DNA from: Spirosoma spitsbergense DSM 19989
GTDB taxonomy: Bacteria > Bacteroidota > Bacteroidia > Cytophagales > Spirosomataceae
Reading direction: 5' to 3'
DNA length: 64,000 bases
NCBI RefSeq assembly: GCF_000374085.1
Contig: NZ_KB893548.1
Coordinates: 89,496-153,495 of the forward strand
Shown: in pieces, positions 1-64,000 of the stretch
How the letters are laid out: the number at the start of each line of letters is the position of its first letter
Position numbering within the stretch: position 1 is the first letter of the stretch
Notes under the pieces: generated by a model
What the model was told of the DNA's origin: nothing
The model's input: only the letters and a program-made list of their open reading frames with translations
Database searches by the model: none
Made by a program: the position numbers and the translations under genes

Positions 1-2
1 TT

Positions 3-287
3 GGCGGTCAGGAACTGGTAGATAGTATTATGGAAGAATTTGTGACGGAAGCAGATTCTTTAGTTAGCGGAGCACTATCGGCCTATGCCCTGGGCGATAT
101 TCCAACCGTAAAAAGTAACCTGCATACCCTAAAAGGCAGTGCTGGTACGATTGGTGTAACCCGCATGGCCGATATTGCCCGGACGGCAGAGGGTAAATTA
201 AAAGTAAATGATACGAGTGGGCTGACAGACGCTTTAGAGGCATTGAAGCACGCTTTTGCCGAATTTACGATTGAATTGAAAAGATGA
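3..287 (+). CDS. HPt-domain protein, C-terminal part (5' end outside window)
   Basis: This is the end of a phosphotransfer protein. The open frame is uninterrupted from the first complete codon at base 3, so the ATG at 30 is probably internal and the gene begins upstream of the window. The motif HTLKGSAGTIG, with its His codon at about base 123, is the typical HPt phospho-acceptor site. HPt domains pass phosphate between receiver domains, either as stand-alone proteins or at the end of hybrid sensor kinases; which applies here cannot be seen. The reading frame ends in TGA at 285-287 and is followed by a strong hairpin. Confidence 0.8.
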   Translation, partial: GGQELVDSIMEEFVTEADSLVSGALSAYALGDIPTVKSNLHTLKGSAGTIGVTRMADIARTAEGKLKVNDTSGLTDALEALKHAFAEFTIELKR

Positions 288-333
288 ACTTTCGTATGGG
301 CTGAAAGTCTGCTCGCTTCCATATAACGCAGAC

Positions 334-383
334 AAAGCAACGTCTTCACCAAACCTTCGAAAGGTTAGTGAAGACGTTGCTTT
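334..383. terminator. Bidirectional terminator hairpin
   Basis: Two 16-base perfect arms, AAAGCAACGTCTTCAC and its complement, continue into a further imperfect stem around a very short loop, with A/T runs at both ends. It lies between the converging HPt gene and the minus-strand gene at 409-762, so it can stop transcription from both sides. Confidence 0.85.
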
Positions 384-408
384 ATGATTTTATACGTTCA
401 GTTGGGAT

Positions 409-762
409 TCAGCCCGGCTGGAAATGCAGCCGTACGGTATAGAGTTCCAGTCCAATACCACCATAACCTGGTAGTTTTTTGCCCGTTAGCTGGCGGAGTA
501 ATGTATGATTGAGCTTGTCATTCTGACTGAAAACTTCCAGTTGACAAAGTTCGCTTGCACTATTTACCCGGAACTGAATTACAACGATACCGGCCTGTTG
601 TTTTGATTTGAGCACATCGGGGTAAGAAACGTACTTTGCCAACTGCTGCTCAAGCGTCAGTGTGGCCTTTGGCGTTTTAGGTTCGTTCGTTGTAATGGGC
701 GCAGCGTAGGCTTGCGTTGCCAGGAAGCCTACCAGCATGATAAGAAGAATGGTCTTTTTCAT
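409..762 (-). CDS. Small secreted protein, TonB C-terminal-like, unknown function
   Basis: About 117 residues. I chose the ATG at 762 because it begins a clear signal peptide (MKKTILLIMLVGFLATQAYA); the frame stays open a little further upstream. The mature part contains a stretch with the pattern VVIQFRVNSASELCQLEVF, which resembles the beta-strand core of TonB C-terminal or energy-transducer-like domains found in small periplasmic proteins of this phylum. There is no membrane anchor after signal cleavage. It stands alone, convergent with the HPt gene. The function is not known and the domain similarity is judged by eye only. Confidence 0.65.
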   Translation of the reverse strand: MKKTILLIMLVGFLATQAYAAPITTNEPKTPKATLTLEQQLAKYVSYPDVLKSKQQAGIVVIQFRVNSASELCQLEVFSQNDKLNHTLLRQLTGKKLPGYGGIGLELYTVRLHFQPG

Positions 763-1350
763 GACTTCAATGTGTTTGTGAAAAGTAAAAAACACATCCG
801 TGCCCGGCTTTCACCGTCATTAACAGCATCGAATGTTATCCTAATATTACGTCAATATTATCTAAATGTTATCAAATTGTTATTGTTAGGTATAAAATTC
901 TTTTCGCTAATTATTATACTTATTCAGTTAAACCTTATATTATGCATGTTTTTTCTGAAAAATATGCATAATAATCTGTATAGCTTTGTTGAAATGTATT
1001 ATTCTTATTAAATATTCTGTGTGGTAATATTATGCTAATGTTAAGGACTAGTCAAATTTTTTCATCCGCTGCCTAATTGGCCCTATACTAACGGGAGGTA
1101 CTGTTGAAGAACAGATAAAACACTGCCGTTTTGAGTGGGGCAGGGGTAGGGTAGCTACATACATATATAGCCGGGAAATGATTTGGGCACTTCCTATAGT
1201 TGGTAGGGGAATATACAATGACAGGATTGCTGGCTGAGGGGCTACTGATACTCACTGTTTACACACGACTATTGCAGGAGTTCACAATCCGTATACGCTC
1301 GTTGCATCTGGTGAAAGAGGCACTTCATCCCTCCTTTTTTTCAGATCATT

Positions 1351-1430
1351 CCCGGTGAATTCCATTTAATTGCCGAATGGGCAACGTAGCTTTTTTGATT
1401 TTCTTCTGAGCCTGATATGGAATTCACGGG
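1351..1430. repeat. Inverted repeat, 14-bp arms, 52-base loop
   Basis: The left arm CCCGGTGAATTCCAT (1351-1365) pairs with ATGGAATTCACGGG (1417-1430) with a single bulged G. The right arm is followed by CTTTTTTC. The loop contains a smaller stem, TGCC/GGCA. It could be a terminator of an unrecognised transcript reading rightwards or part of a structured RNA. Confidence 0.6.
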
Positions 1431-1716
1431 CTTTTTTCATCTACGTAGAAATAAATAGTGAGGCTCCGCTTAATGGCTCACTTCACATTCTTAACAATTA
1501 TTTTATGCGCTACACACCCCCCTAATTACCCCGAAAAAAGCCTCTGAATGACGGAAAAGTTTGTGTGTTACAGTTGAGGAACAATGATTTAGCTTACTGA
1601 ACAAACGGGTCAATGTTTTAAGTAAGAGTGATTTAAGTCCAAGTATTTATTGTTGGACTACAATAAGAGTGAAATATTTGATAAATAGATTTGTGTGGTT
1701 TTTGTCGGAAAACACA

Positions 1717-1724
1717 TATTTTTG
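1717..1724 (+). promoter_or_regulatory. Possible -7 box for the exbB operon
   Basis: TATTTTTG fits the Bacteroidota -7 consensus TAnnTTTG about 120 bases before exbB. No well-spaced -33 TTG is present (the nearest is 23 bases upstream), so the call is weak. Confidence 0.3.
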
Positions 1725-1842
1725 TGGAGGTTTGACAGTATTTCTATTAAATATTCAGCTGATCAAACCGAAAGAGTCTAAATTTTTCACTTTTTTTACC
1801 GGGTAAACCAACTTTTAATTTTAACCCTACAGTCCAGTTCCA

Positions 1843-2676
1843 ATGAAAACACAAACTCCTTCTCCAGCACCCGCCAAAGCACCGGCACCAAAAAAGAAGT
1901 CAGGCGGTCTTAACCCCGCGCTTGTAATACCGATTTTGTTAGTTATCGGTATCCTGACGTACATGTTCGTTTTCGGTGATGGCAGCCACTTCCAAGAAGG
2001 CGACAACTCGAAAGAACCTCTCCCCGGCGATTACTTCGGTACCGTTTATAAAGGAGGATTCATCGTACCAATTCTGTTTACCTGTTTTCTGACGGTACTG
2101 GTCTTCTCTATTGAGCGGTTCATCACCATTGGTCGCGCAAACGGTTCGGGATCTATTGACGATTTCGTTCGGAAAGTCAAAAGCCAGCTTGATCGTAATG
2201 AGGTTGCCGAAGCAATCAAAGAGTGCGATCGTCAGAAAGGTTCGATTGGTAATGTTGTCAAGATGGCTCTTGTGAAGTACCAGCAGCTAGCTACCGACAC
2301 CCAGTTAGACAAAGAGCAGAAGTTAGTAGCGCTGCAAAAAGAAGTAGAAGAAGCTACTACGCTTGAACTGCCAATGTTGGAAAAAAACCTGACAATCATT
2401 GCAACGCTGGCTTCAGTATCTACCCTGATTGCCCTGCTTGGTACAGTACTTGGTATGATTCGTGCCTTCGCAGCTATGGGTGCAACGGGTCAGCCAGATA
2501 CAGGTGCTCTGTCGACGGGTATATCTGAGGCTCTTGTAAACACAGCCCTTGGAATCGGTACTGCCGCTATTGCAACGATCATGTATAGCTACTTCACCAG
2601 CCGGATTGATACCCTAACGTACAACATCGACGAGATTGGCCTGAGCATTCAGCAAAACTTTGCTGCTCACTATTAG
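1843..2676 (+). CDS. exbB: ExbB/TolQ/MotA family proton channel
   Basis: 277 residues. This is the proton-channel part of the inner-membrane motor that energises TonB-dependent outer-membrane receptors. The first 20 residues are rich in Pro, Ala and Lys, then come membrane segments at about 24-44 and 72-90, a cytoplasmic loop (about 95-180), and two long helices (about 183-210 and 225-250) with the conserved LIALLGTVLGMI pattern typical of MotA/TolQ/ExbB. It is the first gene of a run of same-strand genes for ExbB, two ExbD, TonB, a small membrane protein and a PstS-like lipoprotein. The four-segment layout with an extra N-terminal helix is usual for Bacteroidota. Confidence 0.93.
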   Translation: MKTQTPSPAPAKAPAPKKKSGGLNPALVIPILLVIGILTYMFVFGDGSHFQEGDNSKEPLPGDYFGTVYKGGFIVPILFTCFLTVLVFSIERFITIGRANGSGSIDDFVRKVKSQLDRNEVAEAIKECDRQKGSIGNVVKMALVKYQQLATDTQLDKEQKLVALQKEVEEATTLELPMLEKNLTIIATLASVSTLIALLGTVLGMIRAFAAMGATGQPDTGALSTGISEALVNTALGIGTAAIATIMYSYFTSRIDTLTYNIDEIGLSIQQNFAAHY

Positions 2677-2741
2677 TCGAGACAGCACCGTTGATGTAAT
2701 TTAACCTACCCGCCTTCGGGCAGGATGAACCAAGAAAACTT

Positions 2742-3371
2742 ATGCCAGCAGTTAAAATTAAACGCGCCAGTTCCTCCGTGGACATGACAGCGATGACTGA
2801 TGTGGCGTTTCTATTGCTGACGTTCTTTATCCTGACGGCCCAGTTCCGGTCGCAGGATGCCGCATCGATTGAAACGCCCTCGTCTATCTCTGGAATTAAA
2901 GTTCCGGACAACGATATCATGACTATTGGTCTTGGTCGAGATGGCAAAGTCTATTTTGGCACCGATAACCAGAATACGCGTATTGCTACACTGGAGAACG
3001 TTGCGGCCGAAAAAGGCATTTCGTTCACGCCCGCCGAGAAAAAAGAGTTTGCCTTGATGTCGAACTTTGGGCTACCTATCAATCAGTTAAAGTCGTACCT
3101 GAGTCTGTCCAAAGAACAACAGGCTAAAGTGAAACAGCCTGGTATTCCAACGGACTCGACTGGTGCGGGGGCCAACAATGAACTAAAGTCCTGGGTGTAC
3201 AACGCCCGTAAGGCTAACAACAATCTCCGAATTGCGTTGAAAGGCGATAACCTCGCCAAATTTCCCGAATTCAAGAATGTGTTAACTACACTACAAGCGC
3301 AGAATATCAACAAATTCAATCTGATTACGGGGACAGAAGCGCCCCCTGCCGGTTGGACAGCGGATAAATAG
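2742..3371 (+). CDS. exbD: ExbD/TolR biopolymer transport protein (first copy)
   Basis: 209 residues. The N-terminal pattern DMTAMTDVAFLLLTFFIL carries the single membrane helix (about 19-37) with the conserved channel Asp at residue 20. The rest is periplasmic. It is longer than classical ExbD (about 140 residues) because of an insertion after the first periplasmic strands (about 80-150). It lies 65 bases after exbB and is followed by a second exbD. The pair probably forms a mixed ExbD dimer within the ExbB pentamer; this is known for the family in general and inferred here. Confidence 0.92.
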   Translation: MPAVKIKRASSSVDMTAMTDVAFLLLTFFILTAQFRSQDAASIETPSSISGIKVPDNDIMTIGLGRDGKVYFGTDNQNTRIATLENVAAEKGISFTPAEKKEFALMSNFGLPINQLKSYLSLSKEQQAKVKQPGIPTDSTGAGANNELKSWVYNARKANNNLRIALKGDNLAKFPEFKNVLTTLQAQNINKFNLITGTEAPPAGWTADK

Positions 3372-3425
3372 TGCTTAGTGACTAAACTAAATTTGATTTT
3401 CACCTCGTGAATCTGTTAAGAAACT

Positions 3426-3962
3426 ATGGCAGAAATTAACACTGGCGGTGGGGGTGGTAAACATGATGGTGGTAAGGTAAGATCGAAGAAAGCGTCGACT
3501 CGGGTGGATATGACACCCATGGTTGACTTAGGATTCCTCTTGATTACCTTCTTCATTCTGGCCACTACCCTGAGCAAGCCATCTTCGATGACGCTCAACG
3601 TGCCGGATAAAACCAAGCAGGAAGAAACGGAGCCTATTAAGGCATCCAACGTAATGACAGTCTTTCTGGGTAAAGACAACAAGGCCTACTACATTTTTGG
3701 CAAGGCGGCCAATGAAGACCCAGAAGTGAAAACTGTAGGCTACGGCTATGAATTTCGTCAGGCACTTATGGAAAATGTCAAGAAAGTGGGTAGCGATAAG
3801 TTCGTAGTGGTTATCAAGCCAACAAAGGAGTCGACTTACAAAAACATGGTTGATGTGCTGGATGAAATGGCAATTACAAAGCTGAAGCGCTATGCACTCG
3901 TTGATGAATTGACCGACTCGGAGAAGACACTGCTCAAAGACAAAGTAAAATTAAACATCTAA
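3426..3962 (+). CDS. exbD: ExbD/TolR biopolymer transport protein (second copy)
   Basis: 178 residues. A glycine-rich N-terminus (residues 7-16) precedes the pattern VDMTPMVDLGFLLITFFIL, which gives the membrane helix at about 33-52 with the conserved Asp at residue 34. The periplasmic part includes KFVVVIKPTKESTYKNMVDVLDEM, cut here into the usual ExbD beta-alpha fold. It ends four bases before the tonB start, indicating one transcript and probably coupled translation. Two non-identical ExbD genes between exbB and tonB are common in Bacteroidota. Confidence 0.92.
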   Translation: MAEINTGGGGGKHDGGKVRSKKASTRVDMTPMVDLGFLLITFFILATTLSKPSSMTLNVPDKTKQEETEPIKASNVMTVFLGKDNKAYYIFGKAANEDPEVKTVGYGYEFRQALMENVKKVGSDKFVVVIKPTKESTYKNMVDVLDEMAITKLKRYALVDELTDSEKTLLKDKVKLNI

Positions 3963-3966
3963 CACC

Positions 3967-4791
3967 ATGGCAGAAGTAGACTCCCAGGCAACACTCGATG
4001 ATATCGTGTTTGCCCACCGGAACAAAGCGTATGGTGCGTATGATCTGCGAAAATCGTATCCCAAAGCGGTGACTCGTGCCTTAATTATTGGAGGCATACT
4101 GTTTACGCTTGGTGTACTGACGCCGACCATTTTAACTGCTTTGGCTCCCGAAGAAAAGCAGGTGTCGATGGTAGAAGTGGATTTGATGAAGATTCCACCA
4201 CCACCCATTGATCCGAACGAACCACCGCCACCGCCACCGCCACCAGTAGAGGTGCCTAAGGTGAACACGGTAAAGTTCCTGCCACCGGAAGTGAAACCGG
4301 ATGAGGAAGTGCCGGAAGAAACACCTCCACCAGCTGTGGAAGAACTGAAGGAAGCTGTTGCCGCCGAAAAAACGGTGATTGGCGACCCAAACGCGGATGA
4401 AGTGATTGCCGCTCCTGAAGCCACTGCCGCTCCAACCAAAGTGGAAAAGGCAGTAGAAGCCGCTCCGAAAGAAGACCAGATTTTTACGGTCGTTGAACAG
4501 CAACCCGAATTTAGTGGTGGTATGGCCGCGCTTGGTCAGTATCTGCAAAAGAACCTTCGCTATCCGGCAGCAGCTCAGCGGGCCAACATTTCCGGACGCG
4601 TATTCGTAAGCTTTGTGGTAAATACCGATGGTAGTATTCAGGACGTACAAGTACTGAAAGGGCTTGGTTTTGGTACCGACGAAGAAGCAAAACGCGTTGT
4701 ACAGGCTATGCCAAGGTGGCGGCCGGGTAAACAGTCGGGCCGTCCGGTTCGGGTGAAGTTTAACCTGCCTATCAATTTCACGCTGGAATAA
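3967..4791 (+). CDS. tonB: Energy transducer TonB
   Basis: 274 residues. A cytoplasmic N-terminus with LDDIVFAHRNKAYGAYDLR, a membrane helix at about 36-58, a proline-rich periplasmic spacer (about 72-120, including a run of PPPPPPPP), an Ala/Glu/Pro-rich linker to about 165, and a C-terminal TonB domain (about 180-274) with NLRYPAAAQRANISGRVFV and the final INFTLE strand. TonB contacts the TonB box of outer-membrane receptors and transmits the force generated by ExbB/ExbD. Several such receptors lie in this window (50832 and 61739), but whether this TonB serves them is not shown. Confidence 0.93.
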   Translation: MAEVDSQATLDDIVFAHRNKAYGAYDLRKSYPKAVTRALIIGGILFTLGVLTPTILTALAPEEKQVSMVEVDLMKIPPPPIDPNEPPPPPPPPVEVPKVNTVKFLPPEVKPDEEVPEETPPPAVEELKEAVAAEKTVIGDPNADEVIAAPEATAAPTKVEKAVEAAPKEDQIFTVVEQQPEFSGGMAALGQYLQKNLRYPAAAQRANISGRVFVSFVVNTDGSIQDVQVLKGLGFGTDEEAKRVVQAMPRWRPGKQSGRPVRVKFNLPINFTLE

Positions 4792-4796
4792 TTCGT

Positions 4797-5018
4797 ATGC
4801 GCGGACAAAATGATGGTTCAACGCGGCTAACGTTGATTATTGCAACGTTAGCCGCGTTGGCATACCTGGGAGGAGGCATCGCACTGATTGCCTCCTCTCA
4901 GTCTTTTGGGATGTTACCTGCAACAGGCCCTTTTCGCTATGGATTGGGAGTACTACTAATCGTATACGGAGCTTTCCGGGCGTATAGAGCTTATCAACGT
5001 TTTCAGCAAAATGACTAA
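4797..5018 (+). CDS. Small two-helix membrane protein, unknown
   Basis: 73 residues with two hydrophobic helices, about 11-31 and 44-63, and a basic end (FRAYRAYQRF). It begins 5 bases after tonB and its last 8 bases overlap the start of the PstS-like gene, so translation is probably coupled. It matches no family I can name; small membrane proteins at this position in TonB clusters are known in related genomes as hypothetical proteins. A role in the same envelope complex is an inference from position only. Confidence 0.75.
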   Translation: MRGQNDGSTRLTLIIATLAALAYLGGGIALIASSQSFGMLPATGPFRYGLGVLLIVYGAFRAYRAYQRFQQND

Positions 5019-5940
5019 TCGTATCTGGTTTCTTATTGGATTGGCCGCTTTGGTAATGGGATGTTCGGGTAAACCATCGCTTGATAATCCATCGCAGGGT
5101 TCTATTACTATTGCGGCTGATGAATCTTTTCAACCATTGGTCATGCAGCTTACATCTGCCTACGAGGGCATTTATCCTAACACTCATTTCAATGTCGTTT
5201 ATAAACCGGAGCAGCAGGCAATTAATATGATGCTTAGGGATAGCGCACGAATGGTAATCGTAACCCGCACCTTAAATCCGAATGAGCGCGCTATCCTGAA
5301 TCAGAAAAAAATAAAAGGGGCAACGGAAAAAATTGCGACAGACGGAGTAGCCCTTATTATAAACAAAGCGAATACCGATAGCCTGATCACAATGAATGAA
5401 CTGCGCAGTGTTTTCAGTGGTAAGACGAAAACATGGGATCAACTAAAAGGAGGGAATCAAACAGTACCTATAACGCTGGTATTTGACAACAACAATTCCA
5501 GTAATCTGGAGTTTATGCTGAAAACTTTAGCGGTGAAAGATATTAGCAAACTGCGCATTTTTACAACGCGGTCGAATAAAGAAGTGATTGATTACGTGCG
5601 CGAAAACCCCTCGGCTCTTGGCTTTATTGGGGTCAACTGGATTAGCGATAGCGATGAACCCCTTTCTGTCGAACTAGCGCGTGATTTACGCGTAATGGGG
5701 GTATCGGACAAAGAAAAGCCAACCAAACGGGACGATTACTTTCAGCCGTTTCAGGAAGACCTGGGTATGCAACGTTACCCATTACGACGACCCGTATACA
5801 TATTGAGCCGGGAAACGCATCCAGGCTTGGGTGGTGGGCTTATAAACTATATCACCAGAGATGCAGGCTCCCTAATTATTCGTAAATTGGGACTTTGGCC
5901 CAGAATGCCATACGATAGGATCATAAACTTAACAAAATGA
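5011..5940 (+). CDS. PstS-like phosphate-binding lipoprotein
   Basis: 309 residues. A lipoprotein signal peptide ends in the lipobox LVMGC with Cys 18 as the lipid attachment site. The mature part has the features of a periplasmic binding protein type 2 of the phosphate/tungstate group: GSITIAADESFQPLV at the start, the segment LRSVFSGKTKTWDQL, and RPVYILSRETHPG near the end. No pstCAB permease genes are near. It overlaps the small membrane gene and follows the TonB motor genes. In Bacteroidota a protein of this kind is often linked to ExbB/ExbD/TonB, suggesting service to TonB-dependent transport rather than a Pst permease; the ligand is not established. Confidence 0.8.
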   Translation: MTNRIWFLIGLAALVMGCSGKPSLDNPSQGSITIAADESFQPLVMQLTSAYEGIYPNTHFNVVYKPEQQAINMMLRDSARMVIVTRTLNPNERAILNQKKIKGATEKIATDGVALIINKANTDSLITMNELRSVFSGKTKTWDQLKGGNQTVPITLVFDNNNSSNLEFMLKTLAVKDISKLRIFTTRSNKEVIDYVRENPSALGFIGVNWISDSDEPLSVELARDLRVMGVSDKEKPTKRDDYFQPFQEDLGMQRYPLRRPVYILSRETHPGLGGGLINYITRDAGSLIIRKLGLWPRMPYDRIINLTK

Positions 5941-5970
5941 GTAAGTTTTTTTGGTTTAACTACAATTTTT

Positions 5971-5978
5971 TAGTTTTG
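5971..5978 (+). promoter_or_regulatory. Possible promoter for the TPR protein
   Basis: TAGTTTTG matches the -7 consensus TAnnTTTG, with TTG at 5951-5953, a spacing of 17 bases, slightly short of the usual 19-20. It lies 50 bases before the ATG at 6029. Confidence 0.45.
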
Positions 5979-6028
5979 TCAACTGTTTAATCAGCACTAA
6001 CCTTATTTTAATTTCCAACTTGAAGTAC

Positions 6029-7789
6029 ATGAAGAACAACCGGAAGCAAACGCTATTGACCATTCTGTTCGTCGGGGCAACCATGACGGCTCCTTTGGTA
6101 GCGCAGGACCTTTCAACGGCCCTGAAAGATGTGGAGGCTGAACGATATACAAAGGCAGAGCAAACACTGACGCAATTAGCCACTAGTTCACCATCCGCAG
6201 AAAACCAGTTTTATCTCGGCTATTACTACTTGAAAAGCGGTCAGCCAGATAAAGCAAAGGCAGCTTTTGATAAAGGAGCGGCAGCCGATCCTAAAGACCA
6301 ACTTAACAACGTTGGCCTAGCAGGAGTGGCCTTGATGAAAAAAGACCGTAGTACAGCCAAAACACTTATTGATGAAGCTGTTGCCAAAACGAAAGGTAAA
6401 AATCAGGACGTACTAATTCGGGCGGCTGAAATGTACACGCTGTCAGAACAGACAAATGACCCGGCAGAAGCGCTCCGACTATTGACGATAGCCGACGAAA
6501 AGGATAAGAAAAACGAAAACCCAGAAATCGAGATGACTATGGGAGATGCCTATTTTCTGAAAAACGATGGCGGTAATGCGATCACTAAGTACGAAAACGC
6601 CATGGCTATCAAACCCAATCTGGCGGAAGCAAATTACAAGATTGGCCGGTTGTACCTACGCGGTAAAAACTACACGGAAGCGCAGAAGTACTTCAATAAG
6701 GCTATTGAAACCGACCCGCAGTTTTCACCCACTTACCTGGCTTTAGCCGATGCGCTGGCTAACTCGCGCGCTTACAAAGGAGCTTCTACGAACTACGAAA
6801 AGTACGTGCAAACGAGCGGTACAACAGACCCAGAGCAATTGCTGGATATTGCCCGGTACAAATTTCTGGCCCAGGATTATGAAGGAGCTATCAGCTATCT
6901 GGATCAATTGAAAGGAAAAATAAACAATCCGATTATTGATCGTATGTATGGCTGGGCCAATACCGCTCTAGGGAAAACTCAGGAAGCGATCCAGTCGCTG
7001 AATAAGTTTATTGCTGAGGCACCCCAGAAGGTTATTTACGACGATTATAAATATCTGGGTCGTGCTTACGGAAAGTTAGGCACACCTGAAGGGGATTCCC
7101 TGAGCATCGTAAACCTGGAAAAGGCGGCTCCTCTGGATACGACTGATAATCTGTATCGTGAAATTGCCAAAACATACTACGATAGCAAAAAGTATGACAA
7201 GGCGGCTGATTACTACGCCAAGACAATCAAAAACGATAAAAAACCCCTGAACAATGATTACCTTTTCAAGGGTCTTTCTAATTATCAGTACGGTTTCCGG
7301 GTTGGTCGCGATACTACGGCAGCTCCAATGGACACGGCCCAGATTCGTAAGGGACGGGAATTATATTTCCTGCGGGCTGATTCGGCTTTTGCCGAGATGG
7401 CTCAGCAGGTCGAGAAAACGGCTGGCGAAACGTATCCATTGGCTTACTATTACCGGGCTCAGTCAAATTATTATGCTTATCCATCGACCATATCGCTGGC
7501 GTATGGAACAGCCGTTCCACTATATGAAAAATTCATAGACATGGCTAATGCCGAAACTGACGCGGCTAAAAAACAGAGTTATTTAAAGAATCTGATAACA
7601 TCGTATAAATTCTTAGCTTCGTATAACCTGGCCAAGAAAGATGATGAAAAGGCGAAGGAATATTTCAACAAAATTTTGGAATTAGATCCAAATGACGTGG
7701 ATGTTAAAAAGGCTCTGGAAGGACCGGCACCCACCTCTTCGAAGCCAGCGGCTAAAGCCCCGGTGAAAAAGAAAACCACCGGTAAATAA
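6029..7789 (+). CDS. Periplasmic TPR-repeat protein
   Basis: 586 residues from the ATG at 6029; the frame can start at a TTG 9 bases earlier, but the ATG begins a better signal peptide (cleavage after APLVAQ). The whole mature protein is built of tetratricopeptide repeats, for example AENQFYLGYYYLKSGQPDKA (about 52-71) and AEANYKIGRLYLRGKNYTEA (about 195-215), with a basic, Pro/Ala/Lys-rich tail. TPR proteins of this type act as periplasmic scaffolds. It follows the PstS-like gene on the same strand, 88 bases downstream, with its own possible promoter, so it may be part of the TonB-associated set. The partner is unknown. Confidence 0.85.
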   Translation: MKNNRKQTLLTILFVGATMTAPLVAQDLSTALKDVEAERYTKAEQTLTQLATSSPSAENQFYLGYYYLKSGQPDKAKAAFDKGAAADPKDQLNNVGLAGVALMKKDRSTAKTLIDEAVAKTKGKNQDVLIRAAEMYTLSEQTNDPAEALRLLTIADEKDKKNENPEIEMTMGDAYFLKNDGGNAITKYENAMAIKPNLAEANYKIGRLYLRGKNYTEAQKYFNKAIETDPQFSPTYLALADALANSRAYKGASTNYEKYVQTSGTTDPEQLLDIARYKFLAQDYEGAISYLDQLKGKINNPIIDRMYGWANTALGKTQEAIQSLNKFIAEAPQKVIYDDYKYLGRAYGKLGTPEGDSLSIVNLEKAAPLDTTDNLYREIAKTYYDSKKYDKAADYYAKTIKNDKKPLNNDYLFKGLSNYQYGFRVGRDTTAAPMDTAQIRKGRELYFLRADSAFAEMAQQVEKTAGETYPLAYYYRAQSNYYAYPSTISLAYGTAVPLYEKFIDMANAETDAAKKQSYLKNLITSYKFLASYNLAKKDDEKAKEYFNKILELDPNDVDVKKALEGPAPTSSKPAAKAPVKKKTTGK

Positions 7790-7806
7790 CAGAAATTTTT
7801 GACTGT

Positions 7807-7847
7807 CAACATAGAAGCGTAGGTTTGATACCTACGCTTTTATGTTG
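7807..7847 (+). terminator. Terminator after TPR gene
   Basis: The stem AAGCGTAGGT / ACCTACGCTT around a 5-base loop is extended by CAACATA / TATGTTG. It follows the TPR stop codon by 18 bases and separates the TonB cluster from adk. Confidence 0.75.
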
Positions 7848-7908
7848 TTGAGGTTGGTAAGACATAGGACGATCTTCTTTAGTAGCTATTATTTTCCTGA
7901 GGGTATCG

Positions 7909-7916
7909 TACCTTTG
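7909..7916 (+). promoter_or_regulatory. Promoter -7 box for adk
   Basis: TACCTTTG followed by C is an exact match to the Bacteroidota TAnnTTTG element, 44 bases before the adk start. The -33 region (TTTAG at about 7880) is a weak match. Confidence 0.6.
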
Positions 7917-7960
7917 CAGGCGCAATTTTTGAATAAAACGACCTCTCTTCTGAAAGCCGT

Positions 7961-8575
7961 ATGCTGAATCTTGTACTGTTTGGCCCGCCGGGTGCGGGAA
8001 AAGGCACCCAAAGTGAAAAACTAATTCAACAATATAAGCTGGTTCATTTGTCGACCGGCGACTTATTACGATCACAAATTGCAGCGGGTACCGAACTGGG
8101 TTTGAGAGCGAAACAGTTAATGGATCATGGCTTACTGGTACCGGATGAGGTAGTGATTGGCATGATTGAGAGTAAATTAGAGGAGAATCAGGCAGCTAAT
8201 AAAACGGCATCAACCGATAACTCGACGGTGGGAGGCTTTATTTTTGACGGTTTCCCTCGTACTGTGCCTCAGGCAGAAGCACTTGATAACTTGTTAAAAC
8301 AGCATCAAACAAAAATAAAGGTAATGATCGCGCTTGTGGTGGATAGTGAAGAACTAACCCGGCGATTATTGATACGCGGACAAACATCGGGTCGGCCCGA
8401 TGATCAAAATGAAAACCTTATCCGTCGACGGGTTAAGGAATACAATGACAAAACAGCCCCTGTTGCCGATTATTATAACCAGCAGGGTAAGTACGTCGCC
8501 ATTGATGGTATTGGAAGTATTGAAACTATTTTTCAGCTAATATGCCAGAAAATTGACGAGTCGGAAGGGAGATAG
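7961..8575 (+). CDS. adk: Adenylate kinase
   Basis: 204 residues. It makes 2 ADP from ATP and AMP in the cytoplasm. Clear features are the P-loop GPPGAGKGT (8-16), the AMP-binding region [11 protein letters not shown] (about 30-40), the motif [15 protein letters not shown] (about 91-105) and a short LID region ([10 protein letters not shown], about 140-150) without the zinc-binding cysteines of long forms. The length fits the short type usual in Bacteroidota. The ATG at 7961 starts directly at the first beta strand. It is followed after 8 bases by obg, so both are likely on one transcript. Confidence 0.97.
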
Positions 8576-8583
8576 AAAAACAT

Positions 8584-9591
8584 ATGGCTTCATCGAATTT
8601 TATTGATTACGTAAAAATAAATTGTCGGTCGGGAGCAGGAGGGGCTGGCTCGGTTCACTTTCGTCGGGAAAAACACACCCCCAAAGGTGGTCCCGATGGG
8701 GGCGACGGTGGTCGCGGAGGTCATATTATTCTTCGTGGTAACGCTCAACTCTGGACTCTTCTACACTTAAAATACCGCAAGCATGTGAAGGCGGGTAATG
8801 GAGTAGCAGGGGAAGGAGGACGACGAAGTGGGGCGCAGGGAGAGGATGTTGTGCTGGAAGTACCACTTGGTACCCTTGCCCGGGATCCGGAATCGAGTGA
8901 GCAACTAGCGGAAATTACAGAAGACGGTCAGGAGATCATACTGTTTGCTGGCGGACGGGGCGGAATGGGTAATGACCATTTTAAATCGGCAACCCAGCAG
9001 GCACCCTATCATGCACAACCCGGAGAAGCGGGAAAAGAAGAGTGGGTAGTTCTGGAGCTTAAATTACTGGCCGATGTTGGTTTGGTTGGTTTTCCAAATG
9101 CGGGAAAATCCACGCTGCTGTCGGTCTTATCGGCGGCACGACCTGAAATTGCCGATTACCCTTTTACAACCCTTGTCCCTAATTTGGGGGTCGTAGCATA
9201 CAGAGACTATAAGTCATTCGTTATAGCAGATATTCCGGGTATAATTGAAGGGGCTTCTCAGGGCAAGGGTTTAGGGATACGGTTCTTACGCCACATAGAA
9301 CGAAATTCGATACTCCTCTTTCTCATTCCGGCTACATCGGAGGATATACGACAGGAGTACAATACATTACTGAACGAATTACGCGAATTCAACCCAGAAC
9401 TGATGGATAAAACCCGCCTGTTGGGAATAACCAAAATGGATCTGATTGATGCCGCCAGAATGAAGGAAATCAAAGCAGTTATACCAAACAAAGTGCCTGT
9501 CGTTTTCCTCTCGGCGGTTAGTCAACAGGGTTTAAGTGAGTTAAAAGATGTTATCTGGCAAAATTTGACGGCAATTGAGTCAGTAGAATAA
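8584..9591 (+). CDS. obgE: GTPase Obg/CgtA
   Basis: 335 residues. Obg is an essential GTPase that associates with the large ribosomal subunit and links ribosome maturation to stress signals. The N-terminal Obg fold (1-158) has the glycine-rich turns [22 protein letters not shown], cut here to its first part, and GGRGGMGN. The G domain has G1 GFPNAGKST (about 166), G2/G3 including DIPGIIEGA, and G4 TKMDL. The protein ends soon after the G domain, without the C-terminal OCT domain found in Firmicutes; this shorter form is usual in this phylum. It forms a pair with adk. Confidence 0.96.
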
Positions 9592-9641
9592 TACGTTATG
9601 TTGGTCTATCGGCAGTTCCGCTGGTTGAGTATTGAATTATT

Positions 9642-12617
9642 ATGAACTATTATTTACGGGTTTATAGTACGGCTTTCCTTGTACTTATCTCTTTCTGGGC
9701 AAAAGCACAAATCCAGGTCACTTTCCCAACTAGCAGAGCCGTTATTCAACGAAATAATGCTAATCAGGCTACGCTTCGAATTACCGGCTACTACACCACT
9801 GCGATTACCCGTGTAGAAGCTCGTTTGGTGGTTCGCGACGGCATCGGGACCGCTACGGATTGGCTACCTGTTCAGACTAATCCGACAGGTGGGGTGTATG
9901 CGGGTGATTTAACAGGCACGGGAGGATGGTATAATCTCGAAGTCAGAGCTATGAATGGAAGCCAGCAGGTTGGTAGTACAACTACCGTTGAGCGTGTTGG
10001 TATCGGCGAAGTTTTCGTTATTGCCGGGCAATCAAATGCCCAGGGAGTTCATCAGAATGCCCCCAATCCTCTCAATGATCTGGTTAACTGCGTAAATAGT
10101 AGTTATGGTAATAGTTTTCCCACTGACCCAACAAAGCCTGTTTTTACTCAACTGGATAACTCCGATGGATTTACGATTGCGCCACGGGGAGTAGGAAGCT
10201 GGTGCTGGGGGCAGCTGGGTGATATCCTGGTTAAACGACTAAGGGTACCTATCATGTTTTTCAATGCTGGTTTTGCCGGCACAGCTGTCAGGAACTGGCG
10301 TGAAAGTGCCCCGGAAGGTGGCACCGCTTATAGCGTGTATATCGGAGAACCGTATGGCCCACGGCAACCGTACATTAATTTGAAGTTGTCGCTCCAGTTC
10401 TATGCTAATATGCTGGGAGTTAGGGCTGTACTCTGGCATCAGGGAGAAGCTGATAATTTGATAAATACGCCAACGCAGGATTATGTAAACGATCTGAATT
10501 TTGTCATCAACCAGGCCCGGCAGGATTATAATCAAACACTGTCATGGGTGGTATCAAGGGCCAGTTATGGCGATAATATTGGCGGCACTGATGCCGCAGT
10601 AATCGCTGCACAAAACCAGGTTATCAACTCTACTCCTAATGTCTTTGCTGGCCCAAATACGGATGTAATTCAAGTGCCCCGAAAGCGTCCTCCTCTCAAC
10701 GAATTAGAAGCCTTACACTTTGACTTTAATGGATTAATCGATGTTGCTAATGCCTGGAATGCCAGCATGACGGATACGTTCTTTCAGAATTCAACACCTG
10801 TTGCCCCGGCACCAACGCCGACAGTTTCCATTGAATGTGCTGGCAGTAACAATATAAAAGTGAGCGTAGCCGGTAATTACTCCACTGTGCTGTGGGACTC
10901 GGGAGAATCTGGCAATTCGATTACGAAAGGAACCGGAATTTATCAGGCAAAGATTAAGGACGCACGGGGCAATACGTTCTATTCCAGTAAAATCAGCGTT
11001 AATGCGCTACCAACAATTACTGTAGTTAATAATCGTCCGGCATCAATCTGCGTAGGAAGTAGTTTGGCACTTACAACAAACTATGATAATAACGTAACCT
11101 GGGTAAATCAGCAGGCTAATGCCAACGTAGCCAACACCCAACAGCTGGCCGCTACCACAGCAGGAACTTACTTTGTCCGTTACAGGGATGTGAGTGGGTG
11201 TGATTTTACCTCAAACTCAATCACACTCGCCGTTAATCCACTCCCTCAAACGCCGGTTGTTACGAACACTAAGCCAACTACATTCTGCCAGGGTGATAAT
11301 ACAACATTGCAGGTTAGTAATGATAACGTACAGTATAACTGGACTGGTGGTCAGGCAGGCAAAGTGATAACTGCCACAACGTCGGGCGCTTACTTCCTTA
11401 CCGTTACGGACCAGAATGGCTGTACATCGGCTCAGTCGAATACCGTGATAGTAACGGCTAATCCAGTGCCGGTAAAACCTGTTATTGCAACCAGTGGATC
11501 TACCGTGTTTTGTGCTGATCGTACCATAACATTAACGGCTCCACAAAATGTAGCTTATCAGTGGACCAGTGGTCAGACCAGTCAAGCCATTACGCTGAAT
11601 CAATCGGGCAATTTTTCCGTGCGTACCACCAATCAATTTGGATGCACATCGGTTCAGTCAGATGCGGTTACCGTGCAGGTAAATCCATTACCACAAATAC
11701 CCACCGTATCGGCCACGGGAGCAACTACTTTTTGCGAAGGAAATAGTGTCACGTTGAATGCCAATAGCCCTGTGGGGGTAGTTTGGTCCAGCGGTCAGAC
11801 CGAGAAGTCGATCAGCGTTAACAGGTCAGGTAACTACAGTGTACAGGCCCGCGACCAAAACGGCTGTATATCGACCTATTCACCCGTTGTTGCGGTTAAA
11901 GTCAATGAGCTGCCGGCAACACCCACCATCCTAGCCAACCCCTCAACAGTTATCTGTGACGGTGATAAGGTGACGCTGCGGGTAGAAGGACCTTACTCTG
12001 TATCCTGGAGCACGGGTGAATCAACCCCGCAAATCACGACAGATAAAGCAGGAACGTATTCTGCCAGGGTGCAGGATGCAAATGGCTGTATATCGGCACA
12101 GGCTGGGTCTGCATCAGTGGAGCTAAAGCCGCTGCCACCACCACCAACGATAAATGTTGTTGGTACTTATACGTTGCAGGCTGTTGCGTCAACGAATGGC
12201 ACTCAGTTCCGGTGGTCTATTGACAATGCGTTGTTAGGGTTTGATACAAGTACTATTAAAGCCAACAAGACGGGGTCTTATACATCTCGCTCTTCCATTG
12301 TTTACTCCCCTACGCTGACCTGCTTTTCACTGCCATCTACACCCCTGTTGTTCACCGTAGATCCCAATAACAAAGGATTGAGCGTATATCCTAACCCAAA
12401 TCCGGACAAGATTTTAACGCTGGAGACGGAACAAAACCTGACAAATGCATCCATAACGATATACAGCTTAACTGGTCAAGTGCTGCTGACTACAACTGTC
12501 CCCTTATTTAACGACCGCAAGGTTCTCTCACTAACGGGTATGCCACCGGGGCAATACATAATACGGGTACAGGCGACTAATTTTGACGTTGCCAAACGAA
12601 TTAGTCTCGGTTTGTAA
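9642..12617 (+). CDS. Secreted SGNH/sialate O-acetylesterase-like protein with Ig-like repeats and sorting domain
   Basis: 991 residues. Signal peptide 1-23 (ends WAKAQ). An esterase domain of the sialate O-acetylesterase group (about 120-385) has block I GQSNAQG with Ser 131 as nucleophile and LWHQGEADN (about 264-272); the region of the catalytic His reads EALHFD with His 359. About five repeats of about 77 residues follow (about 395-890), each with the pattern FC-G-x-x-VTL, W-x-SGQT, SG-x-Y-x-V and NGC, an Ig/PKD-like surface module. The end (about 912-991, starting LSVYPNPNPD) is a type IX secretion sorting domain, so the protein is likely exported and surface-attached. The substrate (an acetylated sugar) is inferred. 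A shorter relative follows. Confidence 0.82.
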   Translation: MNYYLRVYSTAFLVLISFWAKAQIQVTFPTSRAVIQRNNANQATLRITGYYTTAITRVEARLVVRDGIGTATDWLPVQTNPTGGVYAGDLTGTGGWYNLEVRAMNGSQQVGSTTTVERVGIGEVFVIAGQSNAQGVHQNAPNPLNDLVNCVNSSYGNSFPTDPTKPVFTQLDNSDGFTIAPRGVGSWCWGQLGDILVKRLRVPIMFFNAGFAGTAVRNWRESAPEGGTAYSVYIGEPYGPRQPYINLKLSLQFYANMLGVRAVLWHQGEADNLINTPTQDYVNDLNFVINQARQDYNQTLSWVVSRASYGDNIGGTDAAVIAAQNQVINSTPNVFAGPNTDVIQVPRKRPPLNELEALHFDFNGLIDVANAWNASMTDTFFQNSTPVAPAPTPTVSIECAGSNNIKVSVAGNYSTVLWDSGESGNSITKGTGIYQAKIKDARGNTFYSSKISVNALPTITVVNNRPASICVGSSLALTTNYDNNVTWVNQQANANVANTQQLAATTAGTYFVRYRDVSGCDFTSNSITLAVNPLPQTPVVTNTKPTTFCQGDNTTLQVSNDNVQYNWTGGQAGKVITATTSGAYFLTVTDQNGCTSAQSNTVIVTANPVPVKPVIATSGSTVFCADRTITLTAPQNVAYQWTSGQTSQAITLNQSGNFSVRTTNQFGCTSVQSDAVTVQVNPLPQIPTVSATGATTFCEGNSVTLNANSPVGVVWSSGQTEKSISVNRSGNYSVQARDQNGCISTYSPVVAVKVNELPATPTILANPSTVICDGDKVTLRVEGPYSVSWSTGESTPQITTDKAGTYSARVQDANGCISAQAGSASVELKPLPPPPTINVVGTYTLQAVASTNGTQFRWSIDNALLGFDTSTIKANKTGSYTSRSSIVYSPTLTCFSLPSTPLLFTVDPNNKGLSVYPNPNPDKILTLETEQNLTNASITIYSLTGQVLLTTTVPLFNDRKVLSLTGMPPGQYIIRVQATNFDVAKRISLGL

Positions 12618-12788
12618 TATTAACCGTAGATAGACCGTTTAATCATATATATCAGCTCAAAATTTGCATTTTACCGGGACACTTGATCGTATTGAAATAC
12701 TTCGATTACAGATCGATAGCGGCTCGGTTTTTGCAATTACTATCATTTGACGGTAACCAGGCGGTATATAGATATTGATAAATAAAAA

Positions 12789-14972
12789 ATGCGCAACCGC
12801 TATATTTTATTACACCTGTGCCTGCTAAGTCCAATCCTCTTTAAAAAGAGTGGATTTGCTCAGAGTAACGAACCTGTAATTAAAATTACTTATCCTGAAA
12901 GCCGGGCTATCTTTCAGCGTGAAAATGATAATACAAGTACAATTTATTTGTCAGGAAGTGTTTATCAGCCGGTAGATAGTGTTCAGGCACGCGTACAGGC
13001 TGAAGAAACGGGCCAGGGATTGAATACAAACTGGGTTACCGTTCAACGGAATCCACAGGGAGGAATATTTCAGGGATCAATACGCGCAAAAGGAGGCTGG
13101 TACCGACTGGAGGTACAGGCATTTGCCGGTGGAAAAGTCGTTAGTGCCGATGTGGTTCGAAAGGTTGGAATCGGCGAAGTCTTTATCATAACGGGGCAGT
13201 CCAATGCGCAGGGCTTCCAAAATTACGGGGCCGTAGGGGCAGTTGATGACCGGGTTAACTGTGTGTCGTATGATAATAGTACGGCCAACTCACTCGCCGA
13301 CCCGCCTGCACCAACATTTCAGCAACTCACCGCTACATCGCTCATTGGCCCCCGTGGACAGAGTGCCTGGTGTTGGGGAGCATTGGGTGATTTGCTCGTA
13401 AAACAGTATGGAGTTCCTGTATTGTTTATCAATACGGCCTGGGCAGGAACTACCATCAAGAACTGGCATGATAGTGCTGACGGAATCGTAGCAAAGAACA
13501 TTTTTGCCATAGGGACTCCCTACGAAAATTTTCCGACCGGAATGCCTTATGCTAATCTGGTCATTGCCCTTCGATACTATTGCTCATTGCAGGGACTGAG
13601 GGCCGTACTCTGGCAGCAGGGGGAAACGGATAACATTCCGCTGCATTCTACCCGGCAGGCCTATGCGAATGACATGCAGTATATCGTCAACAAAACGCGA
13701 TCTGATACGGAGCGTTACCCAGCCTGGGTATTGGCAAGATCTTCTTATAACCTTGGGGAAGTAAGTCAGGACATTATTCAGGCACAAAATGACGTAATCA
13801 ATACGTATAACAACAACGTTTTTGCCGGCCCTTTTACAGATAATATTCAAATTCCGCGTTTTGATGAGGTTCATTTTGGCAACAGAGCGACAAATAATCC
13901 GGGAGACAAGGGACTAAATGATCTGGCTCAGGCCTGGCTGACAAGTTTAAATGCTGTGTTCTTTGCCAGTTCACGCCCATTGCCGCCCCTTCCGCAGCCA
14001 GTTGTTACCGTAGCTTGTGGTACTGCCAATAACAGTTTAACACTCAGTCTGCCTAATTTGTACAATTCGTATAGCTGGAACTCCGGTCAGGCAACCAGAA
14101 GTATTGTTGTTAACAAACCTGGCGTGTACAGGGCCGTTCTGAAGGATAGAATAGGAAATACCTATCTCTCACCCGCACTTGATGTGCAGGGCCCAATTCA
14201 GCCCGTAACCCCAACTATTTCGCTGGCCAGTAATCCCGGCAAAGTAGTCGATAATCAGCAGCAAGTTTGTGCCGACTCCAGCCTGTCGATCATTGCCAAT
14301 ACATCCATGAATAGTACCGGGGTTTGGAGCGTAAGTGCAGCAAACGTCATCAGCAAGACAATTACGTTAAATAAGACCGGTACTTATTCCCTACAGGCAG
14401 TTAATGTATATGGGTGTAAGTCTCCCCAGCCAGCCAGCATAAGCCTTACGGTTCGTCCTAAAATAGCTACTCCGAGTATTGCCCAGATTGGTGCTTATAC
14501 CCTACAGGCTGTCTTACCTACGCCAACCGGTGGCCAACCCGATTTATTCGATTGGCAACGGGCAGGGGGGGAGGTTATTCCAAATAATAGTGCAGTAATA
14601 AAAGTAGTTGTTTCGGCCAATTATTCGGTACGGGCAAAAACTACGTTTTCGTTTGCGAACAGTAACAATCTGACTTGTTATTCAGATTATAGCACCCCTC
14701 AGGCATTCATATTTGATCGCTCTAACGGGGGATTGAGTATCTACCCTAATCCGTCAGTAGATGGAGTCGTTACAATAGAAACACTAGAGGATTTGGCGAA
14801 TGCAGATGTGGAAGTATTCTCGCTGAGTGGACAGCCTTTGTTCTCAAGCATCGTCCCGCTAATGAATGAACGCAAATCAATTGATTTATCTGGATTGGCG
14901 CAGGGCGTTTATCTGGTTCGCGTACGTTCGGCAGGATTTGATGTCTCGAAACGCATTATTATCAATCGGTAG
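12789..14972 (+). CDS. Secreted SGNH/sialate O-acetylesterase-like protein with sorting domain (second copy)
   Basis: 727 residues. The start at 12789 gives a signal peptide ending near FAQS. The esterase domain (about 125-395) has GQSNAQG with Ser 138, the block LWQQGETDN, and DEVHFG with Asp 359 and His 362, the expected Asp-x-x-His pair. It has only about two of the Ig-like repeats present in its neighbour, then a C-terminal type IX sorting domain (from LSIYPNPSVDG). The two genes are clearly paralogues, 171 bases apart, and probably arose by tandem duplication with later change in repeat number. Likely role: deacetylation of glycans outside the cell. Confidence 0.82.
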   Translation: MRNRYILLHLCLLSPILFKKSGFAQSNEPVIKITYPESRAIFQRENDNTSTIYLSGSVYQPVDSVQARVQAEETGQGLNTNWVTVQRNPQGGIFQGSIRAKGGWYRLEVQAFAGGKVVSADVVRKVGIGEVFIITGQSNAQGFQNYGAVGAVDDRVNCVSYDNSTANSLADPPAPTFQQLTATSLIGPRGQSAWCWGALGDLLVKQYGVPVLFINTAWAGTTIKNWHDSADGIVAKNIFAIGTPYENFPTGMPYANLVIALRYYCSLQGLRAVLWQQGETDNIPLHSTRQAYANDMQYIVNKTRSDTERYPAWVLARSSYNLGEVSQDIIQAQNDVINTYNNNVFAGPFTDNIQIPRFDEVHFGNRATNNPGDKGLNDLAQAWLTSLNAVFFASSRPLPPLPQPVVTVACGTANNSLTLSLPNLYNSYSWNSGQATRSIVVNKPGVYRAVLKDRIGNTYLSPALDVQGPIQPVTPTISLASNPGKVVDNQQQVCADSSLSIIANTSMNSTGVWSVSAANVISKTITLNKTGTYSLQAVNVYGCKSPQPASISLTVRPKIATPSIAQIGAYTLQAVLPTPTGGQPDLFDWQRAGGEVIPNNSAVIKVVVSANYSVRAKTTFSFANSNNLTCYSDYSTPQAFIFDRSNGGLSIYPNPSVDGVVTIETLEDLANADVEVFSLSGQPLFSSIVPLMNERKSIDLSGLAQGVYLVRVRSAGFDVSKRIIINR

Positions 14973-14992
14973 AATTTTATCGCTGTTTTGTT

Positions 14993-15030
14993 GTCAGAAG
15001 CCTTTTCGGAGAAAAGGCTTCTGACTTTTT
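14993..15030 (+). terminator. Terminator after the second esterase gene
   Basis: GTCAGAAGCCTTTTC and its near-perfect complement around a GGAG loop, followed by TTTTT. It separates the esterase genes from the nuo operon. Confidence 0.88.
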
Positions 15031-15148
15031 AGACTGTCTAAACTAGCACGGATCAGTTGATAAAACGCGGTGCTTATCGTACTTTTGACCTGTTTTATAC
15101 GCTGTATAAGCAGATTGCCTTCCCTGCGTATAAAACCTACTTTGTGCG

Positions 15149-15156
15149 TACCTTTG
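15149..15156 (+). promoter_or_regulatory. Promoter -7 box for the nuo operon
   Basis: TACCTTTG followed by C matches TAnnTTTG exactly and lies 21 bases before the nuoA start. The -33 region is not a clear TTG. Confidence 0.55.
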
Positions 15157-15177
15157 CGCTTTATTGTCAGCTAAACT

Positions 15178-15549
15178 ATGAACGCGACTTATCTCCCGGC
15201 AGATTATATTCCTGTATTGATTCAACTTGGTCTGGCACTTGGTTTTATCATTACGACTATGGTCGTTACCCATTCTATCGGCCCTAAGCGGCATAGCCAG
15301 AAAAAAGACGATCCATTCGAATGCGGTATTCCGGTTCAGGGCGATGCCCGAACCCCTATCTCCATCAAGTACTTTCTGATTGCTATCCTGTTCGTACTAT
15401 TCGACGTCGAGGTGATCTTCCTATACCCTTGGGCTGTTAATTTCAAAGGGTTGGGTATGACCGGTTTTATCGAGATGGTCCTGTTTATGGGACTTCTTCT
15501 GGCAGGATTTTATTACATCATTCGTAAGGGGGTTTTGAACTGGGAATAA
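15178..15549 (+). CDS. nuoA: NADH-quinone oxidoreductase subunit A
   Basis: 123 residues, a membrane subunit of respiratory complex I. Three helices: about 10-30, 64-84 and 92-112. The loop has the conserved KKDDPFECGIPVQGDARTPI, with the Cys typical of the switchable NuoA loop, and the pattern FLIAILFVLFDVEVIFLYPW. It is the first gene of the operon, directly after the promoter. Confidence 0.96.
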   Translation: MNATYLPADYIPVLIQLGLALGFIITTMVVTHSIGPKRHSQKKDDPFECGIPVQGDARTPISIKYFLIAILFVLFDVEVIFLYPWAVNFKGLGMTGFIEMVLFMGLLLAGFYYIIRKGVLNWE

Positions 15550-15616
15550 GCCGGTCTAATGAATTTTAGGCCCTGTTTATTCGTTAAAGTTATAGTAACC
15601 CATTACAACGTTTCTT

Positions 15617-16162
15617 ATGCAAACAGATATCAAGCTGGCCGAAGCTCCTGCAAGCTATGATGGTCCAGGTTTCTCGGCTACATCATTCGATAAAATAATA
15701 GGTCTGGCCCGGGCTAACTCGCTTTGGCCACTACCGTTCGCGACATCCTGCTGTGGCATCGAATTCATGTCGACAATGGCTTCGCATTACGATTTAGCTC
15801 GTTTTGGGTCTGAGCGGCCCAGTTTTTCGCCCCGTCAGGCGGATATGCTGCTCGTAGCGGGTACAATAGCTAAAAAAATGGGGCCTATCGTAAAACAGGT
15901 TTATTTGCAAATGGCTGAGCCTCGCTGGGTTATAGCCATTGGTGCCTGTGCGTCGAGTGGTGGAATTTTTGATACGTACAGCGTATTGCAGGGTATTGAC
16001 CGGATTATTCCCGTCGATGTGTATGTACCCGGTTGCCCACCTCGTCCCGAACAAATTCTGGACGGAGTGATGCAGGTCCAGGAATTAGCGAAGAACGAAT
16101 CACTACGTCGGCGGAATACGGAAGAATATACAAAGCTATTGAACTCGTATAATATTCAGTAG
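15617..16162 (+). CDS. nuoB: NADH-quinone oxidoreductase subunit B
   Basis: 181 residues. This subunit holds cluster N2, the last iron-sulfur cluster before quinone. Cluster residues are seen in TSCCGIEFM (about 42-50), GACASSGGIFD (about 112-122) and VPGCPPRPEQ (about 137-146). It ends shortly after the core and is of normal length. It lies 67 bases after nuoA. Confidence 0.97.
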   Translation: MQTDIKLAEAPASYDGPGFSATSFDKIIGLARANSLWPLPFATSCCGIEFMSTMASHYDLARFGSERPSFSPRQADMLLVAGTIAKKMGPIVKQVYLQMAEPRWVIAIGACASSGGIFDTYSVLQGIDRIIPVDVYVPGCPPRPEQILDGVMQVQELAKNESLRRRNTEEYTKLLNSYNIQ

Positions 16163-16236
16163 TCGAATTGTTTATCAGCGGATAGTGGGCAGCCGTTTTC
16201 TTTGCCAATTGCTATTCATCCATTTATTCATTGAAG

Positions 16237-16737
16237 ATGCTAACCAACGAAGAGGTTGCAAAGGCTATAATTACCCAGTTTGGCGAAAACGTCAGCGATT
16301 TTGATGACCCGTATGATTTGCTGACGTTCTCTACGGGCAGGGAGCAAATCATACGGATTTTTACTTATTTGAAAAGTCATTCAACTTTTCAGTTTGGTTT
16401 TCTGACGGACATAACGGCAGTTCACTATCCTGATTCTGTGGGTAGAGAGTTTTGTGTTGTGTATCATGTGCATAGCCTGACAAATAATTTCAGGCTGCGT
16501 ATCAAGGTGTATTTGACGGCCGACGATGTTCACATCCCAACCTTAACGCCCCTGTTTGCCAGTGCGAACTGGATGGAGCGTGAAACCTTCGACCTGTTCG
16601 GTATTATCTTCGACGGGCACCCTGACCTGCGCCGGATTCTGAACATGGAAGAAATGGATTACTACCCCATGCGAAAAGAATACCCGCTGGAGGATAGTAC
16701 CCGTGAAGATAAAATAGATGCGTTGTTTGGACGGTAA
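16237..16737 (+). CDS. nuoC: NADH-quinone oxidoreductase subunit C
   Basis: 166 residues from the ATG at 16237; a TTG two codons earlier is also in frame. The 30-kDa subunit signature is seen in ANWMERETFDLFGIIFDGHP (about 112-131), followed by LRRILNMEEM and the final MRKEYPLED. It is separate from nuoD, unlike the fused NuoCD of enterobacteria. It ends 86 bases before nuoD; the gap contains an inverted repeat. Confidence 0.95.
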   Translation: MLTNEEVAKAIITQFGENVSDFDDPYDLLTFSTGREQIIRIFTYLKSHSTFQFGFLTDITAVHYPDSVGREFCVVYHVHSLTNNFRLRIKVYLTADDVHIPTLTPLFASANWMERETFDLFGIIFDGHPDLRRILNMEEMDYYPMRKEYPLEDSTREDKIDALFGR

Positions 16738-16749
16738 ACAATGATGAAA

Positions 16750-16816
16750 GAGCGAAAGAGAGCCAGAGCGATTAGGATACGATTTGCCACTCATTCACTC
16801 ATTCACGCTTTCGCTC
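16750..16816. repeat. Inverted repeat between nuoC and nuoD
   Basis: GAGCGAAAG (16750-16758) and CTTTCGCTC (16808-16816) are exact complements; the loop holds the short direct repeat TCATTCAC / TCATTCAC. It stops 7 bases before the nuoD ATG. Confidence 0.6.
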
Positions 16817-16823
16817 GTTAACT

Positions 16824-18056
16824 ATGGTTTCTGAAGAACTAGATATTACAAAGAATAACCTTCCTGCCGAACAGGGGCCGGTTCAGTATGTCAATGAACT
16901 GACAACGCTCAACCTCGGGCCTACGCACCCCGCTACGCACGGTATTTTTCAGAACATCCTGCAGATGGATGGTGAGAAAATCGTGTCGGGCGAACAAACA
17001 ATTGGCTATATCCATCGGGCGTTCGAGAAAATTGCGGAGCGTCGTCCTTTTTACCAGATCACGACACTTACCGACCGGATGAACTACTGTTCGTCACCCA
17101 TCAACAACATGGGCTGGCACATGACGGTCGAGAAGTTATTGGGTATCGACATTCCCAAACGGGCGCAGTACATCCGGGTTATTATGATGGAACTGGCCCG
17201 TCTCTCCGACCACCTTATCTGTAATGGTATTCTGGGCGTTGACACGGGAGCCTTTACGGGGTTCCTGTACATTTACCAGGAGAGGGAGCATATTTACGAA
17301 ATTTACGAAGAGGTCTGTGGGGCTCGATTAACCACTAATATGGGCCGCATTGGCGGGATGGAGCGCGATTTGTCGCCCACTGCCATTCGGAAAATTAAAG
17401 AACTGCTGCTTCGCTTCCCCAAAGTGCTTCGTGAATTTGAAAACCTCTTCAACCGCAACCGGATCTTTATGGACCGGGTTGTTAACGTAGGCGCTATTTC
17501 TGCCGAACGGGCTCTGAGTTACGGTTTTACCGGCCCCAACCTCCGGGCAGCGGGCGTTGATTACGACGTGCGGGTAATGAATCCTTATTCGTCCTACCAG
17601 GACTTTGAGTTCGATATTCCGGTTGGGCAAAGTGGTGATACATACGACCGGTTTATGGTCAGAAACGAAGAGATGTGGCAGAGTCTGCGCATCATACAGC
17701 AGGCAATGGATAATCTCCCGGAGGGCCCTTACTACGCCGATGCTCCTCAGTATTATCTGCCTCCAAAACAGGAAGTGTATAAAAACATGGAAGCCCTTAT
17801 TTATCACTTCAAGATAGTGATGGGTGAAATAGATGCACCGGTTGGTGAAGTATATCACGCCGTTGAGGGTGGAAATGGCGAATTAGGATTTTACCTGATT
17901 AGTGACGGTGGCCGTGCGCCTTACCGACTGCACTTCCGCCGGCCTTGCTTCATTTATTATCAGGCTTATCCCGAAATGTGTAAAGGGCTGACCTTGTCCG
18001 ACGCTATCGTAATTATGAGTAGCATGAACGTCATCGCCGGGGAGTTGGACGCTTAA
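16824..18056 (+). CDS. nuoD: NADH-quinone oxidoreductase subunit D
   Basis: 410 residues, the 49-kDa subunit that forms the quinone site with NuoB. The N-terminal loop LGPTHPATHGIF (about 31-42) carries the quinone-site His, and the body has NRIFMDRVVNVGAIS and the end LTLSDAIVIMSSMNVIAGELD, with Asp in place of the family's usual final residues. The length is normal. The next gene, 22 bases on, is not a complex I subunit. Confidence 0.97.
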   Translation: MVSEELDITKNNLPAEQGPVQYVNELTTLNLGPTHPATHGIFQNILQMDGEKIVSGEQTIGYIHRAFEKIAERRPFYQITTLTDRMNYCSSPINNMGWHMTVEKLLGIDIPKRAQYIRVIMMELARLSDHLICNGILGVDTGAFTGFLYIYQEREHIYEIYEEVCGARLTTNMGRIGGMERDLSPTAIRKIKELLLRFPKVLREFENLFNRNRIFMDRVVNVGAISAERALSYGFTGPNLRAAGVDYDVRVMNPYSSYQDFEFDIPVGQSGDTYDRFMVRNEEMWQSLRIIQQAMDNLPEGPYYADAPQYYLPPKQEVYKNMEALIYHFKIVMGEIDAPVGEVYHAVEGGNGELGFYLISDGGRAPYRLHFRRPCFIYYQAYPEMCKGLTLSDAIVIMSSMNVIAGELDA

Positions 18057-18078
18057 ACTGATTTAAAAGACAAAGAAG

Positions 18079-18522
18079 ATGAGGACGGTAGACTGGCAGG
18101 AGATGGTGGCTACGTCTCATTTAGATACAATAGTAGCCGTAAGAAGACTCCTCGAAGAGAAGGAGTATGAAGAGGCTCAGGAAGCGTTAGACGAACTGTA
18201 TCAGGCAATGGCTAACGCAGAACGAAGAGCACTGAATAGCCAGCTGATTAGGTTAATGGTGCATATTCTAAAATGGCGTTATCAGCCAGACAGACGATCA
18301 ACGAGCTGGGTACGAACGATTGTGAATGCCCGCCAGGAAATAAAATCGTTACAAGAGTATATGCCCTCCCTCAATCGGAAACATATCGAAACGATTTGGC
18401 AGAAAAATTTCGAGTTGGCTATTGATGCCGCCAAAGCAGAGATGAATTTGTCTCGAAAAGATAAATTTGAGCCAGCCGAATTAGATTGGGAAGAAGTGTT
18501 TGACGATGAATATCTGCTGTAA
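18079..18522 (+). CDS. DUF29-like small protein inside nuo operon
   Basis: 147 residues, soluble and highly charged. It has the layout of DUF29 proteins: an aromatic N-terminus (TVDWQEMV), a long charged helix with Glu/Asp/Leu, then ERRALNSQLIRLMVHILKWR (about 53-72) followed by a basic YQPDRRSTSW segment, and a C-terminal acidic tail (DWEEVFDDEYLL). It lies 22 bases after nuoD and 3 bases before nuoE, so it is surely co-transcribed. It resembles the second such gene at 20399 in the core helix pair. DUF29 has no established function; assembly or regulation of complex I would be a guess from position. Family call is by eye. Confidence 0.7.
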   Translation: MRTVDWQEMVATSHLDTIVAVRRLLEEKEYEEAQEALDELYQAMANAERRALNSQLIRLMVHILKWRYQPDRRSTSWVRTIVNARQEIKSLQEYMPSLNRKHIETIWQKNFELAIDAAKAEMNLSRKDKFEPAELDWEEVFDDEYLL

Positions 18523-18525
18523 CTA

Positions 18526-19029
18526 ATGACAACCGAATTAAACAACCCCGCCGTACAATTCACACCTGACCGGCTGACCAGAGCCAAAGAAATTATTGAC
18601 TGGTATCCAGAAGGCAGACAGAAATCGGCTTTATTGCCACTCCTGCACCTCTTGCAGGAACAGGAAGGCTGGACAAGCCCGGAGGGAATGGATTACGTAG
18701 CCCGGATGCTCGATATCCAGCCGATTGAAGTATATGAGGTGGCCTCATTCTATACAATGTACCACCTCAATCCGGTGGGCAAACACGTAATCGAGTATTG
18801 TCGAACCGGCCCTTGTTGTCTGATGGGTGGAGAGGAAGTATACACTCATCTAAAACAACGGCTAGGTGTCGATACGGGCCAAACAACCGTAGATGGCCAG
18901 TTTACGCTTAAAGAAGTAGAATGTCTGGCAGCCTGTGGTATGGGACCCGTGTTTCAGATCCGGGAGAAATACTATATGCACCTGACCAATGAAAAGGTAG
19001 ACGAAATCATTGACGAACTGTCGAAATAA
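18526..19029 (+). CDS. nuoE: NADH-quinone oxidoreductase subunit E
   Basis: 167 residues, the 24-kDa [2Fe-2S] subunit (cluster N1a). Cluster ligands are in EYCRTGPCCLMGG (about 88-100) and VECLAACGMGPVFQI (about 127-141). It begins 3 bases after the DUF29-like gene and ends 9 bases before nuoF. Confidence 0.96.
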   Translation: MTTELNNPAVQFTPDRLTRAKEIIDWYPEGRQKSALLPLLHLLQEQEGWTSPEGMDYVARMLDIQPIEVYEVASFYTMYHLNPVGKHVIEYCRTGPCCLMGGEEVYTHLKQRLGVDTGQTTVDGQFTLKEVECLAACGMGPVFQIREKYYMHLTNEKVDEIIDELSK

Positions 19030-19038
19030 TTTCCATAC

Positions 19039-20379
19039 ATGGCTACTAAGATTTTAACCCAATATATTGACGTTCCGGGTATTGAAACCTTCGACGTTTA
19101 CCGCAAACAGGGAGGTTACACGGCTGTAGAGAAAGCTATAAAGACAATGACTCCCGAAGCCATTGTTGAGGAGGTCAAAAAAGCGGGCGTTCGGGGTCGG
19201 GGTGGTGCTGGCTTCCCGATGGGGATGAAGTGGAGCTTTTTGGCCAAGCCGGAGGGCGTTCCCCGTTACCTCGTCTGCAACGCTGATGAATCAGAACCAG
19301 GCACGTTCAAAGATCATTACCTGATGAAAAATCTCCCCCACCTGCTCATTGAGGGAATGATTATTTCATCGTTTGCACTGGGTGCCAACAAGTCATTTAT
19401 TTATGTTCGGGGAGAGTTAATGTACGTCATTCGTATCCTCGAAAAAGCCATTGCCGAAGCGAAAGCAAAAGGGTTTTTAGGTAAGAACATTCTGGGCTCG
19501 GGCTATGATCTCGAGTTAATCGTTCAACCTGGTGGTGGTGCCTACATCTGTGGAGAAGAAACCGCACTGCTCGAATCACTGGAGGGTAAACGGGGTAACC
19601 CACGGAATAAACCGCCGTTTCCGGCTGTAAAAGGACTGTATCAGTGTCCAACCGTTGTCAATAATGTGGAGTCCCTGGCCACAACTTCCTGGATTGTCAA
19701 TAATGGGGGCGATGCCTATGCCGCTATCGGTATCGGACGCAGCACGGGTACCAAACTTATTTCGGCGTCCGGCCACATTAACAAACCGGGTGTGTATGAA
19801 ATTGACCTCGGTGTTCCGGTCGAAGATTTCATTTATGCCGATGAATGGTGTGGGGGTATCCGGCCTGGTCATAAATTCAAGGCATTGGTAGCCGGTGGTT
19901 CATCGGTGCCTATTCTGCCCGCCAACCTGGCCCTTACCTTGGAGAACGGTGACAAGCGCCTGATGACCTACGAATCTTTGTCGGAGGGGGGCTTCAAAAC
20001 CGGTACCATGCTGGGGTCAGGTGGGTTCATTGTATTTGACGAAACTTCCTGCATTGTTCGCAATACCTGGAATTTCTCCCGGTTCTATCATCACGAATCA
20101 TGCGGTCAGTGTAGCCCGTGCCGTGAGGGAACGGGTTGGATGGAGAAAGTACTGCACCGGATTGAATACGGACATGGCCATCAGCAGGATATTGACTTGC
20201 TGGTCGATGTAGCCTCCAAAATTGAGGGAAATACTATTTGCCCCCTGGGCGATGCGGCTGCCTGGCCAGTGGCTAGTGCCATCCGGCATTTCCGGGATGA
20301 ATTCCAGTGGCATATCGATAACCCAATCGAAGCAACGCAACCGGGTGCCGTGTATCGGGGTGAAATGGCGTTGGTGTAA
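19039..20379 (+). CDS. nuoF: NADH-quinone oxidoreductase subunit F
   Basis: 446 residues, the 51-kDa subunit that oxidises NADH with FMN and passes electrons to cluster N3. Visible motifs are GVRGRGGAGFPMGMKW (about 50-65) for nucleotide/FMN binding, the FMN segment VCNADESEPGTFKD, the glycine-rich GAYICGEETALLES and the cluster motif ESCGQCSPCREGTGW (about 354-368) with a later Cys in GNTICPLGD. It forms the dehydrogenase module with NuoE and NuoG. Confidence 0.97.
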   Translation: MATKILTQYIDVPGIETFDVYRKQGGYTAVEKAIKTMTPEAIVEEVKKAGVRGRGGAGFPMGMKWSFLAKPEGVPRYLVCNADESEPGTFKDHYLMKNLPHLLIEGMIISSFALGANKSFIYVRGELMYVIRILEKAIAEAKAKGFLGKNILGSGYDLELIVQPGGGAYICGEETALLESLEGKRGNPRNKPPFPAVKGLYQCPTVVNNVESLATTSWIVNNGGDAYAAIGIGRSTGTKLISASGHINKPGVYEIDLGVPVEDFIYADEWCGGIRPGHKFKALVAGGSSVPILPANLALTLENGDKRLMTYESLSEGGFKTGTMLGSGGFIVFDETSCIVRNTWNFSRFYHHESCGQCSPCREGTGWMEKVLHRIEYGHGHQQDIDLLVDVASKIEGNTICPLGDAAAWPVASAIRHFRDEFQWHIDNPIEATQPGAVYRGEMALV

Positions 20380-20398
20380 TTCTAAATGAAGTAAAGCG

Positions 20399-20833
20399 AT
20401 GGACGAATTGACAATGCTGCGAAAAATGGTCGAAGAACACGACTACGAAGGAGCACTCGCCATCATTAGTGATTTAGATGAGATGGCTAAGGATGATAAA
20501 ATTAATAAGATTGAATCATTTTTACTTGTCTTACTTATTCATCTGATTAAGCAACATGCCGAACAGCGCACCACTAAATCGTGGAACCGCTTTATTGACA
20601 ACGCACTGGGCGGTATTGCTAAATCGAATAAGCGTCGGAGTGCCGGAGGGCATTATTTACGCGCCGAAGAATTCAAAGACCTAATCAGTGAAACGTTTCC
20701 TCTTGCCGTTCGGAATGCGGCATACGAAGCTTTTGAAGGCATTTATTCGGCAGAGCAATTGTCTGCTATGATTGATGCCAATCAAATTGAGCAGGAAGCG
20801 TTTAACCAGATTTTAACGTATAAACTTGAGTAG
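20399..20833 (+). CDS. Second DUF29-like small protein inside nuo operon
   Basis: 144 residues, soluble, mainly helical. The core IESFLLVLLIHLIKQHAEQ (about 40-58) followed by RTTKSWNRFIDNAL lines up with the core of the protein at 18079 (hydrophobic helix, basic turn, Ser-Trp, helix), and this pattern is typical of DUF29. The two are strongly diverged. It lies between nuoF (19 bases) and nuoG (9 bases). As with the first copy no function is known. The presence of two members in one operon suggests a shared role in complex I biogenesis, which is inference. Confidence 0.65.
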   Translation: MDELTMLRKMVEEHDYEGALAIISDLDEMAKDDKINKIESFLLVLLIHLIKQHAEQRTTKSWNRFIDNALGGIAKSNKRRSAGGHYLRAEEFKDLISETFPLAVRNAAYEAFEGIYSAEQLSAMIDANQIEQEAFNQILTYKLE

Positions 20834-20842
20834 TAGCGACGA

Positions 20843-21928
20843 ATGGAAGATACAAAGCCGCAATTATTGAAAGTCACTATTGACGGAATTGACGTTGAGG
20901 TAGAGCCCGGAACGACTATTTTGCAGGCAGCCCGTAAGATTGGTCCCGCCGTTTCCCCTCCGGCTATGTGTTATTATGAGCCGTTGAAAGGTAGTGGTGG
21001 AAAATGCCGGGCCTGTCTGGTTCGGGTAGCTGCCGGATCAGCTAAAGATCCGCGCCCAATGCCTAAACTGGTGGCTTCCTGCCTGACAGCCGTACAGGAT
21101 GGCATGGTTGTCGAGAATGAAACGAATCCGCAGGTGATTGAAGCCCGTAATGGGGTTGTTGAGTTCCTGCTGTTGAATCATCCGCTCGACTGCCCCGTTT
21201 GCGATCAGGCGGGGGAGTGTGATCTGCAGAACTTCGCCTTCGACCATGGAAAAGTAACGACCCGATACGAAGAAGATCGCCGTACGTTCGAAAAACAGGA
21301 CATTGGCCCGTACATTCAATTACATATGACCCGCTGTATTCTGTGCTACCGTTGTGTATATACGGCGGATCAGATTACCAATAAACGGGTACACGGTGTA
21401 TTGGGACGGGGCGATGCCTCCGAAATAGGAACGTACATCGAGAAGGCGATTGATAATGATTTCTCCGGTAATGTGATTGATGTATGCCCGGTAGGAGCCT
21501 TGACAGATAAAACGTATCGCTTCAAAAACCGGGTGTGGTTTTCCAAACCTGTCGATGCACATCGCAACTGCCCAACCTGTTCCGGTAAGGTGACGCTCTG
21601 GTATCGTGGTGAGGAGGTTATTCGTGTAACGGCCCGGAAAAATGAATGGAGTGAGGTAACTGAGTTCATTTGCAACACCTGCCGGTTTGATACTAAGAAA
21701 ACCAGCGACTGGACCATTGAAGGGCCAACGAAGATCTCGCGTAGTTCAGTCATTTCTGCCAATAAGTATCGGGCTGATGCCATCAAGCCAAGTTTTGGCC
21801 AACGCCTGGCGGCTGCCGAATATAAAGAAATCCCTGACGAGCGGGACACATCACAACTGGGAATTGAGCCTTTGCCACCCGAACGTTTTGCAAAAACGCT
21901 GCCGTCTGCTATGGCACCCGAACCGTGA
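20843..21928 (+). CDS. nuoG: NADH-quinone oxidoreductase subunit G, short form
   Basis: 361 residues, less than half of the enterobacterial protein. It keeps the iron-sulfur part: [2Fe-2S] ligands in CYYEPLKGSGGKCRAC (about 35-50), the His/Cys cluster in CPVCDQAGECDLQNFAFDHG (about 117-136), a further cluster in TRCILCYRC and CPVGALTDK, and NCPTC with CNTC (about 241-280). It then stops with a short tail and lacks the molybdopterin-oxidoreductase-like domain. Short NuoG is known in Bacteroidota, so this is not a broken gene. Confidence 0.93.
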   Translation: MEDTKPQLLKVTIDGIDVEVEPGTTILQAARKIGPAVSPPAMCYYEPLKGSGGKCRACLVRVAAGSAKDPRPMPKLVASCLTAVQDGMVVENETNPQVIEARNGVVEFLLLNHPLDCPVCDQAGECDLQNFAFDHGKVTTRYEEDRRTFEKQDIGPYIQLHMTRCILCYRCVYTADQITNKRVHGVLGRGDASEIGTYIEKAIDNDFSGNVIDVCPVGALTDKTYRFKNRVWFSKPVDAHRNCPTCSGKVTLWYRGEEVIRVTARKNEWSEVTEFICNTCRFDTKKTSDWTIEGPTKISRSSVISANKYRADAIKPSFGQRLAAAEYKEIPDERDTSQLGIEPLPPERFAKTLPSAMAPEP

Positions 21929-22028
21929 GTAGTTTGAGAGAACAGTAGTTGATTAGGCTTTAATGTAGTCGACCAAAGAACGGCGACTAGTCTTGACAGG
22001 CCAACAGGAAAACTGAAAACGTTTAAAA

Positions 22029-23186
22029 ATGGATTTAACCACATTGCTCGTAAAGGGGCTGATTATCCTGATTATTTTTGTGATAACGCTCACTATTGCT
22101 GCCTATTCTACCTATGGTGAGCGGAAGGTAGCTGCTTTTTTACAGGATCGTATTGGTCCCAACCGGGCTGGCCCCTGGGGTTTATTACAACCGCTGGCCG
22201 ATGGCGGCAAAATGTTTTTCAAGGAAGACTTTATTCCGGCACAGGCCAGCAAATGGCTGTTTATTCTTGGACCCTGTCTGGCCATGCTGACAGCACTCAT
22301 GTCGAGTGCTGTCATTCCCTTTGGAGACACCATACGATTTGGTAATTACGCTATTCCGGTTCAGGCTATCGAAATCAATATCGGTGTGCTATACATTTTT
22401 GGGGTAGTGTCACTGGGTGTGTATGGGGTAATGGTAGGAGGGTGGGCATCGAACAATAAGTTCTCGTTGTTAGGGGCTATTCGGGCCGCTTCGCAGAATA
22501 TAAGCTACGAAATTGCGCTTGGCCTCTCGCTCATCGCGATTCTGATGATGACAGGGTCGCTATCGCTACGGGCTATCATTGATGAACAAGCAACGTTTTT
22601 CGAGTGGAACATCTTCACCCAGCCACTAGGCTTCGTAATCTTCCTGACCTGCGCTTTCGCGGAATGTAACCGTACACCTTTCGATTTGCCGGAGTGCGAA
22701 ACGGAACTTATTGGTGGATATCATACTGAATATAGTTCGATGAAACTTGGCTTCTACCTTTTCGCGGAGTACATCAACATGTTTGTTTCATCGGCCTTTA
22801 TATCCGCCCTGTATTTTGGAGGGTTTCATTACCCGTTCATGAGTGAAATAAGCGGAGCGTTAGAAAACTCAATGGGTGCTATTGCGGGTCATAACGTAGC
22901 TACGGCGATTGGTATCGTTATGTTCTTTGCCAAAATTTTCTTCTTCATTTTCTTTTTCATGTGGGTTCGCTGGACGTTACCCCGCTTCCGCTACGACCAG
23001 TTGATGAACCTGGGATGGAAAACATTCATACCGCTGGCTATCCTGAATGTAGTAATAACCGGAGCAGGTCTGCTGTATGATTTCAAGTATGCAACCTGGA
23101 TTATTGCCATCACCATGATTGGTATGGTAGTCGTATCAAACGCCCGTGCACCGAAGCGGGAAGTGGTTAGGCCGGGAGTCGTTTAA
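22029..23186 (+). CDS. nuoH: NADH-quinone oxidoreductase subunit H
   Basis: 385 residues, the membrane subunit that completes the quinone channel. About eight helices are visible. Conserved loops include YGERKVAAFLQDRIGPNRAG (about 29-48), AFAECNRTPFDLPECETELI (about 211-230) and GYHTEYSSMKLG. The protein is somewhat longer than usual in the region 260-300 (FHYPFMSEISGALENSMG). The 100-base gap before it holds a small hairpin, TAGTCG/CGACTA at 21966-21989. Confidence 0.96.
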   Translation: MDLTTLLVKGLIILIIFVITLTIAAYSTYGERKVAAFLQDRIGPNRAGPWGLLQPLADGGKMFFKEDFIPAQASKWLFILGPCLAMLTALMSSAVIPFGDTIRFGNYAIPVQAIEINIGVLYIFGVVSLGVYGVMVGGWASNNKFSLLGAIRAASQNISYEIALGLSLIAILMMTGSLSLRAIIDEQATFFEWNIFTQPLGFVIFLTCAFAECNRTPFDLPECETELIGGYHTEYSSMKLGFYLFAEYINMFVSSAFISALYFGGFHYPFMSEISGALENSMGAIAGHNVATAIGIVMFFAKIFFFIFFFMWVRWTLPRFRYDQLMNLGWKTFIPLAILNVVITGAGLLYDFKYATWIIAITMIGMVVVSNARAPKREVVRPGVV

Positions 23187-23236
23187 AGTCAACACGTTTG
23201 CCGTTCATGCCGGTTATCCGGTAAAAACTGAAAAAA

Positions 23237-23803
23237 ATGCAGTTAACTAATCGTTCTAAACAGGTCAGTAATAAAGAAATGACGCTGGCCGAAAAGATGT
23301 ACCTGCCTGCTGTTATTAGCGGACTGGCTATCACTATCGGTCACTTCTTTCGAAAAAAGCCCACTATCCAATATCCGGAAGTTAAAAAGTATCTTGGCCC
23401 TATTTATCGGGGACATCATATTCTGAAACGGGATGAGCAGGGTCGGGAGCGGTGTACAGCCTGCGGCCTATGCGCTGTTGCCTGTCCGGCAGAAGCCATT
23501 TCTATGGTAGCTGCCGAGCGCGAAAAAGGAGAGGAAACGTTATATCGGGAGGAGAAATACGCTGCGGTTTACGAAATCAATATGCTGCGTTGCATCTTCT
23601 GTGGATTATGTGAGGAGGCTTGCCCAAAGCAGGCCGTCTACCTTCGCCATGACCGTATGGTGCCGGTTTTTCAGGAGCGCGACGAAGTGATTTACGGCAA
23701 AGACCGGCTGGTCGAGAAAATGGATGACCGCTATATCCGGGCCAATAACTCTGAAGTAAACACTACGCCAACCGAACCCAGCCTGACACGGGCGGCCACT
23801 TAA
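23237..23803 (+). CDS. nuoI: NADH-quinone oxidoreductase subunit I
   Basis: 188 residues, carrying two [4Fe-4S] clusters (N6a, N6b). The ferredoxin motifs are CTACGLCAVACP (about 73-84) and CIFCGLCEEACP (about 118-129). The start at 23237 is the first ATG; a second in-frame ATG at 23279 is less likely but possible. The C-terminal tail after residue 165 is Thr/Asn-rich and variable. Confidence 0.96.
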   Translation: MQLTNRSKQVSNKEMTLAEKMYLPAVISGLAITIGHFFRKKPTIQYPEVKKYLGPIYRGHHILKRDEQGRERCTACGLCAVACPAEAISMVAAEREKGEETLYREEKYAAVYEINMLRCIFCGLCEEACPKQAVYLRHDRMVPVFQERDEVIYGKDRLVEKMDDRYIRANNSEVNTTPTEPSLTRAAT

Positions 23804-23806
23804 TCT

Positions 23807-23901
23807 ATTGTCATTTGTTATCATTTTTAGTCATTAAGTAGTGGTTTATTAACTCTGTGCTACAAATGGCGATAAATGTCTACTCATGACTACCAATGAC
23901 C
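23807..23901. repeat. Imperfect inverted repeat between nuoI and nuoJ (GTCATT type)
   Basis: The left part contains GTCATTTGTTATCATTTTTA and the right part reads, on the other strand, GTCATTGGTAGTCATGAGTA. It shares the string GTCATTGGTAGT with the element at 47911-47987. Its right edge reaches the region of the nuoJ start. Confidence 0.55.
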
Positions 23902-23907
23902 AAAAAC

Positions 23908-24462
23908 ATGACTGAAACAATCGACTTCTTTAAAAATCTTACCCCCACCGGATACCTGTTTCTGGTCCTGACCGCTATCACGCTTTTTAGTGCTATTGGT
24001 GTGGTCACAGCGCGTAATCCAGTATACAGCGTTTTGGCCCTTATCGCTACATTCTTTTGTCTATCGGGTCATTACATTCTATTGAATGCTCAGTTTTTAG
24101 CGGCTGTTAATATCATTGTCTACGCCGGGGCTATCATGGTGCTATTCCTCTTCACCATCATGTTTTTAAATCTTCGGAGAGAAGATGAGGAGTCAAAAAC
24201 GAATGTCACCAAGATGATTTCGGTCGTGATGGGTGGCATACTGATGGTTATGCTGATTACGATATTCCGGGCAAAAAGCGCTCAGGTACCCACCTTCAGC
24301 AACACTGCGTTCAACGCAAGAACAGGACTGGTTGAGAATCTGGGGCAATTGCTATATAATGACTATATCCTGCCCTTCGAGTTGGCATCGGTACTTTTCC
24401 TGGTCGCTATGGTAGGGGCTGTCATGCTTGGTAAGCGCGAAGCAGGCGACCGGCACTTCTGA
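23908..24462 (+). CDS. nuoJ: NADH-quinone oxidoreductase subunit J
   Basis: 184 residues from the ATG at 23908; an earlier ATG at 23896 lies inside the intergenic repeat, so I prefer the later one, which matches the layout at 47995. Five membrane helices are visible, with the conserved GHYILLNAQFLAAVNIIVYAG, cut here, and ending in the pattern VGAVMLGKRE typical of NuoJ. It is the last complex I gene in the window: a terminator follows 29 bases later and nuoK, L, M and N are not present nearby. Confidence 0.94.
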   Translation: MTETIDFFKNLTPTGYLFLVLTAITLFSAIGVVTARNPVYSVLALIATFFCLSGHYILLNAQFLAAVNIIVYAGAIMVLFLFTIMFLNLRREDEESKTNVTKMISVVMGGILMVMLITIFRAKSAQVPTFSNTAFNARTGLVENLGQLLYNDYILPFELASVLFLVAMVGAVMLGKREAGDRHF

Positions 24463-24491
24463 TTGCAAAAAAAGTTTATCAATATTAGTTT

Positions 24492-24520
24492 ATAGCCGCT
24501 CTATGGAGCGGCTATTTTTA
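24492..24520 (+). terminator. Terminator after nuoJ
   Basis: ATAGCCGCTC and GAGCGGCTAT form a perfect 10-bp stem with a 4-base loop, followed by TTTTTA. It marks the real end of the nuo operon. Confidence 0.9.
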
Positions 24521-24573
24521 TGATGAGGCTCAGGATTAATTTATTGGTTACCGGGAAATGGGCGGGGTGATAG

Positions 24574-24585
24574 TATGCTTGCATA
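24574..24585. promoter_or_regulatory. Palindromic operator before thiolase gene
   Basis: TATGCTTGCATA, the same 12-base palindrome found twice before the acyl-CoA dehydrogenase gene. It lies 12 bases upstream of a TAAGTTTG -7 box, so a bound protein would cover the promoter. A TetR-type fatty-acid regulator is the likely kind of binder; this is inference. Confidence 0.65.
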
Positions 24586-24596
24586 ACAATTTTGCA

Positions 24597-24604
24597 TAAG
24601 TTTG
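24597..24604 (+). promoter_or_regulatory. Possible -7 box for thiolase gene
   Basis: TAAGTTTG fits TAnnTTTG, 68 bases before the ATG, immediately downstream of the palindromic operator. Confidence 0.45.
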
Positions 24605-24671
24605 TAATTATTCCCGTTTATGATAGGTTTATAGGGTATAGTTTCCTGCCAAATCAGTAATCAAGAAAAAT

Positions 24672-25850
24672 ATGGACGCATACATTGTAGCTGGATATCG
24701 AACCGCCGTAGGTAAAGCCCCGCGCGGAGGTCTCCGTTTCACCCGCCCTGATGATATGGCGGCTGACGTTATCAAACATTTGCTGACCCAGGTTCCCAAT
24801 CTTGACCCGGCCCGTGTAGAAGATTTAATTGTGGGTAATGCTGTGCCCGAAGCCGAACAGGGTATGCAGATTGCCCGGTATATCGCGCTGTTGTCCCTAC
24901 CGAACAGCGTGCCAGGCATGACCATTAACCGATATTGCGGTTCTGGTCTGGAAGCCATCGCCATTGCCTCTGCTAAAATTCATGCTGGTCTGGCCGATTG
25001 CATTATTGCAGGAGGTACCGAGTCAATGTCTATGGTGCCGGTTATGGGCTGGAAAACAGCGCTTAACTATGAAATTGCTAAAGCACACCCCGATTATTAT
25101 ATTGGTATGGGCCTAACGGCCGAACAGGTGGCTCAGCAGTTTAAAATCAGCCGCGATGCGCAGGACGAGTTCGCCCTGGAATCACATCAGAAAGCGTTGG
25201 CCGCTCAGAAAGAAGGGAAATTTACCGACGAGATTGTACCAATCAACGTGAGTGAAACCTATTTCGATGCGGAAAGTAATAAAAAGAAAACCCGTGAGTG
25301 GACTGTTGCCCAGGACGAAGGTCCGCGTAAAGACACTAGTGCCGAAGGACTGGCCAGATTACGTCCCGTGTTTGCGGCTGGTGGGTCCGTAACCGCCGGT
25401 AACTCCTCACAAACATCCGACGGAGCCGCTTTTGTGGTAGTGATGTCGGAGAAACTGGTTAATGAACTGAATCTACAGCCTATTGCCCGGATGGTATCGT
25501 ATGCCACAGCGGGTGTAGAACCCAAAATTATGGGTATAGGGCCGGTGGCCGCTATTCCAATTGCCCTTAAAAAGGCTGGGATGAAACAGGACGACATCGA
25601 ACTCATTGAGCTAAATGAAGCCTTTGCTGCCCAATCGCTGGCCGTTATTCAGGAATTGGGTCTGGACCGCAGTAGGATAAACCCGAACGGTGGGGCTATC
25701 GCGCTGGGACACGCACTGGGTTCTACCGGTGCCCGGTTATCGGTACAGCTATTGAACGAGATGCGCCGTCGCAACCAGAAATACGGCATGGTGTCGGCCT
25801 GCGTTGGTGGTGGACAGGGTGTCGCCGGGATTTTCGAGCGATTGAATTAA
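24672..25850 (+). CDS. fadA: Acetyl-CoA acyltransferase (thiolase)
   Basis: 392 residues. It performs the thiolytic step of fatty acid beta-oxidation, or the reverse condensation. The acylated Cys is in NRYCGSGLEAIA (about 88-99), and the catalytic His and second Cys are in NEAFAAQS, GGAIALGHALGSTGAR (about 345-360) and SACVGGGQG (about 377-385). The length is normal for thiolase I/II. It shares the TATGCTTGCATA palindrome with the acyl-CoA dehydrogenase gene after it, which supports the beta-oxidation role. The symbol is by role; the exact chain-length preference is not visible. Confidence 0.92.
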   Translation: MDAYIVAGYRTAVGKAPRGGLRFTRPDDMAADVIKHLLTQVPNLDPARVEDLIVGNAVPEAEQGMQIARYIALLSLPNSVPGMTINRYCGSGLEAIAIASAKIHAGLADCIIAGGTESMSMVPVMGWKTALNYEIAKAHPDYYIGMGLTAEQVAQQFKISRDAQDEFALESHQKALAAQKEGKFTDEIVPINVSETYFDAESNKKKTREWTVAQDEGPRKDTSAEGLARLRPVFAAGGSVTAGNSSQTSDGAAFVVVMSEKLVNELNLQPIARMVSYATAGVEPKIMGIGPVAAIPIALKKAGMKQDDIELIELNEAFAAQSLAVIQELGLDRSRINPNGGAIALGHALGSTGARLSVQLLNEMRRRNQKYGMVSACVGGGQGVAGIFERLN

Positions 25851-25866
25851 TCGAAGGAAACGGCGT

Positions 25867-25903
25867 AAAAAAGGGTGATGAATAATTTCATCAGCCTTTT
25901 TTT
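25867..25903 (+). terminator. Terminator after thiolase gene
   Basis: TGATGA/TCATCA stem extended by AAAAAAGG and CCTTTTTT with one mismatch, ending in a T run, 16 bases after the stop codon. Confidence 0.8.
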
Positions 25904-25964
25904 AATTACCCTGTTCCAATCTGACAACTAGCTACATCTCACACGGTACTATCCACTTTCTAAA

Positions 25965-25996
25965 AAATAATTAGTATGCTTGCATACTAATTATTT
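25965..25996. promoter_or_regulatory. Long perfect palindrome (operator) before acyl-CoA dehydrogenase gene
   Basis: Fifteen-base perfect arms around a TT centre; the core is TATGCTTGCATA, identical to the site before the thiolase gene, and the arms extend to AATAATTAG and its complement. It lies 56 bases before the start codon. A high-affinity operator for a dimeric repressor is the simplest reading. Confidence 0.75.
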
Positions 25997-26022
25997 AGTG
26001 ATTTTCTTTGTTATATAAATAG

Positions 26023-26034
26023 TATGCAAGCATA
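26023..26034. promoter_or_regulatory. Second operator copy before acyl-CoA dehydrogenase gene
   Basis: TATGCAAGCATA, the reverse complement of TATGCTTGCATA, 17 bases before the start codon. Centre-to-centre distance to the long palindrome is 48 bases. Confidence 0.65.
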
Positions 26035-26051
26035 ATAAACATTCCTGAACA

Positions 26052-27878
26052 ATGATAGCAACTGAACCAAAGGCCTCAATTACAGGGGGGGAATTTTTAA
26101 TAAAAGAAACGCCGGCCTCTCAGGTATTTATTCCTGAAGAGTTTTCTGAAGAGCAAATGATGATTGCGGCTACCTGCCGCGAGTTCCTGGAGCGCGAAAT
26201 ATGGCCGCGTCTGGATGAGATTGATAAAGCAAAATCGCCGGAATTGATTTCGTCACTGATGGATAAAGCGGGTGAGTTGGGCCTGCTCGGAACATCGGTA
26301 CCGGAGCAGTACGGTGGGTTTGGTACTAATTTCAATACCTCGATGCTCGTGGCCGAAGTGACGGGTGCCGGACACTCATTTTCGGTAGCCTTGTCGGCCC
26401 ATACCGGTATTGGTACGTTGCCTATTGTGTATTATGGTAACGATGAGCAGAAATCAAAATACCTGCCTCAGTTGGCCAGTGGCGAATGGAAAGCGGCCTA
26501 CTGCCTGACTGAGCCTGATTCTGGGTCGGATGCAAACTCAGGCAAAACGAAAGCGGTACTGACGGAAGATGGGAAACACTATGTTCTGAATGGACAGAAG
26601 ATGTGGATTACCAATGGTGGCTTTGCTGACATATACATCGTTTTCGCTAAAATTGAAGAAGCCCGCGACGGCGGACCGAGCCAAACCGACAAAAACCTAT
26701 CGGCTTTTATTGTCGAGCGCGGATACGAAGGCATTACCATGAACGAGCCGGAGCATAAGATGGGTATTAAAGGGTCCGACACGCGTCAGATTTTCTTTAA
26801 TGACTGCAAAGTGCCGGTTGAAAACCTGCTGTCTGAGCGGGGCAACGGCTTCAAAATCGCCGTGAATATCCTGAACATAGGCCGTATCAAACTCGGTATT
26901 GCTGCCATTGGTGGCTCTAAAGAGGTGATTAACCACGCCGTCAATTATGCCAATGAGCGGATGCAGTTCAAGACACCCATCGCTCAGTTTGGTGCCATCA
27001 AGCACAAACTAGCCGAAATGGCCCTGAAAGTGTACGCGTCAGAAACCGCTTCGTACCGCGCTGGTCAGAATATCGACGACCTGATTGAAGATCTGAAAGA
27101 GCAGGGTATGGAAGATAGCGAGGCAAAATTGAAAGCCCTGGAACAGTTTGCCATTGAGTGCGCCATCATGAAAGTTCACGGTTCCGAAGTACTCGATTAT
27201 GTGGTTGATGAAGGCGTTCAGGTGTATGGCGGTATGGGCTATTCGGCCGATGCGCCAATGGACCGGGCGTATCGCGATGCCCGCATCAACCGGATTTTCG
27301 AAGGTACGAACGAGATAAACCGGATGCTTGTAGTCGATATGTTATTGAAACGGGCGATGAAGGGCGAACTCGATTTGATGGGGCCAGCTATGGCCGTTTC
27401 GAAAGAAATCATGTCCATTCCTGACTTCAGTTCGGATGAAGAAGAAGGCTTGTTTGTTGCCGAAAAGAAAGTAGTTCGGAACTTGAAGAAGGCTGCCCTG
27501 ATGGTATCGGGTGCCGCCGTGCAAAAGTTCATGATGAACCTTTCGAATGAGCAGGAAATTCTGATGAACGTGGCCGATATGGCCATCGAGATTTATGTGG
27601 CCGAATCCGTCCTGCTGCGCGTCGAAAAGTTGATTGGTATCAAAGGCGAAGAAGCCGTTGCGTTGCAGAAGCAGATGGCTTTAGTTTATCTGCACGAAGC
27701 CGTCGAGAAGGTAAACAGTGCAGGCCGTTCGGCCATCACGTCGTTTGCTGAAGGAGATGAACTGCGGGGCATGTTGATGGGACTAAAGCGGTTCACGAAA
27801 ATTGAGCCGATGAACCTCAAAGATGCCCGTCGTCAAATTGCTGATGCTATGATTGCCGAAGGTAAATACATTTTTTAG
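26052..27878 (+). CDS. Acyl-CoA dehydrogenase, long form
   Basis: 608 residues. An FAD enzyme that introduces the 2,3-double bond into acyl-CoA. Visible regions are YCLTEPDSGSDANSGKTKAV (about 154-173) for FAD/substrate binding, KMWITNGGFADIYIVFAK, and the C-terminal core VQVYGGMGYSADAPMDRAYR with the RIFEGTNEINR stretch (about 417-427) that normally carries the catalytic Glu. A C-terminal extension of about 180 residues makes it longer than the usual 380, like VLCAD-type enzymes. The three shared operator sites link it to the thiolase gene. The electron acceptor (ETF) is not encoded here. Confidence 0.92.
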   Translation: MIATEPKASITGGEFLIKETPASQVFIPEEFSEEQMMIAATCREFLEREIWPRLDEIDKAKSPELISSLMDKAGELGLLGTSVPEQYGGFGTNFNTSMLVAEVTGAGHSFSVALSAHTGIGTLPIVYYGNDEQKSKYLPQLASGEWKAAYCLTEPDSGSDANSGKTKAVLTEDGKHYVLNGQKMWITNGGFADIYIVFAKIEEARDGGPSQTDKNLSAFIVERGYEGITMNEPEHKMGIKGSDTRQIFFNDCKVPVENLLSERGNGFKIAVNILNIGRIKLGIAAIGGSKEVINHAVNYANERMQFKTPIAQFGAIKHKLAEMALKVYASETASYRAGQNIDDLIEDLKEQGMEDSEAKLKALEQFAIECAIMKVHGSEVLDYVVDEGVQVYGGMGYSADAPMDRAYRDARINRIFEGTNEINRMLVVDMLLKRAMKGELDLMGPAMAVSKEIMSIPDFSSDEEEGLFVAEKKVVRNLKKAALMVSGAAVQKFMMNLSNEQEILMNVADMAIEIYVAESVLLRVEKLIGIKGEEAVALQKQMALVYLHEAVEKVNSAGRSAITSFAEGDELRGMLMGLKRFTKIEPMNLKDARRQIADAMIAEGKYIF

Positions 27879-27903
27879 CGCAGCACAATAGCGTTGCTTT
27901 ACC

Positions 27904-27942
27904 AATCAAAAGCCAGCCTTCGTTGAGGACTGGCTTTTGATT
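27904..27942. terminator. Bidirectional terminator
   Basis: AATCAAAAGCCAG and CTGGCTTTTGATT form a 13-bp perfect stem. It lies between the converging acyl-CoA dehydrogenase and acylphosphatase-like genes and touches the stop codon of the latter. Confidence 0.88.
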
Positions 27943-28214
27943 TAGTGCATTTCCAGAAATTTATCGTACCCCTGCAACGGTCCATCCTGCACACGAACAC
28001 CTTTTACGGTAGTGCCGTCGGGACCCGCTTTGCACCACTTTATAAATATTTCAAGGGCTTCTTCGTCGCCTTCCGTCTCAATCCGAAGTTCGCCATCCGA
28101 CTGTATCCGGGCGATACCCGTTAGCCCTAAACGCTCGGCTTCCTGCCGGGCTTCCTGCCGAAACAGCGTTCCACCTAACTGGCCGGTTATATAAATAATC
28201 TGGTTCTTTTTCAT
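27942..28214 (-). CDS. Acylphosphatase-like protein lacking the catalytic Asn
   Basis: 90 residues, the length of acylphosphatases, which hydrolyse acyl phosphates. The N-terminal loop GQLGGTLFRQEA corresponds to the phosphate loop G-x-V-x-G-V-x-FR, and its Arg is kept. In the second motif the family has G-x-V-x-N-x-x-D-G; here it reads GIARIQSDGEL, so the catalytic Asn is replaced, by Ile in my alignment. The rest (IETEGDEEALEIFIKWCKAG) follows the fold. It may be inactive on acyl phosphates or have another role. It stands alone, convergent with the dehydrogenase gene. Confidence 0.75.
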   Translation of the reverse strand: MKKNQIIYITGQLGGTLFRQEARQEAERLGLTGIARIQSDGELRIETEGDEEALEIFIKWCKAGPDGTTVKGVRVQDGPLQGYDKFLEMH

Positions 28215-28370
28215 CGCTTATAAATTTTATAACGTAACCCGTTCGACGGGGCAGAAGTTTTCCAAACCCTGCTGACACCGGGCTGTCGATGCCTCATAAT
28301 ACCTTTTTTTGTAGTGTCACTGAGATACAGGTTGCTAGTATATAGGTGCGTTTTCTAATCAGGATATACT

Positions 28371-28398
28371 ACCGAAGGTGGTAGAAAAGCCGCCCTCG
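28371..28398. other. Hairpin in the leader before the Gfo/Idh gene
   Basis: CCGAAGGTGG and CCGCCCTCGG pair with one wobble and one mismatch around an 8-base loop, followed by TACTTTTTC. It lies 60 bases before the start codon of the oxidoreductase gene and might act as a leader structure. Confidence 0.35.
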
Positions 28399-28457
28399 GT
28401 ACTTTTTCATGAACTCCAGCGCGTGATGTGTTTTACGTGGCTCTATAACTGACTATC

Positions 28458-29636
28458 ATGAAAAATCAGCAGTCCAATTCCCGAAGAACTTTTTTGCGTA
28501 ATCTTGGCACAGGTGCATCGGCATTGTCGTTACCCTTACTCGGCTATGCCGACAATCAATTTGTTCAGAATGAAACCAGTGGGCTGTACTCTTTATTAAC
28601 CAACCCGAATGGCGAGCCTTTAGGCCAGCCCGGTCGAAAACTGGGTATTGCCTTGGTAGGGCTGGGATACTACAGCAAAAACCTGCTGGCCCCAGCCTTG
28701 CAGGAGACGAAGAACTGCCGCTTGGCTGGTATTGTAACCGGGACACCCGCCAAGGCCGAGGAATGGATGAAGAAATACAACATTCCTAAGGAGAACGTGT
28801 ACGACTATAAAACCTTCGACCGGATTGCCGATAACAAGGATATCGATGTTATCTATGTTGTTTTGCCTAATTCGATGCACGAAGAATATGTTGTTCGGGC
28901 GGCTCAGGCGGGTAAGCATGTCATATGCGAGAAGCCCATGGCGATCACACCGAAGGCTTGTCAGAATATGATTGATGCTTGTAAAAAGGCCAATAAACAA
29001 CTGGCCATCGGCTACCGGCTTCATTATGAGCCATTCACCAAAGAAGTAATGAGACTGGGTCAGGAAAAAGTATTCGGCCCTATAAAATTCGTTGAAGCCA
29101 GCGATGGTTTTCGTATTGGCGACCCGACGCAATGGCGTATGAAAAAGGCAATGGCTGGTGGTGGTCCACTGATGGACGTTGGTATCTACGCCGTACAGGG
29201 CGCGCGCTACGTTACGGGCGAAGAACCTATTTCGGTAACTGCGCAGTTTTCGCCTAAAACAGAGCCGGAAAAGTTCAAAGAAGTGGAGGAGACGATGTTT
29301 TGGCAGTTTCAGTTTCCGAGCGGAGCGGTTTCTAACTCAACGACCAGCTATACAGCGGGTGTTGAGCGACTATATGCGTCCTGTGAGAAAGGCTGGTTTG
29401 AACTGTCACCAGCTTTTGGTTACGGTCCCTTGAAAGGAAGAACAAGCAAAGGTCCTATTGAGCAGCCAGTCGTTAATCACCAGGCCATGCACATGGATGG
29501 CGTTTGTAACGATTTATTAGCGGGAAAGAAACTGCCTGACCATGTAACGGGCGGGGAAGGTAAGCGCGATGTTACGCTATTACAGGCCATTTACCAGGCT
29601 GCCGAAACAGGGAAGAAGATAAATCTGAGGGCTTAG
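28458..29636 (+). CDS. Tat-exported Gfo/Idh/MocA family oxidoreductase
   Basis: 392 residues. The N-terminus NSRRTFLRNLGTGASALSLP is a twin-arginine signal, so the protein is exported folded with its cofactor. The Rossmann domain has GIALVGLGYYSKNLLAPAL (about 61-79), and the family motif CEKPMAITP lies at about 157-165. The sequence order resembles glucose-fructose oxidoreductase-type members, which keep NADP tightly bound. The substrate is probably a sugar or sugar acid and cannot be read from the sequence. It stands alone and ends before a long hairpin. Confidence 0.88.
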   Translation: MKNQQSNSRRTFLRNLGTGASALSLPLLGYADNQFVQNETSGLYSLLTNPNGEPLGQPGRKLGIALVGLGYYSKNLLAPALQETKNCRLAGIVTGTPAKAEEWMKKYNIPKENVYDYKTFDRIADNKDIDVIYVVLPNSMHEEYVVRAAQAGKHVICEKPMAITPKACQNMIDACKKANKQLAIGYRLHYEPFTKEVMRLGQEKVFGPIKFVEASDGFRIGDPTQWRMKKAMAGGGPLMDVGIYAVQGARYVTGEEPISVTAQFSPKTEPEKFKEVEETMFWQFQFPSGAVSNSTTSYTAGVERLYASCEKGWFELSPAFGYGPLKGRTSKGPIEQPVVNHQAMHMDGVCNDLLAGKKLPDHVTGGEGKRDVTLLQAIYQAAETGKKINLRA

Positions 29637-29654
29637 GTCAATTCACCTGAACTC

Positions 29655-29722
29655 TGTGGAGAACACATATTCATTCGTGACCGTTTTTCTAAATAGTCAG
29701 GAATGGACGTGCGTTCTCCACA
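29655..29722. terminator. Long hairpin, probable bidirectional terminator
   Basis: Arms TGTGGAGAACACA and TGCGTTCTCCACA, with an inner stem of CATTC/GAATG and GTGAC/GTCA, lie between the converging genes at 28458 and 29737. No long T run follows. Confidence 0.6.
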
Positions 29723-29736
29723 AATAAACGCCCTGC

Positions 29737-30219
29737 TTAGTGCTGAAGCTCTTTTTTCTCATCGGCCGGGGCTGGGATCTGGTTTCGCAAGCCGTTAGCC
29801 CAGTCGGCTATTAGTTTGGCTTCTTCGGAACTTAGATTAGCGTCATGATGAATCCACAGATACGAATCCAGCGGCATCCAGCCTTCCGTTACGGCCTTAC
29901 CCACTTCTTCCAGTTTATGACGGGCTTTTTTGGGAGGATAAGAAGCAAACTCATTAAAATTAAGCTCACCTTTGCCTTCCTGGACATGGTGATTGAGAAA
30001 CCAGGCAACCGGTTGAATATTGTTGTACCAGGGGTATTCAGTGTTATTGGAATGGCAGTCGAAGCAGGAGCGTTTTAATACGGCATGAATAGTAGCCGGA
30101 ACCGCATATTTCGTTGTAATATCGTTGGTTGCCATGCCGACTGCCTGATTTTTTTCTGGTCGGATAAACTGAATGGCAACCAGAATGACGAGTAGTGTCA
30201 GCAGAACTTTTCGGAGCAT
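29737..30219 (-). CDS. Haem-binding domain protein
   Basis: 160 residues. An N-terminal hydrophobic segment (MLRKVLLTLLVILVAIQFIRP) acts as signal or anchor. A single CxxCH site, CFDCHSNNTEYPWYNNIQPV (about 51-70), is the covalent haem attachment motif of the haem-binding domain family common in Bacteroidota. The following part is rich in Trp and His (WFLNHHVQEGKGELNF), which fits an axial ligand. It probably lies on the periplasmic side. The redox partner is unknown; neighbours give no clue. Confidence 0.85.
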   Translation of the reverse strand: MLRKVLLTLLVILVAIQFIRPEKNQAVGMATNDITTKYAVPATIHAVLKRSCFDCHSNNTEYPWYNNIQPVAWFLNHHVQEGKGELNFNEFASYPPKKARHKLEEVGKAVTEGWMPLDSYLWIHHDANLSSEEAKLIADWANGLRNQIPAPADEKKELQH

Positions 30220-30292
30220 AGCAGTTAGTACAAAGAATGCGTGAAAAACGCTCGAATGTATCTGATTTTATCGTAAAAAACGCCCTCCCGCA

Positions 30293-31015
30293 TCAGTCGA
30301 GCGACTGAATGAGTGCCTTTGCTTTCCGAATATTCGGATTTAGTAAATCGGTTTCAACCAGGCCATCGCGAAGCCGAACAATCCGGTGTGCATATTCGGC
30401 AATATCTTCTTCGTGGGTTACCATAATAACCGTGTTTCCCTTGCTATGAATCTGGTCGAAAAGGTCCATGATTTCGTAGGACGTTTTAGAGTCAAGATTA
30501 CCGGTCGGTTCATCAGCCAGTAGTATACTGGGATCATTCACTAAGGCGCGGGCCACTGCTACCCGTTGCCGTTGCCCGCCCGAAAGTTCATTGGGACGGT
30601 GGCCCGCCCGGTTTTCCAACCCTACATTTTTAAGGGCCATCATGGCTTTTTCGGTCCGGTCGGCTTTGCTAAAACCAGCGTATATAAGGGGTAACGCTAC
30701 ATTTTCAAGCGATGTCTGTCGGGGTAGCAGGTTGAACGTTTGAAATACGAATCCAATCTCTTTATTTCTCGTTTCGGCCAGTTCATTCTCGCCCATACCG
30801 CTAACATCCTGATTGTTGAGGATATACTGCCCGGAAGTCGGCGAATCCAGACAACCAACGATGTTCATCAACGTAGATTTTCCCGAGCCTGATGGACCCA
30901 TGAATGCGACATATTCGCCTTTCTTAATAGAAATGGTAATAGATTTCAGAGCCTCTACCACTTCGGTACCCATCACGTAGCGTTTGGCAATGTCGCGGGT
31001 TTCAATAATGTTCAT
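30293..31015 (-). CDS. ABC transporter ATP-binding protein, LolD/MacB type
   Basis: 240 residues. Walker [10 protein letters not shown] (about 39-47), signature [15 protein letters not shown] (about 143-157), Walker [18 protein letters not shown] and the switch His in [11 protein letters not shown]. The closeness to LolD/MacB/FtsE-type ATPases ([22 protein letters not shown], cut here) suggests export or envelope work rather than uptake. No permease gene is adjacent, which is common for this type in Bacteroidota. It is the third gene of a minus-strand group with 31027 and 31571. Confidence 0.92.
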
Positions 31016-31026
31016 AGTGAATTGAC

Positions 31027-31539
31027 TTATGAGGCAATTGCAACAAGTCGGCGACGACGTTGGAAATAATTTCGGATGAATAAACCCGTTAAAATGACGA
31101 CTTCTATAATGGGCGATTTTTCCTCTTTATCTACCACGATGTCTCCGGCATCTTCAAAGAATTTTCGGGTGATATCATAGTTTACAATCTCTTTTTCGGG
31201 CAAGCCATTTGGTGATTCCCGAATCATATCCCATTCTCGCATCAACATGTTATGGCGTTTCCATAGATAGGTTTGGCCTGATGACAGTTTGAGTTCTGCT
31301 TGTTTACCAAACCGCAATTCTATATGGCCAATTGGGGTATCATTAACTTTTGAATCGTACACCGTTACTGAATGATTAAGGAAACCCTCCACATCAAAAC
31401 GCAGGTGAACACCGTTTAGCGAAGCCTCTACATCATGGCTAAACAGATTCCGGCGCATATCGCCAATAAGCTGACCATCCTGCATGATATGGACATCGAG
31501 GCTAAACGCTTCTTTGACCCAGTTCAGTTTTCTATTCAT
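31027..31539 (-). CDS. Uncharacterised protein with C-terminal membrane segment
   Basis: 170 residues from the ATG at 31539; an earlier ATG at 31563 is possible but adds an atypical stretch. Most of it is predicted beta-rich ([38 protein letters not shown]) with an aromatic/charged pattern, then a hydrophobic helix at about 145-160 and a basic end ([12 protein letters not shown]). The beta part reminds me of LURP-one/tubby-like barrels, but that is a weak impression. It lies 11 bases before the ABC ATPase and about 31 after the TPR protein, so the three form one operon. Confidence 0.65.
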
Positions 31540-31570
31540 GATGCGTTCAGGGATAATGAACAAAGCTAAC

Positions 31571-34500
31571 CTATTGCAGAAACTTCTTTTTACTCTTTTC
31601 GATTGACGCTAGTTTTTCCTGATAAGTTGCCAGAAACCCCTGATAATCGGCGGGCGTAGTAGCAGTCCGTAACGCTGCCAGACTACTTTCGGCGTAATCG
31701 GGAAGACCCAGGGCCAAACATAACGTAATGTATGTCTTAAGTAAAATAGCTTTGTCTTCGTTGAAAGGCAGGGCCGTTAGTAACATATCATAGGCTTCCT
31801 TTGGCTGTCCCTGTTGCTGGCTAAGTTGCGCGGCATCCGTAACAATTCGGGCATTCAGCGGGGCAAGCTGTACCGCTCGGTTGTAGTACTGCCGGGCCTG
31901 AGAAAAATGACGGGCGCGTTCATACGCCTGCCCAAGCCAGTAATTCCGTTCGGCCTCGTATGCAGGCAGAACGGCTGTTTTTGCCATTAATTCTGCCGAA
32001 CCAAGACTCCGCCGAAAGGCCGACAGCCGGATAGCGGCTATCGTACGCTGCGACAGGGCTATTGCATTAATTCGGGTTGAATCGGGGAGTCCCGCTAATA
32101 CTAACTGTGCGTTTCGCCATTGTAACTGATCAAGAAAATCATTCGTCAAGGCAGTACCCGCCAGCGTTTTTAGACTAGGGTCAAGGATGGTTTCCCAATA
32201 GGCACCCCGGTTCGGGTCGTCGGTGCGATAGGTTACGTAAAAGGCCTTCTCTACGTCCGTTTCCGGTTTACGTTCCTGATAATAGATCTGCCGGAGGGCA
32301 TCTACGGCCGCATCATTTTTGGCGGCTGTTTCCCACAGTGACTGAGCAAAAATCGGGTCATTTGTTTTGGTTAGGGCAATAGCCCGGTAATAAATAGCGG
32401 TTGTGTCTGTGTTGTTGCTGAACATGTCGGCTGCTGGTCGATACAGGCCTTGTTCCAGCATCCATAAACCCGCAATTGACCGATAAGCGGCCCCCGCTTC
32501 CTGATTATTTTCGGCTAGTTGACTCATCAACCCGAATGCATTTACCGGGTTGTGGCGTTTGTATTCAACCACGGCCCGCGCCAGTAATAAATCGTCGGTT
32601 ACGTCCTGATTGGCCGGATTCGCCGATATTTTTCGGATGAGTGTCAACTCCGTACTATCGGGTTGTTGCTTTACCAGTGCATAGTTGTACAGGCTGGCAA
32701 ACTGCCCAACGCTCAATCCCGTTTGAGTCGATTTGTCTGATAGCCAGTCGAGTTTCCGGGGCTGAGTAGTATCGGTTTGGGTTACCAGCCGAAGGGCGAG
32801 GGCGTTGGCCTGATAGGCTTCGTAATCTGATTGAGATACGTTGCTGGCCAAGGTTGAATCGGCCTCCAGAACGGTTGGATTACGGGCATAAAAGGCCAGC
32901 AGATTTGATTCCGGTACGTCGGTTTGGTCGACAAATCGGGTCGCGGCTTTGTAATAATAATACGCTGAATCAGCCACACTGGTGCGGCCGTACAAATAAC
33001 CAAGGTTGTTCTGGAGTTCGCCACTTTTCGGGAATTCCCTGATTCCCTTTTGCAGGGTTTTGATCGCTTCGAAAAATGAGTTTGTTTGTAAGTAAGCCTG
33101 GCTCAATCCGGCATAATCCTGTGGGTTTGGTTGCTTCAACAGGGCCTGCTGGAAGTAAAAAGCAGCAGCGGACAGGTTATTCTGAGAGCGGGCCAGGGAT
33201 GCCAGCGCATAATTTGATTTGTGATTTTGAAATTCCCGCTCCAGGGCCAGGTTGTAGTAGGCGGTGGCCGAAACCGCTTCGCCACTAGCCGTATAATAAT
33301 CGCCCAAACCGTTGTAATAACCAGCCATACCCTGCCGAATCGGGAAGAAACTATTTATGGATAACATAGCCACTACGAAAATGATACCGACTACCCGAAA
33401 CAGGCTTAACTCCAGACGTTTGGGTTTGTATAGAACTCGGTGAACGGGCAGGTTTTTCTGGTAAACAGGCCAGAAATTGATCAGGGTATAAGCAATGAAA
33501 ACCAGCCCCATCCCCAGGTGCGTGTAGACAATTATATCCTCAAATAGCTCAACCAGCGGGTCATTGGCCGTAGCGAATGCATACCCAATGGTTAGCGTAG
33601 TAAGCAACGAAAACCCGGTATACAGGTACGCACCCGAATCGCGGAAGGAGAAAACGTCCTGCTGCTGAATTAACCGGCGGAAGCCCCATACACCGATGCT
33701 CACGGAAAGTAAATAGAGGATGAAAGGGCTGACTACCAATACATTCCACTCAATGGATCGGGTGTTTTTGAGCCAGATAAGTACCAGGTTGAGTAAATAC
33801 AGAGAGCTGATAAACAGAAAGTTATTGATGCCCAGCGGCTTCCGGTCGTTACCCGAGGATGTGTTTTCGTTCAACCGGCCAACCGAGGTGAGCCAGACCA
33901 GACCGGCAATGATTTCGGCCGCAATAAAAAATATGAACCCGGCGCTGAATACCAGCAAAACCGGCATTCCATAACTCACCAAAGCTAGGGCTGGAAAGGT
34001 TACCGGTGAGAGTACGCTCAGTATACCTGCTACCCCAGCCGTTAGCAGACCAAAAGCACCCAGACGAACGATAATGGGGTAGTCGGACCGGAAGGCATGG
34101 AAGTAGTAACTGAGCGACCCATAAACAAACGTAAGGAGCAGGAAAAGGTAGTTGCCGCCCAGACCCGGCACTTCAAGCATGTCCCATCGGAAAAAGGCAA
34201 GGCTAAGAATCAGCATGGCCATACTAATCAGATAGCGTAGCCGATCGAATCGCGTAACGGCACTCATGATGAGGGTAAACGCCAGACCAATGCCTGCCAG
34301 AATACCCGTCGCCAGTTCCGGCCTGACCTGCATCGTTCCCGCTACAAACTGCTCCGAAACGGCGAAGGCCTTACCATTCACCGAGTAATTGAGCAGTCCG
34401 TCTGAGAAGGAATGAAAGACCACCGGTAGTTCATTGAGTTCGCTCAGGACGTCCCAGTTAACTACGTTTCCCAATCCTCCCGACCAGGCAATAACCAACA

Positions 34501-34585
34501 AAATAAGGCTAACAAAAAATAAAACGAGGCTGATTACATACGTGAATCGGTATGTTCGGTCCCAGTCTTTCCAGAAAGATAACAT
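31571..34585 (-). CDS. Large polytopic membrane protein with periplasmic TPR region
   Basis: 1004 residues. The first about 415 residues have about twelve hydrophobic helices (for example about 17-35, 95-112, 145-163, 213-235, 395-412). The rest is a tetratricopeptide array, seen in ALEREFQNHKSNYALASLAR, and ends in SIEKSKKKFLQ. Such proteins are hypothetical in Cytophagales. It leads the operon with the unknown protein at 31027 and the ABC ATPase at 30293. A link to envelope assembly or lipoprotein traffic is possible but only inferred from the ATPase type. Confidence 0.78.
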   Translation of the reverse strand: MLSFWKDWDRTYRFTYVISLVLFFVSLILLVIAWSGGLGNVVNWDVLSELNELPVVFHSFSDGLLNYSVNGKAFAVSEQFVAGTMQVRPELATGILAGIGLAFTLIMSAVTRFDRLRYLISMAMLILSLAFFRWDMLEVPGLGGNYLFLLLTFVYGSLSYYFHAFRSDYPIIVRLGAFGLLTAGVAGILSVLSPVTFPALALVSYGMPVLLVFSAGFIFFIAAEIIAGLVWLTSVGRLNENTSSGNDRKPLGINNFLFISSLYLLNLVLIWLKNTRSIEWNVLVVSPFILYLLSVSIGVWGFRRLIQQQDVFSFRDSGAYLYTGFSLLTTLTIGYAFATANDPLVELFEDIIVYTHLGMGLVFIAYTLINFWPVYQKNLPVHRVLYKPKRLELSLFRVVGIIFVVAMLSINSFFPIRQGMAGYYNGLGDYYTASGEAVSATAYYNLALEREFQNHKSNYALASLARSQNNLSAAAFYFQQALLKQPNPQDYAGLSQAYLQTNSFFEAIKTLQKGIREFPKSGELQNNLGYLYGRTSVADSAYYYYKAATRFVDQTDVPESNLLAFYARNPTVLEADSTLASNVSQSDYEAYQANALALRLVTQTDTTQPRKLDWLSDKSTQTGLSVGQFASLYNYALVKQQPDSTELTLIRKISANPANQDVTDDLLLARAVVEYKRHNPVNAFGLMSQLAENNQEAGAAYRSIAGLWMLEQGLYRPAADMFSNNTDTTAIYYRAIALTKTNDPIFAQSLWETAAKNDAAVDALRQIYYQERKPETDVEKAFYVTYRTDDPNRGAYWETILDPSLKTLAGTALTNDFLDQLQWRNAQLVLAGLPDSTRINAIALSQRTIAAIRLSAFRRSLGSAELMAKTAVLPAYEAERNYWLGQAYERARHFSQARQYYNRAVQLAPLNARIVTDAAQLSQQQGQPKEAYDMLLTALPFNEDKAILLKTYITLCLALGLPDYAESSLAALRTATTPADYQGFLATYQEKLASIEKSKKKFLQ

Positions 34586-34618
34586 GAAAGAGAAACGTAG
34601 TTCACGGTCCGTTAGTGC

Positions 34619-36202
34619 CTACCCTCGTCCCGTCATTCTGGTCAGCTTTAAAAGTTTCGTTACAACTTCATCCGTCAGTTGATTCGGGTCCAGCCGCCAC
34701 TGCCAGCTACGGCCACCCGCGCCCGGTGTATTCATCCGGTGCGTTTCGTCCAGGTTAAGTACATCCTGAATGGGCAGAATAGCTAATCGCGCTACGGATT
34801 GCATGGTTAACCGGCAAATCTGATCGACTATATTCTTCTCCGTTATGTCGATACCCAGATAATCGTTGAGGTGCCGACGGTGCATATCGTCCAGTTCTCG
34901 GAACCAACCCAGGGTCGTGTTATTGTCGTGAGTACCCGAATAAACCGCAACGTTTTCGGAGTGATTATGGACCGCATGGGTAGAGGTTGGCATATCCTGA
35001 CCAAAACCAAACTGTGCTACCCGCATGCCCGGTAGTCCATAATGGCGTAGATAAGGTTGTATGTCAGCCGCTTTTTCGCCTAAATCTTCGGCAATGACTG
35101 GGAGCTGTACAAACTGCCGGTGCATAGCGTGCATGAATGCTTCAATAGGGGCTTTAACCCACGTGCCCACTTTAGCCGTTGGCTCATTAACGGGAATTTC
35201 CCAGTAGACTACAAACCCCAGAAAATGGTCCAAACGGGTCAGGCTATATAGCGACATCTGGTGCCGAAGCCGACTCATCCACCAGGCAAAGCCAGTACGT
35301 TCGTGCTCAAACCAGTCGTAAATCGGGTTCCCCCACCGCTGCCCATACTCACTGAAATAATCCGGGGGCGCACCGGCCACAAAGAGAGGCTGAAATTCTT
35401 CGTCCAGTTTAAACAGTGTTGGATTAGCCCACACGTCGGCACTGTTAAACTGAACATAGATGGGAATATCGCCAATCAGGTGAATTTTCTTACCGAAGCA
35501 ATAAGCCATAAGCGCGTTCCATTGCCGAAAAAAGAAGTACTGTTCTGCTTTCAGTGTCTCAATACGGTCATGAAGTCGTTCCGTGTGCCGGGCGAGCGCG
35601 TCCGGGTTGCGCCGACGTAGGTCTTCCGGCCAATGAACCCAGTTTGGCTCGCCCGTTTCTTCCTGAAAAGCCGTAAAAAGGGAATAATCATTGAGCCAGT
35701 TAGCCTGCCAGCCACAAAATCGGTCATAATCACTGCGTTGGGCAGAGTCCGCATTACTCAAAAATGCTTTGGCTGCTTTTTGTAAAAGTGGCCGTTTCTT
35801 TGTCCAGGCCACCTGCATTATGTTGGGTGCCTGAGGAAGTGGCCCGGCCGTTATTTCCTGCGCTGTACCGCCGGATATGGCGGCCATTTCAGATACGGCC
35901 ACGTTTTGGACAGGCTGCTCGTTAAATACCGCCAAGTCATCGACACTCAGCCAGTTTTCATCTGCCAGAACTTCCAGGCTGATCATCAGTATGTTTCCGG
36001 CAAAGGCTGATGGACTGCTGTAGGGGGAGAAACCAGCACCGGGGTCGACCGGGGTAAGCGGCAGGATTTGCCAGTACGTTTGTCCCGATGTTTCCAGGAA
36101 GTCCGCAAACCGGTAGGCTTCAGGACCTAGGTCACCCACGCCATGAGCGGATGGTAATGACGTAATGTGAAGCAATAAGCCACTCGAACGTTGTTGTAGC
36201 AT
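34619..36202 (-). CDS. malQ: 4-alpha-glucanotransferase
   Basis: 527 residues. Disproportionating enzyme of glycoside hydrolase family 77 that transfers maltosyl and longer glucan units in glycogen/maltodextrin use. Seen are SSGLLLHITSLPSAHGVGDL (about 5-24), the ADVWANPTLFKLD block, GAPPDYFSEYGQRWGNPIYDW, cut here to its core WGNPIYDW, RLDHFLGF with the nucleophile Asp, AEDLG with the acid/base Glu, and GTHDNNT. Length and motif order are typical of bacterial MalQ. It is followed by 33 bases and then the TPR membrane protein on the same strand; a functional link is not apparent. Confidence 0.95.
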   Translation of the reverse strand: MLQQRSSGLLLHITSLPSAHGVGDLGPEAYRFADFLETSGQTYWQILPLTPVDPGAGFSPYSSPSAFAGNILMISLEVLADENWLSVDDLAVFNEQPVQNVAVSEMAAISGGTAQEITAGPLPQAPNIMQVAWTKKRPLLQKAAKAFLSNADSAQRSDYDRFCGWQANWLNDYSLFTAFQEETGEPNWVHWPEDLRRRNPDALARHTERLHDRIETLKAEQYFFFRQWNALMAYCFGKKIHLIGDIPIYVQFNSADVWANPTLFKLDEEFQPLFVAGAPPDYFSEYGQRWGNPIYDWFEHERTGFAWWMSRLRHQMSLYSLTRLDHFLGFVVYWEIPVNEPTAKVGTWVKAPIEAFMHAMHRQFVQLPVIAEDLGEKAADIQPYLRHYGLPGMRVAQFGFGQDMPTSTHAVHNHSENVAVYSGTHDNNTTLGWFRELDDMHRRHLNDYLGIDITEKNIVDQICRLTMQSVARLAILPIQDVLNLDETHRMNTPGAGGRSWQWRLDPNQLTDEVVTKLLKLTRMTGRG

Positions 36203-36374
36203 GAAAGATCAGTAAGACATTTGTCGGTCTATACCAGTGAATAGCGTGAATTTCTTCACGAAACGGCCGACTTGTTTTTGTACAAATCCGGTCAGGGTTG
36301 CTTTTGTTCAGTTTTTTATCTAAAAACCTTACTGCTAAACCCATTCGGTTCTGAATCAGGTAGAAAATGAGTAG

Positions 36375-37988
<1,614 letters not shown>

Positions 37989-37999
37989 ATCCGGGTTCC

Positions 38000-38052
38000 T
38001 GATTCGATGTTTATGGCTTGTAGAGCATTTTTACAACCATAAACATCGAATC
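38000..38052 (+). terminator. Large hairpin after atpD
   Basis: TGATTCGATGTTTATGG-TTGTA pairs over 22 bases with one bulge; the loop is GAGCATTTT-like. No T run follows, so it may reduce but not stop read-through, or act as a processing/stability element between atpD and the downstream genes. Confidence 0.6.
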
Positions 38053-38108
38053 AAGTCAACTTCTCCTTCATCGACTCTCATCAGTTCACATATAAACCAG
38101 TTGCGCTT

Positions 38109-38786
38109 ATGAATACGACTCGATGTAGGTTAGGAGTAGCTAGTTTGTTCGTCTGTTTGATGACTACCAGCGTTTTTGCGCAGTTTACAACGCCGACAAT
38201 TCCGTCGGTTCCGGAAAAAACTACGGTGGCTGGAGCCGCTACTGATTCAGCCAGTAGTACTTCGGCTATGACAACTGCGGATACGACGAACAGCCACCTC
38301 GATCAGGCCGTTTCGGCGCTCGATAAAGGGGATAAAGTAGCGTCGGCCCAGGAACTTAAAACGGGTATTGCCGCTCTGGAAACACAGGCAACTCAGCAAC
38401 CAACCTCCTTTAAGGATAAACTGCTGGCACAGGCTGGAAAGTTAAAGGCACTGTTACCGCTTATTATGGGCGGTGGAATGAGCAGTGGCGTTTTAGGGAA
38501 AGCCGTTGGTTTAGCCAAACTCGCGTCGGGAGGTAATAAAATCGCCGGGCTGATGTCGGCAGGGTCACTGATTGGTAAAGGTAGCCAGTTAACGAGTAGC
38601 CTGTCGGGCCTGAGCGGGGCCATGTCTGTATTGGGTGGTGGTGCTTCAACAGGGCAGTCACTGATATCGACGGCAATGAGTAGTGTTGGTAAACTCGATC
38701 AAGGTGGTATGGTTGCCAAAGCCGCTGAACCGGCCGTAAAAAATCAGCTCGGCAGCGTCCTCAATTTTGTTAAGGGAGCTTTGTAG
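38109..38786 (+). CDS. Secreted Ala/Gly/Ser-rich protein of unknown function between atpD and atpC
   Basis: 225 residues. Signal peptide cleaved after SVFAQ (about residue 25). The mature part starts with a Thr/Ser/Ala-rich segment, then a helical part with ALDKGDKVASAQELKTGIAA, then a Gly/Leu/Ser-rich region (about 115-190) with patterns such as GGGMSSGVLGKAVGLAKLAS that could form amphipathic or membrane-associated helices. No family is recognised. It lies on the same strand between two ATP synthase genes, 120 bases after atpD, 88 before atpC. Nothing suggests it is part of ATP synthase. Confidence 0.7.
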   Translation: MNTTRCRLGVASLFVCLMTTSVFAQFTTPTIPSVPEKTTVAGAATDSASSTSAMTTADTTNSHLDQAVSALDKGDKVASAQELKTGIAALETQATQQPTSFKDKLLAQAGKLKALLPLIMGGGMSSGVLGKAVGLAKLASGGNKIAGLMSAGSLIGKGSQLTSSLSGLSGAMSVLGGGASTGQSLISTAMSSVGKLDQGGMVAKAAEPAVKNQLGSVLNFVKGAL

Positions 38787-38794
38787 AAATTATA

Positions 38795-38867
38795 AATGAT
38801 GACTAATAAATGAGCTGACACGCAGAAACAGATGTGTAATCTAATTTATCAGTCATAATCCATCATT
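38795..38867. repeat. Imperfect inverted repeat before atpC
   Basis: AATGATGACTAATAAAT on the left and, on the other strand, AATGATGGATTATGACTGAT plus AAAT on the right. It ends 7 bases before the atpC ATG and is similar in style to the elements at 23807 and 47911. Confidence 0.5.
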
Positions 38868-38874
38868 AAATAGC

Positions 38875-39120
38875 ATGACAGTAGATATTATAACGCCTGA
38901 TCGTAAGGTTTTTTCTGGAGAAGCCAGTGCCGTTACATTTCCGGGAATCGATGGGCAATTTCAGGTCTTGAATGACCATGCCCCTCTGGTAAGTACACTG
39001 GCAAAAGGGCAAATGATTGTACAATCGTCTGCCGGTCAGCAGACATTTACTGTTGATGGTGGCGTAGTGGAAGTACTTCAGAACCGGGTACTGGTGCTTG
39101 CCGAATCGGTTGTAATGTAG
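38875..39120 (+). CDS. atpC: ATP synthase F1 subunit epsilon, short form
   Basis: 81 residues: only the N-terminal beta-sandwich domain of subunit epsilon, with VDIITPDRKVFSGEASAVTF (about 3-22), GIDGQFQVLNDHAPLVSTL and a last strand VLVLAESVV. The C-terminal helical hairpin that inhibits ATP hydrolysis in E. coli and Bacillus is absent. Short epsilon is usual in Bacteroidota. Confidence 0.93.
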   Translation: MTVDIITPDRKVFSGEASAVTFPGIDGQFQVLNDHAPLVSTLAKGQMIVQSSAGQQTFTVDGGVVEVLQNRVLVLAESVVM

Positions 39121-39138
39121 GCGTAACAGTTGTTCCAG

Positions 39139-39178
39139 AAAAAAGCGATTCACTTAGAAATAAGTGAACCGCTTTTTT
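39139..39178 (+). terminator. Terminator after atpC
   Basis: AAAAAAGCG and CGCTTTTTT flank TTCACTTA/TAAGTGAA with one mismatch and a GAAA loop, ending in a T run. Confidence 0.9.
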
Positions 39179-39233
39179 GTTGCCCTTACCAGTTGATTTA
39201 CTATTTATTCTTGCTTCATCCAGTACGATACAT

Positions 39234-39851
39234 ATGACTCCCAAACCGTTCATAGTGGGCATTACCGGCGGCAGTGCCTCGGGCAAAACGTCATTTTTGA
39301 AAGGCGTACTAAGCGCGTTCTCCGAAGACCAGATTTGTCTGATTTCACAGGATAATTATTACCTCAGTCGTGACATAATTCCGGTTGATGATCAGGGAAT
39401 TCACAACTTCGACTTACCTGAAACCATTGACCACCATCTGTATGCTCAACATATTGGTCAGTTGCGCGATGGGCAGATAATTACGCAGAAAGAGTACACA
39501 TTCAACAATCCGGCTATCATTCCCCGGATTCTGACGTTTAATCCGGCACCAATCATTGTGGTGGAGGGCATATTCGTTTTTCACTTCCGCGAACTGGCCG
39601 ACCAGATGGATTTAAAAATCTTCATCGATGCCAAAAACAGTATCAAGCTGGAACGGCGCGTTAAACGGGATGCCGAAGAGCGGGGCTACGACCTCGACGA
39701 TGTGATGTATCGCTGGAAATACCACGTAAAGCCGACGTACAGGCAGTTTATCAAGCCTTATCGAGCTGAGGCCGATATTGTTATCCCCAACAATAATCAT
39801 TACCAGAAAGGACTGGATGTGGTGATTGCCTTTTTGAAAACGAAGGTGTAA
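39234..39851 (+). CDS. udk: Uridine kinase / phosphoribulokinase family protein
   Basis: 205 residues from the ATG at 39234; the longer frame begins at TTG inside the upstream terminator. P-loop VGITGGSASGKTSFLKG (about 8-24), the substrate region QDNYYLSRD (about 42-50) and DLPETIDHHL, then IIVVEGIFVFH (about 104-114) and a RRVKRDAEERGYDLDDV lid. This is the layout of uridine kinases, which make UMP or CMP from nucleosides with a nucleoside triphosphate. The gene symbol is by family; other P-loop nucleoside kinases of this family cannot be excluded. Confidence 0.82.
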   Translation: MTPKPFIVGITGGSASGKTSFLKGVLSAFSEDQICLISQDNYYLSRDIIPVDDQGIHNFDLPETIDHHLYAQHIGQLRDGQIITQKEYTFNNPAIIPRILTFNPAPIIVVEGIFVFHFRELADQMDLKIFIDAKNSIKLERRVKRDAEERGYDLDDVMYRWKYHVKPTYRQFIKPYRAEADIVIPNNNHYQKGLDVVIAFLKTKV

Positions 39852-39868
39852 TAATCAGATTGAACAAC

Positions 39869-40537
39869 TTACACAGGTCTGCTAGTAACTAAAACCGTGA
39901 CTAGAGACAGCATTTGCCCATTGATTTGTTGTGGAGGCTCATCTTTTGTGGATGTACTCATTACCTCAAAGTGATTGGCTTCCAATAGCTTGTGTACGTC
40001 TTCTGATTCGAAAGTTTGAAAGCCATACGCTACATGTGGAATGTTCACCATGATTGATCTAGGGCGAAAAACGAGTTCTAAAATACCTGATGAATCCAGT
40101 ACACGGTGTAGTTCCGCCAGTTCAGTAATCGGATTCTCCCAGAAATAAATTACGTTGACGGCAAACGCCCTGGAAAATGAATTGTCGGCGAAAGGCATTG
40201 TTGGGCCATCCCGTAGAACAAACCGCGCCTGACCAGTTTCCACCAATAGCGAATTCAAGTGTCTAGCCTGATTGACCATTAGTTCGGCATGGTCGTATCC
40301 TGTATACGTAACGGATGTTGCCGAGTTAATAATACTGGGCACAAAGAGACCATTACCCGGGCCTATTTCAAGAATCCGATCATTAGGCTGGATGGTAAGT
40401 TCTTCAATGGCCCAGCGATTCATTAACTCATTACTTACATTCATTCGCTCTGCCACTTCAATGCCGTGTTCGCCATGTGGCTGGCGATGTTGCTGCGCTA
40501 TTTTGCGTAATGTGTTATTGTCCATTTTGTTAGGCAA
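39869..40537 (-). CDS. Class I SAM-dependent methyltransferase
   Basis: 222 residues. The SAM-binding motif ILEIGPGNGLFVPSI (about 55-69) and the following YTGYDHAELMV acidic loop are typical, as is LRDGPTMPFADNSFSRAFAV (motif II region) and the later ELHRVLDSSGILELVFRP. The N-terminus with HGEHGIEVAERMNVSNELMN resembles the ubiquinone/menaquinone-type methyltransferases of small molecules. The substrate is unknown. It is followed on the same strand, upstream, by the reductase gene at 40592 (54 bases apart), so the two may be one operon. Confidence 0.85.
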   Translation of the reverse strand: MPNKMDNNTLRKIAQQHRQPHGEHGIEVAERMNVSNELMNRWAIEELTIQPNDRILEIGPGNGLFVPSIINSATSVTYTGYDHAELMVNQARHLNSLLVETGQARFVLRDGPTMPFADNSFSRAFAVNVIYFWENPITELAELHRVLDSSGILELVFRPRSIMVNIPHVAYGFQTFESEDVHKLLEANHFEVMSTSTKDEPPQQINGQMLSLVTVLVTSRPV

Positions 40538-40591
40538 TCATCTGTGGTTGGAATTTAGCTACTATTGGCCGTGTAGCGATTTTAGATCTAT

Positions 40592-41647
40592 TCAAAGCTC
40601 AATAACAACGTCGTGACTTTCTGGGTATCCCGTACAGGTGAGCACCCAGCCATCGGCCAGGTCATGCTCGGTCAGGACATCGTTTATGGTCATGTAAACG
40701 CTACCCGACAGGCATCGGGCAATGCAGGTAGAGCAACGCCCGCCCCGGCAGCTATACGGTAAGTGGATACCCTCATCCAGCGCAGCCTGTAAAATTGATT
40801 TGTAGGCCGGAACCTGTATCTCAACCTCCTGACCCCGAAAGTGAATTAAAACCGTCCGGTCTTGTGCTAAAATAGGTGGGGGTGTCGCTGTTACCGGGTT
40901 TATCACGAAATTTTCCTGCCGAATTTGTTCCCGCCGGAAACCACTGAATACCAGTGAAAACTGAACCATTCGCATATAATCGGACGGGCCGCAGATATAG
41001 AAACGCAGCGTTTCGGGTGTCGATGCACCAACTAGTTCGGGTAGTAATTGCTCAAGCAGTACGTTGTTCAAGCGGCCCCGTAGTCCGGTCCAATAATCGG
41101 GTGGGTTACTCAGTAAATATAAGAGTTTGAAACGGTTGGAGAACTGGCGTTGGAGGTCATCTAATTCCGATTGGAAAATAATACTTTCCTGCGTTGAGTT
41201 ACTGTACAGAAGCGTTACGTGCTGATTTGTATTCGTCCATAAAATCTGCTTCAACAAAGAGAATAGGGGCGTTATACCACTACCTGCCCCCAGCAATATA
41301 ATGTTTCCTGATTGTTTATCATCCAGCGTAAATCGCCCGGCAGGATGCAAAGTCGTCAGTACATCACCTACTTGCAGGGTATCCACTAAAAACCGCGAAA
41401 TCTCTCCGTTTTGAACGCGCTTGATGGTCAGGCGCAGCGGTTCTCCGGGAGCCGAACTAAGGGAGTATGACCGGCGAACCTCGTGCCCATTATGCCTAAG
41501 AATCAAGGTCAGAAATTGCCCGGCCTGATACGAAACAGGCTGACCGTTTATCGGTTCGAGAAAATAGCTTTTTACCGCAGACTGGCCTGGCGATTTAGTT
41601 TCGGGACTAATACGAACGATGCGTAGTTGAAGAAATTCATCGGTCAT
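40592..41647 (-). CDS. Ferredoxin-NADP reductase-like flavoprotein with C-terminal [2Fe-2S] domain
   Basis: 351 residues. Order: FAD domain with RRSYSLSSAPGEPLRLTIKR (about 55-74), NAD(P) domain with ILLGAGSGITPLFSLLKQI (about 118-136) and YICGPSDYM (about 217-225), then a plant-type ferredoxin domain with YSCRGGRCSTCIARC (about 300-314) and a last Cys in VLTCTGYPESHDV. This is the layout of PaaE/HmpX-type oxygenase reductases, which pass electrons from NAD(P)H to an oxygenase or other partner. No oxygenase gene is near, so the partner is unknown. Confidence 0.9.
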   Translation of the reverse strand: MTDEFLQLRIVRISPETKSPGQSAVKSYFLEPINGQPVSYQAGQFLTLILRHNGHEVRRSYSLSSAPGEPLRLTIKRVQNGEISRFLVDTLQVGDVLTTLHPAGRFTLDDKQSGNIILLGAGSGITPLFSLLKQILWTNTNQHVTLLYSNSTQESIIFQSELDDLQRQFSNRFKLLYLLSNPPDYWTGLRGRLNNVLLEQLLPELVGASTPETLRFYICGPSDYMRMVQFSLVFSGFRREQIRQENFVINPVTATPPPILAQDRTVLIHFRGQEVEIQVPAYKSILQAALDEGIHLPYSCRGGRCSTCIARCLSGSVYMTINDVLTEHDLADGWVLTCTGYPESHDVVIEL

Positions 41648-41904
41648 GCAAAAAACGTTTGGCTCCAGAACTAACTAATTACGGAGCATTTTTTGAAAGC
41701 ACAAACCATTTCCTGAAATTAGCCCGGCGTGGATATGCCCGGCCCGTCGTTACAGTGGATACGCCCAGCGTGGCCCGTCGCTAAGTATGAACGCCGTTCT
41801 TACGAATTCGATGAACTTCCACAGATAGGTAGAATCATCATTAGACGTGACGTTTTTCGTTTTCCCGTGTTATACACTTATACAGACCACCTGATATACA
41901 ACCA

Positions 41905-42894
41905 ATGGAAGCACTCCTGGAAGAAGTTCAACGCGTGGGCTACGTTAATAAAGCCGTAGCCGAGGATATTGATTTGATAGCCGAGATTAATCGGCTCAGA
42001 AAAGAGAAGAATGCCGTGATTCTGGCGCACTACTATGTGGATGAAGCCATTCAGGATTTAGCTGATTACGTTGGCGACAGTCTCGGGCTTAGTCAGCAGG
42101 CTGCTGCTACACCCGCTGATATGATTGTGTTCTGTGGAGTACATTTCATGGGCGAAACCGCTAAAGTGTTGTCGCCGAATAAGAAAGTCGTCATTCCCGA
42201 TCTCAATGCAGGTTGCTCCCTGGCTGACTCCGCCCCGGCCGATAAATTTGCCGAATTCAAAGCGCAGTACCCCGACCATATCGTATTGTCATACATCAAT
42301 TGCTCGGCCGATATAAAAGCACTGTCCGACATTATTGTCACGTCGTCCAATGCGCTGAAGATTGTCGAAAGCTTACCGAAAGACCAGAAGATTATCTTCG
42401 CACCGGATGCTAATCTGGGTCGTTTCGTGGCCAAAAAAACGGGCCGTGATATGGTATTATGGGAAGGTGCCTGCATTGTGCATATCGACATTTCATCAGA
42501 AAAATTAGCCAAACTCCGGGCTGAATACCCCGAAGCTAAATTCATTGCTCACCCCGAATGTCAGGAACATATTTTGAGTCAGGCCGATTTTGTAGGGTCA
42601 ACCACGGCACTACTCAAATATGTGGTAGACAGCCCCGAACAAACGCTGATTATCGGCACGGAAGCGGGTATTTTGCACAAGATGAAGCTGGCTGCTCCGC
42701 ACAAGAAACTCATTCCGGCCCCGGCTACGGCAAACAATACCTGCGCCTGTTCGGAATGCCCTTACATGAAAATGAATACGCTCGAAAAGTTGTACAATTG
42801 TATGCTGTACGAGCAACCCGAAATTCTGGTGCCGGAGGCTGTGCGTGTGAAAGCGTATGAATCCGTAGCGCGAATGCTGGAATTGAGCAAGTAA
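41905..42894 (+). CDS. nadA: Quinolinate synthase A
   Basis: 329 residues. With NadB it makes quinolinate from iminoaspartate and dihydroxyacetone phosphate in NAD synthesis. Cluster Cys residues are in [11 protein letters not shown] (about 109), HPECQEHI (about 215) and the C-terminal [11 protein letters not shown] (about 288). Other landmarks are [20 protein letters not shown] (about 41-60) and [19 protein letters not shown]. The start is the ATG at 41905. It begins an apparent operon of nadA, the small gene pair and nadB. Confidence 0.95.
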
Positions 42895-42905
42895 ACGGAA
42901 TAGAC

Positions 42906-43136
42906 ATGAACTGGAGGGACTATATTTCATCTGACCCAAGCATACTGTTTGGAAAACCAGTGATAAAAGGAACGCGTGTTCCCGTAGACTTAATTCTGGA
43001 AAAGCTGGGAAATGGGGAAACGATGGAACAGGTGCTGGAAGCATATCCCAGAGTTACTGAAATGGCCATTCATGCCTGCTTCCTTTTTGCATCGGACACG
43101 GTAAGAAACGAAGTTGTGTATGCCCAGGCCGGATAA
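42906..43136 (+). CDS. DUF433 family protein, antitoxin-like
   Basis: 76 residues. The family features are a start WRDYISSDPSILFGKPVIKG (about 3-22) followed by TRVPVDLILEKLGNGETMEQ (about 24-43) and a helix to the end. DUF433 proteins are DNA-binding antitoxin candidates that pair with DUF5615 proteins; that pairing is seen here, with 17 bases of overlap to the next gene. It lies 11 bases after nadA. Confidence 0.88.
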   Translation: MNWRDYISSDPSILFGKPVIKGTRVPVDLILEKLGNGETMEQVLEAYPRVTEMAIHACFLFASDTVRNEVVYAQAG

Positions 43137-43491
43137 ATTCGGCTTTGTTGCTGACGAGAATTTCGATTTCGCTGTCGTCAAGCGTTTGCGTGAGGAGGGT
43201 CACCTCGTTCTCGCGATAGCAGAGTCATTTTCCAGTATCTCGGACCCTCAGGTTTTACAAATAGCAGTTGACCGAGAAGCGGTGTTATTAACTGAAGATA
43301 AAGATTTTGGTGAACTTGTCCATCGGCTTCGAATGCCACATTGCGGTAATCTTCTGGTCAGATTGTTCAATGTAGACAGTCTCGAAAAGGCAAAGCGAAT
43401 TTCTTCTGTTATTGGAAACAGGCATGAGGAACTTATCAATAATTTCTCCGTCCTGACTAATGAACAGTTACGCATTAGACTTGCTAAATAA
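43120..43491 (+). CDS. DUF5615 PIN-like protein, toxin-like
   Basis: 123 residues from the ATG at 43120; a TTG two codons upstream is less likely. Acidic residues characteristic of PIN-like nucleases are in FVADENFDFAVVKRLREEGH (about 9-28) and AVLLTEDKDFGELVHR (about 58-73). The family is regarded as a toxin-type nuclease, though catalysis has not been shown for this protein. It overlaps the DUF433 gene by 17 bases in another frame and lies 8 bases before nadB. Confidence 0.85.
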   Translation: MPRPDKFGFVADENFDFAVVKRLREEGHLVLAIAESFSSISDPQVLQIAVDREAVLLTEDKDFGELVHRLRMPHCGNLLVRLFNVDSLEKAKRISSVIGNRHEELINNFSVLTNEQLRIRLAK

Positions 43492-43499
43492 AAACATCA

Positions 43500-45125
43500 A
43501 TGCCCCATCAATTCGATTTTTTAGTTATTGGCTCCGGCATCGCGGGCCTGAGTTACGCCACCAAACTGGCTATACACTTTGAGGAATTACAGCAGGATAT
43601 AAAAATCGGTGTCATTACTAAAGTGCAGGCCGATGAAACAAACACCAAATACGCGCAGGGAGGCATTGCCGCCGTGTGGTCGGAGGATGATTCGTTTGAA
43701 AAACACATCGACGATACCATGGTGGCTGGCGATTTCTTGAGCGACCGGCACATCGTAGAAATTGTGGTCAATGAAGGCCCGGAACGCATCCAGGAATTGA
43801 TTGATTACGGTACCCGGTTTGATAAGGAGCACGATAGTACCGACTATGACCTGGCAAAGGAAGGGGGACACTCCGACTTCCGAATCCTGCACTTCAAAGA
43901 TATTACAGGGGCGGAGATAGAACGCGCCCTGCTCGACAAAGCTCGGTCTATGGGGAGTATCGAGATTTTCACCCACTTCTATGCCGTCGAACTCATAACC
44001 CGTCACCAACTGGGCGAAACGGTACATCGCTATGACAATGACAACGACTGTTTTGGAGCCTACGTGTTGAATACCCAAACGGGACAAGTCGAGAAGTTCC
44101 TCGCTAAAACGACATTGCTGGCCACCGGGGGGATTGGCAACGTGTATCAGAACACAACGAACCCCAGCATAGCTACCGGCGATGGCATTGCAATGGCCTA
44201 CCGCGCCAAAGGTATTTGTAAGGACATGGAGTTCATTCAGTTTCACCCTACCGCACTGTACGAACCCGACAAAAAGCCAAACTTCCTGATTTCTGAAGCG
44301 GTACGCGGCTTTGGCGGTATTTTGCGCAACATGAAGGGGGAAACATTCATGGAGAACTATGATGACCGACTGTCTTTGGCCCCCCGCGACATTGTGGCCC
44401 GCGCTATCGACTCAGAAATGAAGAAGTCCGGCGACCCGCACGTATTCATCGACGTAACGCACGTCGATTACGAACGCTTCGTGGAGCATTTTCCGAATAT
44501 CACCGCTTACTGCGCCGACCATTACGGGCTGGATTTGAGAAAAGATTTTATCCCTGTTGTACCGGCTCAGCATTACATGTGCGGAGGCATTCGGGTCAAC
44601 GAGTTTGGGCAAACGAACATCAACTTTTTATATGCCGTCGGCGAATGCGCCTGTACGGGTTTGCACGGTGCAAACCGATTAGCCAGTAACTCCTTGCTCG
44701 AAGCAGTGGTATTTGGCCACCGTGCTTACCTGAAAACCGCTGAGAACTACGATAAAGCAATCATGCCCGCCGACATTCCGGCCTGGAATGATGCCGGTAC
44801 AACTCATCCCGAAGAGTTGATTCTCGTGACCGAAATTCAGCGGGAACTCGAAGCGATCATGTCCAACTACGTGGGTATCGTCCGCTCGAACCGACGCCTG
44901 AAACGGGCTATGGACCGGCTCGAACTGCTGTATATCGAACACGAAGAACTCTATAAGCAATCGAAAGTATCCGTACGGATTTGTGAACTGCGTAATATGA
45001 TTGAGGTGGCTTATCTGGTCATTAAGGCAGCTATGGCCCGACGCGACAACCGAGGGCTGCACTTCAATCTGGATAATGTAGTTCCAGCTATAAAGGTGCC
45101 GAGCCAGCCGACTGTCATTATTTGA
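43500..45125 (+). CDS. nadB: L-aspartate oxidase
   Basis: 541 residues. A flavoprotein that oxidises L-aspartate to iminoaspartate, supplying NadA. FAD-binding motif FLVIGSGIAGLSYATKLA (about 6-23), the NTKYAQGGIAAV block (about 48-59), GEIERA-like and the active-site region HPTALYEPDKKPNFLISEAV, cut, and the late motifs GGIRVNEFGQTN and GLHGANRLASNSLLEAVVFG. The usual C-terminal helical domain is present. It is encoded after the toxin-antitoxin-like pair, 8 bases away. Confidence 0.95.
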   Translation: MPHQFDFLVIGSGIAGLSYATKLAIHFEELQQDIKIGVITKVQADETNTKYAQGGIAAVWSEDDSFEKHIDDTMVAGDFLSDRHIVEIVVNEGPERIQELIDYGTRFDKEHDSTDYDLAKEGGHSDFRILHFKDITGAEIERALLDKARSMGSIEIFTHFYAVELITRHQLGETVHRYDNDNDCFGAYVLNTQTGQVEKFLAKTTLLATGGIGNVYQNTTNPSIATGDGIAMAYRAKGICKDMEFIQFHPTALYEPDKKPNFLISEAVRGFGGILRNMKGETFMENYDDRLSLAPRDIVARAIDSEMKKSGDPHVFIDVTHVDYERFVEHFPNITAYCADHYGLDLRKDFIPVVPAQHYMCGGIRVNEFGQTNINFLYAVGECACTGLHGANRLASNSLLEAVVFGHRAYLKTAENYDKAIMPADIPAWNDAGTTHPEELILVTEIQRELEAIMSNYVGIVRSNRRLKRAMDRLELLYIEHEELYKQSKVSVRICELRNMIEVAYLVIKAAMARRDNRGLHFNLDNVVPAIKVPSQPTVII

Positions 45126-45707
45126 TCCGCTCCGGCAGGTCGTTACGGTAGCTGCTGCTAATCGGGATTTGAGCGTTACCAACGGTAAGTTGGTGACGCT
45201 TATTTTTTTTCAATACGGTCGACCGAAGTGACGTAGGACTTGTGTACCAGCATGAATCGGTCGACAGGGAGCATATCAAAGGCTTCGCTAATCGTCATGC
45301 AGATGAGGGTTTTCCTGCCCGTTTCCTGAAACGTCAGGTAATTACCCTCCTACTCTACGTACTGTACTTCGATATTAATCCGAACCTAATCGTGACCATA
45401 TTTTACGAAAACGTAGGGAGATTTCCTGGAATCGCCGGAGAGTCGTTCGCAGGCTTTATTAACGGCCTGCATAAACCGCTCAAAGGCGATAGGTTTCAGT
45501 AAACAATCCAGCGCGGTAATATCGGGCCCATCAATATCCAGAAAAACCAGGTCAATAGGTTCGGTTTTCAGGTAGGTAAGGGCGTCGATAGCGTTGACTA
45601 ACGCACGCTTTAGCTCCAGAAATGGCACCTTACCGGTATGGGCCTTGATCACATCGAGCGCAATGAGTTCGTCGTCAATGGCGATGCCGCGAAGGGTAGG
45701 AGGCAGG
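45118..45707 (-). pseudogene. Decayed LytTR response regulator
   Basis: Reading the minus strand gives RGIAIDDELIALDVIKAHTG (receiver start, about 45705-45640) but without a start codon. The receiver runs to LVFLDIDGPDITALDCLLKP, where about 35-40 residues of the usual receiver are missing. It continues to FVKYGHD and then meets TAG at 45386-45388, a second TAG at 45350-45352, a LytTR DNA-binding part (GNYLTFQETGRKTLICMTIS, MLVHKSYVTSVDRIEK), and finally a frameshift at an eight-T run (45203-45210) before QLTVGNAQIPISSSYRNDLP. The stop lies at 45118-45120 and overlaps the end of nadB. It is non-functional. Confidence 0.88.
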
Positions 45708-45709
45708 AA

Positions 45710-45913
45710 TTAGTTTTTGGGTGATTTGATTTTTCGCCATAGTAACAGCGCAATCGCAACGAGCATTACGGCGAAGAAAATACCAATGACGATGAGCGTG
45801 TTTCCTGATGCGCCCGTACCACCGAAGAAAACCAGCAGAAAAGCGTAGCCAGCCGTAATGCCAAGCAGTAAGCTGAGGGCGGTAGTGAAAATTTTGCGTC
45901 GGTTGGGGTTCAT
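45710..45913 (-). CDS. Small membrane protein, two helices
   Basis: 67 residues with helices at about 9-30 and 39-60 and a basic end (LLWRKIKSPKN). Its ATG overlaps the stop codon of the upstream gene (ATGA), so translation is coupled. No family is recognised. It lies directly after the decayed regulator on the same strand. Confidence 0.7.
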   Translation of the reverse strand: MNPNRRKIFTTALSLLLGITAGYAFLLVFFGGTGASGNTLIVIGIFFAVMLVAIALLLWRKIKSPKN

Positions 45914-46329
45914 GATTTATCTGCTACAATATGTTCGTGCTGAATTTTGTCTTTTATACGCCGGATGCGTTTCGGGAGAATGAACATGAGTGGAACAAAC
46001 AGTGAAAACGATAACGTGCTCTTCCCATCTTCGTCAAGCGCAATACCAACGTAGATACCGGTAAAGAAGATAAGCCGGAAGAGGTTTCTTAACGCCTGCT
46101 GATTGAAAGTTGTGTTACCAATTTTGAGTTCCATTGAATTTTTAGGTTCTCGGTCTTTATCAGGGTGAATACTACCCACGTTTGCACCGGCAATTGCCGT
46201 AATCAGGGCATCAGTAGAGGTCTTGTTAAATGCATTTCCCGTCGATAGAGCAATTTCGTATCTGATGGCACAGAGTATGGTTGGTGCAATAGCTGTAATC
46301 AGGATGGCCCTTTTCCAGTCAATAATCAT
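45910..46329 (-). CDS. Small membrane protein of unknown function
   Basis: 139 residues from the ATG at 46329; a longer frame starts at 46413, but the added residues (His-rich, WHHDHLIHIFDHQ) do not look like coding sequence. Helices at about 7-22 and about 85-120, with a polar middle containing NKTSTDALITAIAGANVGSI. The end (PKRIRRIKDKIQHEHIVADKS) is basic and soluble. It is coupled to the 67-residue protein by the ATGA overlap. The function is unknown. Confidence 0.6.
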   Translation of the reverse strand: MIIDWKRAILITAIAPTILCAIRYEIALSTGNAFNKTSTDALITAIAGANVGSIHPDKDREPKNSMELKIGNTTFNQQALRNLFRLIFFTGIYVGIALDEDGKSTLSFSLFVPLMFILPKRIRRIKDKIQHEHIVADKS

Positions 46330-46546
46330 GCGTATCAGCGTTTGATGGTCAAATATATGGATTAGATGGTCATGATGCCAGCCCTGCGTTTTTGGTAAAA
46401 TTCGACTCAGCATGCACAGGCGAACGCTATAAACGTTGGGAGTAAATGGGCAAACTGTGGAATTTAGCCGAAAGACAATGTTCGTCGTTTGGTTTCTGCC
46501 AACAGACGTAACATATTGCGGCTGTTATGTGTCAGCCAAAACTGTT

Positions 46547-47908
46547 ATGAACCAGCAAGACATCATTGACTTCATCAACCAGTGCGATAGTCCTAAAATT
46601 AAATATGCCTTTACCGACATTGATGGAGTACTGCGTGGTAAAATAATTCATCGTCAGAAGTTCCTGGATGGCCTGACGGATGGTTTTGGTTTTTGCGATG
46701 TTGTCTGGGGCTGGGACTCATCGGATACACCTTACGATAATGGGCAGACGACGGGCTGGCATTCGGGTTACCCCGATGCGGCTGTACGCATTGATATTGC
46801 CACGTTTCGGCAACTGCCCTGGGAAGATAACATGCCTTTTTTTCTGGCCGACTTTAGTGCTCCCAAAGGGAAAACGACCGTAGCTGCCTGCCCTCGTTCG
46901 CTGCTCAAACGCATAGCGGCACAAAGCCAGGATATGGGCTTTCATGCCGAATTTGCTCAGGAGTTCGAGTGGTTCAACTTTCGGGAAACGCCGAATAGTC
47001 TGCAACAGAAAAATTTTCAGCATCTGGAACCCCTGACACCCGGTATGTTCGGGTATTCCATTCTACGCCCCTCCCTCGAAAGTGCTTTCTATCACGACCT
47101 GTTTGATTTATTAGCTCAGTTTGATGTGCCGCTGGAAGGATTGCACACGGAAACCGGGCCCGGCGTTTACGAAGCCGCTATCATGCATGACGAGGTTATC
47201 CGGGCCGCCGATAAAGCAGCTTTATTTAAAACCGGGGTGAAAGAAATTGCTTATCGGCATGGCGTAGTAGCTACATTCATGGCCAAGTGGAACGCTGCTT
47301 TGCCCGGCTGTAGTGGCCATATTCACCAGAGCCTCTGGAATAAGGAGCAGACGAAAAACCTGTTTTTCGATGCATCCAAAGCCGACAGGATGAGCGAATT
47401 GATGCGGCAGTATATTGCCGGGCAGTTGTACTGCCTGCCACACATCACCCCCATGTTTGCCCCAACCATCAACAGCTACAAACGCCTGGTAGAAGGGGCG
47501 TGGGCACCTACAACCATTACCTGGTCGGTAGATAACCGCACCACCGCTCTGCGGATATTGAATCATAACGAGGCATATACCCGCGTTGAACACCGGGTGT
47601 CGGGAGCTGACACGAATCCTTATCTGGCTATAGCTGCTTCACTGGCATCGGGATTGTACGGTATTCGGCATCAACTGTCGCTCGATATTCCGGCTTCCGA
47701 AGGAAATGGTTATGCCGACAAGCGGAATGGTATTTTGCCCACAAACCTGGACGAAGCTACCCGGGCCATGGCCAATTCGCCCGTAGCGGCTGAACTCTTC
47801 GGCACCGAATTTGTTGACCATTTCACCCGTACCCGCGATTGGGAATGGCGGCAGTACCTCCGGCAAGTGAGTGACTGGGAATTGAAACGATATTTTGAGA
47901 TAATATAA
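46547..47908 (+). CDS. Glutamine synthetase family protein
   Basis: 453 residues from the ATG at 46547; 37 further upstream codons are open but look unlike a conserved N-terminus. The beta-grasp part has YAFTDIDGVLRGKIIHRQKF (about 19-38); the catalytic domain has GPGVYEAAIMHD (about 204-215), MAKWNAALPGCSGHIHQSLW (about 246-265) and WSVDNRTTALRI (about 323-334), the equivalents of the metal- and ATP-binding segments. The type resembles non-classical GlnA-like enzymes that ligate glutamate to amines, rather than the main GlnA. The adjacent kinase-like gene follows after 86 bases. Confidence 0.85.
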   Translation: MNQQDIIDFINQCDSPKIKYAFTDIDGVLRGKIIHRQKFLDGLTDGFGFCDVVWGWDSSDTPYDNGQTTGWHSGYPDAAVRIDIATFRQLPWEDNMPFFLADFSAPKGKTTVAACPRSLLKRIAAQSQDMGFHAEFAQEFEWFNFRETPNSLQQKNFQHLEPLTPGMFGYSILRPSLESAFYHDLFDLLAQFDVPLEGLHTETGPGVYEAAIMHDEVIRAADKAALFKTGVKEIAYRHGVVATFMAKWNAALPGCSGHIHQSLWNKEQTKNLFFDASKADRMSELMRQYIAGQLYCLPHITPMFAPTINSYKRLVEGAWAPTTITWSVDNRTTALRILNHNEAYTRVEHRVSGADTNPYLAIAASLASGLYGIRHQLSLDIPASEGNGYADKRNGILPTNLDEATRAMANSPVAAELFGTEFVDHFTRTRDWEWRQYLRQVSDWELKRYFEII

Positions 47909-47910
47909 AA

Positions 47911-47987
47911 AGTCATTTGTGGTCATTGGTAGTTATCGTGGTCATTCGTTGTTTTAGAATGAGTGACCACGATGACGATAAATGACT
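47911..47987. repeat. Imperfect inverted repeat before the kinase-like gene (GTCATT type)
   Basis: Left arm AGTCATTTGTGGTCATTGGT then ATCGTGGTCATTC; right arm ends GATAAATGACT. The left arm shares GTCATTGGTAGT with the nuoI-nuoJ element. It ends 7 bases before the start of the kinase-like gene. Confidence 0.65.
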
Positions 47988-47994
47988 AAAAATT

Positions 47995-49035
47995 ATGCGT
48001 CTTGTCGACTACGCAACGATTATAAAAAAAGCCTGGGCTGAGTTTGATGGTTCAGTACCAGTCACATCTATCGAAGACATCAGTGCCCGTGTTTCAACAA
48101 ACCATGTCTTCAAAGTACGATTTGATGATGGGGAGCACATTATTGCCAAGCTTTCTTACTTCGGAAATTATGAGCATTTCCAGGAAGACCATCGCATCAT
48201 TCATGCCCTGGCCAATAATCTGCTCTATCCGTTTGAAAATGTGCTGGCGAAGTCCTTCATGCGCGATGGCCAGGTGTTTACGTACCGGCATCGGGATGCA
48301 TTTATTGATGCATGGGTTGTGTTTTATAACCCTATCCGGATTCTGCTGAAATTGCCCCGCCGGTTGGAGGAGCACCATATTCAGATGCTGGGTGGGCAAG
48401 TTGCCCGGTTTCATAAAGCCTGCTCGCGGGTGAGCCCTGTGTTGCCGAAATCCAGCAAAACGTTACGCTCCGACATCTGGGATTTAGTGGACTTGCTGGA
48501 TACGGAAGTGGGGCAGTTTGAGCACCGGATGCACATCAATGAATTGAAACGTCAGTGTGATCTGTTCCTGACCAATCGTCAGAAACTCGTGGCAAAAACG
48601 GTAGAAACGATGCCGGTTTTTGTGGACTGGAACATCGGTAACTTTTCCGTGACCGATAATCTGGAATTATACTCCCGCTGGGATTATGACTGGTTCAGGA
48701 TTAGTTACCGGGTCATGGATTTCTACTTTTTCAGTCGCGTTGTTTCCAATGCAGGTGACCGAACGGTGTTCAGCTACGTGATCGGTCCCATGATGGAAGA
48801 CCGGTTTCTGCTTTTTCTGAAAGAGTACCACAAGGTTTTTCCGCTTACCGAAAATGAGATTCGTTTTCTGCCCGAAGCCTACCGATTTTTCATCCTCAAT
48901 TACGTGATCAAATACGGGCGGTATTTTTTTCATCGTACTTACGCCACTAAACTCCAGCGACAGGCTTATCAGACGTACTTTCCGTCTATCGAAACATTCG
49001 ATGTGGAGAAGATCTTAAGGGCTTTGGACCTGTAG
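47995..49035 (+). CDS. APH-fold phosphotransferase-like protein
   Basis: 346 residues. It has the features of aminoglycoside phosphotransferase/choline kinase-like enzymes: an N-lobe strand region with STNHVFKVRFDDGEHIIAKL (about 34-53, the last Lys as the ATP Lys), then FVDWNIGNFSV (about 205-215) in place of the usual HxDxxxxN catalytic loop, and RWDYDWFRISYRVMDFYFFS (about 224-243) with the metal-binding Asp. The catalytic His is replaced by Val in the loop. The substrate is unknown. It follows the glutamine synthetase-like gene and may act with it, which is an inference from position. Confidence 0.78.
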   Translation: MRLVDYATIIKKAWAEFDGSVPVTSIEDISARVSTNHVFKVRFDDGEHIIAKLSYFGNYEHFQEDHRIIHALANNLLYPFENVLAKSFMRDGQVFTYRHRDAFIDAWVVFYNPIRILLKLPRRLEEHHIQMLGGQVARFHKACSRVSPVLPKSSKTLRSDIWDLVDLLDTEVGQFEHRMHINELKRQCDLFLTNRQKLVAKTVETMPVFVDWNIGNFSVTDNLELYSRWDYDWFRISYRVMDFYFFSRVVSNAGDRTVFSYVIGPMMEDRFLLFLKEYHKVFPLTENEIRFLPEAYRFFILNYVIKYGRYFFHRTYATKLQRQAYQTYFPSIETFDVEKILRALDL

Positions 49036-49096
49036 CCCTGAGCTGAACGCGCAGGTGGACTGGTCAACATAATTCAGACGGAAACAGACAAAAAAG

Positions 49097-49140
49097 AAAA
49101 AGGAAGTAAGCTATTGATTAATAATAGTTTACCTCCTTTT
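49097..49140. terminator. Bidirectional terminator
   Basis: AAAAGGA-GTAA-CTATT and its complement with three single-base mismatches around a short loop, lying between the converging kinase-like and Gfo/Idh genes; it has A and T runs at both edges. Confidence 0.8.
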
Positions 49141-49159
49141 CGCTTATACCTTCTTAAAC

Positions 49160-50506
49160 TTACACCGCTATTGTTTTGCCCGGAACGGCAATTGGATAGA
49201 ATCCATCTTTATCGGGCAGGCTTTTGGGCATTGCATCCCATGCCAGCGTAGTGGGAAACAGATCAATTTGTGAGTTCAGTGCTTCTTCCCATTTCACGGG
49301 TTTGCCGGAATAAGTAGCCATACGGCCCATGAGGGCAGTCAGGGTACTTTTGGCAGTCCGTTCGGCATCGGCAAATTTATACTCTCCTTTGGCAATAGCC
49401 TCAAATAGTTCATCGTGCTCAATCTGGTACGGGTTGCCATCTTTCTTGGCATCGTACGTGTGAATCGGCTGGCCATTATAGCCCATCAGGGCACTGCTTT
49501 TCTTTTCAATACCTTCCACTTTACCCTTGGTGCCCAGAAATAATTCATCCACCCGGCTGTAGGTTCCCTCGTAGTGGCGGCATTGGCTGTTAATGGTTGT
49601 TCCGTCTGCATAGAGGTAATCGACAATGTGGTGATCGAAAATTTCGCCGTAGTCTTTCCCGGTCCGAACCTGACGCCCACCGGTTCCCTGGCAGGATACT
49701 GGATAGCCATTTTTCACCCAGTTCGCTACGTCAATGTTATGAACGTGCTGCTCGTTGATATGATCGCCACAGAGCCAGTTGAAGTAGTACCAGTTGCGCA
49801 TCTGGTAGTCCATTTCAGTTTGATTTGGCTGGCGGGGCTTTTGCCAGACACCGCCACTGATCCAGTAAACCTGACCACCCACAATATCGCCCAGCGCGCC
49901 ATCCTGAATGCGGCTGATCATATCGCGATAGCTGGACTGATACCGTCGCTGGAGGCCCGTTACGACGTTTAGTTTCTTCTTTTTTGCTTCTTCGGCTGCG
50001 GCCAGTACCCGTCGAATGCCGGGCGCGTCAGTGGCAACGGGTTTCTCCATGAATATGTGCTTACCCTGCCGCACCGCTTCTTCGAAATGGCTGGGACGAA
50101 AGCCCGGAGGGGTGGCCAGAATGACAACATCCGCTAAAGCCATAGCCTGTTTGTAGGCATCGAAACCGACAAATTTATGATCTTCCGGCACCATTACTTT
50201 CGGTGTGCCATCAGCCGCTTTTGCCCCACGTTCCGTCAGTGCTTTGTAGGCATTGTCCAGACGATCGCGAAAGGCATCGGCCATAGCCACGATTTTGACA
50301 TTCTGCTTGGTACTGAGAGCCTGCTGAGCGGCTCCTGTACCACGACCTCCACAGCCAATGAGGGCCACTTTAATCGTATCATTGGCCGAAAAATGATAAC
50401 CGGCGGCTTTTGTGCTAAAGGGTAGGGTGCTTAGTAGAGCTCCGCCTGCAAGCAGGCCGGACGTTTTCAAAAACTCCCGGCGTTCCTGATTTGAATCGTT
50501 TGCCAT
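49160..50506 (-). CDS. Tat-exported Gfo/Idh/MocA family oxidoreductase (second)
   Basis: 448 residues. Twin-arginine signal in QERRREFLKTSGLLAGGALL (about 6-25; two Arg, Phe, Leu, Lys). Rossmann segment VALIGCGGRGTGAAQQAL (about 47-64), the EKP motif in FMEKPVATDAPG (about 152-163), and a C-terminal part with GYPVSCQGTGGRQV. It is more similar to the secreted oxidoreductases found in Planctomycetes and Bacteroidetes sugar loci than to the one at 28458. The substrate is unknown. The next gene (TonB receptor) is divergent, with a 325-base gap. Confidence 0.88.
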   Translation of the reverse strand: MANDSNQERREFLKTSGLLAGGALLSTLPFSTKAAGYHFSANDTIKVALIGCGGRGTGAAQQALSTKQNVKIVAMADAFRDRLDNAYKALTERGAKAADGTPKVMVPEDHKFVGFDAYKQAMALADVVILATPPGFRPSHFEEAVRQGKHIFMEKPVATDAPGIRRVLAAAEEAKKKKLNVVTGLQRRYQSSYRDMISRIQDGALGDIVGGQVYWISGGVWQKPRQPNQTEMDYQMRNWYYFNWLCGDHINEQHVHNIDVANWVKNGYPVSCQGTGGRQVRTGKDYGEIFDHHIVDYLYADGTTINSQCRHYEGTYSRVDELFLGTKGKVEGIEKKSSALMGYNGQPIHTYDAKKDGNPYQIEHDELFEAIAKGEYKFADAERTAKSTLTALMGRMATYSGKPVKWEEALNSQIDLFPTTLAWDAMPKSLPDKDGFYPIAVPGKTIAV

Positions 50507-50831
50507 GTCGAATAAAGATTTTTGTTATGGAAATTGTCTGATATAGAAGCGTATATGCGCCAAAATTTACTAGTGGACTAAGAGAAATATGAAAATTGAG
50601 TATTTATTTCTGTAAGACTATGGGCAAGCTCTCCCTGAACACCTGATTACTATACAGTTTTCATGCTGGTGGTAAATACGTACCAACACCAGAATAACCC
50701 CTGGGAAACCTGATTAAGGTCGAAAAAAAATTTATTAATGGAAAGATTTTTTTGCACAAAACTCAGACTTATCCGTATTTTTATCGTCAAAGTAACCAAG
50801 AGTTACATCACTTATCTTTTTCTCACTTTTT
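50507..50831. other. Divergent intergenic region with a small hairpin
   Basis: 325 bases between the divergent genes at 49160-50506 and 50832-53849. It holds a small hairpin (CTGGTG/CACCAG, 50666-50692) and AT-rich stretches. No clear TAnnTTTG box was found on either strand; promoters must be present but I could not place them. Confidence 0.5.
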
Positions 50832-53800
50832 ATGAAAAAATTAATTACCTGTTCGATGCTCTTCCTGGGAATTTCTATCCTGTTCAGTACTGCTGTACTG
50901 GCTCAGACAGAGATAGCCGGCAAAGTCACCGACGAGGCTAAACGCGACGAACTTGCCGGGATTAGCATTGCAGTGAAAGGGAAAGTTATCGGTACCATTA
51001 CGGACCAGAAGGGTAACTTTTCGCTGTCTACCAGTACGCCAACGCCTTTTACCATTGCCGTTTCTGGAGTTGGGTTTCAAACCCAGGAATTTGTTATCAA
51101 TGGTGACCGGAGAGACTTGAATGTAAGCCTGAAAGAGCAGGTATTGATGGGGCAGGAAGTGGTAGTATCGGCCTCGCGGGTGGAGGAAAGTGTGCTGAAA
51201 TCGCCGGTATCGGTAGAAAGGCTGGATATTCGTTCGTTCCAATCTACCCCATCGGCCACGTTTTATGATGCGCTGCAGAACATAAAAGGGGTAGATATGA
51301 GTACCCAGAGCCTAACCTTTAAATCGGTTAACGTGCGGGGGTTTGGTGCCAATGGGAATACCCGGGTGGTACAACTACTGGATGGGATGGATAACCAGGC
51401 GCCGGGGCTTAATTTTTCGGTCGGCAACATTGCAGGGGTATCCGAATTGGATCTGGAAAGTGTGGAGCTATTGCCCGGTGCGGCTTCTGCGTTATACGGA
51501 CCTAATGCCATCAACGGTTTGCTGCTGATGACCTCAAAAAGCCCGTTTCTATACCAGGGTGTCAGCGCCTACGCCAAAGCAGGCGTAATGAGCGCCAGTA
51601 ACCGCACTACCGCAACGACACCTTTCTATGATGCGGCATTCCGCTATGCCAAAGCGTTCAATAATAAACTGGCCTTTAAGGTGGGCGTTTCATACCTGAC
51701 CGCCAAGGACTGGCAGGCTACCGACTACCGCGACCAGAGTTTTTCGAACGGTAAAACGCTCGAAAACGGTACGTTCGCTAACAATCCTGGCTATGATGGG
51801 GTCAATATTTATGGGGATGCCAGTGCAAACTTGTACTCGAATTTATACGGGAATGGAGCCCCCGGAACGGGCGCCAATGGAACCTCAGCTCTGTTGGGGG
51901 CTATTGCCACTACCCAGATTCCGCAGGCTGGAAATGCCACGCTGCCGCAGTTGACGGGCCTGACACCGCAGCAAATCTTCAACAACATTATCCCGAACCT
52001 GAACATTTCACGGACGGGCTACGCCGAGAATGAACTGGTCAACTACAATGCTACAAACCTGAAACTGAACGGGGCAGTGCATTACCGGCTAAATGATAAT
52101 GTAGAGGCCATTGTGCAGGCCAACTGGGGTACCGGAACAACCGTTTATACCGGCGCTGACCGCTATTATATCAAAGGCTTCAAACTGGGGCAGTACAAAC
52201 TCGAATTGCGCGGGTCGAATTTCTTTGTACGTGCCTACACGACCCAGGAGCGCTCAGGTGATGCCTACGCAACGGCCACGCTGGGGCAGGGTATAAACGA
52301 AGCCTGGAGCGGTAGTGCGGCTAAATGGTTTCCGACTTACTTCGGGGCATACGGACTAAACGCCTTCCAGGGCTATGCCGGGGCCTACCTCACGGCTTTG
52401 GGTTCCGGTCAGGCACCGGCTGCTGCACTGGCTGCCGCTAATGCGTATGCCAGTAGCCAGCAGAATGCCCTGCTGGATGCGTCCCGGCAGGCCGCCGACC
52501 AGGGCCGGCTTGTGCCAGGGACACCTGGTTTCCAGCAGGCCTTCGATGCCGTAACGGGTAGACCTATTCCGGGGAACGCGCAGGGAGTAGGGGCTAAGTT
52601 CCTGGATAAAACGAACCTGTATCACGGTGAATTTATGTACAACTTCAGCAAAGAAATCAACCCCAAAATGGTTGAGGTGATTGTCGGGGGGAATATCCGT
52701 CGGTATGCGCTCAACTCAGAAGGTACGTTGTTTGCCCGTGATGACAGTGGTAAGGAGTTTACCATTGATGAGTATGGCGCATATGTTCAGGCCTCAAAAA
52801 CGATAGCTGACATATTGAAACTAACGGGATCGGTTCGGTACGATAAAAACCAGAATTTCAAGGCGCAGATCAGTCCGCGTTTTTCGGCGGTACTGACGCT
52901 GGCGAAAGTGCATAATTTCCGGGCATCTTTCCAGCGCGGTTTCCGCATCCCAACGACGCAGGACCAATACATCGATTTGAATACCCCATCTTACCACCTG
53001 ATTGGCGGATTGCCCTTCCTGAAACAGCGGTATAATTTTAGCGGTAGCCCGGTTTACACGTTGCAGTCGGTACAGGCTTTCGGAGCGGCACTACAGCAGG
53101 GCGGGGCGGCCGCCTTGCCGCAGGCACTTGGATTGCTGAAATCATCGGGAAACTCCGGTTATGATCCGGAGCGGGTAGAAACGTATGAGGTGGGCTACAA
53201 GGGCTTACTGGGTAACAAATTATTCATCGATGCCTATTACTACTACAACCGGTTCCTGAACTTCCTGGGTAGCGAAATAGTGGTTCAGGGTAAGAATCCC
53301 GTTTCGCTGACGGACCCCGTTTCTACGCTTCAACTCCTTAGTGGTTCTACCCGTACCGTGTATTCTTACCCGGTCAATTCGCCCACGCAATTGAAAAATG
53401 CGGGCTGGGCCATTGGTGTCGATTATGTATTGCCCGGCAACTACATGATTGGAGCCAACGTATCGTCGAACTACCTGATCGACCAGGACAAGATTCCAAC
53501 GGGTTTCGTCACGTTCTTCAACACGCCTAAATACCGGTACAACCTGTCTTTCGGTAATAGGGATGTGGCCCGTACCGGTATTGGCTTCAATATAGTGTAC
53601 CGTGCGCAGGAGTCGTTCCTATGGGAGTCGAGCTTTGCCAATGCGGAGGCAACTGCCCGTAAACAAACGATTATTCCGGCCTATAGTACACTGGATGCAC
53701 AACTGAGCAAGAAACTGACGGGTATCAAGTCGATCCTGAAAATAGGCGGTACTAACCTGACGGGTAAGCTCTACACGCAATCCTGGGGAAATCCCAGTAT

Positions 53801-53849
53801 TGGTTCTATGTACTACGTTAGCCTAACGTTCGATCAGTTAATGAACTGA
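50832..53849 (+). CDS. TonB-dependent outer-membrane receptor
   Basis: 1005 residues. Signal peptide about 1-24 (ends VLAQ). A carboxypeptidase D-like regulatory domain (about 25-105: EIAGKVTDEAKRDELAGISI) is followed by the TonB box/plug region VVVSASRVEESVLKSPVSVE (about 113-132) and the plug motif ALYGPNAINGLLLM. The remaining 750 residues form the 22-strand barrel, ending in an aromatic strand YYVSLTFDQLMN. A low-complexity Ala/Gln stretch (about 515-545, with AAALAAANAYASSQQ) lies in an extracellular loop. No SusD-type partner gene follows, so this is a stand-alone receptor, not a Sus pair. The ligand is unknown. Confidence 0.9.
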   Translation: MKKLITCSMLFLGISILFSTAVLAQTEIAGKVTDEAKRDELAGISIAVKGKVIGTITDQKGNFSLSTSTPTPFTIAVSGVGFQTQEFVINGDRRDLNVSLKEQVLMGQEVVVSASRVEESVLKSPVSVERLDIRSFQSTPSATFYDALQNIKGVDMSTQSLTFKSVNVRGFGANGNTRVVQLLDGMDNQAPGLNFSVGNIAGVSELDLESVELLPGAASALYGPNAINGLLLMTSKSPFLYQGVSAYAKAGVMSASNRTTATTPFYDAAFRYAKAFNNKLAFKVGVSYLTAKDWQATDYRDQSFSNGKTLENGTFANNPGYDGVNIYGDASANLYSNLYGNGAPGTGANGTSALLGAIATTQIPQAGNATLPQLTGLTPQQIFNNIIPNLNISRTGYAENELVNYNATNLKLNGAVHYRLNDNVEAIVQANWGTGTTVYTGADRYYIKGFKLGQYKLELRGSNFFVRAYTTQERSGDAYATATLGQGINEAWSGSAAKWFPTYFGAYGLNAFQGYAGAYLTALGSGQAPAAALAAANAYASSQQNALLDASRQAADQGRLVPGTPGFQQAFDAVTGRPIPGNAQGVGAKFLDKTNLYHGEFMYNFSKEINPKMVEVIVGGNIRRYALNSEGTLFARDDSGKEFTIDEYGAYVQASKTIADILKLTGSVRYDKNQNFKAQISPRFSAVLTLAKVHNFRASFQRGFRIPTTQDQYIDLNTPSYHLIGGLPFLKQRYNFSGSPVYTLQSVQAFGAALQQGGAAALPQALGLLKSSGNSGYDPERVETYEVGYKGLLGNKLFIDAYYYYNRFLNFLGSEIVVQGKNPVSLTDPVSTLQLLSGSTRTVYSYPVNSPTQLKNAGWAIGVDYVLPGNYMIGANVSSNYLIDQDKIPTGFVTFFNTPKYRYNLSFGNRDVARTGIGFNIVYRAQESFLWESSFANAEATARKQTIIPAYSTLDAQLSKKLTGIKSILKIGGTNLTGKLYTQSWGNPSIGSMYYVSLTFDQLMN

Positions 53850-53874
53850 TCCCTACCCTACGGTGTCGGTTTCT

Positions 53875-53942
53875 GGAATCGCCAGCCCGGTGGAATCGCC
53901 AGCCCGGTGGAATCGCCAGCCCGGTGGAATCGCCAGCCCGGT
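53875..53942. repeat. Perfect tandem repeat, 17 bp x 4
   Basis: The unit GGAATCGCCAGCCCGGT occurs four times without a mismatch, starting 25 bases after the TonB receptor stop codon and ending before the terminator. There are no spacers, so it is not a CRISPR array. Confidence 0.97.
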
Positions 53943-53971
53943 CAAAACTGATACTACGATTACAAAACAAA

Positions 53972-54012
53972 CAAAAATGCCCTGCGGATCACCGGATCGC
54001 AGGGCATTTTTG
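53972..54012 (+). terminator. Terminator after the TonB receptor
   Basis: CAAAAATGCCCTGCG-GATC and GATC-CGCAGGGCATTTTTG pair with one bulged base and end in a T-rich tail. It can work in both directions. Confidence 0.9.
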
Positions 54013-54108
54013 TTTAGTCAGCTCATTGACGGGCCGAACTTTTAAGTCCATTATGACCGTTGAAAAAAAGCAGTATTTGCCAAACTCGCCCTACTAGTCA
54101 ATACGCTA

Positions 54109-55488
54109 TTGAACCCAGTTATACCCCCTGATCAGTTTCCTGATTCTTCATCCCCGGCAGCGGAGTTACCACGTCGGCTGACGCTGTTGCAGGGTACCGC
54201 GCTGAACATGATCGACATGGTCGGTATCGGGCCGTTCGTCGTACTTCCTCTAGTCATCAAAACACTGGGTGGTTCTCTATTTTTATGGGCCTGGGTGCTG
54301 GGTGCGGTCGTGTCGCTGGTCGATGCGTTTGTGTGGGCTGAGTTAGGTGCTGCCTTCCCGAAGGCGGGTGGAAGCTATAATTTTCTGAAAATATCGTACG
54401 GCGAACAGCGATGGGGGCGGTTACTTTCTTTCCTGTATGTGTGGCAAACGCTTATTCAGGCTCCGCTGGTTGTGGCTTCGGGGGCCATTGGTTTTGCCCA
54501 GTACGCTTCTTACCTGTTGCCGCTGGAGGAGTGGCAGCGTAAAGCCGTTTCGGGTATTGTTGTGCTGATAATTATCGCGTTACTCTACCGGAAAATCGAC
54601 TCGATCGGCAAAATAGGGCTGATCATGTGGGGGGCTGTACTGCTTACGTTGGGCTGGATCATTATTGGTGGCCTGAGTAATGCTCAGATTCCCTTGTCTG
54701 AAACACTCAGTTCGATTGGGTCGGTTAGTGGCGGAGTGTTGGCAGCTGGTTTGGGGCAGGCATCTGTCAAAACGATTTACTGCTACCTGGGTTACTACAA
54801 TGTTTGTCATTTGGGTGGTGAAATTCAGAAACCCGCCCGCAACATACCGGCCAGCATGTTTATCTCTATTGTTGGTATCGCGGGTTTGTATTTACTGATG
54901 AACCTGAGCGTCGTTAGTGTAGTGCCCTGGCAAACTGCCCAAAACAGTGAATTCATCGTTAGTACGTTTGTCGAAACATTGTATGGTCCCCGTGCTGCTC
55001 AGTTTGCAACCGTATTGGTATTACTGGTGGCTTTTTCCTCCTTGTTTGCGGTGCTGCTGGGCTATTCACGCGTACCTTATGCGGCTGCCGTAGATGGGCA
55101 GTTTTTTAAAATCTTCGCCCGCCTGCATCCAACCCGCCATTTTCCGCACGTATCGCTACTATTGCTGGGAGGATTAGGTTTCGTATTTAGTTTATTCTTC
55201 CGCCTTGGTGATGTGATTACGGCTATCCTGGCTATGCGAATTGTGGTGCAGTTTGTTGGGCAGGCCATCGGGTTACTGCTGCTTCACCGTCGGCGAGCTG
55301 CCGATGAGTTCCCGTTTAGAATGCCTCTTTACCCCTTACCCGTTGTGCTGGTCATTTGTATATGGCTATTCATTTTTTTCTCCACCGGCCTGACGTTTAT
55401 GCTGTCGGGGCTGTCGGTTATTGGCCTGGGCATCATCGCTTTTTTGATCTCCGCACAGTTCCGAAAGCAGTGGCCCTTTGGTCATTAG
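54109..55488 (+). CDS. APC-family amino-acid/polyamine permease
   Basis: 459 residues with about 12 membrane helices. The first helix holds LLQGTALNMIDMVGIGPFVV (about 27-46), with the typical unwound glycine-rich segment of the APC superfamily, and the next helices AGGSYNFLKISYGEQRWGRL fit the family. The start is a TTG at 54109: a stop lies upstream in frame at 54061 with no ATG between, and the next ATG would remove the conserved beginning of helix 1. It converges with the protease gene over 12 bases. The substrate cannot be given. Confidence 0.87.
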   Translation: MNPVIPPDQFPDSSSPAAELPRRLTLLQGTALNMIDMVGIGPFVVLPLVIKTLGGSLFLWAWVLGAVVSLVDAFVWAELGAAFPKAGGSYNFLKISYGEQRWGRLLSFLYVWQTLIQAPLVVASGAIGFAQYASYLLPLEEWQRKAVSGIVVLIIIALLYRKIDSIGKIGLIMWGAVLLTLGWIIIGGLSNAQIPLSETLSSIGSVSGGVLAAGLGQASVKTIYCYLGYYNVCHLGGEIQKPARNIPASMFISIVGIAGLYLLMNLSVVSVVPWQTAQNSEFIVSTFVETLYGPRAAQFATVLVLLVAFSSLFAVLLGYSRVPYAAAVDGQFFKIFARLHPTRHFPHVSLLLLGGLGFVFSLFFRLGDVITAILAMRIVVQFVGQAIGLLLLHRRRAADEFPFRMPLYPLPVVLVICIWLFIFFSTGLTFMLSGLSVIGLGIIAFLISAQFRKQWPFGH

Positions 55489-55500
55489 CAACCGGTACTG

Positions 55501-58074
55501 TCAAGGTGTTCCCACGCGTAAATCAATCAGGGCTACGTCATCTTCGCCATTGAAATTATTAGCGTTTGGCGTTACTGAACCGGGGGTTGAATCTGGGTCG
55601 GGTGTATCAGCAGACCATATTTGAGCTCCGTTCAGGAGAGAGCCCGTCGTTGTCGTTAATGCAACAAAAATCAACTGGGTAGCGGTCCCTGCTGCGAGTG
55701 AAGCTACTTTCCCTTCAATAATCGTGAAGCCAATTCCGCCGGATACAATACTCATACCGGTGGGAGAGGAAGTAAAGGCAAGCCCCCGCAAAGTATCCCG
55801 CACCACGATGTTTGATGCCGTTATTCCACCTGCGTTGGCAATCGTAATCGTAAATGTTGACGGTTGTCCTGCTCTGGATGTTCGTTTATCAACCGTCATT
55901 GCCAGTGAGAGGTCTGCTTTGGCCGGGTCGGGAGTGGGTTGACTGGACAAGACGGGCGGCAGGGGAGTCTGATTCGGATTGGGCGAGCTATAAACAGCCG
56001 TAACAGCGGTGCTACTATCCGGTGTTCGTATATCCACTGTAGCGGCATCGTCCTGCCCATCGCCCGTGCCGGAACCGGGCTGGCTGTCGGGATCCAACTG
56101 GTCGCTGGTCGTAATTTGAGCTGCGTTACTGTAAACGCCCGGCTGCGTAGGTCGAAGCAGGTAGGAAATTGTAGTTGCCTGACCAGCAGCCAGTGAGATA
56201 CTATTCGTGCCATTTACCGCTGTTGATGAGCCGGTTACGCCTGTGCTGGCACTAACAAATGCTAAGTTAGGAGGGAGTCTGTTTTGCCACTGAATACCGG
56301 TTGCGTCGAAAGGGCCATCATTACGGATGGTTAGCGAGTAACTAACGGGTTGATTTACCGCCACTGTTCGGCTACTGGTTTGTAATGACAGACTCAGGTC
56401 ACTGGTACCGACTACATTAAGTACATAGTCCTCGGTTTCTCCGTAATTATAGTTGCCACAGGGGTTTTTAGGGAAAACGTTATAAGCAACGATGATTCGC
56501 ACGTCCAGTTTGCCTAGGCTAAGGCTGGCTGGTAAGGTCATTGTACCGGAAAACTGGCCGGATACTATGGGTGATTGGTACAGCAATTCGCCCTGACTTT
56601 CTTCAAAAGCATGATTGTGATTCAGGTCTGCCCAGATGGTTACTCCTTCTTGCTCCGTTGTCGTTAAAAGGGTTCCGGTGAATGTGTAGGAATTGCCCGC
56701 AGATATATTGGCTGAGATTGCCGTACTGGAACTATAACCACTCGTAGAGCAACCAGAATTCTGACTTAGTACAACCCCGTTCAGGACAAAGCCATTCAGC
56801 CCATCACCAGCACTGCAACCGCTGCTACCATAAGTCGGATGGCAGGCCGCCGTTGTAACGCTGGCAGTTGGACTTAGGCCCGTGGTGGTAGAGTTGGACG
56901 GTTTAATCCGATAGTAGTATGTAGTGAAAGCAGTCGTTTTTGTATCGGTAAACGTCGTTGTATTCGGTCCAACGCCCCCAATCAATACAAAACCGGTAGA
57001 GGGAGACAGGGAACGCTCAATGAAGTAGCCCATTTCGTTCGTTCCATTATCCTGCCAGGTTACCTTAACCTGGTTATTGGATAAAGATGCTACCACGTTA
57101 CTGGGTGGTAATACCAGCGTGGGGGGGTAGGTTAAACTATAGGCCGTGTGCGACTGGCGAAGGGCCAGTCCGGCTTGCATACGATCATATTGCCCTGCGG
57201 TGAAATTGTGCGTACAGGGAAAATAATACGACATTATATTTTGAACAGACGGCGAATACAGCGCATTGTTCGCATCCCGCGCTGTGCTGTTGGGGTTATA
57301 AATCGGACAGCCGTTCGCGTCATTAATCAGATTGGCCCCTTGTTTCCCGTATGGATCGGCGGGTGTATCGCAAAGCAGATCGCCCGTTGTTGCGCAGTTA
57401 GCACCCGCACCCCGGGTTACCAGCTCTGTTGTGCCTGCGGTACCGTTGTTATCACCAAAGGTATGGATCAGATTGAACGTATGCCCTAACTCATGCGGGA
57501 CGAGCCGGTTACCCATATCATCCAGGTTGTAATCTTCATTCAGAATAAATGAACGGGTAGAATAAATATCGTTGGCCGGATAGTAGGCGTAGCCACCTAT
57601 GCCCGCCGAAAAATTGTTGACATAATACTGATTAAGGGCATTGGTAGCGTCGCGACTACCTGCCAGGGCATCTTCATTGGCAGGGTCATAACTATTGAAG
57701 TACGCATCGTTGTCAACATAGTCAGGAGCAGTACCGGCCAGGTAAAACTGGATGCCGTAGCCGTTGAGTAGATAATACGTGTTGGTAATGGCTATAACCT
57801 GATTGATACTGGCAAGCGACATGCCGCCCGTTCCGTCACTTTTGCGAAGAATGTGCGGTCGGATGGGTACATAGGTGATGGACGTAAAAGTAGCGTTGGT
57901 GCCTTTTTTCGCGATGAGCGCGTCATACGCTTGCTGCTCCAGAATCTGCCGCTGTGCAGTGGTGAGGGTAGGAACAGCGCATTCAACGGGAATTGGTTTG
58001 TGGCGTTGAGCTGCCACGGAGCTATAAAACAGCAGGAATATACCCAGCCACAACAGCCAGTAACTATTTTTCAT
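55501..58074 (-). CDS. Secreted M43-type metalloprotease with FnIII, GEVED and DUF11 modules
   Basis: 857 residues from the ATG at 58074, which begins a signal peptide ending VAAQ; a longer frame to 58131 exists. Protease part: the zinc motif HELGHTFNLIH (HExxHxxxxxH, with Asn where M43 normally has Gly) and a Cys-rich region ANCATTGDLLCDTPADPYG, then the Met-turn NIMSYYFPC. A fibronectin type III module follows (PSNVVASLSNNQVKVTWQDN), then a GEVED-like domain with NYGETEDYVLNV, and two DUF11-like repeats. It ends at VALIDLRVGTP without a type IX sorting domain. The role is probably digestion of external proteins. Confidence 0.85.
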   Translation of the reverse strand: MKNSYWLLWLGIFLLFYSSVAAQRHKPIPVECAVPTLTTAQRQILEQQAYDALIAKKGTNATFTSITYVPIRPHILRKSDGTGGMSLASINQVIAITNTYYLLNGYGIQFYLAGTAPDYVDNDAYFNSYDPANEDALAGSRDATNALNQYYVNNFSAGIGGYAYYPANDIYSTRSFILNEDYNLDDMGNRLVPHELGHTFNLIHTFGDNNGTAGTTELVTRGAGANCATTGDLLCDTPADPYGKQGANLINDANGCPIYNPNSTARDANNALYSPSVQNIMSYYFPCTHNFTAGQYDRMQAGLALRQSHTAYSLTYPPTLVLPPSNVVASLSNNQVKVTWQDNGTNEMGYFIERSLSPSTGFVLIGGVGPNTTTFTDTKTTAFTTYYYRIKPSNSTTTGLSPTASVTTAACHPTYGSSGCSAGDGLNGFVLNGVVLSQNSGCSTSGYSSSTAISANISAGNSYTFTGTLLTTTEQEGVTIWADLNHNHAFEESQGELLYQSPIVSGQFSGTMTLPASLSLGKLDVRIIVAYNVFPKNPCGNYNYGETEDYVLNVVGTSDLSLSLQTSSRTVAVNQPVSYSLTIRNDGPFDATGIQWQNRLPPNLAFVSASTGVTGSSTAVNGTNSISLAAGQATTISYLLRPTQPGVYSNAAQITTSDQLDPDSQPGSGTGDGQDDAATVDIRTPDSSTAVTAVYSSPNPNQTPLPPVLSSQPTPDPAKADLSLAMTVDKRTSRAGQPSTFTITIANAGGITASNIVVRDTLRGLAFTSSPTGMSIVSGGIGFTIIEGKVASLAAGTATQLIFVALTTTTGSLLNGAQIWSADTPDPDSTPGSVTPNANNFNGEDDVALIDLRVGTP

Positions 58075-58313
58075 AAAGACTACGGATTGACGATTGTTCT
58101 GATGTTGTAACTGTTGCGGTAAGTTGAGCAATATTTATGCCATATATGAACTGTTTTTGATGGATTGATGAAATTATAATCTACCTTCTGAATAGAAATT
58201 AGGGCGTAGTAGACCAGCATACCATTTTGGTTGGTATGGCATTAACAAAAGGATAAATACCTGTGCGGAAGGGCGCACTCTTTTTTTGAAAAAATGTCTG
58301 CCTGCCTGCTGGC

Positions 58314-61265
58314 CTATGCCAAAGCGGCAAACAGAATCTCTGCCGGGTGGCTGGCTTTACGGGAGGTGCCATCTTTAATCTGATGGCGACACGAGGTGCC
58401 CGGTGCCGCAATAATGACATCATCGGGCTGCTGACGAACAGCGGGAAAAAGAACCAGTTCCCCAATTTTCATCGATACCTCGTAGTGTTCTGCTTCGTAG
58501 CCGAATGAACCGGCCATGCCGCAACAGCCGGATGGAATCAGTTGTACCGTGTAGTTTTTGGGTAAAGACAAGGCTTTTTTGCCCGGTACCAGCGAGGACA
58601 CTGCTTTCTGCTGGCAATGCCCATGAAGCTTGATGAGCCGCTTCTGGTCCGTAAATTGATCGGGTCGGATACGTCCCGCTTCCATTTCCCGCGCTATAAA
58701 TTCTTCGAAGGTCAGGGTGTTTTGGGCCAGATGTCTGGCACTGGCTACCAGTGATTCATCGACCAGGTCAGGATATTCATCCCGGAACGTGAGAATGGCC
58801 GATGGTTCCAGGCCCACCAGGGGCGTTTCGGTCGTTACAACGTCTTTCAGGAGTCGCACGTTTTTCTCGGCCAGGGTTTTGGCGTACTTCAGCATACCTT
58901 TCGAGAGGGCAGCCCGGCCACTTTCCCCGTGCCTGGGAATAATGACTTCATAGCCCAGACGCTCAAAAAGCTGAATCGCTTTCTGCCCAACCTGTACATC
59001 ATTGTAGTTGGTAAACTCATCGCAGAAAAGATACATACGCGTTGGACTGGTACCCTGGAAGCCTGGTTTCCGCTTTTTAGCCCAATTTTCAAGCGTAGTG
59101 CCTTCCAGCAACGGCATAGTCCGTTCGGGGTGAAAGCCAACCACCCGATTCGCTATGCGCCGAAGCCAGGGAGTGCCAAGTACCCCATTCCAGGCCCAGG
59201 GTACCAGTGATGCCAGTGATGATAAACGGGCAAAGTTGGCAATCAGTCGGGAGCGAACCGGAATGCCGTTAGCATCATAATAATGCTGTAAAAATTCGGC
59301 CTTCAACTTGGCCACATCTACGTTTGACGGGCATTCGTTCTTGCAGCCTTTGCAGGAAAGGCAGAGGTCATAAACCGCTTTGATTTCTTCGTGGTCAAAC
59401 CGGTTTTCTTTCGGAGAATGGGTCAGCATTTCGCGCAGAATGTTAGCCCGCGCCCGCGTCGTATCTTTCTCGTTTCGGGTGGCCATGTAACTGGGGCACA
59501 TGGTGCCACCGGATGCCTCGGTTTTACGGCAATCGCCCGAGCCGTTGCACTGCTCGGCGTGTTGGAGTACGTTTTGGTCGTTGTAGCGGAAGTACGTCTG
59601 GAAATCGGGCGTTTGCTGATTGGCTTCGTACCGTAAAAACGTATCCATAGGGGGCGTTTCTACAATTTTGCCGGGGTTAAAAATACCCTCCGGGTCCCAG
59701 GTATGTTTTATCTGACGCATCAATTCATAATTGTGTGCGCCCACCATTTGCGGAATAAACTCACCCCTCAGTCGCCCATCACCATGTTCGCCCGATAGCG
59801 AACCATCGTATTTTTTAACCAGCGTGGCAATTTCTTCCGCAATCATCCGATACTGCCGGTGTCCTTCTTCTGTTTTGAGGTTGATGATAGGACGCAAATG
59901 CAACTCACCCGAACCCGCATGGGCGTAGTGAACCGCGTGCATCTTGTGTTTGGTCAGTATGTCATTGAAGTCGCGGATATAGTCGGGCAGGTCGGCTACG
60001 TCAACGGCTGTGTCTTCAATGACCGCTACGGCTTTTTCGTCGCCCGGCAGGTTGCCCAGCAAGCCCAGTCCCGCCTTGCGAAGGGTCCATATTTTTTTGG
60101 TATCGTCGCCAAACAGCAACGGATAATGATATCCCAGGCCAGCCGCCTGCATGTCGGCTTCCATGGCCGTAGCCAACTGCTCGATTTCCTCTCTTGTATC
60201 GCGTGAGAGGTCGACTACGAGGATAATGGGGAAATGATCTGTCGGAGTTTTCTGGACGAAAAAGCTGTTTTTCTGCTGTTCAGGATTCGTTGCTGCCCGT
60301 TCCAGAATAATATCATCGATCAGTTCGACCGCATACGGTTTGTACGGTAACGCTACCAGGGTGGCCCGTAAGGCTTCGTCGATGGAGTGGCAGTGAACAC
60401 AGACCAGGCCGCTTTCCCTGGGCGGCAATGGTACCAGATTCAGCTTGATTTCCGTCATGAAGCAAAGCGTACCCTCCGAACCAGCAATGAACTTCGCCAG
60501 ATTAAATGGCTCACCATCTGCCGTAAACGGCTGCATGTCGAGCAGAGTATCCAGGGCATAGCCTGTGTTTCGTCGCTCGATTGACTTCTTGGGGAAGTTG
60601 CGCCGGATTTCCAGCTGGTTATCTGAGTCCGACAGGATCGCATTTGTTTTCAGGATGATCTTGTCGAATACTGTAGCGGTGCCGTTTCGACGACTGGCTT
60701 CGCTTACCGATTTGGTGAAATCCCAGCCGCTCATAGCCCCAAATTCAACCTCGTTGCCATCGGCTAATATTGCTTTTACGGACAGGGTATGTTCACGCGT
60801 GGCCCGGTACACGATGGAGTTGGAGCCGCAGGAGTTGTTGCCCACCATACCGCCAATCATGGCCCGGTTGGCCGTGGAGGTTTCGGGACCGAAGTATAGG
60901 CCGTATGGCTTTAAGAACTGATTTAATTCATCGCGAATAACACCAGGCTGCACCCGCACCCAGCGTTCTTCAGGGTTTATTTCCAGGATTTTTGTGAAAT
61001 GTTTGGACACATCAACCACAATACCGTTGCCCACTACCTGCCCGGCTAGAGACGTACCGGCAGTGCGCGGAATAAGGGATGTTCTGTGCTCCCTGGCAAA
61101 CCGGATAAGTGCCTTTAAATCATCAACCGTTTTTGGGATAGCCACGGCAGCAGGCATTTCCCGATAGGCAGAGGCATCGGTTGCATACAGGGTGCGGTGA
61201 GTAGTGTCAAAGAAGAGATCACCTGCTAGTTTATCAGCTAAAGCGTTAAGCGTTTCTATACCCAT
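58314..61265 (-). CDS. Fused FAD-linked oxidase / Fe-S oxidoreductase (GlcD-GlcF type)
   Basis: 983 residues from the ATG at 61265; the frame continues to 61310, but that region contains the promoter-like box. N-terminal FAD domain (PCMH type) with LIPRTAGTSLAGQVVGNGIV and GGMVGNNSCGSNSIVYRATR, FAD-oxidase C-terminal domain ending near SGEHGDGRLRGEF; then a 4Fe-4S part with CNGSGDCRKTEASGGTMCPS and CLSCKGCKNECPSNVDVAK, and two CCG-type domains (HGHCQQKA, SGCCGMAGSFG). This is the layout of the one-chain D-lactate/D-2-hydroxyacid dehydrogenases (as in Ydi/Dld-type fusions). The 2-hydroxyacid oxidised is not determined. Confidence 0.9.
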   Translation of the reverse strand: MGIETLNALADKLAGDLFFDTTHRTLYATDASAYREMPAAVAIPKTVDDLKALIRFAREHRTSLIPRTAGTSLAGQVVGNGIVVDVSKHFTKILEINPEERWVRVQPGVIRDELNQFLKPYGLYFGPETSTANRAMIGGMVGNNSCGSNSIVYRATREHTLSVKAILADGNEVEFGAMSGWDFTKSVSEASRRNGTATVFDKIILKTNAILSDSDNQLEIRRNFPKKSIERRNTGYALDTLLDMQPFTADGEPFNLAKFIAGSEGTLCFMTEIKLNLVPLPPRESGLVCVHCHSIDEALRATLVALPYKPYAVELIDDIILERAATNPEQQKNSFFVQKTPTDHFPIILVVDLSRDTREEIEQLATAMEADMQAAGLGYHYPLLFGDDTKKIWTLRKAGLGLLGNLPGDEKAVAVIEDTAVDVADLPDYIRDFNDILTKHKMHAVHYAHAGSGELHLRPIINLKTEEGHRQYRMIAEEIATLVKKYDGSLSGEHGDGRLRGEFIPQMVGAHNYELMRQIKHTWDPEGIFNPGKIVETPPMDTFLRYEANQQTPDFQTYFRYNDQNVLQHAEQCNGSGDCRKTEASGGTMCPSYMATRNEKDTTRARANILREMLTHSPKENRFDHEEIKAVYDLCLSCKGCKNECPSNVDVAKLKAEFLQHYYDANGIPVRSRLIANFARLSSLASLVPWAWNGVLGTPWLRRIANRVVGFHPERTMPLLEGTTLENWAKKRKPGFQGTSPTRMYLFCDEFTNYNDVQVGQKAIQLFERLGYEVIIPRHGESGRAALSKGMLKYAKTLAEKNVRLLKDVVTTETPLVGLEPSAILTFRDEYPDLVDESLVASARHLAQNTLTFEEFIAREMEAGRIRPDQFTDQKRLIKLHGHCQQKAVSSLVPGKKALSLPKNYTVQLIPSGCCGMAGSFGYEAEHYEVSMKIGELVLFPAVRQQPDDVIIAAPGTSCRHQIKDGTSRKASHPAEILFAALA

Positions 61266-61307
61266 GGAAGCACACTGACCGATTTTCAGTCGAAAAAAAT
61301 TAGTGAG

Positions 61308-61315
61308 CAAAATTA
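61308..61315 (-). promoter_or_regulatory. Possible -7 box for the FAD/Fe-S oxidoreductase
   Basis: On the minus strand TAATTTTG fits TAnnTTTG, 43 bases before the ATG at 61265. A suitably spaced -33 element was not found. Confidence 0.35.
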
Positions 61316-61738
61316 AATGTAATTACTGCAAATTTTAGGCGGTAGCCATAAAAAATAGTTAGCTTTTATTGGAAAATTTATAATTTTTCTAAGTTAAGTT
61401 TTCTCTTTAACTTGTTGATTATTAATAGTATTACACATTTTTGTATATTTCCGGCAAGGAAATAGTTCAATTTTTTTACTCTTTTTAAGGAATATTATGA
61501 TACGATTTTGACAGCAACCAGTCAATTTTTAACCTCAGAGCATTTGTATTTTTGTTTTAACATGCTGTAATTCGCTAAATGGTTCAGGTTTAGATTCTAT
61601 AAATTCCTCTCAGACTACTAAAGTTTTATAAAAATTAAACTATATTCTTCCTTTAGTAGTATTAAAAAAACGAAGGATAGTACTATTCTGAACGCTAACC
61701 AAATTGATAACCTATTTCCAAATTTTTACTTTAAACCT
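61316..61738. other. AT-rich divergent intergenic region before the SusC-type gene
   Basis: About 420 bases, strongly AT-rich, between divergent genes. It includes TATTTTTG at 61547-61554, a possible -7 box for the susC-like gene, 185 bases before the ATG. No reading frame is convincing here. Confidence 0.5.
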
Positions 61739-64000
61739 ATGATGAACAAATCCTACAAAATTAACCGCTTCGGTGGCAACGTAGGGCAGGTTGGGTCATT
61801 CCAGCCCCAGTTAATCGGGCAGAAAGCATTATTCAGCTTTTTCTCCATACTGGCAATGGTGCTGCTATTGAGTAACTCTACTGCCTGGGCGCAGGGCCGC
61901 ACGGTTACCGGAAAAGTTACTGACCCAACGGGTTCTGCTTTACCTGGTGTAAGTGTTCAGCTTAAAGGCACCCAACGCGGTACCAATACTGATGCGAACG
62001 GGTCGTTTTCGCTGAGCGACGTACCTGCCAATGCAACACTCGTACTGAGTTTCATCGGTTATGCTTCACAGGAAGTAGCCGTAGGTAACCGTACTACAGT
62101 GGATGTGAAATTAGCTGACGATGCTAAAGCCCTTGAAGAAGTGGTAGTGGTGGGCTATGGTACTGCCAAACGCAAAGACCTGACTGGCTCAGTAGTGCAG
62201 GTAACATCGAAGGACTTCAACGCCGGGGTAAACCCCAACCCGTTGCAGGCTATCCAGGGTAAAGTAGCGGGTCTGGTTATCACATCCCCCTCCGGTGACC
62301 CGAATACGCAGCCGACTGTTCGCCTGCGGGGTTATACCTCGCTGGCTGGTGGCTCTGATCCACTCTATGTAGTGGATGGTATGATTGGTGTACCCATTAA
62401 CACCATCTCTCCTTCCGACATTGAGTCGATGGATGTACTGAAAGATGCCTCGGCAGCCGCTATCTATGGTTCACGGGCTGCTAACGGCGTTATCCTGATT
62501 ACCACCAAGCGCGGTAAGGCAGGCAAAACAACGGTATCATTTAACAACTATGTGGGTGTATCTACCATTTCCAGGCAGTATGATATGCTGGACGCACAGG
62601 GATACCGAGATGCTGTTACTCAAATCAAGGGGGCGGCTTCATTAGCTGACAAGCAGCGTTTTCCAGATGGAAATTATAATACCGACTGGACCAAGCAGGT
62701 TACACAGAATGGTATCGTCAACAATCACGATTTGGCTATTGCGGGAGGCTCACCCACATTCAGCTACCGGGGTTCAGTCAACTACATCAATCAGAACGGT
62801 ATCATCAAAAATACAGGACTGGATCGGATAACGGGCCGCATTAATCTGGATCAGAAAGCCTTTGATAACCGCTTGAACATTCAGTACAACCTATCCTATT
62901 CTGAAACGAACAAGAAGTATGACAGTGGTATCATCGGCCGGGCCGTTACGTTCCTGCCCACGTTGCCCGTTCGCAACCCCGATGGGTCTTATTACGAAGT
63001 AGGCGGTAGTTTTGACCTGTTCAACCCGGTAGCCATGCAGGAGAACATCATTAATAATGGCGTTCAGCGGTATTTGCAGGGGGGTATGAACTTGCGCTAC
63101 GAAATTTTGGACGGTTTAACGGTAGGCGTTAACGGACAGATTCAGCGGGACAACACCGTTAACAACTTTTACAGCAACCCAGCTATTAAGGCGTATGCTG
63201 CCGGTAATGGTCGGGCAAGCCGGAACTTCTCGGAAGACAATAACAAGTTGCTGGAATTGACTGCCAATTATACCAAAGGTTTTGGTAGTGATCCGAACAA
63301 CAACTTTTCGCTGTTAGGAGGTTACTCGTACCAGCAATTTGACCGCGATGGTTTTGGTGCGGCTAACTCCGGCTTTGTAACGCCCGACATCAACTTCAGC
63401 AATCTGGGCTTAGGCTCCGGTACTATTGTCAACCCAGGCAACAACTACACCTCGTCATACCGTAATCAGAACAAACTGATTTCCTTCTTTGGTCGGGCAA
63501 CGGTGAACATGAACGACAAGTATAATGTAACGGCAACGTTGCGCCGGGATGGTAGTTCTAAATTCGGCGCTAACAATAAATGGGGTATGTTCCCATCGGT
63601 TGGTGCAGGCTGGACAATATCAAACGAATCGTTCTTCCCAAAGGGCAACACCCTCAACTTCCTCAAATTTCGCGTTGGCTATGGTCTGACGGGTAACTCC
63701 GAGGGTATCAATCCGTACAATTCCATTCAGTTGTACGGTCAAAAAGGTACATACTACGATGGCTCGCTGGGTGACTTCCTGCCGGGTTATGGTATTACGC
63801 AGAACGCTAATCCCAACCTAAAATGGGAGATACTATCGACGGCTAACGTTGGTTTGGATTTCCAGTTGCTGGGTGGTCGTTTCTCCGGTACGGTTGAATA
63901 CTACAATAAGCTGACGAAAGACATGCTTTATCCGTATTCAGTACCTGCCGATGGTGTTACGTACTTTACCAACACGATTCTGGCCAACGTAGGCTCGATG
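61739..64000 (+). CDS. SusC/RagA-type TonB-linked outer-membrane protein (3' end outside window)
   Basis: At least 754 residues; the frame stays open to the end of the window. Two ATGs, at 61739 and 61742, can start it. A long polar leader (about 34 residues) precedes the signal hydrophobic core (LFSFFSILAMVLLLSNSTAW) with cleavage after AWAQ. Then come the carboxypeptidase-like domain (about 55-135: VTGKVTDPTGSALPGVSV), the VVVGYGTAKRKDLTGSV signature of SusC proteins, and the plug (VRLRGYTSL, YVVDGM, SAAAIYGSRAANGVILITT). SusC proteins import glycans or peptides with a SusD partner, expected downstream beyond the window. Confidence 0.95.
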   Translation, partial: MMNKSYKINRFGGNVGQVGSFQPQLIGQKALFSFFSILAMVLLLSNSTAWAQGRTVTGKVTDPTGSALPGVSVQLKGTQRGTNTDANGSFSLSDVPANATLVLSFIGYASQEVAVGNRTTVDVKLADDAKALEEVVVVGYGTAKRKDLTGSVVQVTSKDFNAGVNPNPLQAIQGKVAGLVITSPSGDPNTQPTVRLRGYTSLAGGSDPLYVVDGMIGVPINTISPSDIESMDVLKDASAAAIYGSRAANGVILITTKRGKAGKTTVSFNNYVGVSTISRQYDMLDAQGYRDAVTQIKGAASLADKQRFPDGNYNTDWTKQVTQNGIVNNHDLAIAGGSPTFSYRGSVNYINQNGIIKNTGLDRITGRINLDQKAFDNRLNIQYNLSYSETNKKYDSGIIGRAVTFLPTLPVRNPDGSYYEVGGSFDLFNPVAMQENIINNGVQRYLQGGMNLRYEILDGLTVGVNGQIQRDNTVNNFYSNPAIKAYAAGNGRASRNFSEDNNKLLELTANYTKGFGSDPNNNFSLLGGYSYQQFDRDGFGAANSGFVTPDINFSNLGLGSGTIVNPGNNYTSSYRNQNKLISFFGRATVNMNDKYNVTATLRRDGSSKFGANNKWGMFPSVGAGWTISNESFFPKGNTLNFLKFRVGYGLTGNSEGINPYNSIQLYGQKGTYYDGSLGDFLPGYGITQNANPNLKWEILSTANVGLDFQLLGGRFSGTVEYYNKLTKDMLYPYSVPADGVTYFTNTILANVGSM

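Follow-up and report, generated by a model that had tools for sequence, protein, structure and literature searches.

In Bacillus, fatty acid degradation involves FadR, a regulator of the TetR family that controls the fadNAE genes, and in the MarR family the ligand of CouR is p-coumaroyl-CoA, which belongs to an aromatic pathway. FabT of streptococci (PDB 6jbx), also of the MarR family, controls the synthesis of fatty acids and not their degradation. For the Proteobacteria, the parts of PMC5343134 available to us give regulators of fatty acid degradation of the GntR (FadR) and TetR (PsrA, FadP) families, and most of the regulons there include the gene of their own regulator; among the available rows of the table of that paper, MarR is represented by one row, HmgS, which concerns tyrosine, and by none for fatty acid degradation. 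In Flavobacterium psychrophilum, fish mucus and plasma raise the expression of beta-oxidation genes according to the available part of PMC9723704, from whose main text the term MarR is absent. Among the papers listed in the literature searched, most subscription journals being outside its scope, we found neither a MarR regulator of beta-oxidation in Bacteroidota nor any regulator of fatty acid degradation described for this phylum, which is a major one in soil, sea and gut.

The DNA analysed here belongs to a Spirosoma genome of 7.55 Mb, and "the window" is the whole 64-kb stretch under analysis (G000:C161:89496-153495). It carries copies of a palindrome that is, with high probability, the operator of an autoregulated MarR-family repressor of fatty-acid oxidation, released by a ligand from the pathway. 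As with FadR, PsrA and FadP of the Proteobacteria, in the part of PMC5343134 available, one regulator would stand before many scattered beta-oxidation operons; the protein families and the phylum differ. In comparison with Bacillus FadR, the types of target are alike (FadN-, FadA- and FadE-like) and the dehydrogenase of the window passes the Bacillus FadE model, whereas Bacillus FadR is a TetR protein with one operon and the Spirosoma candidate is a MarR protein with scattered genes. The regulon would thus be of a known type, that of fatty-acid degradation, but under a different family of proteins and in a different phylum. One candidate protein and one operator mark much of the pathway in the genus, which makes its control accessible to experiment.

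Searching the window for the 12-mer TATGCTTGCATA gave three exact copies, at 24574-24585 (+), 25975-25986 (+) and 26023-26034 (-), just as an earlier note on this DNA had described them, the first preceding the thiolase gene and the other two the acyl-CoA dehydrogenase gene. They lie 86 bases from the start codon of the thiolase and 65 and 17 bases from that of the dehydrogenase, and the two dehydrogenase sites are separated by 48 bases from centre to centre. The copy at 25975 is embedded in a perfect inverted repeat, with arms of 15 bases each (25965-25979 and 25982-25996) and a gap of 2 bases, which bears out the long palindrome of the same note. Strictly, the 12-mer is made of TATGC/GCATA arms with a non-palindromic TT or AA centre, and the alignment of the sites of MarR orthologues gives the true site as TATGC-NN-GCATA inside a longer palindrome.

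The thiolase of the window scored 576 bits against its NCBIfam model NF006553 (cut-off 567) and the dehydrogenase 806 bits against NF058590 (cut-off 600). For the thiolase promoter, there are two candidates for the -7 box, whose consensus TAnnTTTG is placed at -12 to -5 in the available part of PMC9723704; the choice between them is uncertain, and hence also a contact of operator 1 with the -7 box. Within window 24579-24599, the right half of operator 1, TTGCATAA, recurs 13 bases downstream, at 24592-24599. Directly 5' of the thiolase gene, a run of genes (window 16824-24462), which from the names given by their translations we take to be complex I subunits, ends after a nuoJ-like gene, and this run holds two short ORFs of no assigned name (18079-18522 and 20399-20833).

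Table 1. Features of the thiolase and acyl-CoA dehydrogenase region and the candidate regulator gene (positions in the window, except for the regulator gene).
Feature	Position	Strand	Remarks
Operator 1 GTATGCTTGCATAA	24573..24586	+	exact core, upstream of thiolase gene
Two candidate -7 boxes of thiolase promoter	24605..24631	+	conserved blocks in 30 orthologues, consensus TAnnTTTG
Candidate -7 box TAATTATT	24605-24612	+	
Candidate -7 box TAGGTTTA	24624-24631	+	
Acetyl-CoA C-acyltransferase (thiolase, FadA type), 392 aa	24672..25850	+	NCBIfam NF006553, Pfam Thiolase_N + Thiolase_C
Operator 2 GTATGCTTGCATAC	25974-25987		within perfect palindrome 25965..25996 (15-base arms, 2-base centre)
Operator 3 GTATGCAAGCATAA	26022..26035	+	12-base core ends 17 bases 5' of dehydrogenase start codon
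Acyl-CoA dehydrogenase, Bacillus FadE type, 608 aa	26052..27878	+	NCBIfam NF058590, Pfam
MarR-family gene, 156 aa	G000:C17:10188-10655	minus	adjoins FadN-like 3-hydroxyacyl-CoA dehydrogenase/enoyl-CoA hydratase

When up to 2 mismatches to the 12-mer were allowed, the window contained 9 matches compared to 5.1 expected, a number reached by 9 of 100 shuffles, so that nothing but the exact copies is conspicuous. In the whole genome there are 4 exact copies of the 12-mer, with 2 occurrences of the backwards control and approximately 1.05 expected from the base composition of the window; this count alone is weak evidence. All four copies precede acyl-CoA dehydrogenase, thiolase or etfB genes, the fourth being located in the gap that separates etfB from a small, divergent TPR-like gene. 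The palindromic form KTATGCNNGCATAM was found at 10 places in the own genome, compared to 1 for the reversed control and about 1.9 expected. The tenth place, on C24, is within coding sequence; the other 9, in eight promoters, precede genes of beta-oxidation or linked electron transfer or the MarR gene. The genes concerned are the thiolase (1 site) and the acyl-CoA dehydrogenase (2 sites) of the window, etfBA (1 site) and five more. Of these five, the MarR-family regulator has an 811-aa FadN-like 3-hydroxyacyl-CoA dehydrogenase behind it, a second thiolase has a 715-aa FadJ-like protein, a crotonase-family (enoyl-CoA hydratase) gene has a short-chain dehydrogenase, and a 466-aa Fe-S protein has a CCG-domain protein; the fifth is a 389-aa acyl-CoA dehydrogenase.

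Looser patterns showed no excess in the own genome, either for the 16-mer at up to 3 mismatches (199 places, control 198) or for TATGCNNGCATA at up to 1 mismatch (130, control 248), and weak sites were therefore left uninterpreted. The weak site C157:26606, which precedes an enoyl-CoA hydratase gene, is probably real, considering that exact sites precede its orthologue in the congeners G004 and G005. Among the other two-mismatch places inspected in the own genome, none beyond the nine-site set resembled a beta-oxidation promoter.

Across 36 genomes of the genus, including the own one, GTATGCNNGCATAC was found at 258 places compared to 13 for the reversed pattern, and it was present in all 36. 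All 75 exact sites of ten congeners (G001-G010) were fetched. Of these, 67 precede orthologues of the own-genome set and 4 a gene resembling acyl-CoA dehydrogenase (27% identity), giving 71 sites before genes of beta-oxidation or linked electron transfer or the regulator. The earlier note had proposed to see by a genome scan whether the motif lies before beta-oxidation genes, with a random distribution, or no enrichment before fatty-acid genes, counting against its reading; the placement found, 9 of 10 in the own genome and 71 of 75 in the congeners, does not refute it. All ten congeners have a site at the 608-aa dehydrogenase, at hydratase 279, at etfB (with the TPR-like gene), at thiolase 403 and at dehydrogenase 389, whereas 9 have one at Fe-S 466, 6 at the MarR gene and 2 at hydratase 265; the MarR site of the remaining four congeners has one mismatch and hence falls outside the exact list. 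Other neighbours were seen at 4 of the 75 sites: L160, L176, L173 (inside a gene) and L181 (near an integrase-like gene). L160 (1627-2019) and L176 (1080-1451) encode look-alike small proteins in two congeners, with the operator upstream and no Pfam match.

The thiolase site is present, with at most 1 mismatch to GTATGCNNGCATAC, in each of the 30 orthologues examined out of the 35 genus genomes with a match. In their alignment over 280 bases, the core columns of operator 1 agree with the own sequence to 98% on average, compared to 51% in the remaining columns. Within 400 bases downstream of the thiolase gene, two exact sites 47-48 bases apart are found at 11 of the 30 loci, the own one included, a single one-mismatch site at 1, and no site at 18; at one or more of these 18 loci, that of G003 among them, the dehydrogenase site is approximately 10 kb away. 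In the 11 loci with both sites, the core columns of operators 2 and 3 are 94% and 86% identical to the own sequence, respectively, compared to 55% elsewhere.

The placement, the palindromic form and the conservation of the sites are what goes beyond chance. Chance copies of a palindrome, or a structural element without regulator (hairpin, terminator, uptake-like sequence), would be compatible with an exact 12-mer count that is not far above its control and its expectation, but not readily with 71 of 75 sites before one pathway, with the excess over reversed controls in the 36 genomes, with a core so much better kept than its surroundings, or with the fact that the centre varies while the arms stay conserved, in sites chosen at up to 2 mismatches. 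We consider this explanation to be of negligible probability.

The only regulator gene with a site, among the neighbours read in the own genome, encodes a protein of the MarR family. It scored 30.5 bits against PF01047 (cut-off 24.6); its Pfam matches are MarR, HTH_27, Staph_reg_Sar_Rot, MarR_2 and HTH_Crp_2, with TetR_N absent from them. At E ≤0.001 it matches 83 distinct PDB sequences, and the 60 listed bear mostly MarR-type names; FabT (PDB 6jbx) is matched by sequence with an E value of 2.6e-6. The predicted structure of an orthologue has the MarR fold, and its fold matches include FabT and CouR, a MarR-family repressor solved with p-coumaroyl-CoA (PDB 5cyv of Rhodococcus, and 6c28). Among the 50 fold matches listed there is no TetR or GntR chain, which in itself proves nothing. 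With respect to named MarR equivalogs (SlyA, MarR, OhrR, HpaR and others), nine NCBIfam models were matched and none was passed, the best score being 42 bits for a cut-off of 200. The gene is found in 34 of 36 genus genomes (32 of 32 good ones), in 100 of 101 genomes of the family by profile search, and in 95 of the 198 genomes that make up the class sample.

We examined 59 MarR loci, the 30 best of the genus and the 29 best of the class. In 58 of them a site with at most 2 mismatches lies 24-85 bases 5' of the matched start, 28 of the 29 best-scoring class loci carry the site upstream, and a FadN-like gene stands behind the MarR gene in all 59. Among the best 80 of 578 named MarR loci, the site is present with at most 1 mismatch in 70, with two in 6 and with three in 1, and is missing in 3. 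In 24 of these 80, the genes found behind the MarR gene include none of the own-genome set, and 18 of the 24 still have a site at up to 1 mismatch, which speaks for autoregulation. The loci L327-L340, L342, L344, L346, L348, L351, L356 and L362 (Runella, Emticicia and others) are of this kind, with no own-set gene found behind MarR and the operator kept in most. The order fadN-thiolase-dehydrogenase behind the MarR gene is seen in 6 of the 80 named loci.

Together, these two sets gave 139 upstream regions of MarR orthologues, of which 129 are distinct, as ten loci are present in both under two names. A site with at most 1 mismatch is present in 114 of the 129 and missing in 15, while the reversed pattern is found in none, and 179 other palindromes made of the same half-site letters are found on average in 0.05 and at most in 1 each. 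The consensus of 108 distinct sites, chosen at up to 2 mismatches, is roughly AAATAGTATGCwTGCATACTATTT, with a varying centre between conserved arms.

The sites, with their gene neighbours and their conservation, are accompanied by a coupling of site and regulator across genomes. In the class sample, the own genome being left out, the 94 genomes with the MarR gene have a mean of 2.43 exact motif places compared to 0.44 for the reversed pattern, and the 103 genomes without a MarR match at E 1e-20 a mean of 0.91 compared to 0.62. The Mann-Whitney p value is 4e-9 for the motif and 0.38 for the control, only indicative figures as the genomes are related. The exact motif is missing in 16 of the 94 genomes with the MarR gene, and at least 1 motif is present in 53 of the 103 without it.

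These counts bear on the type of the regulator, which the earlier note had supposed to be a TetR protein whose gene would itself be preceded by the motif. No TetR gene was seen among the neighbouring genes read around the 10 places of the own genome, and TetR was dropped as the regulator. It could still be argued that a TetR-type FadR-like protein binds the operator and that the MarR gene is merely one of its targets, since PsrA and FadP are TetR regulators of fatty acid degradation (PMC5343134, available part); this is improbable, considering that the MarR gene is the sole regulator gene marked at those places, that its own site is kept in most of the distinct loci, and that the motif counts track the MarR gene in the class sample. 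An autoregulated MarR protein, rather than a TetR protein, is most likely the regulator.

In the family sample of 101 genomes, the motif was found at 908 places compared to 130 for the reversed pattern. The 96 family genomes with an etfB match (E 1e-60) have a mean of 9.4 motif places and a minimum of 3, while the five without such a match have 0, 0, 0, 1 and 4, the last being G266, which is 63% complete. Genomes of this kind, which lack an etfB match and have few operators or none, offer an evolutionary test of the regulon. In three of the 101 (G240, G289 and G310), the MarR orthologue is kept with no exact motif and no etfB match; the MarR protein can persist without the motif. For G289 and G310, no site at up to 2 mismatches was found in 7.5 kb around the MarR gene, and the FadN-like protein behind it (L432, L433) has no GxGxxG-type NAD motif, with GSS instead of GSG, the altered NAD domain of G289 being still recognised by Pfam with a lower score. 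Their congener G251 has kept the GSG motif, and the operator at one mismatch. The three genomes look like cases of decay of the pathway together with its operators, as judged from their sequences.

At etfB, the 30 loci examined (the best of the 96 family genomes) all have a zero-mismatch site, 55-192 bases before the gene. The etfBA site adjoins the divergent small TPR-like gene, 55-289 bases from etfB in the loci measured. In the genus g132, the distance from the site to etfB is 14-18 bases (7 of 7 genomes). At the one locus inspected there, a divergent TPR-like gene is likewise near the site, so that the target may be either of these genes or both.

We propose the following mechanism. A MarR dimer would bind TATGC-NN-GCATA within a palindrome of about 24-26 bases. 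When fatty acids are absent, it would block RNA polymerase at its own promoter, and also at the promoters of the thiolases, the acyl-CoA dehydrogenases, the enoyl-CoA hydratase, etfBA and the Fe-S/CCG electron-transfer pair. A fatty acyl-CoA, which the nature of the targets suggests, or another intermediate of the pathway would release MarR and switch the pathway on, down to the respiratory chain. We infer each of its elements, i.e. the binding of MarR to the site, the repression and the identity of the ligand.

The positions of the operators fit steric repression, with start points placed from conservation and the TAnnTTTG consensus. For an enoyl-CoA hydratase and a thiolase, the distance from operator to start codon is about 8-22 bases at 19 of 20 loci and 72 bases at the other one. 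From consensus and conserved blocks, it would lie just after the likely transcription start of thiolase 403 (TACTTTTG, then 14 bases) and near that of hydratase 279, and at the MarR gene and dehydrogenase 389 it covers the putative -33 region. As the operators overlap the predicted promoter and start regions, repression relieved by fatty acyl-CoA is the best model. The geometry is less clear for the thiolase of the window, whose site may be upstream of the promoter, where activation is conceivable, and for Fe-S 466, where the site is about 300 bases away with a tRNA-Phe between operator and gene.

Sites located upstream of or at the putative -33 region, as for the window thiolase, acyl-CoA dehydrogenase 389 and Fe-S 466, would be accounted for if the MarR protein activated transcription, or acted in both ways, instead of only repressing it. 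The operators of thiolase 403 and enoyl-CoA hydratase 279 and the second dehydrogenase site, however, are close 5' of the start codon, at or after the predicted transcription start, where activators normally do not bind; a role of this kind is unlikely, and activation ranks below repression.

The operator of Fe-S 466 (L032 4795-7114, own genome C159) is followed by genes for two proteins, the 466-aa Fe-S protein and one with the CCG domain. This pair presumably resembles a split ETF:menaquinone oxidoreductase which, if right, would link beta-oxidation to the respiratory chain.

The earlier note thus holds in part. Its reading of the palindrome as an operator common to thiolase and dehydrogenase, and as part of a fatty-acid regulon of which the literature searched gave no description, is supported; its restriction to this lineage is not, given the spread of the MarR gene in the class sample and of the site before its best class loci. 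Beyond the genus, two other families were looked at through four genomes (G173, G204, G092 and G129), with 20 of their 24 motif places fetched, those omitted being three at the MarR gene and one more. The window-type dehydrogenase is preceded by 2 of these 20 sites. Others precede secretory lipases in two genomes, one of these sites being shared with an isocitrate dehydrogenase gene, as well as alkaline ceramidase, biotin carboxylase and PLP decarboxylase genes, and fatty-acid-hydroxylase genes with DUF4442 proteins (in one genome by Pfam, in its congener by eye); the loci with lipases, ceramidase, hydroxylases and DUF4442 proteins are L271, L277, L278, L279, L281, L284, L286 and L287. No evident lipid gene was found at 8 of the 20 (L270, L274, L276, L280, L282, L285, L288 and L289), part of which were searched in Pfam. 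This tally, which comes without a control count, suggests that a wider lipid regulon may exist in other families.

We lean, by a small measure, towards the MarR protein as the ancestral master switch of lipid catabolism in the class, with one acyl-CoA sensor and one nearly invariant operator. With the same modest preference, its targets would be beta-oxidation in Spirosoma, via ETF to a membrane Fe-S/CCG oxidoreductase, and elsewhere secreted lipases, ceramidase, fatty-acid hydroxylases and DUF4442 proteins (possible thioesterases). If true, it would be, to our knowledge, the first MarR-type global regulator of beta-oxidation, as we know of no other. Two proteins of the distant loci left an impression of their own: that of L270, for which Pfam gives nothing, seems phasin-like, and the PLP decarboxylase of L272 seems sphingosine-lyase-like, its Pfam matches being Pyridoxal_deC and related models only.
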